DNA from: Myxococcota bacterium
Lineage (GTDB): Bacteria; Myxococcota_A; Polyangia; JAAYKL01
Assembly (NCBI GenBank): GCA_028278265.1
Contig: JANQET010000485.1
Coordinates: 1 to 34,655, forward strand
DNA: 34,655 bases
Direction: 5' to 3'
Shown: in pieces, positions 1 through 34,655 of the stretch
Layout of the letters: every line of letters starts with the position of its first letter
How positions within the stretch are numbered: position 1 is the first letter of the stretch
Notes under the pieces: model-generated
What the model saw: only the letters and a program-made list of their open reading frames with translations
What the model was told of the DNA's origin: nothing
The model's database searches: none
Made by a program: the position numbers and the translations under genes

Positions 1-79
1 TTTCAGGGGGACCCGGAGCTGGATCACGAATCTCGGCAGGTCTGGATCGATCTCCTCCGAGAGACCGGCCAGGTAGGCG
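1..79. other. Unassigned left edge, not continuous with ribB
   Basis: This edge should encode the missing N-terminal two thirds of RibB, but the ribB frame has a TAG at 74-76, and the residues upstream of it do not resemble DHBP synthase. Two other frames stay open here: plus frame 1 and the minus-strand frame starting at 81. Both give plausible protein-like peptides, so I cannot say which, if either, is coding. A rearrangement, an assembly join or a real gene break at about 77 would each explain it. Confidence 0.4.
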
Positions 80-808
80 ATGCCGGGCGGGGTGTTGCAA
101 CGGGCCGGGCAAACAGAGGGATCCGTGGATCTCGCCCGTCTCGCCGGTCTGACGCCGGCCGGCGTGATCTGTGAAATCATGAAACCCGACGGCACCATGG
201 CAAGGATGCCGGATCTGCGGGAGTTCGCCAAAGAGCACGACCTGACCATCGTGAGCATCGCCGATATGGTCGAGTACCGCTTGCAGCGGGACCGCCTCAT
301 CGAGAAGGTGAACCAATTCGATGTCGAAGTGGTGGGGAACCAGAGCCGGGCGACCTTTACCGCGCACCTCTATCGAGCGAGCCCCGGGATCCGACGCCGG
401 GAATACGTGGCCCTGGTGCTCGGCGACATCGACGACGGCGAACCCGTGCCCTGCCGCGGTCATGTGGGATCACTGGTCACCGATGTGTTCGGCTGTCCGA
501 CCCGGGGTAACCGTCCATCGGTTCGGGAGGTGATTGATGTGATCGTCCGACGAGGGCGGGGGGTGCTGTTGTACCTGCCCTCCCGCGAAACGATTAATGA
601 CGATTTCTTGACCCATGTCGATTTTGATAAGAAGGTGCGATCCCGCGATAAGGAAGGTGAAATCCGCGAGTACGGTATCGGCGCCCAAATCTTGCTCGAT
701 CTCGGTGTGAAGCGCCTGCAGGTGATTTCGAATAACCCGCACCGCCTCGTCGGCCTCGAGGCCTGGGGATTCGAGTCCGCCGATCAGGTCACCATGGAGG
801 AGGTATAA
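80..808 (+). CDS. ribB: 3,4-dihydroxy-2-butanone 4-phosphate synthase with degenerate GTP cyclohydrolase II domain, 5' end missing
   Basis: The protein is the C-terminal part of a RibBA-type fusion for riboflavin synthesis. Residues 1-70 match the end of the DHBP synthase domain ([34 protein letters not shown]). The position that is often the metal-binding His in RAGHTEA is Gln11 here. Residues 75-242 have the length and end motifs of GTP cyclohydrolase II ([31 protein letters not shown]). They lack the C-x10-C-x-C zinc site and the RQEGRGIG segment, so this half is probably inactive, as in RibBX-type proteins. The listed ATG is only the first in-frame Met after an in-frame TAG; homology starts right at the break, so the true N-terminus is absent. 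ribH follows 2 bases after the stop, showing a rib operon. A functional ribA should exist elsewhere. Confidence 0.85.
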
Positions 809-810
809 AC

Positions 811-1290
811 ATGGCAGAAGAACACAAACCCCAAGCCGTCGAGGGCAAGCTCAACGCGGCGGGGCGCAAATTCGCGATCGTCGCGTCGCGATTCAACCAT
901 TTCATCGTCGATCGGATGATCGAGGGCTGTCTGGACGCGCTGGAGCGACACGGCTGCGACACCAGCACCTGTCAACTGATCCGCGTGCCCGGGGCGTTCG
1001 AGCTGCCGGTCACCGTGCGCAAGGTGGCGGCCAAGGACGAGTTCGACGCGGTGATCGCCATCGCGGCGGTGATCCGGGGCAGCACGCCCCATTTCGACTA
1101 CATCTCGGCCGAGGTGACCAAGGGACTGGCGCAGGTCTCCCTGGAAACGGGCCGGCCGGTGGCCTACGGGGTGATCACCACCGATACGATTGAACAGGCG
1201 ATCGAGCGCGCGGGAACCAAGGCCGGAAACAAAGGGTGGGAAGCCGCCCTGTCGGCCATTGAAATGACCGATCTGTTCGGTAAGCTATAG
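811..1290 (+). CDS. ribH: 6,7-dimethyl-8-ribityllumazine synthase
   Basis: The enzyme condenses 5-amino-6-ribitylaminouracil with dihydroxybutanone phosphate, the penultimate riboflavin step, and normally assembles into pentamers or 60-mers. The 159-residue length is typical. Family motifs are clear: the SRFNHFIVD substrate-binding segment, [21 protein letters not shown] with the catalytic His, and the GNKGWEAA end. A strong Shine-Dalgarno (GGAGGAGGT, 796-804) lies about 7 bases before the ATG and inside the end of ribB, so the genes are probably translationally coupled. nusB follows 6 bases downstream, the common rib-nusB order. Confidence 0.97.
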
Positions 1291-1296
1291 GTTGAA

Positions 1297-1707
1297 ATGG
1301 CCACCCGTCGTCGGGCGCGCGAAGTCGCGCTACAAATGTTGTTTCAGTTCGATGCATCCGGGATTTCGGCCGATGACGTCGTGACCCTGTACAAACGATC
1401 GTTCGGAGAGGGCTCCCTGCCCAACGAGTTCAGTATTCAGCTGTTTTTGACCATCTCCGGGGTCATTGACAAAATCGATGCGCAGATCACCCGCTGTTCG
1501 GAACATTGGCGATTGGATCGGATGAGCCGGGTGGACCGCAACATTCTGCGCATCGGTGTGTACGAGATTTGCCTCGGCGATGACGTGCCGGTGCGGGTGG
1601 CGATCAACGAGGCGGTCGAGCTGGCCAAGCGATACGGTACCGCCGAGTCGGCGGCGTTTGTCAACGGCATCCTCGATCGCGTGGCTCGGGACGAGCAACG
1701 GCTTTGA
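1297..1707 (+). CDS. nusB: Transcription antitermination factor NusB
   Basis: This is a 136-residue all-helical RNA-binding protein that joins NusE (S10) on boxA RNA in rRNA antitermination complexes. The N-terminal ATRRRAREVALQMLFQFD is the family signature. The C-terminal half carries RVDRNILRIGVYEI, VAINEAVELAKRYGT and AAFVNGILDRVAR, so the protein is complete. It sits directly behind ribH. Its TGA stop overlaps the TTG start of the next gene (TTGA at 1704-1707), so the two are probably co-translated. Confidence 0.96.
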   Translation: MATRRRAREVALQMLFQFDASGISADDVVTLYKRSFGEGSLPNEFSIQLFLTISGVIDKIDAQITRCSEHWRLDRMSRVDRNILRIGVYEICLGDDVPVRVAINEAVELAKRYGTAESAAFVNGILDRVARDEQRL

Positions 1708-2228
1708 GCGCGATCTCCCTCATCACGCCCGAGCTCAAACGCCTCGATGAACACGAGGCCGACGCTATCGTCTTGTTTCGATTTGCCGAAGCCGAGTTGC
1801 TCAGTGGGATCACCTCCCTGCTCGATTGGCGCCTGCTGGGCCATCTCTCCCGTTTGATTATCGACGGTTTTTTTCAGGGGGAACGGGATGAGACCCTGTT
1901 GATGCCGTTGGGTCGGCGCCTCCCTCAGGATTGCCTGTTGGTGCTGGGACTGGGCCAGCGGGACCGCTTCGACCAGCAGGTCTTTGAGTCCCAAATCGAC
2001 CGCATGTTCAGCGTGCTCGACGGATTGCGCGCCGAGACCCTGGTTCTCGCTCTTCCGGGGCGCCCCGAAGGGGATTGTTCCACCGCACAAGCGATCGAGT
2101 GGTTTCTGCCCTGCTATGATCGACGGGGCGGGGAACGGACGCTGACCATCGTGGAGCCGGTGGGTGCCCAAAAGGTGATGTTGCCCTATATCGAACGGTG
2201 GCGCTTAAAGGCGGTCGCGCTCAGTTAA
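1704..2228 (+). CDS. Stand-alone leucyl-aminopeptidase N-terminal-like (M17-N) protein
   Basis: The 174-residue protein resembles the non-catalytic N-terminal, macro-like domain of M17 leucine aminopeptidases. It has a D-x-I-V-L-F-RFAE strand, a GITSLLDWRLLGHLSRLI helix, an F-x-G-E-x-x-E-T-LLMP segment and the LLVLGLGQRDRF turn. The peptidase half is absent, so no peptidase activity is expected; a regulatory or binding role would be a guess. The TTG start at 1704 overlaps the nusB stop. The gene is last in the rib-nus operon, and the following gene is convergent at 2263. Family recognition is from sequence pattern only. Confidence 0.65.
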   Translation: MSAISLITPELKRLDEHEADAIVLFRFAEAELLSGITSLLDWRLLGHLSRLIIDGFFQGERDETLLMPLGRRLPQDCLLVLGLGQRDRFDQQVFESQIDRMFSVLDGLRAETLVLALPGRPEGDCSTAQAIEWFLPCYDRRGGERTLTIVEPVGAQKVMLPYIERWRLKAVALS

Positions 2229-2262
2229 TCCTTTTCGAAAGTCTCACTGAATTACGGGAGTG

Positions 2263-3168
2263 TCATTGTCGACGGGCGACGACGAAGAGCTCGCCGCCGA
2301 TGTCGAGCTCGGCCAGGGCTCGGTACAGTTTTCTTTTCAGCGCTGTCAGCCCTACCGCTGCCAGATTGGCCTCGAAGGTGGTGCGCTTGTGGTGGCTGTC
2401 CCGCGCCAAGTCGTCGTTCCCAGCGTGGTCGTTCCCCATCAACCGGAACAGATCGATGGGAAAGGTCGCCTCTTCGTGCAGGATTTCGAACCGGCGACGG
2501 GTCAACAACCGGCGCAGTGACGAAAGGTCGAAATAGTTGATATGGTGCGGTATCTTCACCCACCAAGGAGATGTTTCGCCCACGACTCGCGCGGCCCATT
2601 GAAAGGGGTTGTAATCGTTGGGCACGACGATACAGATAACCCCTTCGGGTGCCAGCCGACGGTGTAGAAGCTCGAGCGTCGCACCCGGGTCGGGAAGGTG
2701 TTCGAGCACCTCGCTCAAATGGATCGCGTCAAATGTACCGAGGCGGTCCGCGGTATCTTCTTCCAGGAAAAACTCTTTGACGGTCAATCCCATCTGTCGA
2801 GCGTAGGCCGCTGCTTCGGCCGAAGGTTCGATGCCGGTGACCTGCCATCCGCGCCGTTGACCGTGCAAGAGGAAGTAGCCCAATCCCGATCCCACATCCA
2901 GGAGCTGTCGCCGGTGGCTCGGGAGGTGCTCCTCCAACGTGTCGTAGCGATCGGCAAAGACCAGATCCCACCAGGAGAGGTCCGCTTGGATGCGTTTGGC
3001 GTATTGCCGTGTATAGTATTTTTGGCTGTACAGTGCATTGAGGGCCCGGCGGGTGGGAATCGGTACGATGTGCTTGAACCCGCAGGGGGTGCAGTCGATA
3101 ACACGGCAGGATTCGACCCTGTCCAGGATCGGCCCGCGATGGTCTTGCCAGCACTCCACTCGTTCCAT
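2263..3168 (-). CDS. Class I SAM-dependent methyltransferase
   Basis: A 301-residue methyltransferase at the downstream end of the sugar cluster. Residues 10-55 form a Cys-containing N-terminal segment (C22, C26, C29, then PIPT and YYTRQY) typical of methyltransferases in surface-polysaccharide loci. The SAM site is visible as LLDVGSGLGYFL (motif I), GIEPSAEAA (motif II) and FDAIHLSEVLEHLPDP (post-I acidic loop with the EVLEH motif). PHHINYFDLSSLRRLL and a C-terminal strand follow. A good Shine-Dalgarno (AAAGGCGG) precedes the ATG. It starts 21 bases after the NeuB-like gene, which suggests methylation of the sugar or glycan made by the cluster; the substrate is unknown. Confidence 0.85.
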   Translation of the reverse strand: MERVECWQDHRGPILDRVESCRVIDCTPCGFKHIVPIPTRRALNALYSQKYYTRQYAKRIQADLSWWDLVFADRYDTLEEHLPSHRRQLLDVGSGLGYFLLHGQRRGWQVTGIEPSAEAAAYARQMGLTVKEFFLEEDTADRLGTFDAIHLSEVLEHLPDPGATLELLHRRLAPEGVICIVVPNDYNPFQWAARVVGETSPWWVKIPHHINYFDLSSLRRLLTRRRFEILHEEATFPIDLFRLMGNDHAGNDDLARDSHHKRTTFEANLAAVGLTALKRKLYRALAELDIGGELFVVARRQ

Positions 3169-3189
3169 GAACCGCCTTTGCGAATTGGG

Positions 3190-4008
3190 TTAATCGTTTT
3201 GATTCGGCGCGATTCGGCGCTTGTGCGCATCAGCCTCGCAAGACGCGCATGTTTTTTCTCCGTGGCCGTCGGCGCTCAAGCCCTGTTTGATCGTGGCGAT
3301 GATCGGTTGAATTTGCTCGGGGAGCCAACAATGCCCGCGGGAATACTCCTCGGTGGTGCCGTCCAGATCCAGGTGAAACTCGATCGTCTGGGCGTTGAAG
3401 CGATGGACCGCCCGGTAGATCACCGCGGGGTCGGCGCTGTGGTCGGACCAGCCGGTGGGGTAGCCGAACTCCCGGCGCAGGGTTTCGATCGCCGACAGGT
3501 TGGCGGCCCTTACCGGCACGGGGTAGGCCGAGACACAGTGCAGCAGGGTGATGTCATCCGAGCCGTGATCCCGCAAGGTGAAGACCGCGTCCTGAATCTC
3601 CTCGAGGGTAGCCATCCCGGTCGACAAGGTGATGGGTCGCTCGGTCTTGGCGCAGGCCACCAGCAGCTCGGTCCAGCACATCGCGGCCGAGGATATTTTG
3701 AAATAATCGATGTGGGAGAGGAGCTCGTTCACCGCTCCCAGGTAGAACGGGGCACAGGCAAATCGAATCCCCACATCGAGGCAACGGGTCTTCAGTTTGC
3801 CCAGGAATGATCTGGGTAGGACGCGGTTTTTCGCCAGCCCCGATGGGTCATTGTCGGTCAGAATCGGTGAGGCGATATCCTCCGCTTCGAACAATTGAAA
3901 TTTGATCGCGCTGCACCCCACCTGGGCGGCCTGGTCGACGAAGTCGAGACAACGGCCCAGATCCTGATGGTGGTTTCCCGACACTGCGGCCACAAAATCA
4001 ACGCTCAA
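3190..4008 (-). CDS. NeuB-family nonulosonic acid synthase, first paralogue, no SAF domain
   Basis: NeuB enzymes condense phosphoenolpyruvate with an N-acyl-mannosamine-type sugar to make sialic, legionaminic or pseudaminic acid. The 272 residues cover only the TIM barrel: AVSGNHHQDL near the N-terminus, SAIKFQLF, YFKISSAAM, ITLSTGMATLEEIQDAV, LLHCVSAYPVP and GWSDHSADP. The usual E-K-H-F-T metal motif is altered to IEFHLDLDG. The C-terminal antifreeze-like (SAF) domain of canonical NeuB (about 350 residues) is missing. The start is TTG, supported by AAAGGAG (4017-4023) 8 bases upstream. It lies in the same cluster as a second NeuB-like gene and a CMP-sugar synthetase. It may act on a different precursor or be non-catalytic. 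Confidence 0.82.
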   Translation of the reverse strand: MSVDFVAAVSGNHHQDLGRCLDFVDQAAQVGCSAIKFQLFEAEDIASPILTDNDPSGLAKNRVLPRSFLGKLKTRCLDVGIRFACAPFYLGAVNELLSHIDYFKISSAAMCWTELLVACAKTERPITLSTGMATLEEIQDAVFTLRDHGSDDITLLHCVSAYPVPVRAANLSAIETLRREFGYPTGWSDHSADPAVIYRAVHRFNAQTIEFHLDLDGTTEEYSRGHCWLPEQIQPIIATIKQGLSADGHGEKTCASCEADAHKRRIAPNQND

Positions 4009-4167
4009 GACCGAGACTCCTTTACCCCGGGGAGCACTCGTTCGAGTTCTCTTCGGTCGATCGTTTGCTCAAGCGGTAACAATAGATCAATTCTACCCCA
4101 ACTTTTGCGCGAACGGTCGAACCGGCCTCATTTTTTACAATTAAAAGTGTTAATGCCTCTTGGCGGG

Positions 4168-4830
4168 TCAGTCGTTGGGGAACAGGCCGGCAGACCACCG
4201 GATGGGTTGATCGAGCGCTGGGACGGTCTGCAAATTGGTATGCCCAACCCGACGGTTCGAGGAGATGCGCATGATCACCGGGGCGGGTTGCGCGCTTTGG
4301 AGTACCTGTTGCTCGGTGCAGTCGGTCAACAAGTACACCAGAACGCGGTTGAGGGATTGATGGCCCACGATCAGAGTGGATCCGTCGGTCCGCCAAATGG
4401 TCTCCCGGCCGATCAACGGGCCGAGTCGGTGCACCGCGTCGGTGTAACTCTCCCCTTCGGGCCAGCGGTGATGCCATTTGTCCTGTTTTCGCGATTGCCA
4501 AAAATCGGCCAGATGGGTTTTGACGTCGGGAAGCCGCATTCCCTCACACTCTCCGGCGCAGATTTCGGCCAGCTCCGGGCAGATCTCGATCGGTCGTTCT
4601 ATCGCCTGAGCAACGATTCGCGCGGTGTGCCGGGCCCGCCCGAGGGGGCTCGAGAGTATCTGTTCGATCTGCAAGCCGCGGGCAAAGCGGGCCAGGGCGG
4701 TTGCTTGGGCCGTGCCCTCATCGGTCAGCGGGGAGTTGGCGCTCCCTTGAATGCGTTGTTCAGTGTTCCAGACGGTCTGTCCGTGACGAGCGATGTACAC
4801 GAATGTGGTGCGTGGGACGGACATCGACAT
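4168..4830 (-). CDS. Histidine phosphatase family protein (phosphoglycerate-mutase fold)
   Basis: A 220-residue branch-1 histidine phosphatase. It has the phospho-acceptor signature IARHGQTVWN with R15-H16-G17, then LTDEGTAQATALA, the second Arg region SSPLGRARHTA, the acid residue in EICAGECEG, and the second His in TLIVGHQSLNRVL. It starts 4 bases after the CMP-sugar synthetase stop, so it is probably co-transcribed. In this setting it could dephosphorylate a nonulosonate 9-phosphate or another sugar phosphate, but that role is inferred from neighbours. ATG codons at 4830 and 4824 are both possible starts and neither has a strong ribosome site. Confidence 0.87.
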   Translation of the reverse strand: MSMSVPRTTFVYIARHGQTVWNTEQRIQGSANSPLTDEGTAQATALARFARGLQIEQILSSPLGRARHTARIVAQAIERPIEICPELAEICAGECEGMRLPDVKTHLADFWQSRKQDKWHHRWPEGESYTDAVHRLGPLIGRETIWRTDGSTLIVGHQSLNRVLVYLLTDCTEQQVLQSAQPAPVIMRISSNRRVGHTNLQTVPALDQPIRWSAGLFPND

Positions 4831-4834
4831 ATGG

Positions 4835-5509
4835 TTACCGGCTGGCCATCAGCCCGCTGAAAATGAGCCGGGCGAATTCGAGATCATCGGGGGTGTTGAT
4901 GTCCACCGCTTCGAGGCGGGAGAGAAAGAGGGGGGCGACCTTGTCGACGTTCATCCGTTTTTTGAGGCGGAGCACGGCGCTGGTGCGGTTGGCGTACAGA
5001 CCGGTGGTCTCGTAGATCACCGGATCCATTTCCGAGCTGTTGGGGATCGAGCCATCCTCGCGAAAATAGATCGGGCCGCGGTCTTTGTCCCATTGGTAGA
5101 GTGCCTCGCCGAAGACGCCGACCACGCTGTCCACCTCGCTTTCACGCAGGGCGGTGACTGCCCGGTCGATGGTCGCCGGGGAGATAAACGGGGAAGTGGG
5201 GACCACCTGAATGACAATCGCAGATTGGGGGTAGTTGGAGGCCTGCCAGTACGCCAGGTCGTCTCCGGTGGAGCGGTTGGTGGCCAAGTGCTCGGGTCGC
5301 TCGAGGGGCACCGCACCGTGCCGCTCACCGGTCTCGAGGATGGTCCGATCATCGCTGTCGATGACCACTTGATCGACGAACCGGGCGCGACAGGCGTTGT
5401 CGACTGCATGACAGAAGAGCGGCTTGTCCCCCAGCGGCTGAACGTTCTTGTTGGGCACCCGTTCGCTGGTTCCCTTGGCGTGCACAAAGGCGATGACCTC
5501 CGGTGACAT
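4835..5509 (-). CDS. CMP-nonulosonic acid (CMP-sialic/Kdo-type) cytidylyltransferase
   Basis: The 224-residue protein belongs to the NeuA/KdsB nucleotidyltransferase group, which activates ulosonic acids as CMP-sugars for glycosyl transfer. Near the N-terminus is the CTP-binding segment AKGTSERVPNKNVQPLGDKPL, a variant of ARxGSKRxPxKN with Lys for the usual Arg. Other family marks are VVIDSDDRTI, IVIQVVPTSPFISPATIDRA, VDSVVGVF and the end motif VDINTPDDLEFARL. It begins 8 bases after the stop of the second NeuB-like gene, placing condensation and activation in one transcript. The exact sugar cannot be read from sequence. Confidence 0.88.
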   Translation of the reverse strand: MSPEVIAFVHAKGTSERVPNKNVQPLGDKPLFCHAVDNACRARFVDQVVIDSDDRTILETGERHGAVPLERPEHLATNRSTGDDLAYWQASNYPQSAIVIQVVPTSPFISPATIDRAVTALRESEVDSVVGVFGEALYQWDKDRGPIYFREDGSIPNSSEMDPVIYETTGLYANRTSAVLRLKKRMNVDKVAPLFLSRLEAVDINTPDDLEFARLIFSGLMASR

Positions 5510-5517
5510 GATGAGCC

Positions 5518-6528
5518 CTAATTCGACGGGGTGGGTTGGGGGGGCTCAGATTCACTGTTGGGCGGGACACTGCCCAGGCCCAGCTCGGGTGTGTCGGCGG
5601 TGGCAGCGTTGGCGTCGGCCGGAGCAAAGGCGCTCGAGTTGCCGATGTACTTCTTGCCGTAGGTCTGATCCACCAGGAAGGATCGCTCGGAATCGGTCAT
5701 TTCGAATTGAACGTCGAATGCGGCAGAGGGCAGCATCGCGTACAGCGGGGCCAGGGGCTGGTCGGAGTGCACCGTGTCGACCAGCTGTTTGAATTCATCG
5801 GGTTCCAGGCTGCACTCGATGTGGTGGACAAAGGAGTAGCGGGAGAGGCAGAAGTGGCGCTCGATGATCCGCGCCCCCTGGTCGATGGCGGCAAAGGACG
5901 CGGCGATGCCCTCTTCGTGACCCGAGTAACCGATGGTCACTTTGTCCGAGGCGAAACGATCGATCAGCATTCGGATGTTGCCCAGCCGCAGCGCCGTCGG
6001 GGGACAGGGATACTGGGCCACGCAGTGCTGCAGCCAGACGTTGTGGCGATGGTAGATGTTGAGCGTGTCTTCGATTTGACGTTGATCGCAACCGGCCACG
6101 GAGACGACGATCGTCTTGTCGTGGGGAATGTTGTCGGCCAGCTCTTGGAGGAAGGGGGTGTTGCGGGCGTTGCACGAGGCGACCTTGTACAGGGGGAGAT
6201 CGTACTTGAGCAGGAAATAGAGCGACGGAATGTCCTGCACCGAGGCGTACCAGGAGACCCCGTGGCGCTTGCAGTGCCGGTCGAAGCGCTCGAAGTCGTC
6301 GTCGTTGAATTCGAACAGGGTGCGGTAGTCCCGGTAGGTTTTGCCGTAGGGACTTTTGAACGGGGTGTCGAGCTTTTCCGCGGAGTAGAACGATTCAACC
6401 TCTTTTTTCTGCATCTTGATGAAACTGCAACCGGCGCGGGCGGCTTGCTCGACCATGCGCAGGAGGACGTTGAGGTTGCCCATGTGATTGGTGGTGAATT
6501 CGGCGATAAAGTGTGGTTTCGTTGTCAT
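5518..6528 (-). CDS. NeuB-family nonulosonic acid synthase, second paralogue
   Basis: A 336-residue NeuB-like TIM barrel: FIAEFTTNHMGNLNVLLRMV, GCSFIKMQKKEVESFY, FERFDRHCKRHGVSWYASVQD, LYKVASCNARNTPFL, LQHCVAQYPCPPTALRL, IGYSGHEEG, and the metal/acid motif IIERHFCLSR followed by CSLEPDEF. These last motifs are closer to canonical NeuB than in the gene at 3190-4008. A C-terminal extension (about 300-336) is Ala/Pro-rich and low complexity. The frame stays open far upstream, but that part lies inside the RraA-like gene and reads as Arg-rich nonsense. I therefore use the ATG at 6528, which shares its A with the preceding TAA (TAATG); ATG 6534 is an alternative. Confidence 0.85.
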   Translation of the reverse strand: MTTKPHFIAEFTTNHMGNLNVLLRMVEQAARAGCSFIKMQKKEVESFYSAEKLDTPFKSPYGKTYRDYRTLFEFNDDDFERFDRHCKRHGVSWYASVQDIPSLYFLLKYDLPLYKVASCNARNTPFLQELADNIPHDKTIVVSVAGCDQRQIEDTLNIYHRHNVWLQHCVAQYPCPPTALRLGNIRMLIDRFASDKVTIGYSGHEEGIAASFAAIDQGARIIERHFCLSRYSFVHHIECSLEPDEFKQLVDTVHSDQPLAPLYAMLPSAAFDVQFEMTDSERSFLVDQTYGKKYIGNSSAFAPADANAATADTPELGLGSVPPNSESEPPQPTPSN

Positions 6529-7196
6529 TACCATCGGCCGATCTCGTTGTAGAGACCCTGAATGTTGTCGGTTTCGGCCAGGCGATGCCGGACCATCTCT
6601 TCCCGTTCGAGGCGGGTTTCGGCGTAACGGCACACCTCTGTCGCGATGTTTTTGGGGATGACGAGTACGCCGTCGGGATCGCCGAAAATGTAGTCCCCCG
6701 GAAAGACGTTGATGCGGCCGTTGATGCCATTCAAGGTGATCGGTACCTGATAGTCGACGATCTGCCATTTGCCGAACGCGTCGATCGGTTGAACCCCCCG
6801 ACAGAAGATCGGAAAACCGTCCCGCTGCAGCCAGCGAACGTCTCGGGTGAACCCGTCCACAACCGCCCCCACACAGCCGAACTTGCGGGCGATCTTGCCG
6901 GAGATGTCGCCGAAGTGGGCCACCGAGGCGTCGTTGGCCGTATCGATCACCTGCACGCACCCTTGAGTGAAGGCCTTGAACATCTCGATCCGGACGGAGT
7001 CATCGATGTCCTTCTCGTGTTGCACGGGTTGCCCCCGGCAGGTGAATGCCGGGCCGAAAACCACCTGATTGTCGAGCGACCAGGCGGGCTTGATGTTCAT
7101 GTCCACTGCAAAGGGAGCAAAATAACCGATGTCAAAACACATCGCGTCGTACACCACTCCGCTGTAAAGCTTGGTAAAGCGCTGGGCCAGATCCAT
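6528..7196 (-). CDS. RraA / HMG-aldolase family protein
   Basis: A 222-residue member of the RraA-like fold, which includes class II pyruvate aldolases (4-hydroxy-4-methyl-2-oxoglutarate aldolase) and the RNase E inhibitor RraA. Diagnostic segments are the YSGVVYDAM helix, GPAFTCRG, ASVAHFGDISGKIARKFGCVGAVVDG with the following TRD of the G-x20-R-D motif, FPIFCRGVQPID, and PGDYIFGDPDGVLVIPK. The frame is open to 7238, but the ATG at 7196 has AAAGGTGAT just upstream and fits the family start. The stop overlaps the next start, so it is co-translated with the NeuB-like gene. A role in making or breaking a pyruvate-derived sugar acid is plausible; RNase regulation is unlikely here. Confidence 0.82.
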   Translation of the reverse strand: MDLAQRFTKLYSGVVYDAMCFDIGYFAPFAVDMNIKPAWSLDNQVVFGPAFTCRGQPVQHEKDIDDSVRIEMFKAFTQGCVQVIDTANDASVAHFGDISGKIARKFGCVGAVVDGFTRDVRWLQRDGFPIFCRGVQPIDAFGKWQIVDYQVPITLNGINGRINVFPGDYIFGDPDGVLVIPKNIATEVCRYAETRLEREEMVRHRLAETDNIQGLYNEIGRW

Positions 7197-7317
7197 GTCG
7201 ATCACCTTTCGCCTTTCATAGACAAAGGTGAGCAACAATGGTGCCGTTTTTAAAATCGTTTAATTTTAACCAGTTAAGCGATTTGTTCCGGGATATGGGT
7301 GAAAATTGACAGGGCAG

Positions 7318-7337
7318 AGCGTCAACAGTTTGACGCT
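7318..7337. other. Hairpin over the rmlD-like stop codon
   Basis: AGCGTCAA (7318-7325) and TTGACGCT (7330-7337) pair perfectly around a 4-base loop, spanning the stop codon of the RmlD-like gene. No U-run follows on the minus strand, so it is not a canonical intrinsic terminator. It could slow decay or attenuate read-through into the RraA-like gene. Confidence 0.35.
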
Positions 7338-8185
7338 GCAAAATATGCATCGAGCGCCTGCTCCAGAGATCCCATGACGTTGAGACCGGCATCGGAGAGG
7401 GCGCCGTTGTGCAGTCTGGAATCCCGGGGGCGCCGGAACGGCGCGGGGAAGTGATCCGATCCGACCGGGCTGAGGGTTGTTGAGATCCCGGCCCGCTCAA
7501 AGATCATTTCGGCGAACTCGTACCACGAACACCCCGGAGAATTGACGGCGTGATAAATCCCCGGGGGGCTGTCCGCGTGCAGCAGGTGAACCAGTTGACG
7601 GGCCAGCTCGTGCGCGGAGGTGGGGCAACTCCATTGGTCGGCGACCACTTTCACCTCGTCGCGGGTTTGCGCCAGATGCCGCATCAGCTCGACAAAGTTA
7701 TGGCCCGAGGGTTTGGCCCGGCAGGGGCTCGTGCCGAACAGGCCCGTGGTGCGCAGGATGGTCGTGCGAGGCCACGTCGCCAGGGCCAGCTGCTCACCGG
7801 CTAGTTTGGCGGCGCCGTAGATCATCAGCGGGGCGGGGAGATCTTCCTCGCGATAGGGGTGGCCCTTTTGCCCGTCGAACACGTAGTCGGTACTGATGTG
7901 AAACAAGCGGGCCTCGATGGCGCGACAGGCGCGGGCCAGGGCGCGGGGGCCGATGGCATTGACCGCGAAGGCGGCGAGGGGTTCGCGCTCACAACGGGGG
8001 ACGTCGTGAAACGCGGCGGTGTTGATCACTGCGTCCGGTCGGCGGTCGTTCAGGTAGTCGGCGACGGCTTGTTCGTCGGTGATGTCCAACTCGTCGTGAG
8101 CCGGACTCTCCATTTGAAAGTCGGTCGATTCGCTGAGCAGTGCTTGGCCGAGCTGGCCCGCGCCGCCGATGAGGGTGATGCGCAC
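7322..8185 (-). CDS. RmlD-like sugar-nucleotide reductase (dTDP-4-dehydrorhamnose reductase family)
   Basis: A 287-residue short-chain dehydrogenase of the RmlD type, which reduces dTDP-4-keto-6-deoxy sugars with NAD(P)H. The N-terminal Rossmann motif is LIGGAGQLGQAL. Family landmarks are LDITDEQAVADYL, DAVINTAAFHDVPRCE, AVNAIGPRALARAC, HISTDYVFDG (with the catalytic Thr/Ser region), and YGAAKLAGE, giving Tyr-x-x-x-Lys. The end has RRPRDSRLHN, close to the RmlD consensus. The start is GTG, 3 bases after the stop of the RmlC-like gene. RmlA and RmlB are not in this window, so the nucleotide-sugar substrate must be made elsewhere, or the enzyme works on a related substrate. Confidence 0.88.
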   Translation of the reverse strand: MRITLIGGAGQLGQALLSESTDFQMESPAHDELDITDEQAVADYLNDRRPDAVINTAAFHDVPRCEREPLAAFAVNAIGPRALARACRAIEARLFHISTDYVFDGQKGHPYREEDLPAPLMIYGAAKLAGEQLALATWPRTTILRTTGLFGTSPCRAKPSGHNFVELMRHLAQTRDEVKVVADQWSCPTSAHELARQLVHLLHADSPPGIYHAVNSPGCSWYEFAEMIFERAGISTTLSPVGSDHFPAPFRRPRDSRLHNGALSDAGLNVMGSLEQALDAYFAASNC

Positions 8186-8188
8186 AGG

Positions 8189-8692
8189 TCAGCGGCCCTT
8201 GACCGACCACACATCCCCGTAGCTGTTCGGTGGAATGCGCACCTCGTCCGGGTTGTCCCGATTGTACACGGTGGAGGCGATGGAGATGAGCTGGGTATTG
8301 TCGCTCAGGGCCATCCATCCGTGAAACACTCCGGGGGGTACCGTGATCAGCAGGGGATTGCGCTCTCCGGTGACCACGGTTTGCATCACCTCGAAGCTGC
8401 TGCTCGCCGGTCGATCGTCCCGCAACACGAACTTGGCCGTTCCCTGGCTAATGAAGAAATAATCCCATAATTCCGTATGTTTATGGAATGCACGAATGGT
8501 TCCCGCGCAGGTGTCGCCCACCAGGTAAACCTGTCCGAACTGGGTGAAGTGGGGGTCGTTGGCTCGGACGATTTCGATCAGGTACCCCCGATCATCCACA
8601 TGGGCCTCGAGCGGCAGGAGCTGAACGTCATCAATCGTCCCCCAAACGAGCGGCTCGGGAGGGGGTGTGTTGGTCGAACCCTGATTGGTCAT
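8189..8692 (-). CDS. RmlC-like cupin (dTDP-4-dehydrorhamnose 3,5-epimerase family)
   Basis: A 167-residue double-stranded beta-helix protein. After a Pro-rich start come LLPLEAHVDDRGYLIEI (the DxRG substrate loop), FGQVYLVGDTCAGTIRAFHKH with the likely catalytic His region, LWDYFFISQGTAKFVLRDDR, ITVPPGVFHGWMALSD and a late Tyr-containing loop. This is the layout of RmlC-type 3,5-epimerases and related 3,4-ketoisomerases. It pairs with the RmlD-like gene 3 bases downstream. The gene is first in the minus-strand cluster and faces a 194-base divergent spacer (8693-8886) that probably holds promoters, though I saw no convincing -35/-10 pair. Confidence 0.82.
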   Translation of the reverse strand: MTNQGSTNTPPPEPLVWGTIDDVQLLPLEAHVDDRGYLIEIVRANDPHFTQFGQVYLVGDTCAGTIRAFHKHTELWDYFFISQGTAKFVLRDDRPASSSFEVMQTVVTGERNPLLITVPPGVFHGWMALSDNTQLISIASTVYNRDNPDEVRIPPNSYGDVWSVKGR

Positions 8693-8886
8693 CGCCGTCC
8701 CTTTCGCAGATTAAGGTTCATTATGACATCGGCGGCAAAGAGAACCATGAAAAAATAATCCAATTTTCTCGTTGAAGCACCGCCGGATAGACCGATTAGG
8801 GCCATTGACAGAATCCCATTTGCTTTATGGCAAAAGTTGGCTTACGATTTTTTCAGCAGATCACCTGCAACGCAAAGGTCTACGCG

Positions 8887-9279
8887 ATGCTTAACGAATC
8901 CAAGAAAAAGGTCTTAGAACTATTGGTGGCCCTGGCCTGGGCCGACGGGCGGATAGCCGAGGAGGAGACCGAAGTGCTCGAGGCGATGCTCGAATCGTTC
9001 GACGCGGACGAAGAGGACGCCAGTGCACTTCGCCAATGGGCTGCCCAGCCGCGGACCCTCGAGGAGGTGGATACTACGTCCCTCTCCCCGTCCGATGCGG
9101 TGCTTGCCTTGTCCCAGGCGGTGTTCATCACGTTCGTCGACGGGGTGCAGACGCCCGAAGAGCTCGACCTGCTCGGTGCCCTGGCGACCAAACTGGAGAT
9201 TCCCGAAGCAGAGGCCGGCGTCATTCTCGAACAATCCGCCGACCGGGCCAAGGCGCTCTTGCCGATGCTCAATTCCTAG
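8887..9279 (+). CDS. TerB-like (tellurite-resistance/DjlA-type) helical protein
   Basis: A 130-residue, strongly acidic helical protein. It has two TerB-type repeats: residues 8-36 (VLELLVALAWADGRIAEEE with the metal-type ADGRI loop) and 75-105 (LSQAVFITFVDGVQTPEELDLL). Such domains bind divalent metals and often sit at membrane-associated stress complexes, but the function is unknown when isolated. The frame opens at 8827. I prefer ATG 8887 because AAAGGT lies about 10 bases before it and the domain begins immediately after. The zinc-ribbon gene follows 7 bases downstream, suggesting a two-gene unit. Confidence 0.7.
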   Translation: MLNESKKKVLELLVALAWADGRIAEEETEVLEAMLESFDADEEDASALRQWAAQPRTLEEVDTTSLSPSDAVLALSQAVFITFVDGVQTPEELDLLGALATKLEIPEAEAGVILEQSADRAKALLPMLNS

Positions 9280-9286
9280 AGGTGCG

Positions 9287-9682
9287 ATGATGGCTCTGGA
9301 CTGTCCGCGCTGCCACGAAGTACAACTGCAGGAGATCGAAGTGGGCAAAGTGTTGCTCGACCGTTGCCCCCGCTGCGCCGGAATATGGTTTGATCACGAT
9401 GAGGTGGGGGGCATTATCGGTCGACGGGACGGGATCAAAAAGCTTGAATCGATCGTCCCGCCGCCCGAACGAGAGATCCCCTCGATGAGCTGTCCCCGGT
9501 GCCCTGACGTGTCGTTGCGCGAGTTGAAATACCGGGAGGTGGCCGACCGGGAGATCATCGCCTATCGCTGTGTCTCCTGCGCGGGCACCTGGATCGATCG
9601 GGGGGCCTTGCGGGAGGCCGAGGATCCCCAACTGGCCAAAACCCTCGAACACTATTTCGCCGCTGCGTTCGCCGACAAGTAA
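9287..9682 (+). CDS. Double TFIIB-type zinc-ribbon protein
   Basis: A 131-residue protein with two zf-TFIIB-like zinc ribbons. The first is residues 6-37 (CPRC then CPRCAGIWFD). The second is about 70-105 (CPRC then CVSCAGTWID). Each has two C-x-x-C knuckles and the G-x-W-x-D signature of this small-protein family. Function is unknown; family members are often found near membrane or proteolysis genes. Two adjacent ATGs (9287 and 9290) follow an AGAGGT ribosome site at the end of the TerB-like gene, so the pair is probably co-translated. Confidence 0.8.
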   Translation: MMALDCPRCHEVQLQEIEVGKVLLDRCPRCAGIWFDHDEVGGIIGRRDGIKKLESIVPPPEREIPSMSCPRCPDVSLRELKYREVADREIIAYRCVSCAGTWIDRGALREAEDPQLAKTLEHYFAAAFADK

Positions 9683-9701
9683 GAGCTCGCATGGGAAATG
9701 C

Positions 9702-10991
9702 CTAAGGCCATGAGGTTCGGTTCATGACAACCGCCCGCTTGGGATAGAACCGCTCCCGCAATTCACCAACCAAATAGAACGAACCGGCCACGAACACCAT
9801 TCCGTGCCGGCCCGCTTGGCGGATACCGAGATCGAGCGCGGCTTGTGCGTCGGGCTCGATGAGGGGCTCGAAGCCTGCCTCCCGCAACAGGTTCGCGGTC
9901 TGCGCGGCCTTGCAGGGGCGTTTGCCGTAAACGGTCGGTTGGGTTGCAACCACCACGTCGAATCGGCCGCTGAGCGGGGCGATCAATTCCGGCTTGGCCT
10001 TGGTCCCCAAAAAACCGATCACCGCCACCCGAGGTCCCGCGCCGCGATGACGCAGAGCGGCTCGCACGGCAACGGTGAGCTTCTCCGCGTTGTGGGCCCC
10101 GTCCAGCACAATCGCCGGACCGTCACCGCTTTTCAAATGTTCACACCGGCCGGCCAACGTCACCCGATTGTACGCATCATCGGCTGCGCTTTCGTCGAAC
10201 GGGATATTCGACCGGTGAGCGAACTGTCGCGCCGTCTCCATCGCAATCGCCCGGTTGTGGGCCAGCGCATCGGGTTGCGGGTCGATCCTGACCAACGGAG
10301 CCTCTACCTCTCGTGCCTCGGATTCGATGACCCCGAGGGCCGACCCACTCGCCCCGGTCACCAACGGGATCCCCGGCCTGGCGATGCCCGCCTTGTGCCA
10401 GGCGATCTGCTCCAGCGTCGGTCCCAGACTGATCACATGGTCCAGGCCCACGTTGGTGATCACCCCGACCGCCGTCTCCACGAACGAGGTCAGGTCGAAG
10501 CGCCCGCCGCAGCCCGCCTCGAACACCATCACGTCGACCCGCTCTCGGCGAAATGCTTCGAGGGCGATGGCCACCGAGGCCATCCCGTGGATCGAGGCGC
10601 GGGTGTCCGGGTGCACCAACGGTTTGGCAATTGGCATCACCCAGTCGACCAGATCGGCGAAACTGTCGGATGAGATGAATCGCCCGTTGATCCAGATCTT
10701 CTCGGTGGCCGATTGGAGGTAGGGAGAAACGTGCAACCCCACCTTGAGGCCGGCCGCCCAGAGGATGCCGGCAATGCCCGCGGCTACTGAGCCCTTGCCC
10801 GAGGTTCCGGCCACGTGGATCGCCGGCACACCCCGCTGAGGATGACGACAGCTTTCCAGGAAGCGCGCCATTTCCTCCATTCGCGCCCGTGGGTCTTTCG
10901 GCTTGGCCTCCCCCCGCTCCAGGGAGAGTCCGAGTCGAATCAATCCCTCGTTGATATCGTATTCAGCAGCTGAGTATCGTTCATACGTCAT
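9702..10991 (-). CDS. folC: Bifunctional dihydrofolate/folylpolyglutamate synthase
   Basis: A Mur-ligase-fold enzyme that adds glutamate to dihydropteroate and to tetrahydrofolates with ATP. The start segment MTYERYSAAEYD is typical, followed by AIHVAGTSGKGSVAAGIAGIL (P-loop), VGLHVSPYLQSATEKIWING, VMVFEAGCGGRFDLTS, ITNVGLDHVISLGPTLEQIAWHKAGI (with the metal-binding His) and IVLDGAHNAEKL in the C-terminal domain. The 429-residue length fits FolC. The frame stays open to a GTG at 11027, but homology starts at the ATG at 10991. It faces the TtcA-like gene across a 103-base divergent spacer. Confidence 0.94.
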   Translation of the reverse strand: MTYERYSAAEYDINEGLIRLGLSLERGEAKPKDPRARMEEMARFLESCRHPQRGVPAIHVAGTSGKGSVAAGIAGILWAAGLKVGLHVSPYLQSATEKIWINGRFISSDSFADLVDWVMPIAKPLVHPDTRASIHGMASVAIALEAFRRERVDVMVFEAGCGGRFDLTSFVETAVGVITNVGLDHVISLGPTLEQIAWHKAGIARPGIPLVTGASGSALGVIESEAREVEAPLVRIDPQPDALAHNRAIAMETARQFAHRSNIPFDESAADDAYNRVTLAGRCEHLKSGDGPAIVLDGAHNAEKLTVAVRAALRHRGAGPRVAVIGFLGTKAKPELIAPLSGRFDVVVATQPTVYGKRPCKAAQTANLLREAGFEPLIEPDAQAALDLGIRQAGRHGMVFVAGSFYLVGELRERFYPKRAVVMNRTSWP

Positions 10992-11094
10992 GGCGAAGGC
11001 ATACCCATTGGGGCAAGGGCTGTCCACGTCAATGTTGTTCAGCGCGTCGCTTTTGGGTAGAAGAGCGACTGGTTCTCGAAGCGGGAGTAAGAGG

Positions 11095-11832
11095 GTGACG
11101 ATAGAACAGAGAATTCACCGTCGGGTCGGCAAGGCCCTGCGCGAGCACAATATGATCGAAGAGGGGGATCGGATCTTAATCGCAGTCTCCGGGGGTAAGG
11201 ACTCGAGCACACTGGCGCGGATATTGACCGAAAAGCAGCGGTATCTCCCTGTAAAATATGAACTTTTCGGCTGCCATACGGTTGATGATTTTTTTGCCCG
11301 AAACGAGGAGGGGGAGCAAAAGCTGGATCAGCTGTTCCAGACCCTGGGCGTGCCGTTGATCCGCACCCAAGTCTCGGTTCTCAAACACCTGGACCAAGAC
11401 AAAAAGATGAACTGTTTCTTTTGCGCAATGATGCGCCGTAAGGCGGTGTTGGGCGAAGCGCAGAAACGCAGCTGCAACAAGGTAGCCTACGGCCACCACC
11501 TGGACGATGTCATCGAGACCCTGTTGATGAACATGTTCTACAAAGCGGAAATATCGACCATGCCGGCGCGGCTGGAGCTCAGTGATCACGATGTGACGTT
11601 CATTCGACCGCTCTGTTATGTCAAGGAACGCGAAATCATTACCTACGCGGAGCGCTACGCTTTGACCGAGGCCGGTCCCCCGTGTCCGTTCGGGGAAGGG
11701 GGTCGGCGCGCACGCATCAAACGGCTGATCAGCGAGCTGGCCGAGGAGGATCCCAAGATTCGCGACAACCTGTCCGCCGCGCTGGGGCGCGTCAAGCTCG
11801 ATTATCTCAAGGAAAAGCTGCGAGGGCATTGA
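11095..11832 (+). CDS. TtcA-like tRNA thiolation PP-loop protein
   Basis: A 245-residue PP-loop ATPase of the TtcA group, which activates a tRNA base by adenylation and inserts sulfur with help from an iron-sulfur cluster. It shows AVSGGKDSSTLARIL (PP-loop), the central C-x-x-C in MNCFFCAMMRRK, VAYGHHLDDVIETLLMNMF and FIRPLCYVKEREI. A late Cys in GPPCPFGEGG could be the third cluster ligand. It is shorter than Escherichia TtcA (about 310), mainly at the C-terminus. The start is GTG at 11095 with GGGAG 7 bases upstream; the frame is open further upstream, but that part lacks homology and overlaps the folC promoter region. Confidence 0.85.
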   Translation: MTIEQRIHRRVGKALREHNMIEEGDRILIAVSGGKDSSTLARILTEKQRYLPVKYELFGCHTVDDFFARNEEGEQKLDQLFQTLGVPLIRTQVSVLKHLDQDKKMNCFFCAMMRRKAVLGEAQKRSCNKVAYGHHLDDVIETLLMNMFYKAEISTMPARLELSDHDVTFIRPLCYVKEREIITYAERYALTEAGPPCPFGEGGRRARIKRLISELAEEDPKIRDNLSAALGRVKLDYLKEKLRGH

Positions 11833-11858
11833 ATCAGTCCGGCCCTTTATCTTTTTTT
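11823..11858 (+). terminator. Candidate intrinsic terminator after the TtcA-like gene
   Basis: AGGGC (11823-11827) pairs with GCCCT (11842-11846), and the T-rich tract TTTATCTTTTTTT follows at once (to 11858). The stem is only 5 bp with a 14-base loop and overlaps the stop codon, so efficiency is uncertain. Confidence 0.4.
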
Positions 11859-11947
11859 GAATTGCCGTTAAAATACAGAGTTTTTTAACCCGTTCGAGTG
11901 GTTGAAAGAGTGATCCGAACTGGGACATCAGAGCAACGGAGGAAACG

Positions 11948-12127
11948 ATGAGGTACTGCTGGTTAGTGATCTGTCTGTTTTGTGCGGCAATTGTCCTGGT
12001 CGTTCCCACCTGCACCAAGGGTGAGATTGAGCAGCCACCTGCCGGTGGGGATGCGGACGGGGATGGGGACGGGGACGCGGATGGAGATGCGGACGGGGAC
12101 GCGGACGGGGACTCCGACACGGATTAG
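11948..12127 (+). CDS. Very short Asp-rich lipoprotein-like protein
   Basis: A 59-residue protein. Residues 1-22 form a hydrophobic signal ending in VVPTC, a weak lipobox with Cys22. Residues 35-59 are a pure Asp-x repeat (DADGDGDGDADGD pattern) that runs to the TAG stop with no folded domain after it. GGAGG at 11940-11944 lies 3-4 bases before the ATG, and codon choice (GAC/GAT alternating) matches the two larger Asp-rich lipoproteins in the window, so it is probably expressed. It may be a remnant whose C-terminal domain was lost, or a short surface tether. Reading on after the TAG gives nothing domain-like. Confidence 0.6.
   Translation: MRYCWLVICLFCAAIVLVVPTCTKGEIEQPPAGGDADGDGDGDADGDADGDADGDSDTD
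12050..12124 (+). repeat. Asp-x codon repeat, copy 1
   Basis: A 6-base period of GAT/GAC alternating with GCG, GGG or GGA encodes 25 residues of Asp-Ala-Asp-Gly type. It is the same kind of tract as at 17302-17550 and 28652-28822. Confidence 0.85.
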
Positions 12128-12154
12128 AAAGTTCTTATTTCGATCGGCGAAAGC

Positions 12155-13738
12155 TCAGTGACTTGCCAGACGGTCGAACATCACCCTGAGCGCCTTGTCC
12201 CGCGCGTTGGCGTACCCGTCGTGACCGGCGGTCAGCGCAAACAGGGCGGGATAGAGATAGGCCGAATTCAATGAAAACGCTCGGATCATACGGGCGACCA
12301 GCGGATGGTCGATCCCGAGCTGATAGTGGCGGAGGTTGCTGGAACCGTCCACCCGGACCCAGGGGAGCTTTTGCTGGACCGCCGGATTGATCTTCAGCTT
12401 GAACGGTTTCGGTTCGTCCGGCAGGGCAAAGGCGCCGGAGCGAATCTCCCCTCGCACGGCATCGAGAAAGGCCCGCTCCCTGGGGTTGAGTCGAGTCTCA
12501 GGAATCATCTCTCCGGGTTTTTGGCCAATCCAGCGGCTGATTTTTTGTAGCCGCTCCCCAATTCGCGTCAGCCATCCCACGCCGATACCACCAGTGCGGG
12601 CGCGCAAGGGCGGGGTGTCCAGCTCCACTTCGGCGAGTTGTTCCAAAAAGCGGCGCTGGCGGTGATCCAGGCGCAGGATCAGCTGATCGGAGATGTCATA
12701 GCGGTCGAGCGACGCGTCCACATCCACCGCGTGAATCGGCCCCCGTTTGGAGGCTGCCAACACCTCCTGCAGCTCATAGGGGCGGCCAAAGGCCCGTTTG
12801 AAAATCCGCGCACCGGCGAGCAGCCGTTCGTCCCCGGTGCTGCGATGGCGTTCGAAGAGCAGTTCCAGTGCCCTTTTTCGGGCCAGATCGTTGAATTTGG
12901 CCAACCGGGGGCCGACCCGTTGGTACAGCCGTTCGGCGGCGCGGGTCAACGTGCCCCAAGTCTGGGCAAAATCCCGATCCTTTTCGTGGACCACGGCGTG
13001 GAACAACAGGCCGCTGTTGACCGGGCGCACCCTGCTCTCACCAATGATACCGTGGCGCAGCCGATGGATCCGGCAGACATCGTCGATCAGGGGCAGCCCG
13101 ATCACCGCCCTCAGCCGGGGATTGGTGATCTCGACCTGGATCAGACAGTCGTCCACTTTCAGGCCTTGACTGATCTGCTTGCCGTTGACCGAGATCGGCA
13201 GTTGGGCAAAGCGGCAGCGCTCCTTGAGAATGCGCTTCTCAGCGGCGATATCTCTCTTCTTGCTATAGACCACGAATGAGGTGTGTGCGCTGGTCGCCGC
13301 CATCATTCTTCGGGGCGGACGGTGCGGCATGAACACGATTTTCTGCATGTGATCGCCGGCCCAGAAGACGATCTCCACCTTGCGCGGTTGTTTGGCGAAC
13401 GCGGCGAGGATGCCCAGCCCCCACTCCTCCTCGAGGGCGATCAAATTTTGGTGGCGTTCATCGTCCGCCTGGCTGGGATCGACAACCACGGCGAGTCGCT
13501 TGACCAGGTTGGACAGAGCGTGGGTGCAATCGCAGCGCACGGCCAAGTACCGGCGGTTCAGCTCGACCTCGATTCGACTGGGGGCGAAACTCGCCGCAAG
13601 GGCGACCAACTCGACACAGTATTCGCTCTTGGACTTGAAGCGGCGCTCGGTGAGCTTGCGAATCTCGGCGTTGACATCGACGCCGAACAGCTCCCCGTTT
13701 CGCGAGGTGGTCGAAAGTTCTGGCGAGGCCCGGACCAT
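12155..13738 (-). CDS. Degenerate HSP90/GHKL-like protein, partner of the upstream ATPase
   Basis: A 527-residue soluble protein of no named family that I recognise. Residues 38-60 (SEYCVELVALAASFAPSRIEVE) align by eye with the N-box of its neighbour (VFLRELAQNARDAGASRIDV), but the Asn and Asp that hold Mg-ATP are Leu47 and Ser50. A later EEEWGLGILAAFA resembles the neighbour's GRFGVGFWAVLL. It therefore looks like a pseudo-ATPase copy of the GHKL fold, followed by an Arg-rich helical region and a C-terminal segment (YLYPALFALTAGHDGYANARDKA). The ATG shares its A with the upstream TAA (TAATG), so the two proteins are made together and probably form a complex. An upstream extension of the frame to 14029 lies inside the neighbour and is rejected. 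Confidence 0.6.
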   Translation of the reverse strand: MVRASPELSTTSRNGELFGVDVNAEIRKLTERRFKSKSEYCVELVALAASFAPSRIEVELNRRYLAVRCDCTHALSNLVKRLAVVVDPSQADDERHQNLIALEEEWGLGILAAFAKQPRKVEIVFWAGDHMQKIVFMPHRPPRRMMAATSAHTSFVVYSKKRDIAAEKRILKERCRFAQLPISVNGKQISQGLKVDDCLIQVEITNPRLRAVIGLPLIDDVCRIHRLRHGIIGESRVRPVNSGLLFHAVVHEKDRDFAQTWGTLTRAAERLYQRVGPRLAKFNDLARKRALELLFERHRSTGDERLLAGARIFKRAFGRPYELQEVLAASKRGPIHAVDVDASLDRYDISDQLILRLDHRQRRFLEQLAEVELDTPPLRARTGGIGVGWLTRIGERLQKISRWIGQKPGEMIPETRLNPRERAFLDAVRGEIRSGAFALPDEPKPFKLKINPAVQQKLPWVRVDGSSNLRHYQLGIDHPLVARMIRAFSLNSAYLYPALFALTAGHDGYANARDKALRVMFDRLASH

Positions 13739-16653
13739 TACCACTCCTCGATGACCTGGCGGGCGGTGAGGCGGCGGATGCGATCCTGTTGTTTCCGCAA
13801 CAACGAGCTGCGACTGAGCAACACGTCGATGAGGAAAAATGCGGACAAGCGTAGGTCCTCCTCTCCCAATTCGGCGATGCGTTTGATCTTGTCGTCGTGA
13901 ACTGAAACCGCGATGAACCGGGAGGGCCAGTGATCGAGCCCCCCCAATTTGAGCTCCGATAGATCGATATCTCGGCTCAACGTTTTGAGCTTGAGGCAGG
14001 GCCGCACCAAGTCGAGTGGCAGACCGCATTGGGCCAACAGGGTGTTGACCTCGCCGAGCAAGCGGCCGGTTCGCTTCAGCTGGGGGGGAAGTTCGTGGGT
14101 CGGCAGCGGCTTGATAAGGGCCACCTCTCCGAGATCGAGCGCTCCGGGGAGCTGGCGAATCAACTTACCGAAAGCCTCGTCAGCGGCGTTGAGCACCAGC
14201 GCGCCGTTTTTCACGGCGTGTTTGACCAGCCGGGTGCGGTACTGGGAGAACCAAAGGGTGCCCTTGCGCCCCATGGCCAGGGCCTGGGTCAGCGAGATCA
14301 TCCGCCGTCCCGGACCGAGCAGGGGGAGGAGGCGCCGCTTGGCCAACCCGTTGCGTTTGATCCATTTTTGCGGGCGCAAAAGGATATCGGTGACCATTTT
14401 GGCCGCCACTTTGTGTTGCTCGTCGATTCCCTTGACGGTGAACAGCACCCGCTTTCCTCGACGGGTGAAGTGGAGTAGCACGGCGAGTCCCAAAATGAAC
14501 GCGGCGGCCAATCCGGCGATGATCATCCCGGAGCCGACCGCCGACCCTGCGGCGAGGCCCAGCCCCAACTCGAGTGGTCGATCGGCTGACGAGGGCACCG
14601 GGGAGGAATCGGCGAGTGGCGGTTCGGGTGTGTGGGTGAAGGTGCCCGGAGGACGGGGGGATTGGCTGGTACCGGTGGCATCGATGGTCTTCCAGCGCTT
14701 GTCCCGATACTCGATCCAGGCGTGGAGCTCGGATGCGGCCCGCCCCTCCCTGCCGACCAGACCTACGGCCAAGCGGGCGGGAATTGACGCCCGGCGAAGC
14801 ATGGCAATGGCCACGGTGTTCTTCACGTCGCAGTCACCGACGCCGATGTCGAGCACAAAATCGAGCCAACCCTGGGTGGGGTTGCCGGTGAGGAAGGCGG
14901 CATAAGTGCGGGCGGCCGATTCCGATCGGTCGTAGTGCAGGCGATACTCCACAAATCGGCGGATTCGCTCCACCGTGGCGGCTGTGGTGGGTTCTCGAGC
15001 GGCCTGGTGCACCACCTCCTCGAGCTCCTTGGGCAGGGTCATTTTTTCGGGCAGCACCAGGAGGCGCCGTTGATGTTTCGTTTTGAGGCGCTGCACCCGC
15101 GGTCCGGTGCGATAGGCGAGCACTCCGCCGGTCGGTTTGTCCAAGACGATCATCGGTTCCCCGGCTGCACTGAAACGCAGTCCGGTGATTGGCCGGCGAT
15201 TCAATCGCACGCTGGACGCGTCGATCAGATAGCCGGTGGGGACCGGAATGACCACATGCCTCACCCCTGGTTCGAGCTTCATACTGACTTCGAGGCAGTT
15301 CTTGTTGCAGCGGTAGTTGGGCGCTTGAGTCCGCGGCACGGGAAGGACGCCGAGAATGCCGCGACCCGCGTCCAGATTCTCAGCCACGGTGAGCCGAAAA
15401 TTGACATCTTCAGGGGGGCGATAGGCAAAGGTGGTGGGGAAATTGATCATCGAGGGATTGACCACCGGACCGCTGAACGAGAGCGGCTTGCCGATCGGAA
15501 TCGGCGAGTAGGTGAACATCGATGAACCGACCGTTCCCTCACCACCCGGCGATGAGCCGAATGCGGAGATCGTCGAGCGGTGTTCCAGGAACAGCCGCGT
15601 CGAGTAGGTGATCAGCCCGGCACAACAGATCACCAATGCGACCAGGCCGACGACCGCCACCGGTTTGATCGCTTTTTTCAACCGCAAATCGTCAATTACG
15701 TCGAGGAGGAAATCGATTAGCCGCCGTCCAGCGGTTCGTGGGTAGAGGTTGTCCAGGTAGATGCGGATCAGGGTCCGCATCTGGCGGCGAGCGATCCGGC
15801 GAACCCGGGCCAGGGCCCGGTCATCGACCACGGCGCGGCGATCCAGGGTTACGTTCAGCCGGTTGCCGTTGAGCAGGTAAACCGGTGCCAATCCTTCGGG
15901 GTAGTCGATACCGCTGGCCTTGCTCACCCCGCAGCGCAGCTCGTCGAGTACCGTGCCGTGCCAGACGAGCAACCCCCTGGCGTAGAGATCCACTCTGGGC
16001 CTCTCGCCCAGGCCGACCGCGCCCTCGACCGAACCGGTGCGAAACGGCATCCAGCAGGGACCGTCCAGAGAGAATTCTTCAGTGATTTCGGCCTTGTTGT
16101 AGTAGATGGGAAGTGGGCGATTCTTGCGGTCCGCTTGTCGGAGATAGCGGCAGTAGCGGCTCAACGAAAGGCGCATTTCGATTTGGGTACGCTCGGCTTC
16201 CTGGTCGTTGCGCACGGGGATCTGCAGGCGAATTCGCGTCCCCGGTCGCTTGAGCTCGCAGGGGATGGGGCGATGCTGTTCCAACCCCCCGTCGATCGCC
16301 ATGCCGAACTGTTCGGCCGCCCGGGTGCGGGACTCGATCGTGATCAGCGACGGCTTGATCAGCAGTACAGCCCAAAATCCCACACCGAATCGACCCGCAC
16401 TGGTGACCTCGTCCTCTTTGCTCGAAGCGTACAGGGTAAACAGAAACTTCTGGGCGTGTTCGAAATCCATTCCCCGGCCGTTGTCGGCAAACGTCAGGAT
16501 CAGCGCGTCGTCTTTCAATCTCGTTCGCACATCGATGCGACTGGCGCCCGCGTCCCGCGCATTTTGGGCGAGCTCCCGCAAAAAGACCATCCGATCCTGT
16601 CCATAGCGGTGGCCTTCTCGTTGTGCCCGTTTTTTGAAATCAGTGCCGCGCAC
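13738..16653 (-). CDS. HSP90-like GHKL ATPase fused to membrane-spanning transglutaminase-like domain
   Basis: A 971-residue fusion. Residues 20-95 carry a complete GHKL ATP site: ELAQNARDA (E27, N31, D34), FADNGRGM (D57, G59, G61) and GRFGVGFW (87-94), most like HSP90/MORC-type ATPases. An HSP90-like middle region runs to about 320 (LYARGLLVW, LNVTLDRRAVVDD). TM1 is about 331-350. Residues 351-706 include a transglutaminase-like domain with C608 (VGDCDVKNTVAIAMLRRASIPARL), H644 (ELHAWIEY) and D658 (TIDATG). TM2 is about 707-729, and the last 240 residues are basic and helical. The topology would put the ATPase inside the cell and the Cys-protease fold outside. The start is GTG at 16653. I know no characterised protein with this architecture. 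Confidence 0.8.
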   Translation of the reverse strand: MRGTDFKKRAQREGHRYGQDRMVFLRELAQNARDAGASRIDVRTRLKDDALILTFADNGRGMDFEHAQKFLFTLYASSKEDEVTSAGRFGVGFWAVLLIKPSLITIESRTRAAEQFGMAIDGGLEQHRPIPCELKRPGTRIRLQIPVRNDQEAERTQIEMRLSLSRYCRYLRQADRKNRPLPIYYNKAEITEEFSLDGPCWMPFRTGSVEGAVGLGERPRVDLYARGLLVWHGTVLDELRCGVSKASGIDYPEGLAPVYLLNGNRLNVTLDRRAVVDDRALARVRRIARRQMRTLIRIYLDNLYPRTAGRRLIDFLLDVIDDLRLKKAIKPVAVVGLVALVICCAGLITYSTRLFLEHRSTISAFGSSPGGEGTVGSSMFTYSPIPIGKPLSFSGPVVNPSMINFPTTFAYRPPEDVNFRLTVAENLDAGRGILGVLPVPRTQAPNYRCNKNCLEVSMKLEPGVRHVVIPVPTGYLIDASSVRLNRRPITGLRFSAAGEPMIVLDKPTGGVLAYRTGPRVQRLKTKHQRRLLVLPEKMTLPKELEEVVHQAAREPTTAATVERIRRFVEYRLHYDRSESAARTYAAFLTGNPTQGWLDFVLDIGVGDCDVKNTVAIAMLRRASIPARLAVGLVGREGRAASELHAWIEYRDKRWKTIDATGTSQSPRPPGTFTHTPEPPLADSSPVPSSADRPLELGLGLAAGSAVGSGMIIAGLAAAFILGLAVLLHFTRRGKRVLFTVKGIDEQHKVAAKMVTDILLRPQKWIKRNGLAKRRLLPLLGPGRRMISLTQALAMGRKGTLWFSQYRTRLVKHAVKNGALVLNAADEAFGKLIRQLPGALDLGEVALIKPLPTHELPPQLKRTGRLLGEVNTLLAQCGLPLDLVRPCLKLKTLSRDIDLSELKLGGLDHWPSRFIAVSVHDDKIKRIAELGEEDLRLSAFFLIDVLLSRSSLLRKQQDRIRRLTARQVIEEW

Positions 16654-16761
16654 ACTTTAAGGATACTCATCCCAACGCGGTTGAGCCAGATATTAGTGGT
16701 CAAAACGAACGGAAACCGATGCGAAATGGGTGGAAAATTCTCTTGGCGAACCCCTCCGGGT

Positions 16762-17652
16762 TTAGCGGGGAGTTTGGTTGGCCTCTTCGGCCCATTTGAC
16801 CATTTCCTCTACCGTGGGGTGGGGATCGTTCATCGTGGTTCGACCCCTGACCACTCCGGTCGTCAGATCCACAAAACCGATGAAGGGGTAGGTTCGAAAT
16901 CCCAGGGTGACCATCGGATCCCCTTCGACGAGGTAGCCGTGGTCATAGTATTGGGTGAAATAATCGTGGACCTCGGCAATCGGCACCGGCGTGGATCCCA
17001 TACCGTGGGTGTAAAACATCAATATCGTGCTGTTGTGAACCTTGATTTTGTTTTCGAGATCTTCGCTAACTAGCGAAGCATTCAACGGTGCGCAGCTACT
17101 TCAGTCGCGGTCGGACAACAGGATCACCACTGAATTGAAGTGGTCGCAGAAAACATCCTCCAGCGTATAATTGGATGGGTTATCGATATCCGATTGGTCG
17201 ATGGTGCCATCGAGATCCCGGTCAAAGGCACCGAACACTTCATAGTTTTTAATCGGTTTTCCCGTCTCAAATCCCACCCCCCATTCGGCTGTGACCTCGC
17301 AATCCGTGTCACCGTCCGAATCGCTATCACTATCGGAATCGCTGTCCGAGTCAGAATCTGAATCGCTGTCTGAATCGGCGTCCGAGTCGGTGTCGGCGTC
17401 GCTGTCCGAGTCGCTGTCCGAGTCAGTATCGGAATCGCTGTCCGAGTCGCCGTCCGAGTCACTGTCCGAGTCACTATCCGAGTCCCCGTCCCCGTCTCCA
17501 TCGCCGTCCGAGTCGCTGTCTGCGTCCGCATCTCCCGCTGTGTCGTCGTCGCCCTCCGAGTTGCCGGAACAAGCGGACTGGCCGGTGCTCCAGACAACAC
17601 CGAGGAAAATCAACAAGAGCATCGGCGTGCCCGATTTTTGTACCTCGATCAT
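16762..17652 (-). CDS. Candidate selenoprotein: Asp-rich lipoprotein with thioredoxin-like UxxC domain
   Basis: Read through one TGA (17101-17103), this is a single 296-residue protein. Residues 1-28 form a lipoprotein signal ending in GQSAC with Cys28. About 35-117 is an Asp-Ser/Gly/Ala repeat linker. From 120 a thioredoxin-like domain begins ([36 protein letters not shown]). The TGA is residue 184, exactly where such domains carry the redox C-x-x-C, and is followed by Ser-Ser-Cys, giving U-x-x-C. The same frame continues with [27 protein letters not shown] and YPFIGFVDL, and ends at TAA. A 7-bp hairpin lies 23-40 bases after the TGA. If Sec is not inserted, this is a gene broken by a stop. 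It would act as a surface-anchored thiol oxidoreductase. Confidence 0.78.
17061..17078 (-). promoter_or_regulatory. Candidate bacterial SECIS hairpin
   Basis: On the minus strand, CTTCGCT (17078-17072) and AGCGAAG (17067-17061) pair perfectly around loop AGTT. The loop begins 30 bases after the TGA at 17101-17103, and G is its second base. This meets the usual bacterial SECIS rules: apical loop about 16-37 bases downstream, with G in the first two loop positions. It lies within coding sequence, as bacterial SECIS elements do. Confidence 0.65.
17302..17550 (-). repeat. Asp-x codon repeat, copy 2
   Basis: About 83 codons alternate Asp with Ser, Gly, Ala or Thr, making the linker between the lipidated N-terminus and the thioredoxin-like domain. 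It is the longest of the three Asp-rich tracts. The opposite strand reads as Ser-Glu repeats, which are shadow ORFs. Confidence 0.9.
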
Positions 17653-17760
17653 TTGATGATTTCTTTCGTTGATTGGGATTTACTGCACATGCATATCTCT
17701 AGTGTGAATTTTACCTCAAGATGGGTTATCATTTTTTTATCTCGAAAAGGGGGCTGTGCG

Positions 17761-18225
17761 ATGCATTTGCGAGACTACCTGTCGAAAGAGTTCATCTTCA
17801 TTCTGGAACCCAGCACCAACAAGGATGCCTTCTTGGACCAGTTGGCCCGTCGGGTCGCGGAGCGACTCGAAAAACCGATCCACCGGGTCATTTACGATCG
17901 GCTCTGCGAACGGGAAGCGATGGGCTCAACCGGCATCGGCAACGGGGTGGCCATCCCTCACGCGACCATCGAAGGTCTTGAGGCGCCTTTTTGTGTGATC
18001 GCCAAAATTAGGGCAGGGGTCGAGTTCAAGGCGTTGGACGACGCGCTGGTCCACATCGTCTTCCTGCTGCTCAGTCCACCCAACAAAATCGGGAGCCATC
18101 TGCGCCTACTTGCCCGTATCGCCCGGCTGCTGATGAACGAGGATTTTGTCCGCCGCGTGATCGAGGCCACGGGAACCGCTGAGGTCTTTTCCCTGGTCGA
18201 GGAGGAGGATGCGCGGCATGTCTAG
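17761..18225 (+). CDS. PTS EIIA-like (PtsN/fructose type) regulatory protein
   Basis: A 154-residue EIIA domain of the mannitol/fructose/Ntr class. It has FILEPSTNKDAFLDQLARRV, GSTGIGNGVAIPHATIEGLEAPF with the phospho-acceptor His in IPHA, VHIVFLLLSPPNKIGSHLRLLARIARLL, and a C-terminal helix. There is no transporter EIIB/EIIC, so a regulatory Ntr-type role is likely. The frame is open from 17638, but AAAGGGGG (17746-17753) lies 7 bases before the ATG at 17761 and homology starts there. It heads a four-gene operon with a P-II-like protein and two antiporters, suggesting that the phosphorylation state controls ion transport. Confidence 0.87.
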   Translation: MHLRDYLSKEFIFILEPSTNKDAFLDQLARRVAERLEKPIHRVIYDRLCEREAMGSTGIGNGVAIPHATIEGLEAPFCVIAKIRAGVEFKALDDALVHIVFLLLSPPNKIGSHLRLLARIARLLMNEDFVRRVIEATGTAEVFSLVEEEDARHV

Positions 18226-18577
18226 CCACAGCGGGGAACCGGAGCTGCTTATCTGCATCGTCAAAGAACACCACCAGGTGGAGGAGATTCTCACCGGCTT
18301 TCTGGAGATCGGGATCCGCGGCGCGACCACCATCGACGGTCGGGGGATGGGACAAATCTTGAGCAGCGACGTGCCTATTTTCGCCGGGTTCAAAGCACTG
18401 TTTCCCGGCGGTAGCAGCGGTACCTATCTCATCCTGTCGGTCGTGGAACAGCACCTAGTGGAGGACGCGATTCGGCTCGCGGACGAAATCTGCGGCAACC
18501 TCTCCAAAGCGGGGACCGGGATTCTGTTTACGATTCCCGTCAAACGGATCAAAGGTCTGGCGGAGGAGATTCGGTGA
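18218..18577 (+). CDS. P-II-like nitrogen-regulator-family signalling protein
   Basis: A 119-residue ferredoxin-like-fold protein resembling P-II/GlnB relatives: LLICIVKEHHQVEEILTGFLEIGIRGATTIDGRGMG (first beta-alpha-beta with the Gly-rich turn), YLILSVVEQHLVEDAIRLADEIC (second) and GTGILFTIPVKRIKGL at the end. The T-loop differs from GlnB and no uridylylation Tyr is evident, so it may sense a nucleotide or ion by itself. GAGGAGG at 18201-18207 is 10 bases before ATG 18218 but only 1 base before ATG 18209, which decides the start. It overlaps the IIA-like gene by 8 bases, and its TGA overlaps the next GTG. Confidence 0.75.
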   Translation: MSSHSGEPELLICIVKEHHQVEEILTGFLEIGIRGATTIDGRGMGQILSSDVPIFAGFKALFPGGSSGTYLILSVVEQHLVEDAIRLADEICGNLSKAGTGILFTIPVKRIKGLAEEIR

Positions 18578-19776
18578 AAATCATCCTCGGGGCTGCATTG
18601 GTGGTCCTCATCGCGCTGCTGGGATCGCGCCGAACATTTACCAGGGTCAAGCTTCCGTTGGGTGCCAGGCATCTCTACCTGACGGGTACCGAGTATGCCC
18701 TGATCGGATTCTGCCTGGGGGACCGCCTGTTGGGTCTGCTCGATCAACAGTCTCTGGTGGGGCTCAACCCCCTGTTGTACCTTTCCCTGGGTTGGATCGG
18801 CCTGATGTTCGGAATACAGCTCGATGTGCAGCAAATTGCCCGTTTTCCCAGGCACTACTTTCAACTGACCGTGATCCAGGCTACGGTCACTTTGTTCTTG
18901 TGTTTCGTTCCCTTCTCAATGCTCTTTTACACCATCGGCGAGCTCCCCCTGCCGATAGCCATCGGCAGCGCCCTGGCGCTCGGTGCGATCGCCGTACCCA
19001 CGGGCCAATCCTCCCTGGCTCTAGTGGTGCGGGAACATCGATTGCGGCAGAGCACCGTCGGTGAAACACTGGCCTTTGTCGCCGGACTCGATGCGGTGGT
19101 CGGACTGCTGGCCCTGGGGTTTGTCTACGGCTATTGGCGCACTACCGCAATAGAGGGATCCGTCATCTGGATCAGCCTGACCTATCTGCTAATCTCCCTC
19201 GGTCTCGGTGGGGTGATGGGCGTGCTGCTGCATTTTTTGACCCGGCTGCGCTGCACCCAAGAGGAGTTGCTGCTCTTTACCGTAGGCACCGTGGTGTTCA
19301 CCACGGGCGCTGCGGCATATGTGGGGGTATCTCCGCTCTTCGTCACCGCTGTCGGCGGATTTGCCATCGCCAACGGGCGAGGGGCCAAGGTGCGGATACT
19401 GCGGGCGCTGACCGCGATGGAGAAGCCGTTCTACATCGTGGTGCTGATCATCGGCGGTGCGATGGTCACCCTGCAGCACAGCTGGTACGTGCTGCTCGGG
19501 TTGGCCGGCTTGTTCATCATCTTGCGGTTCAGCGGAAAAACTGCCGGGGGCTGGATGGCCAGCCGGGTGCTCAGCCCGCCGACCCCCCTTCCCCGTTCAG
19601 TCGGATTGGGGCTCATTTCCCAGGGCGGGATATCCGTGGCGATGGTGGTCAGCTTTCACCAGACCATCGGCGGCAGCACATCTGGCGTGGTCCTGGCGAT
19701 GGCCCTGGTGGCCCTGCTCATCAATGAGCTGTTGAGTCCGCGGCTCGCTCAACAGGTCATCGGCAAGGGGGGCTGA
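18574..19776 (+). CDS. Cation:proton antiporter family membrane protein, first of a pair
   Basis: A 400-residue polytopic membrane protein with about 11-12 hydrophobic segments, of the CPA2/Kef-NhaP type. A TGTEYALIGFCLG segment resembles the CPA2 TG-x-x-L-x-G helix, and AFVAGLDAVVGLLAL places an Asp in a likely ion-binding helix. IGSALALGAIAVPTGQSSLALVV and GLISQGGISVAMVVSF follow. It has no TrkA-N or other cytoplasmic regulatory domain; that job may fall to the IIA- and P-II-like proteins encoded just upstream. The GTG start overlaps the upstream TGA, and the next antiporter starts 2 bases after its stop. Confidence 0.82.
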   Translation: MKIILGAALVVLIALLGSRRTFTRVKLPLGARHLYLTGTEYALIGFCLGDRLLGLLDQQSLVGLNPLLYLSLGWIGLMFGIQLDVQQIARFPRHYFQLTVIQATVTLFLCFVPFSMLFYTIGELPLPIAIGSALALGAIAVPTGQSSLALVVREHRLRQSTVGETLAFVAGLDAVVGLLALGFVYGYWRTTAIEGSVIWISLTYLLISLGLGGVMGVLLHFLTRLRCTQEELLLFTVGTVVFTTGAAAYVGVSPLFVTAVGGFAIANGRGAKVRILRALTAMEKPFYIVVLIIGGAMVTLQHSWYVLLGLAGLFIILRFSGKTAGGWMASRVLSPPTPLPRSVGLGLISQGGISVAMVVSFHQTIGGSTSGVVLAMALVALLINELLSPRLAQQVIGKGG

Positions 19777-19778
19777 TC

Positions 19779-21119
19779 GTGGAACGGCTGTTCGCCTTTT
19801 TGGCCGTTTTCTCGTTGATGTTCGTGTTGGTCCGCGTGGTTCCGGCCGAGTGGCTGATCACCGATGCCCAGTCGACCCTGTCGTTCGGGTTTCTCATTTT
19901 GACCGCCTACCTGGTCGCTCGCGGTCTGCGCCATATCGGGCTGCCCAAAATCACCGGCTACATCGTTGCCGGGATGGTGTGTGGTCCCTCGCTGCTCAGT
20001 TTTCTCACCGACGAGGTGATTGCCGAGTTGCGCTTGGTCGATGACCTGGCACTCACCTTTATCGCCTTTGCCGCGGGGGGGGAGCTGCGCTTGACCATGC
20101 TGAAGGAGCGGCGCCGGAGCATCGGCTACACCCTGTTGTGTCAAATGCTGTTGATGCTCCTCGGGGTGACGCTGACGATTCTGGCGTTGCACTCCTGGTT
20201 TCCCTTGACCGCCGGTGCTTCGTTCGTGCAGGCACTCTCCATCGCAGCGATTTGCGGTGTGATTTCGGTCGCTCGCTCCCCGTCTTCGGCGATTGCGATC
20301 ATCAGTGAAACCAAGTCCAAGGGGCCCTTCACCGACATGATCCTCGGGGTGACCGTGGCGGCGGACGTGTTGACCATCTTTTTGTTCGCGCTGGTCGTAT
20401 CCTTTTCCAAGCTGCTGCTCTCCCCGGGAAAATCGATCGATCTCGCCTTCCTGGCCGGTATCGGTGCCGAGGTCGCCGGTTCGCTGGTCCTCGGGTTCGT
20501 CATCGGCAAGGGTATCGCGCTCTACCTGGAGAAAGTGCGATCGGAGCTGGTGATCTTCATTTTGGGAATGGCCTTCATGATCGCCAAGCTCTCCCACTGG
20601 CTCGCCGGCTTTTTGGACGGGGAGTTCGGCCTGCAGTTTCATTTGGAACCGATGTTGATCTGTCTCGCCGCGGGATTCTATGTGCAAAACCGCACCCGAC
20701 ACGGGGATAAATTTTTGACCATCATCGATCGCAGCTCTCTGCCGATCTACGCCATCTTCTTCGCCATGAGCGGTGCGGCGCTCAAACTCGAGGCGTTGCG
20801 CGACACCTGGCACTGGGCGCTGGTGCTGGTCGCTCTGCGCGGCATCTTCGCCTACTTCTCGACCTATCTGGGGGGGAGAATCGCCGCGGATCCCCCGCGA
20901 TTTCAGAAGGCCAGCGGATTTGGTTTCGTCACCCAGGCTGGGGTCAGTTTGGGATTGACCAAAGTGGTGGCCGACAAATTCGACGGATTCGGCGTCGAAC
21001 TCGCCACCCTGCTGGTGGCCGCCATCGCGATCAATCAAGTGATCGGACCGGTGGCGCTCAAGCAGGCGCTGTCGTTTGTCGGTGAGACCAAGTTGGCCCG
21101 TCTGCGGCAATCGGAATGA
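19779..21119 (+). CDS. Cation:proton antiporter (KefB/Na-H exchanger family), second of a pair
   Basis: A 446-residue, roughly 12-13-helix CPA2 antiporter. It shows LVARGLRHIGLPKITGYIVAGMVCGPSLLSFL (the CPA2 TGYIxAGxxxGP signature), LALTFIAFAAGGELRL, AISVARSPSSAIAI-type helix 4, GVTVAADVLTIFLFALVVSF with the functional Asp, and GFVTQAGVSLGLTKVV. No TrkA domain is fused. The GTG start at 19779 has a strong AAGGGGGG ribosome site. Two different full-length antiporters in tandem suggest a hetero-oligomer or two ion specificities under shared control. A long gene-free stretch follows. Confidence 0.9.
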   Translation: MERLFAFLAVFSLMFVLVRVVPAEWLITDAQSTLSFGFLILTAYLVARGLRHIGLPKITGYIVAGMVCGPSLLSFLTDEVIAELRLVDDLALTFIAFAAGGELRLTMLKERRRSIGYTLLCQMLLMLLGVTLTILALHSWFPLTAGASFVQALSIAAICGVISVARSPSSAIAIISETKSKGPFTDMILGVTVAADVLTIFLFALVVSFSKLLLSPGKSIDLAFLAGIGAEVAGSLVLGFVIGKGIALYLEKVRSELVIFILGMAFMIAKLSHWLAGFLDGEFGLQFHLEPMLICLAAGFYVQNRTRHGDKFLTIIDRSSLPIYAIFFAMSGAALKLEALRDTWHWALVLVALRGIFAYFSTYLGGRIAADPPRFQKASGFGFVTQAGVSLGLTKVVADKFDGFGVELATLLVAAIAINQVIGPVALKQALSFVGETKLARLRQSE

Positions 21120-21481
21120 CACTGTCCGATCCGGTGTGAATCGGGGGGATGATTTTTTTTGAGCCGAGTTGGGGCGCGGGGGAACTGTGTCCTTGTAGGG
21201 CGCAATCTCGTTCCCGTTGTTGAGGCTTTAGGTCCTCCGACCGGCGCATTGTTCAACGGATTTTGTCCAAGCGGTCTCGACTGCTCAAGACACTCCGGGC
21301 GTTCGGATTTTGCGATGCGCTGGATAAGGTCTCAACTCCTAACAAGGGCGGGGCGGGTTGACGATACAAAGAGATGGCAAAGTGGCGCCTGCAGATGGAT
21401 CCTTAGCACTAACCGTCTGCTTGGGTGTTTTTGCGCTGTGACACCCCGCCACTTTGTCATCTCGATATTTACCCCTCCCAC
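21120..21481. other. Gene-free convergent intergenic region with strong secondary structure
   Basis: This 362-base stretch between convergent genes has no credible coding sequence; the ORFs crossing it are shadows without family features. At 21126-21160 a CCGAT/ATCGG stem (9-base loop) is followed after 8 bases by eight Ts, a poor terminator candidate for the antiporter operon. The striking part is the folded element at 21371-21463, listed separately. The remainder shows nothing I can name. Confidence 0.6.
21371..21463 (+). ncRNA. Candidate structured RNA with three-way junction
   Basis: Three nested stems close without strain. P1 is 17 pairs (21371-21387 with 21447-21463). P2 is 8 pairs (21391-21398 with 21413-21420), with TTA/TAA able to extend it inside the loop. 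P3 is 6 pairs (GGGTGT 21423-21428 with ACACCC 21441-21446). The only two non-Watson-Crick pairs (G21377-T21457 and T21396-G21415) are G-U wobbles on the plus strand but A-C mismatches on the minus strand, so a plus-strand RNA is favoured. It might be a 3' end stabiliser or terminator of the antiporter mRNA, a small RNA, or a repeat-type element. No known RNA family was recognised. Confidence 0.5.
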
Positions 21482-23857
21482 TCAACATTTGACCTTTGTT
21501 TTTCGGCCAGCCCTTACCCTCCAAAAATCTGCGAGTGTTTCCGTCAACTCTTCGACTGAGCCGATTCGATGGACCGGTTGCCACTCGTCGGGCAGGAGTT
21601 GGTGGTAGAGACGCCGACCGAATCGCTCTCCGATGAGCAGGATCATCCCCTGATCAATGGTGGTGCGAATAACCCGTCCTGCGGCCTGGACCACCTTGTT
21701 CATTCCGGGATAGACGTAGGCATACTCGAAACCGGCGCCGTCGCGGTGATCGTAGTACTCCCGCATCAGTTTCCGCTCAAATGTGAGCTTGGGCAACCCG
21801 GGACTCACAACGATGGCCCCGATCAGCTGCTCGCCGGTCAAGTCGATCCCCTCACCGAACAGCCCCCCCATCACGGCCAAACCGAGGAGCGTGTGGGATG
21901 GGTGAGAGGAGAAGCGGGAGAGAAAATCGTGCTTGTTCGATTCGGTCAATCCGGGGGATTGAACCAACAGCTCGAGTGTCGGAGCGAGAATCCGGAGCCG
22001 CTCGGCGATCCGGTCGAGATATTCGTAGGAGGGGAAGTAGGCGATGTAGTTGCCCCGACGCCCCTTGGCCGCAGCGTGAATCAAGCCGGCTAAGCGGTCG
22101 GCGGTTCGCGAGCGATCCCGATAGCGGGTGGACAGCTGATCCGCCACCGCGACCAGGCGATTGGCCGGATCGAAGGGGGAGGGAAATTGGCGCAATGAGG
22201 TCCCCTCGGCTCCTCCCAGCACGCGGGCAAAATAGGGCAGCGGATGGAGTGTCGCCGAGAAGAAGACCGGACGGACTCTGGCGACCCGCAGCACCTCGTC
22301 GATTTGTTTTGACGGATCGAGGCAGAGCAATTTGACCCGAAGATCGGATTTTGTTCGTTGGGCGTAGGTGATGTCCTGTTCATCCCGCCGGGTGGCGGCC
22401 CGTTGAAACTTCAGCACGCTGAAATAGAGCTCGAGCAGCGGCCGGTGAATTGGCGCATCCGCTTGTTCGGCGAGGATGCGCTCGGCCAAGGGGCTAAAAG
22501 CGCTGAGTGCTTCGATGAGCTCCGCCGGCGGATCGCCCAGCGCCACCGGTTGATACCCCGCCTTCCCGGCAGCGGATTCCAACGCCCCCTCGATTTGTTC
22601 GAGGGAGACCTGCAGGGCGCGATGGTCACGGGTCAGTTGTTTTTTGAGCCGGGTGACATCGGTGAGATAGAGTGCTGCGGAGTACATCTCCAGCGACCGA
22701 TCGACCAGGTTGTGGGCCTCGTCGATCAAAACGATGCGCCCGCTGAGCTGCCGGTCCATCACGCCGGAGAGAGTAACGCTCGGATCGAACAGGTAGTTGT
22801 AGTCGCAGATCACCACATCGACCCACGGCACCAGCTCCCGTTCCAGCCAATAGGGGCACACGCTGTGGTCTTTGGCCACCGCTTCGATCGCCGCGTGATC
22901 CGCGGTCGATCGGTCAAACAGTGAGCTCGCCGCCTCTGGGAGTCGATCGTAGTGTCCCTTGGCCAAAGGACACTGATCAGCGGTGCAGGCGTCCTGTGGA
23001 TGGGGACAGATTGCAGACCGCGAGCTCATCGATAGCACCTTGAGCGGCGCATTCGCCTCGGCGATCCGAGCCAGGGCGGATTCTGCGGCCAGTCGCCCGA
23101 CCGTTTTGGCAGTCAGAAAGACGACTTGGGGGGCCGCCTGCTCGACGAGCGCCCGCAGCGCCCCGTCGAGTACTGCTGCGGTTTTGCCACTGCCGGTAGG
23201 CGCTTGGACGAACAGCCGCCGGCCCGTCCCGATTGCTTCGCGTACAGCTTCGACGAGGTCCCGCTGCCCGGGTCGGTGGTAGGGATAGGGAAAGACCAGG
23301 GAGCCGAGGACGAGATCCCGCTTCGCCCGCCAATCGAGCACCATGCGGACCCATGTTGCATACACCGAGACCGTGCGATCAAAAAAATCGACGAGCTCGG
23401 ACCGACTGAATCGCTCGACGAAATGGCGCGTCTCTTGGGAGCGCAAATCGAGGTAGGTGAGTTGAAGATCGAGCGCGTCGAGCTGGTGCTGCATGGCGTA
23501 CATCGCACCGTAGAGCTTGACCTGGGCCCAGTGAATCGTCTGATCGGCCGACCGGATCAGCAGCAGATTTTGCGTGGTGGTCTTGATCTCTTCGAGCACC
23601 TGAGGCTGCGGTTCGGTGAACACCCCGTCGGCCCGACCACTGACCTTTAGTGCGATTCCTTCACACTCGATGGTTGACGAGAGGGAGACCTCGGCGGCAT
23701 ACGAAGCCGAACGGGTGCTCTGGAGCCAACGGTGCCCCTGTGCCCCCTGCTGAAAAGAGGGCGCCGGTCCCCCCTGACCCACGCGGAGATCGCCCCTGCG
23801 CCAGACGAACTGGGCCAAATCGCGGACCGAGACGGACCAGGCGGTAGGGCGCTCCAC
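21482..23857 (-). CDS. XPD/DinG-type Fe-S DNA helicase with N-terminal PD-(D/E)XK nuclease domain
   Basis: A 791-residue protein. Residues 40-135 look like a RecB/Cas4-type PD-(D/E)XK nuclease: H42, D77 (GRADGVF), E90 and K92 (LEEIK), then a QVKLYGAMYAM helix. Residues 195-780 are a superfamily 2 XPD/Rad3/DinG helicase: Walker A APTGSGKT (219-226), four cluster cysteines (C284, C291, C296, C334), DEAH box (379-382), VFFSATL, GLFGEGIDL and motif VI QAAGRVIRT. It probably unwinds branched or damaged DNA 5' to 3' and trims it. The GTG start at 23857 overlaps the upstream TAG (TAGTG), so it is co-translated with the GIY-YIG protein. The upstream frame extension is discarded. Confidence 0.88.
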   Translation of the reverse strand: MERPTAWSVSVRDLAQFVWRRGDLRVGQGGPAPSFQQGAQGHRWLQSTRSASYAAEVSLSSTIECEGIALKVSGRADGVFTEPQPQVLEEIKTTTQNLLLIRSADQTIHWAQVKLYGAMYAMQHQLDALDLQLTYLDLRSQETRHFVERFSRSELVDFFDRTVSVYATWVRMVLDWRAKRDLVLGSLVFPYPYHRPGQRDLVEAVREAIGTGRRLFVQAPTGSGKTAAVLDGALRALVEQAAPQVVFLTAKTVGRLAAESALARIAEANAPLKVLSMSSRSAICPHPQDACTADQCPLAKGHYDRLPEAASSLFDRSTADHAAIEAVAKDHSVCPYWLERELVPWVDVVICDYNYLFDPSVTLSGVMDRQLSGRIVLIDEAHNLVDRSLEMYSAALYLTDVTRLKKQLTRDHRALQVSLEQIEGALESAAGKAGYQPVALGDPPAELIEALSAFSPLAERILAEQADAPIHRPLLELYFSVLKFQRAATRRDEQDITYAQRTKSDLRVKLLCLDPSKQIDEVLRVARVRPVFFSATLHPLPYFARVLGGAEGTSLRQFPSPFDPANRLVAVADQLSTRYRDRSRTADRLAGLIHAAAKGRRGNYIAYFPSYEYLDRIAERLRILAPTLELLVQSPGLTESNKHDFLSRFSSHPSHTLLGLAVMGGLFGEGIDLTGEQLIGAIVVSPGLPKLTFERKLMREYYDHRDGAGFEYAYVYPGMNKVVQAAGRVIRTTIDQGMILLIGERFGRRLYHQLLPDEWQPVHRIGSVEELTETLADFWRVRAGRKTKVKC

Positions 23858-25617
23858 TACAAGCCACCGAGGATGCGGGAGAGCTCGATCGGGTCGAGGG
23901 TGCGGTCGGTGGAGAGTCTGAGCTGAACCGGTTGGCCCTGAGCCAACAGGCGGCGGAGCTCGGTCGTCAGCACGCGCAGCCGATCGTAGATCAGACGATC
24001 GAATCGGGCTCCTCGCTCGGTCTGGGTGCGGTGCTCGTATCGGGGCCTTGGGATCGGAGCGTCCGCTCTGTGGGCCCGGGCCTGGTGAATACAGCCCTGC
24101 TCGATGATCAGCAGGCGAAGTGACCCGGGACCGGGGGTACCCGTCGGTTGCCAGACCAGGTTGGCTTCGCTGAGCATTTTCAACCAACAGGAACGCTGCC
24201 ACAGGGAGGCGGTGTGGGCCACGATTCGGGTCAGGTGGCGGGCCAGGCGTTGGGGTGTCCAGGAGGGATCGACGGGCTGCAGCGGGGGGGGATCGGTCGC
24301 CTCCTCTGCCTTGCGGGCGGTGCGCTCCCGCTGCCAGAATTGGTGCATCATACAGCCGAGCGCCAAGAGCCCCCGGGGAGAGTCGTCACCGGCCGAGAGC
24401 TCGAAAAAGAGCCCCTTGAGCCGCCCAACGGCCTCCTGCAGTAGATCGGCGGTGAGGTCTTCCCCGTAGGGCAGCTGCAGGGGGGCCAATGTGGTTGCCA
24501 CATCGAGTTGGTCGATCCGATCGCGGAGCAACGCGCTGATCACGTGTAGGGCCTGAATCGGTGCGGGCGATGGAAACGGACCGCAGCTGCAGCCGTTGTC
24601 GCCGTTGACGTCGATTCGGGCGAAATCCGCAGAACAGAACCAGACGTTGTTTTCAGCGATGCGCAACGCGCGGTTGTAGGGCGGATCGAGTTGTTTGATC
24701 TCGTCCCCTTCGGCCAGCGCGGCTTCCAGCGGGCTTTGGCTTTCAGTGTAGTCGATGTCAAACGCCTGGGCCAGCATTTCGCGAATGTGGTCGGCTTTGT
24801 TTTTGGTGCTTTGGAAATAGCTGCCCACTCGCTGTTTGAGTGATGTCGCCTTACCGACATAGAGCAGCTGACCCAGCTGATCATAGAAACGGTAGACCCC
24901 GGGTTTTGCCGGCAGAGCCCGTCGCCGGTCGGCGGGCATCGGAAATAGCGCTTTGTCGGATCGCCGTCGGGGCGGCTGGGCCAAAAAGGCCGTCAAATCG
25001 TCCCACTCGGTGATCTGCAGCCGGCTTTTCAGTTCGGCGACCAAAGTGACCCAGATGTGCAACGTGGCGGCGACGTGATCTGCGGCGCGACGCCGTTGTG
25101 GCAGGTGGTGTCCCAGGTAGCCGGCCAGGGCCCGGATGCTCAACTTGGGCAGGTCGGGGTAGATTCGTCGCGCCGCCTCGTACGTGCAGACGAAATCGAA
25201 GGGCACCGGAACTGAACCCCATTTTTGCGCGAGATCCGCGAGGAACAGCTGCTCGAAGCGGGCGAAGTGGGCCACGAACAGCGGCGTGCCGTGGGCGGAT
25301 AACGCCGAGAGCTCGGATTCGAGCTGGCGCCAAACCCGCTCGGGGTCGGTTCCCCCGTGCAGGTCTGCTAGGCCGATACCGGTGATCTTGGCAACTCGGG
25401 GGGGCAATGACTGCTCCGGATCGAGGGAGACGAGATGGGTCTGTATCGGTTGTTTCCCGTCGTTATCGACCGCTGCCGCGCTCGTGCGGCACCAGGCCAG
25501 CTCGATCACCTGCCCCTGCCGCGGCGTCGCACCGGTCGTTTGACAGTCGACGACGATAACCTCGGTTTGTTCCAATGACGAACACACAGCTGGGTAGCAA
25601 AACGGTTTTTCGGGCAC
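23857..25617 (-). CDS. DnaQ-like exonuclease domain fused to UvrC/Cho-type GIY-YIG nuclease domain
   Basis: A 586-residue fusion. Residues 18-195 have the DEDDh exonuclease fold (VIVVDCQTTG, VAHFARFEQLFL, RRAADHVAAT), but key residues differ: Glu of D-x-E is Gln26, the motif II Asp is Glu122, and the final His before D180 is Arg. Residues 234-300 are a GIY-YIG endonuclease like UvrC/Cho: PGVYRFYD, LLYVGKATSLKQRVGSYF (Arg263) and the E-IKQLDPPYN helix. The C-terminal 280 residues are unrecognised. The GIY-YIG site looks intact, so incision near DNA damage is the likely activity. The GTG start has no clear ribosome site. It is coupled to the helicase, suggesting a two-protein repair unit. Confidence 0.82.
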   Translation of the reverse strand: MPEKPFCYPAVCSSLEQTEVIVVDCQTTGATPRQGQVIELAWCRTSAAAVDNDGKQPIQTHLVSLDPEQSLPPRVAKITGIGLADLHGGTDPERVWRQLESELSALSAHGTPLFVAHFARFEQLFLADLAQKWGSVPVPFDFVCTYEAARRIYPDLPKLSIRALAGYLGHHLPQRRRAADHVAATLHIWVTLVAELKSRLQITEWDDLTAFLAQPPRRRSDKALFPMPADRRRALPAKPGVYRFYDQLGQLLYVGKATSLKQRVGSYFQSTKNKADHIREMLAQAFDIDYTESQSPLEAALAEGDEIKQLDPPYNRALRIAENNVWFCSADFARIDVNGDNGCSCGPFPSPAPIQALHVISALLRDRIDQLDVATTLAPLQLPYGEDLTADLLQEAVGRLKGLFFELSAGDDSPRGLLALGCMMHQFWQRERTARKAEEATDPPPLQPVDPSWTPQRLARHLTRIVAHTASLWQRSCWLKMLSEANLVWQPTGTPGPGSLRLLIIEQGCIHQARAHRADAPIPRPRYEHRTQTERGARFDRLIYDRLRVLTTELRRLLAQGQPVQLRLSTDRTLDPIELSRILGGL

Positions 25618-25783
25618 ACGTCAATTGAAATACTGGTTCGTATGTTCAGTATATCAGACCATACATCCCTCATCTCGGAAAACGGAGTCAATTTATCACT
25701 GTAAATATTAAAGGTTCGCCAGTTCTAACCGAGCTTGTCTAACAAAGCAGACATGGTCAGTCTGGTGCCGGGGGGGGCACTTC

Positions 25784-27628
25784 ATGGATAAACCAAAAAA
25801 CGATCTCATGGGTATGGGAAACGGGGTTGACGCACCCAATCTCTCCTTTTCGGAATCCGCGCTGCACCCACTTTACCGATCCACCGCCGTGTTGAGTGCC
25901 GATGCCACCGGAACCCTGTACCGGGCCGAACACGCGCTCGATGGGTACGAGGTGGCGATTAAGACTTTGTCCTCCGAGGTCATGCCCGATCGGTCGAGGG
26001 TGACCGAAGTGGCGCATACCAACATCATCAAGGTGCGGGAGCTGCTCAGCGATCGGAATGGTTCCACACTGGTCTTGCTAGATCCCCCCAGCGGATCGAG
26101 CCTGGGAGCGGTGCTCGCCAAACAAAAAAAGATCAAACGACAAGCCGCGTTGACGATCATTTTGCGGCTTCTGGCGATTCTCAAAACCTTGCACCAGAAG
26201 AAGATTGTCCATAAAAACGTCAACCCCAACACGGTTTTTCTGACCCGAACGACCCGCGGACATCTCGATGTCGTATTGATGTTTCTCGGTCTCAACGGCC
26301 CGGGGTCGTCGTTGAACGATCCGGCCTATCTCTCACCGGAGCAGACCACTGAAGCGGAGATCACGGATCCGCGGACCGATATCTGGGCCGTGGGGGTGCT
26401 GCTCTACGAGTTACTGTTCCAGAAACAACCGTTCGAGGGGAACTCGAAGGAGGAGGTGATCGGGCGAATTCTGCTCGAAGAGTTCTATCTGCCCGATGAT
26501 TTCGTCATCGATTATCTGCCGTTGGCCGATGTACTGACCTGTGCCCTGAGAAAGAGTCCCGGTGACCGATTCGCCAATGCGGGGGCGATGATCGACGCGC
26601 TGTTGCCCATTCGGAACAAAGTCAACCGGGATGTCAAACCCTCCCGGCTGCCCGGCTACCAGACCTTGGAGACCGCGATTAAACCGCTGATCGGAAATGT
26701 GGGCCCCGCCCCGGTAGTTGAGGATCTGCAAGAGGCGGTGACCCACATCGTCAACGGTCCGACCGGGGGAGAGGAAACGGACGAGCTCGACGCGAAAACC
26801 ATCGCCCTGCGGGACCCGATCCAGATCCCCGAGGGAATGGACGCCCATGAGGCCCCGACGGTCAATGCGTTGCCCGACGCCTGTCTGGCGGCGATGGCCA
26901 GCGAAGGGGAGATGCCCACCGTCTCCGGTCTGCGGCGGGGCTCGGGACTTTCTCCGTCGCAAAAGACGATGGATGTCAGAATCACTTCCGACCTGTCCGG
27001 TGAGAAGGGTAGCCATCGAGCCGTCTGGGTCGCCGTAGCGGCCGTTGTTCTGCTCGCCGGTTTGGGCGCCTTCCTCTGGTGGTCGAATGACGAGACCGTT
27101 GAAACCGAACAATCCGTTGCCGGAATTACCGTGGGATCCAGGGTCGCAGACGAACCGGTTGATTGTGCCCGGGCCTCGGGCTCGTCGAGCGGCAAAGGTC
27201 TGCGAGGGGCCAAAGCGGGGGCTCTGGATGCCAACGATTGCCCGAGCCCGCAGGAGGCCAGGATCCCCCGGCGGGCCAAGAAACGCAAAGCGCGGGCCAA
27301 ACCCCCTGCTGAAAAAAAGCCGCCGATGATCACCGTCGAGTTGGAAGGGTTGTGGCCCAATACGCGGGTGATGGTGGATGAAAAACGGGTCACCCATCCG
27401 ATCAGGCTGCGCAGATCGAACGAGCCGGTGCGCATCGCGGTCTACGCCAAAAAACAAGTGCTGTTCAAGAAGACGATTGTGCCCAACCGCAACTATATCA
27501 TCAGTTTCAAATCCAAGAAGTTCAACCGGGCGAAACAGCCCGTGCGCCAGAACAAAAAAACGCCAAGCCGGAGGAAGGCCGATCCCGATCTCGCTTCCAA
27601 CCCGTTTGGCGCGACCGCTGGAGATTGA
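25784..27628 (+). CDS. Membrane-anchored Ser/Thr kinase-like protein, probable pseudokinase
   Basis: A 614-residue protein with a kinase fold at about 30-275. Lys60 (YEVAIKTL), SPEQ (184-187), TDIWAVGVLLYELLF (198-212) and DRFANAG (261-267) are kept. The catalytic loop HRDxxxxN is HKNVNPN (143-149), losing the catalytic Asp, and DFG is FLG (167-169), losing the Mg Asp; the Gly loop is also poor. Catalysis is therefore unlikely. After a charged linker comes TM 412-433, a basic Pro/Lys stretch and a C-terminal beta domain (MITVELEGLWPNTRVMVDEKRV) like a PEGA domain. A G-rich ribosome site precedes the ATG. It is first in a three-gene envelope operon and may act as a scaffold or nucleotide sensor. 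Confidence 0.85.
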   Translation: MDKPKNDLMGMGNGVDAPNLSFSESALHPLYRSTAVLSADATGTLYRAEHALDGYEVAIKTLSSEVMPDRSRVTEVAHTNIIKVRELLSDRNGSTLVLLDPPSGSSLGAVLAKQKKIKRQAALTIILRLLAILKTLHQKKIVHKNVNPNTVFLTRTTRGHLDVVLMFLGLNGPGSSLNDPAYLSPEQTTEAEITDPRTDIWAVGVLLYELLFQKQPFEGNSKEEVIGRILLEEFYLPDDFVIDYLPLADVLTCALRKSPGDRFANAGAMIDALLPIRNKVNRDVKPSRLPGYQTLETAIKPLIGNVGPAPVVEDLQEAVTHIVNGPTGGEETDELDAKTIALRDPIQIPEGMDAHEAPTVNALPDACLAAMASEGEMPTVSGLRRGSGLSPSQKTMDVRITSDLSGEKGSHRAVWVAVAAVVLLAGLGAFLWWSNDETVETEQSVAGITVGSRVADEPVDCARASGSSSGKGLRGAKAGALDANDCPSPQEARIPRRAKKRKARAKPPAEKKPPMITVELEGLWPNTRVMVDEKRVTHPIRLRRSNEPVRIAVYAKKQVLFKKTIVPNRNYIISFKSKKFNRAKQPVRQNKKTPSRRKADPDLASNPFGATAGD

Positions 27629-27629
27629 G

Positions 27630-28445
27630 ATGCAAAAAGGCCCGTTGTGTATCTGCCTGTCAACCCTCATTTGTCTGATCTCCCATTCGATATGGGCCAA
27701 GGGTGACCGATGTCCTGAGCCACCTGTTGATCCCCAGGCAGCCAAAAAGGTCGCCGGTCAACTGTTCAAGCGCGCCGAGCAGGACTTTCGCAATCAACGC
27801 CCCTTCGAAGCGCTCCGTGGCTTTCTCTGTTCCCTCTCGATCATCGAGCACGAAAACACGATGTTCAATGTCGCGCAGATCGTGCAGAACACCGAAAACA
27901 AGCGCGCCAGTCTCGAGTTGCTGCAGCGCTATGCCGCGGACCATCCTCGCAGTCTGATGATCGGTCGTATCGACGAGTTGATCGATGAGCTCCGCAGTGC
28001 CCTGCAGCTGGACGATTCACCCTATACTTCCTCCACCCACCGGGAACGACCGGAACCGATCGAGCAGGCTGCTCCTCCGCCCAACCCGCTTACCGCAGAG
28101 CCGGCGGTGCGAGCAGAGAGAAAAACGAACGGGATGAAGGTGGCCGGGTGGATCCTAATGGGCACGGGGGTGGGTGCCCTGGCCGCGGGATCGATCATGC
28201 AAGGCGCTGCCGGTGGCGCTCAGGAAGACGCGGAATCGGCGACCACGTACGAGCTGTTCGCCAGAGAGGAAAGGCGGATGAGGGGACTCCAGGCCGGTGC
28301 GCTGATCGGATTCATCGCCGGTGGGGTACTGGCGGGAAGTGGATTGGTGCTCTTTCTCGTTTCCACCGACGAAGGGGAATCCTCCGACGTCTCGATGAAA
28401 GTGATTCCCGGGCCGAATGGTTTCCTCATCAAAGGACGATTCTGA
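27630..28445 (+). CDS. Envelope protein with TPR-like region and two C-terminal membrane segments
   Basis: A 271-residue protein. Residues 1-23 are a signal peptide (SHSIWA cleavage region). About 38-125 is a TPR-like helical region (AKKVAGQLFKRAEQDFRNQ, PFEALRGFLCSL, ASLELLQRYAADHP). A Pro-rich linker follows, then hydrophobic segments at 172-190 and 222-245. This layout is common in proteins encoded beside Ser/Thr kinases in Myxococcota-like genomes; the function is unknown. It starts 1 base after the kinase-like stop, with GGAG 6 bases before the ATG, and is followed 2 bases later by the Asp-rich lipoprotein. Confidence 0.75.
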   Translation: MQKGPLCICLSTLICLISHSIWAKGDRCPEPPVDPQAAKKVAGQLFKRAEQDFRNQRPFEALRGFLCSLSIIEHENTMFNVAQIVQNTENKRASLELLQRYAADHPRSLMIGRIDELIDELRSALQLDDSPYTSSTHRERPEPIEQAAPPPNPLTAEPAVRAERKTNGMKVAGWILMGTGVGALAAGSIMQGAAGGAQEDAESATTYELFAREERRMRGLQAGALIGFIAGGVLAGSGLVLFLVSTDEGESSDVSMKVIPGPNGFLIKGRF

Positions 28446-28447
28446 TT

Positions 28448-29464
28448 ATGGCCTGCCGCCTCGCGGTGATCCTCCCGGGATTACTAGTTGGGATCCTCGG
28501 GGTGGTGGGATGCGTCGCCCGGCTGCCCGAAGGCCAGCTGACCTGCTCGAGCAATGCGGACTGTCCCCCGGATTGGATCTGCAACCTTCAGGGCGATGGG
28601 CTGTGCTATTCGAGTCCGGTCAATTTTCCGGTGAGTGATGGTGGGAGTGGAGATGCGGACGCGGACAGCGATGCAGACGGGGACAGCGATACGGATGTCG
28701 ACGGGGATGCGGATACGGACTGCGATGCAGATGGGGACAGCGATGGGGATTCGGACGGGGATGCGGACGGGGATGCGGACGGCGATGCAGATGGTGATGG
28801 GGACGCCGACAGCGACTCCGACAGTCCGAGTGCGTGCCAGCAGGCGGCCGAGCTCGATCCGTTCAATTTCGTCTGCTGTCCCTCGCCACCCCCGTCGAGC
28901 TGTGGTGAAGCAGCCTGGTCATTCCCCAACAAGGGCCGAGCGTACGGGTGCTGCACCCAGGATTTGACGCGGGGAATTCGGTGCCTACCCGACGGCTCCG
29001 ACGAAGGGGAGTATGTGGCCGAGATCTGTGAAGAGCAGTGCGTGCTCAACGACAATCCGGTGAATGACGAGCAGTTCATGGGGTGTCCGATCAATTTGTG
29101 TGAACACCCGTTCGAAATCACGTCCTTACCCTCGAATTGGGAAGGGGATTGGCGTGATTTCGGCAACACCTTCGCGCCGGACGGGGACGCCGATTGCGGA
29201 CAAGGGGGACTCGATGTGTGGTTTTCGGTCGCCATTCCGGGCCAAACCGAAGTGGTGATCGAGGAGCTCACCGACTGTAATGTGGTCATTCGTTGGATCG
29301 AGGCTTGCGGGATTGACGATTGCCTCGAATTTGCCGACGAACCCGAAATTCTGCGGATCCACAACCTTCAACCGGCCACGAGGGAGGTCTATCTCGTCAT
29401 CAGCGAATCCAACGACAACCCCGGTGACCAAAATGAGTTTTCATTGAGATTCTCCGCTGAATGA
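28448..29464 (+). CDS. Cys-rich Asp-repeat surface lipoprotein
   Basis: A 338-residue protein. The signal ends in the lipobox GVVGC with Cys22. Residues 33-53 hold a four-Cys motif (C33, C39, C45, C53) seen in lipoproteins of Myxococcota-type bacteria. About 69-125 is an Asp-Ala/Gly/Ser repeat linker. From 129 a Cys-rich domain follows (VCCPSPPPSSCGEAAW, YGCCTQDL, EICEEQC, GCPINLCEHP), and the end (VWFSVAIPGQTEVVIEEL, VYLVISESNDN) looks like a beta-sandwich similar to bacterial pre-peptidase C-terminal domains. It is last in the pseudokinase operon and is probably displayed at the cell surface, but its ligand is unknown. Confidence 0.75.
   Translation: MACRLAVILPGLLVGILGVVGCVARLPEGQLTCSSNADCPPDWICNLQGDGLCYSSPVNFPVSDGGSGDADADSDADGDSDTDVDGDADTDCDADGDSDGDSDGDADGDADGDADGDGDADSDSDSPSACQQAAELDPFNFVCCPSPPPSSCGEAAWSFPNKGRAYGCCTQDLTRGIRCLPDGSDEGEYVAEICEEQCVLNDNPVNDEQFMGCPINLCEHPFEITSLPSNWEGDWRDFGNTFAPDGDADCGQGGLDVWFSVAIPGQTEVVIEELTDCNVVIRWIEACGIDDCLEFADEPEILRIHNLQPATREVYLVISESNDNPGDQNEFSLRFSAE
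28652..28822 (+). repeat. Asp-x codon repeat, copy 3
   Basis: About 57 codons alternate Asp with Ala, Gly, Ser, Thr or Val. The DxDxDG spacing resembles Ca-binding loops of thrombospondin type 3 or EF-hand repeats, but is too uniform to assign. The opposite strand reads as Ser-Ala repeats, which are shadow ORFs. Confidence 0.88.
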
Positions 29465-29583
29465 CCTTGAGACAAAGCCTATTGTCCACATTAAGTTTCA
29501 ACCAGTAAAGCCGTAGACATTAGAGAGGTGGCGCGGTGGACAAGAGTGAACCGGCACCCGATGAAGCGATCCGAGGAGGTACC

Positions 29584-29883
29584 ATGGGCAAGCAAAATTG
29601 TTGGGAATTCAAGAAGTGCGGGCGGGAACCCGGTGGGGCCAAGGCCGAGGAGCTGGGCGTCTGTCCGGCAGCGGTGGACGATAAGTGTGACGGGGTGCAT
29701 CACGGCAAAAACGGTGGTCGAGCCTGTTGGGTGTTGGCCGGAACCCTGTGTGGGGGAAAGGTGCAGGGCGTCTTCGCGACCAAGATGCACAACTGCATGC
29801 AGTGCGAGTTCTACGATGTGGTCAAAGCAGAGGAGGGCGACGAGTTCATGTTGTCCTCAGAGCTGCTCAAGAAGGTGCATTGA
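29584..29883 (+). CDS. Two-CW-domain small Cys-rich protein
   Basis: A 99-residue protein with the two-CW pattern: NCWEFKKCGREPGG near the N-terminus, then ELGVCPA, GGRACWVLAGTLCGG and a C-terminal HNCMQCEFYDVV followed by an EEGDEF turn. Eight regularly spaced Cys suggest a metal or redox centre. The domain usually sits at the ends of chemotaxis receptors and sensor kinases; here it is free, near a histidine kinase and STAS-like pair, and could be their input. ATG 29584 has GAGGAGG just upstream. A GTG at 29536 with GAGAGG is also possible and would add 16 residues. Confidence 0.8.
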   Translation: MGKQNCWEFKKCGREPGGAKAEELGVCPAAVDDKCDGVHHGKNGGRACWVLAGTLCGGKVQGVFATKMHNCMQCEFYDVVKAEEGDEFMLSSELLKKVH

Positions 29884-29915
29884 ATTTCACCATCCCGGCC
29901 TTTATTGGCCGTCTG

Positions 29916-30002
29916 GCCTGAACTATTCCCGAATAACCGCAGCGAAAATGGCAATGGCATGTCCTTGCCGCTTGCAGCCGATTGTTCGGGAATAGCCCAG
30001 GC
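29916..30002. repeat. Long imperfect inverted repeat between convergent genes
   Basis: GCCTG-aa-CTATTCCCGAA (29916-29933) pairs with TTCGGGAATAG-cc-CAGGC (29985-30002): 16 pairs split by a 2x2 internal loop, with 51 bases between the arms. It ends exactly where the histidine-kinase gene stops. It may serve as a bidirectional terminator or mRNA 3' stabiliser, or be a REP-like element. No U-run is present. Confidence 0.5.
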
Positions 30003-31154
30003 TTAGAAGGTGACTTGATCTTCCACTGAGCTGAGGGGTAGTTGGAGCACAAATGTCGCTCCCTTGCCCGGGCCGTCGCTTCTGGCCCAGATCTCTCCAC
30101 CCATCTCTTTGATGTAGTTGGCGCAGTTGTGCAGACCGAACCCGGCGCCGGTATCCTTGGTGGTAAAACCGTGGGTGAAGATCTGTTTCAGGTGTTCCTC
30201 GGTGATACCGACGCCGCTATCCTGAATCGACAGCCGCGCGTATCCTTCCTGTGTATTTTGAGTCAAAAAGAGGGACAGTCGACGTTGGTTCGGCGAGACT
30301 GTTCTCATCGCCTCGGCGGCGTTGGCAAAGATATTGGTCAGGCTCTGCAACACCTTGGTCTCCTGGACCAGGGCGACGACCTCTTTTTGGGGGTAGTGCT
30401 TTTCGATTTCAATGGACAGCTCGTTGAGAGTGGCCGAGCTGATGATCAACGCATCATCGATGATCTTGGTCAGCCTGCTCTCGTCTACCACCCCTTCGGT
30501 GCGGTTCGCGTAGCTGTGCAGGGCGTTGACCACCTGGGTGACATTGGAGATCTTTTCGCTGATCCGCTGTACGTGTTGCAGCATTTCCTGCTGACTGCCG
30601 ATCACCTTCTCACCCACTTCTGAGAGGTACCGCATCAGGGGATTGGCCCGTTTGTCCTGGCTGACGAATTGTTGGATGTCGGAGAGGTTTTCACCGAGCA
30701 GCTTGCCCGCCTCTTTGAGTCCCGACTTGCGAATCGTGTGCTTCAAGTTCTTTTCGATGACATAGATTGAAACACCGATGTTGTTGAGGATGTTGCCCAC
30801 ATTGTGGAGGATATCGGTCGATACGTCGGCCATGCCCGCTTTATAGGCCAGCGAATTGGCCTGGGCCAGCTTTTCGTTGAGCAGCTCCAACTTGTACTTT
30901 TGCGCCTCGTTTTCGAACAGGAGGGATATCGACTCGCTGTGTTCCTGGGAAAAGGTGTCCAGTTTTTCGCGCAGCATCATCGATTCGGACTCTTTGCGGG
31001 CCCATTCGGCGAGAAAGCGGCCGTAGATGGTCTCCGCGAGAAAGGCGACCTCATGGGACTCAAACGATTTTCGGTGGGGAGAGAAGATTCTCTTGAGCTC
31101 GTCATCGCCGTAGGCGTCGACCAATCGCTCGAGGATTTTTGACTTGTCCGCCAT
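30003..31154 (-). CDS. Cytoplasmic sensor histidine kinase
   Basis: A 383-residue kinase with no membrane segment. Residues 1-60 are a helical N-terminal region without a recognised sensor. About 60-110 is a coiled coil, and the H-box is GMADVSTDILHNVGNILNNI with the likely phospho-His in ILHN. After a long helical stretch the ATPase domain has N-box NIFANAAEAM, G1 DSGVGI, the F-T-HGFTTKDTGAGFGLH lid and G2. It starts 24 bases after the STAS-like gene (ATG 31154; GTG 31157 is possible), so the two are likely one operon. No response regulator is in the window. It resembles the partial kinase at the right edge. Confidence 0.88.
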   Translation of the reverse strand: MADKSKILERLVDAYGDDELKRIFSPHRKSFESHEVAFLAETIYGRFLAEWARKESESMMLREKLDTFSQEHSESISLLFENEAQKYKLELLNEKLAQANSLAYKAGMADVSTDILHNVGNILNNIGVSIYVIEKNLKHTIRKSGLKEAGKLLGENLSDIQQFVSQDKRANPLMRYLSEVGEKVIGSQQEMLQHVQRISEKISNVTQVVNALHSYANRTEGVVDESRLTKIIDDALIISSATLNELSIEIEKHYPQKEVVALVQETKVLQSLTNIFANAAEAMRTVSPNQRRLSLFLTQNTQEGYARLSIQDSGVGITEEHLKQIFTHGFTTKDTGAGFGLHNCANYIKEMGGEIWARSDGPGKGATFVLQLPLSSVEDQVTF

Positions 31155-31178
31155 CACTGTTTTTGCGCCGCGCGCGGT

Positions 31179-31535
31179 CTACCGGCCATCCACGTCGATG
31201 AATTCGAGAACCTCCGAGAGAGACTTCAATGCCTTGAATGAGATATGCTGCCACCGTTGGGACTTGTCGTAGACAACCGTCGATCGCATCTTATGCTCGT
31301 TGAGCACCTTCATCATGCGGATGATCGGCTTTACGGTCGAGGAGTTCATGTATTCGAGTTGGCGAAAATCGACGGTGAGGGCCTGACTGTCCGACTCGTT
31401 GATCACATTGTCCAGAAACGGATCGATCGACTTTGACGGTTCCCGTGCACTGCTCGTACCCAGCCAGGTGACCTTGGTTTCGTCTCTGTCGTGCTCGACG
31501 GTTATTGTCAGATCACCCTGTTCGAGTTTTTTCAT
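31179..31535 (-). CDS. STAS-like regulatory protein
   Basis: A 118-residue protein with the alternating strand-helix pattern of STAS/anti-sigma-factor-antagonist domains: TVEHDRDETKVTWLG, ALTVDFRQLEYMNSSTVKPIIRMMKVL and STVVYDKSQRWQHISFKAL. The NSST segment lies where SpoIIAA-type proteins carry the regulatory Ser. It has AAGGAA upstream of the ATG and directly precedes the histidine kinase, whose ATPase may act on or be controlled by it. Family placement is by pattern and is moderate. Confidence 0.62.
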   Translation of the reverse strand: MKKLEQGDLTITVEHDRDETKVTWLGTSSAREPSKSIDPFLDNVINESDSQALTVDFRQLEYMNSSTVKPIIRMMKVLNEHKMRSTVVYDKSQRWQHISFKALKSLSEVLEFIDVDGR

Positions 31536-31610
31536 TGCACTATTCCTTCTTGAATCATCCTTTCTTCGATAAGTCTACTATGCGTACTTGAGGGCGTCCA
31601 AGCAAAACGA

Positions 31611-34136
31611 TTAAATGCGACCGCTTAGAGAGAGGTAGATCAGGCGCTGGTCGATACCGTTGTGACCGTTGGAGGCCATGAAGTTGAGTGAGGTGGCCGA
31701 TGGGGTCTCGTTGGCGGTGAGGTTTTGGAAATTGAGCTTGAGGCCGATCTGCGGATTCACTTTGTAGGTCAGTGCCGTGTTGAGGATCACCACATTGGCG
31801 CCAAAGGCTTCGCTCTGTCCGGCCTCTTCGTGCACATCCACACCGCTGTACATCCGGAAGTTGGCGTGCCAGAAAAAGCGATTGGCGAGCAGCTGCCAGG
31901 TGAAATTGGACTTGACCTGGTGGCCGGAGTAGCAGATCCACTCCTTCCCCTTGAGGGACGGATTGGCCGGATCGCTGATGTCCGCGTTGACCAGGGAGCC
32001 CATCAAGGCGTAGGAATCGTCGGTGAACTGGGTCGGCCGGGAGTAGCCGTAGGAGAGGCTGAACAGAATGCCCTGCGACGGTTCCGCTCGACCGATCACC
32101 TCACCCCCCACCGAGCCGAAGGTGTCGGGCATGTTGACGAACATGTAGCCGTTCCAGCTGAGCAGGTTGTGGTACATGTTGTAGTACGCGCTCAGGTCCA
32201 ACGAGAGTTTGTTCTCGAGGAAGCTGTTCATCGAGTTGAATTCGATGCTGTCCATCAGCTCGGCGGACAGCTCCGATTTGCTGTTGCCCAGATCCGGTGC
32301 GCCGGGGACCTCCACGTCCAGGTTGTTGTCGAAGATGTAGTTGTTTTTGATCATATGCCCGAAGTAGGCCGCATCGGGGAGGCGGAAGCCGCGGCCGTAG
32401 GACAGCTTGAGCACGTGGTTTTCGGTAATCGAAAAGACAGCGGCCACCCGGGGCGAAATGTCGGTCGATTCGACGTTGGGCTTTAACTCGACATCTTCGT
32501 CGGTCATCTCCGGATGGTTGATCGCGGCGCCGATATCGCGAACGAGGAATTTGCCGTAGGAGGTGTGGTCGAGTCGGGCGCCGGCCGAAACGGTGAACTG
32601 CTTGGTGATTTCGAAGATGTCCTCGGCGAACAACGAGAGGTCCCACCAGGCGATTTCACCGTCCTCGAAGCCGAAGGTCGGATCGCTGTCGAAGAAGAGC
32701 TTGCCGTCGTCCATGTTGCGGTACCCCGCCTGGGCGCCGACCGCCAATGAGTTGTTGGGAATTTGGGTGGTGCGAAAGACCGCCTTGAGCGCATAGAACT
32801 TTTCGCGGCCGCCTCGCGCCATGCCGTGGGGATCCTCGGTCTCGTTGTGCTTTTGGAAGGACTTGTTGTAGAGCGCGAAGTCGTGCCATTGGCCGTCCAG
32901 GGAGACGGTCAGGGAGGTGTTCGGATTGAACTTCAATTCGTATTGGGGGCGCACCAGGATCATTCCCCGGTACCACCCGTGATCGTAGGGATCGGCGCTG
33001 GCGAACCAAAACGGGGCCACCGCGTCATTGGCCGAATCGAAGATGCGCAGGGCCTGGGCCTGAAACGACAGGCCGCCATGGCGCCAGTAGGCGGCCACCT
33101 TGGCGCTGGGCAGGGCGTATTCGCGGGTTCGAATCGTCACACCGGCCTGTTTGAGCGTCTGAAGGTCTGCTTCATTCCATTCGAGCTCATTGGGTTCGAA
33201 CCCCCGGGAGGCGACCACCCCGGCGTAGAGCAAGAGGGAGTTCTCCTTGCCGTAGGGCAACCCGTAGGTCGCCTCGGCCAGCACCAGTTGATCGGCAAAG
33301 CCCATTTCGCTGCGCATTTTCAATCCGGGGTGCTGGTGGGCGTCTTTGGGGATCAGGTTGACCACGCCGTTGATCGCGCCCCCCCCGTGGACGATGGCGT
33401 TGGGTCCGTGGACCGTCTCCATCCGTTCGAGATCACCCATCAGGGGTAGGTTGAGCTCGGAGTTGACCCCGAAGTGACGTCGCATGTTCATCGTCTGACC
33501 GTCGAGCAGCACCAGGGTCTTGGCGTTGTTGTCTACCGAAACCCCGCGGGCCCCGATCAACGCGCCGGTCCAGAAGTGCTCGGTCATCTGCACACCGGGA
33601 ACGTAGATGTCGAGCAGCTCCTTGATGTTCCGCGCGGTGGAGTAGCGCCACTGCTCATCGGTCACCGAGACCGTGTAGTTGGGGGTGTTGCGAATGTTGG
33701 TCGGAAAGAATCCGGCGGTGACGATGTCCACGTTGAGCAAATCGACCAAGCCGAGCTTGACGAATTCGTCCAAGTGCTCCTCTTCGGGTTGGGCCAAGGT
33801 CTTTGCTCCCGCCAAGGCCGGTTCTCCCCCATCGATTCGGGTCTCGGTCGGAGCAGGGGCCACGACGGGTGGCTCGGGTAAGGATGGTTTCGGTGCTTCA
33901 ACGGTGGCGTCGGCCGGTGGCGGCTTGAGCTGGGGCGCGACCGGGGGGGCGGGAGTCTCCGGCGCGATCGGTGGAACGGTTTCATCTGTCCCGCTCGGCG
34001 CAGTGGGGACGGTCGGGGCGGTTGGTGTCTCCGCTGGTTGGTCGGTCGCACCGGGCTCGGTTACGCTTTCCTGGGCCCAAGCCCCTAAAGGCAGCGCGGT
34101 CGCGAAAGCACAGCAGATGACTGACGTTCGAATCAT
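31611..34136 (-). CDS. TonB-dependent outer-membrane receptor
   Basis: An 841-residue receptor that imports a chelate or glycan across the outer membrane using TonB energy. Residues 1-21 are a signal peptide (GAWAQ). Residues 25-110 are an unusual Pro/Thr/Ala-rich spacer. The plug runs about 140-260 (ARNIKELLDIYVPGVQ, IGARGVSVDNNAKTLVLLDGQ, LERMETVHGPNAIVHGGGAINGVVNLI), and a 22-strand-type barrel follows with SYGRGFRLPDAAYFG and a final LIYLSLSGRI strand. AAGAGGTGG precedes the ATG. The ligand cannot be told from sequence; no TonB/ExbB or periplasmic binding partner is nearby, only signalling genes on both sides. Confidence 0.92.
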   Translation of the reverse strand: MIRTSVICCAFATALPLGAWAQESVTEPGATDQPAETPTAPTVPTAPSGTDETVPPIAPETPAPPVAPQLKPPPADATVEAPKPSLPEPPVVAPAPTETRIDGGEPALAGAKTLAQPEEEHLDEFVKLGLVDLLNVDIVTAGFFPTNIRNTPNYTVSVTDEQWRYSTARNIKELLDIYVPGVQMTEHFWTGALIGARGVSVDNNAKTLVLLDGQTMNMRRHFGVNSELNLPLMGDLERMETVHGPNAIVHGGGAINGVVNLIPKDAHQHPGLKMRSEMGFADQLVLAEATYGLPYGKENSLLLYAGVVASRGFEPNELEWNEADLQTLKQAGVTIRTREYALPSAKVAAYWRHGGLSFQAQALRIFDSANDAVAPFWFASADPYDHGWYRGMILVRPQYELKFNPNTSLTVSLDGQWHDFALYNKSFQKHNETEDPHGMARGGREKFYALKAVFRTTQIPNNSLAVGAQAGYRNMDDGKLFFDSDPTFGFEDGEIAWWDLSLFAEDIFEITKQFTVSAGARLDHTSYGKFLVRDIGAAINHPEMTDEDVELKPNVESTDISPRVAAVFSITENHVLKLSYGRGFRLPDAAYFGHMIKNNYIFDNNLDVEVPGAPDLGNSKSELSAELMDSIEFNSMNSFLENKLSLDLSAYYNMYHNLLSWNGYMFVNMPDTFGSVGGEVIGRAEPSQGILFSLSYGYSRPTQFTDDSYALMGSLVNADISDPANPSLKGKEWICYSGHQVKSNFTWQLLANRFFWHANFRMYSGVDVHEEAGQSEAFGANVVILNTALTYKVNPQIGLKLNFQNLTANETPSATSLNFMASNGHNGIDQRLIYLSLSGRI

Positions 34137-34237
34137 GGTCCACCTCTTGGTTGTAAAAGAGTTACAAGTAATAATTACGCTAGTTTAACCCGCGTGCAAA
34201 AAGAAAATGACTCGGCCGAACTACCCCCTGTGACAGT

Positions 34238-34655
34238 TCAACCAGTAAGACTCGGGCTGGCACTGGAATCCAGATAGCGAGACTCTAGTGACTGGGGATC
34301 AAAATTGAGCGTTAGTCGGACCGTTGCTCCCCTGTCGATGCCCTCGCTGGAGACTTCGATTAACCCGCCGAGCTGCACGGCAGAGTTGAAGCTCTGGTGC
34401 AAGCCAAACCCACGGGTGCCGACAAAATCCGCAAAACCGTGGTTGAAAATTTTCATCAACTTGTCCTGGGCGATCCCCACCCCGTTGTCCGCAATTTCGA
34501 TTCTCATTTGCCCATCCCGGTTTTGGACTGCCGAGACGGTGATTTGACGCGGATTGCGGTCGACGTCACTGACGGCCCGTACCCCGTTGGCGATCAATTC
34601 AGTCAAAATATCGAGTAGTTTTTGTCGGTCGGTCACCAGCTGTAAATCACCGGCC
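34238..34655 (-). CDS. Histidine-kinase-type ATPase domain, N-terminus cut by window edge
   Basis: The frame runs off the right end, so only the C-terminal 138 or so residues are seen. They form a GHKL ATPase: N-box LLDILTELIANGVRAV, G1 IEIADNGVGI, the F-NHGFADFVGTRGFGLHQS lid/G2 region and a closing GATVRLTLNF strand. The HGF...GFGLH pattern matches the kinase at 30003-31154, so the two belong to one subfamily and flank the TonB receptor. A GTG at 34636 is only an internal codon; the open frame continues upstream of it. The H-box would lie outside the window. Confidence 0.85.
   Translation of the reverse strand, partial: AGDLQLVTDRQKLLDILTELIANGVRAVSDVDRNPRQITVSAVQNRDGQMRIEIADNGVGIAQDKLMKIFNHGFADFVGTRGFGLHQSFNSAVQLGGLIEVSSEGIDRGATVRLTLNFDPQSLESRYLDSSASPSLTG

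Follow-up and report, generated by a model that had tools for sequence, protein, structure and literature searches.

The gene on the minus strand at positions 16762-17652 of the window, the whole 34,655-nucleotide stretch of DNA analysed here, very probably encodes a selenoprotein. Selenocysteine (Sec) inserted at an in-frame UGA by means of a SECIS element would give an exported, lipid-anchored redox protein of the TlpA/Redoxin type, which carries its selenol-disulfide chemistry on an Asp-rich stalk. Judged from its relatives, the gene is one of at least 31 predicted Sec-bearing genes of its family in the source genome.

A single frame and its relatives

Two listed minus-strand ORFs, 17652-17101 and 17085-16762, had been proposed in the first-pass annotation to be one frame split by a TGA that falls at the redox motif and precedes Ser-Ser-Cys. 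Both proposals held: the frame 17652-16762 is open except for the TGA at 17103-17101, and its translation (M...LLSDRD-TGA-SSC...TPR-TAA) reads U184-S-S-C187 in frame. An alternative start is possible at a second ATG, at residue 11. From its N-terminus the product has a hydrophobic leader that closes with GQSA-C28, then an Asp-x stalk as far as roughly residue 117, followed by Cys118; the U184-S-S-C187 motif belongs to the domain of some 175 residues that comes after. The features, all on the minus strand, are as follows.

16762-17652, minus strand: whole selenoprotein gene as predicted, 296 residues including Sec184, ending in TAA
17569-17652, minus strand: signal sequence and lipobox-like ..GQSA-C28
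17302-17550, minus strand: Asp-x repeat stalk, about residues 35-117, with Asp at almost every second position
17188-17223, minus strand: EF-hand-like loop of 12 residues, a pattern shared by 10 of the 15 Sec members aligned
16765-17289, minus strand: TlpA/Redoxin-like thioredoxin-fold domain, assigned by profile-profile match to class-level CxxC relatives
17101-17103, minus strand: in-frame TGA, probably read as Sec184 (the U of U-S-S-C), aligned at the motif with TGA or Cys in relatives
17092-17094, minus strand: putative resolving Cys187, codon TGC
17061-17078, minus strand: candidate SECIS hairpin CUUCGCU-AGUU-AGCGAAG, 7 bp, with its loop 29 nt from the UGA, -8.0 kcal/mol

Taken alone, the in-frame TGA of the window gene is weak evidence and is not above chance, because the window (G+C 60%) holds 65 isolated-TGA read-through frames of at least 150 residues, 12 of them with a Cys no more than three residues away and five with U-x-x-C. 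With homologues counted, the TGA motif is strongly beyond chance.

The source genome is a 7.67-Mb draft in 516 contigs, 90.65% complete and 3.73% contaminated. Two profile searches of this genome gave 42 rows which, less three repeats, constitute 39 distinct family members; one 24-residue match on contig C360 (E 0.19) was left out of the census. TGA lies within the redox motif in 31 of the 39: 28 UxxC, one UxxxC (C466:36921) and two UxxU. The UxxU genes, C156:74757-75323 (L134) and C215:1363-1947 (L132), have two TGA codons each and the motifs UPFU and UETU. CxxC is found in six members, three of which (on C421, C234 and C319) are distant and generic TlpA-like, and neither redox pair is found in two (C129:5859-6290 and C156:76268-76729). 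In these two the motif site reads WATTN and IEPSG, and the domain is retained. On contig C156 (91 kb) there are seven members of the family: Sec is present in four, CxxC in two and neither in one.

The window domain is 16-35% identical to 14 other members, and hence the members are ancient paralogues and not copies from different strains. In alignment A1 of 15 Sec members the Sec and Cys columns alone are invariant, partly by construction because its rows were chosen by their U..C pattern; the census is a fairer test, though its search profile itself has Cys at the motif position. The Trp that precedes the motif is absent in most members.

We searched 144 genomes, the source genome included, and 27 gave a match at 0.001. 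Outside the source genome there were 57 matches and 59 distinct rows, comprising 23 UxxC, four CxxU, one UxxU, 30 CxxC and one with a lone first Cys, so that 28 of these 59 rows, all from the class but outside the source genome, have Sec within the motif. The UxxU row (L176, G005:C173) and the lone-Cys row both come from genome G005. The first-pass annotation had looked to homologues with Sec or Cys at residue 184 for support. That expectation was borne out in the first motif position of all 59 rows elsewhere and in the source genome by the 31 TGA and six CxxC members, the exceptions being the two members with neither.

Within the window's family, TGA members are present in the source genome and in G001, G004, G005, G010 and G012; elsewhere in the class they are present in G050 and, weakly and in a short frame, in G101. 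On one contig of G050, a genome of another family (G050:C11, L178), there are four UxxC domains, two of them within one frame. Close orthologues with CPPC or CGPC were found in G010, G001 and G012. The CxxU rows are a single orthologue set with WCSTU (Cys-Ser-Thr-Sec after Trp), from G001, G010 (twice) and G012. In this set (L106, L108, L109 and L110) the Cys/Sec order is reversed, and an AGUU-loop hairpin of 6-7 bp is present.

In a draw of 377 genomes from the phylum, five including the source gave a match at 1e-8, four being of the window's family and one a Cys member; the Sec-bearing G050, of another family, was absent from these five. No relative came from a scan of named genome contigs with the window domain, and a second scan with a closely related group found three named contigs, from the MAGs Deltaproteobacteria bacterium CSMAG_220, 306 and 2956, CSMAG being the name of the cold-seep catalogue (PMC10491686). 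A tblastn search of plasmid sequences found no relative.

Domain, anchor and probable function

A profile of the Sec members matched one built from eight CxxC relatives at class level with a probability of 99.3 over 147 columns, which supports the thioredoxin-like domain claimed in the first-pass annotation. When six of those eight relatives were scanned singly, two passed AhpC-TSA and one passed Redoxin. The window protein itself matched no family model: NCBIfam gave none at E 1, and Pfam gave EF-hand models alone, all under cut-off. Other members weakly match Redoxin, AhpC-TSA, TlpA and ResA (best ResA E 1.4e-5). In a profile search of the PDB the best match was calbindin over the EF-hand-like loop (E 7.1e-6), with Dsb-type proteins at 0.02 or worse. 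The AlphaFold models were poor (mean pLDDT 39.7 and 31.0) and thus the fold assignment rests on the profiles; after residue 54 the model with mean pLDDT 39.7 runs strand-helix-strand-helix-strand-strand-helix.

The family is like the TlpA/ResA/DsbE-like oxidoreductases (Redoxin PF08534, AhpC-TSA PF00578) in its CxxC-type site and, via the CxxC relatives, in its profile match. The ResA, TlpA and DsbE models are weakly matched by single family members and not by the window protein. Unlike those oxidoreductases, the window family has Sec in place of the first Cys, an EF-hand-like loop before the site, an Asp stalk and, for the most part, no Trp before the motif.

In favour of the claimed lipid anchor, a simple rule finds lipobox-like N-termini in 28 of the 31 Sec members, the window protein (with Gln at -3) among them; two of the three failures lie at a contig end. 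The claim of an Asp-repeat stalk of about 80 residues proved correct (about residues 35-117). An Asp-x run is present in 22 of the 31 Sec members, and of the nine that lack it one (C187) is cut by a contig end. The Asp-Ser/Gly/Ala/Thr stalk is a generic module of the source genome: in the first own-genome search (202 matches) more than 100 rows among the matches listed, some genes giving two rows, had the stalk without a TGA domain, and most were without a thioredoxin domain. The generic nature of the stalk, the large paralogous family and the EF-hand-like loop ahead of the redox site go beyond the first-pass annotation.

In sequence terms the window gene has a recoded UGA, a SECIS element, an anchor-like signal, a stalk and a TlpA/Redoxin-type domain, and we infer a surface location for its protein. 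Our preferred reading of the product is a selenol-disulfide oxidoreductase of TlpA/Redoxin-like type, anchored through its lipobox and bearing an Asp stalk and an EF-hand-like loop. In E. coli, Ser at position +2 of a lipoprotein leads to outer membrane sorting. A plausible course of events is that SelB and Sec-tRNA bind the GUU-loop hairpin just past the UGA and insert Sec, and that the protein then leaves the cytoplasm, receives its lipid at Cys28 and, through its Ser at +2, reaches the outer membrane. The acidic stalk and EF-hand-like loop may bind Ca2+ and keep the redox domain off the membrane. The Sec184 selenolate would attack a disulfide, peroxide or similar oxidised substrate, and Sec184 and Cys187 would then form a selenenyl-sulfide. 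An electron donor outside the cytoplasm would then re-reduce the pair; the genome's single DsbD-type protein is a candidate (DsbD_TM has one match in the source genome). The many paralogues suggest different partners. Lipid-anchored [NiFeSe] hydrogenase and exported Sec formate dehydrogenases are precedents for non-cytoplasmic selenoproteins; these are unrelated metal enzymes.

A serious rival to the redox role, although we consider it rather improbable, is that the protein is a selenoprotein without redox catalysis, its Sec/Cys pair serving to bind a metal or metalloid or to store selenium. The UxxU members, the expansion to 31 copies and the general lack of the Trp before the motif would fit such a role, as would our scan of the 19 window ORFs, among which no redox partner was recognised and no functional link to the selenoprotein gene was found. 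Binding or storage is less readily reconciled with the TlpA/Redoxin relationship of the domain and with a first motif residue that switches from Cys to Sec, an exchange also known from thiol oxidoreductases. The window also encodes, immediately downstream of the selenoprotein gene, a large protein that combines an HSP90-like ATPase domain with a transglutaminase core (13738-16653, minus strand), and a TonB-dependent receptor is encoded at 31611-34136 (minus strand).

SECIS hairpins and selenocysteine machinery

The perfect 7-bp hairpin with loop AGTT that the first-pass annotation placed 23 bases past the TGA and took for a bacterial SECIS is present at 17078-17061 (CTTCGCT-AGTT-AGCGAAG in DNA). 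It falls within every bacterial SECIS limit quoted in PMC13188914: a loop of 3-9 nt (here AGUU) with G in its first two positions, a stem of 4-16 bp (7 bp), a distance of 16-37 nt from the UGA (29 nt) and an MFE of at most -7.5 (-8.0 kcal/mol). The 76-nt region around the hairpin is no more stable than its shuffled versions (z 0.04).

These limits were set beforehand and contiguous stems alone were scored. At -7.5, -5 and -3 kcal/mol, 13, 17 and 25 of the 33 own-genome UGAs passed, versus 0, 0 and 3 of the 30 rows without TGA; the corresponding null of 200 rounds had means of 1.03, 2.66 and 5.77 and maxima of 4, 8 and 11. Under the contiguous-stem rule 20 of the 33 fail at -7.5 and eight fail even at -3, and hence some members either have SECIS elements of other shapes or are dead. 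For a GUU loop motif picked after viewing the folded stretches of these sequences, hairpins of at least 5 bp were found in 29 of 51 TGA rows versus none of 30 others (two of the 30 reach 4 bp), compared with a mean of 2.95 and a maximum of 8 when synonymous codons were redrawn in 500 rounds. At 7 bp or more there were 21 hairpins, compared with 0.44 on average and at most 4 under the null.

The hairpins fall into two well-populated register classes, near and far, and the window hairpin is of the far class. In the near class the loop G is the 21st base from the T of the TGA, and 15 distinct hairpins came from 19 rows (row L050 was excluded and belongs to the far class). For the far class eight paralogous rows were counted, L041-1323 being left out with a different hairpin. 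Rows of other spacings, the CSTU set included, were excluded from the covariation count. In the near class 93.3% of cells are paired, both sides have changed in six of seven pairs and the covariation score is 0.814 (shuffle mean 0.293); the far class gave 91.7%, five of six pairs and 0.702 (shuffle mean 0.273). In both classes the covariation score, the percentage paired and the number of both-side-changed cells exceeded all 500 shuffles. Two of the five covariation measures were not distinct from shuffles in either class: pairs changed on both sides were matched by 93 (near) and 24 (far) of 500 shuffles, and further pair types by 388 and 106 of 500. Sliding the partner strand dropped pairing to 21-44%.

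Each UxxU gene of the source genome has one hairpin, 26 and 17 nt from its two UGAs, strong in C215 (-10.4) and weak in C156 (-3.0). A near-class covariance model run on the source genome gave eight matches at E<0.1, all of them family members, seven coming from the training set and C187 lying outside it. Rfam gave no relevant match, a sub-threshold miRNA match near the hairpin being irrelevant. The published limits satisfied by the window hairpin and the covarying class hairpins bear out the claim of a bacterial SECIS.

The sel genes that the first-pass annotation had suggested looking for are all present. In the source genome selA, selB and selC adjoin on contig C30, and second copies lie on C441 (selA), C341 (selB) and C421 (selC); both tRNAs were called Sec by ARAGORN, with anticodon TCA. 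Two selD genes are over cut-off, and that on C59 has an in-frame TGA of its own. Contigs C30, C341, C421, C441, C59 and C47 hold duplicate sel sets, which could reflect either genuine gene duplication or DNA of another organism within the draft. Given the 516 contigs, the 3.73% contamination and the two sel sets, a mixture of genomes is possible. In family f1 (14 genomes, source included) TGA members occur in six of the seven genomes with selB over cut-off, the exception being G007, and in none of the seven without (Fisher p 0.005, with shared descent ignored).

These data bear on three further readings of the TGA. If it were an ordinary stop, the gene would encode a 183-residue stalked lipoprotein, and the remainder would be a remnant or a chance open frame. 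The 65 read-through frames of the window, five with UxxC, are in keeping with this, and TGA seems to be the terminator in other family members such as L007 and L010. We nevertheless judge an ordinary stop very improbable: the domain runs on past a motif TGA in 31 paralogues, relatives in five further same-family genomes also have TGA there, with Cys otherwise, and the hairpins covary. Conversion of a Cys codon to TGA by sequencing or assembly error, which a draft assembly might invite, is scarcely credible when 31 genes, and other genomes too, share the change and it is paired with a hairpin missing from the rows without TGA. General reassignment of UGA, for example to Trp or Gly, would equally give read-through of an in-frame TGA, but is negligible in probability given homologues with Cys at the site, not Trp or Gly, the two TCA-anticodon tRNA-Sec genes with selA, selB and selD, and the family members in which TGA apparently also terminates. 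On these grounds we reject all three.

Relation to known selenoproteins and significance

Among the families in Table 1 of the 2026 review (PMC13188914), the thioredoxin-fold UxxC selenoproteins (thiol-disulfide isomerase-like, Redoxin family and Prx-like) are alike in having UxxC, a downstream bacterial SECIS and Cys homologues. Compared with these, the window family consists of Asp-stalked lipoproteins with an EF-hand-like loop and at least 31 paralogues in the one source genome; no Asp-stalked lipoprotein family with such a loop appears among the 119 selenoprotein families of the review's table. Weak similarity was seen in a few members to NF053656 (TUGYCR motif thioredoxin-fold (seleno)protein, best E 0.0087) and NF040769 (SelL-related redox protein, best E 0.00045), neither of which the window protein matched at E 1. 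We did not find the family in the literature searched, including PMC12013277; Haft and Tolstoy 2025 (PMC12013261) may describe it. The family is apparently uncatalogued. As thioredoxin-fold UxxC selenoproteins are already well known as a class, it would be a new family within a known class, and it is unusual in its anchor, stalk, copy number and range of Sec placements.

The 2026 review (PMC13188914) gives 57 and 63 as the sizes of the largest complete bacterial selenoproteomes; a draft genome with 31 or more Sec genes from a single family would reach about half of these figures. A standard gene caller would end each of these Sec genes at its active site. On one scaffold the family offers natural exchanges of Sec and Cys (UxxC, CxxC, CxxU and UxxU), with two covarying SECIS registers, and therefore both the reason for Sec and the placement rules of the bacterial SECIS could be examined with it. 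Tentatively, and with more doubt than conviction, we picture the outer surface of a sediment lineage as coated by dozens of lipid-anchored, Ca2+-stiffened selenoenzymes, a single-family expansion larger than any quoted so far, in which the redox pair (UxxC, CxxC, CxxU or UxxU) is freely exchanged and each paralogue has its own extracellular substrate of sulfur, peroxide or metalloid type. The family points to selenium chemistry beyond the cytoplasm in sediment bacteria.
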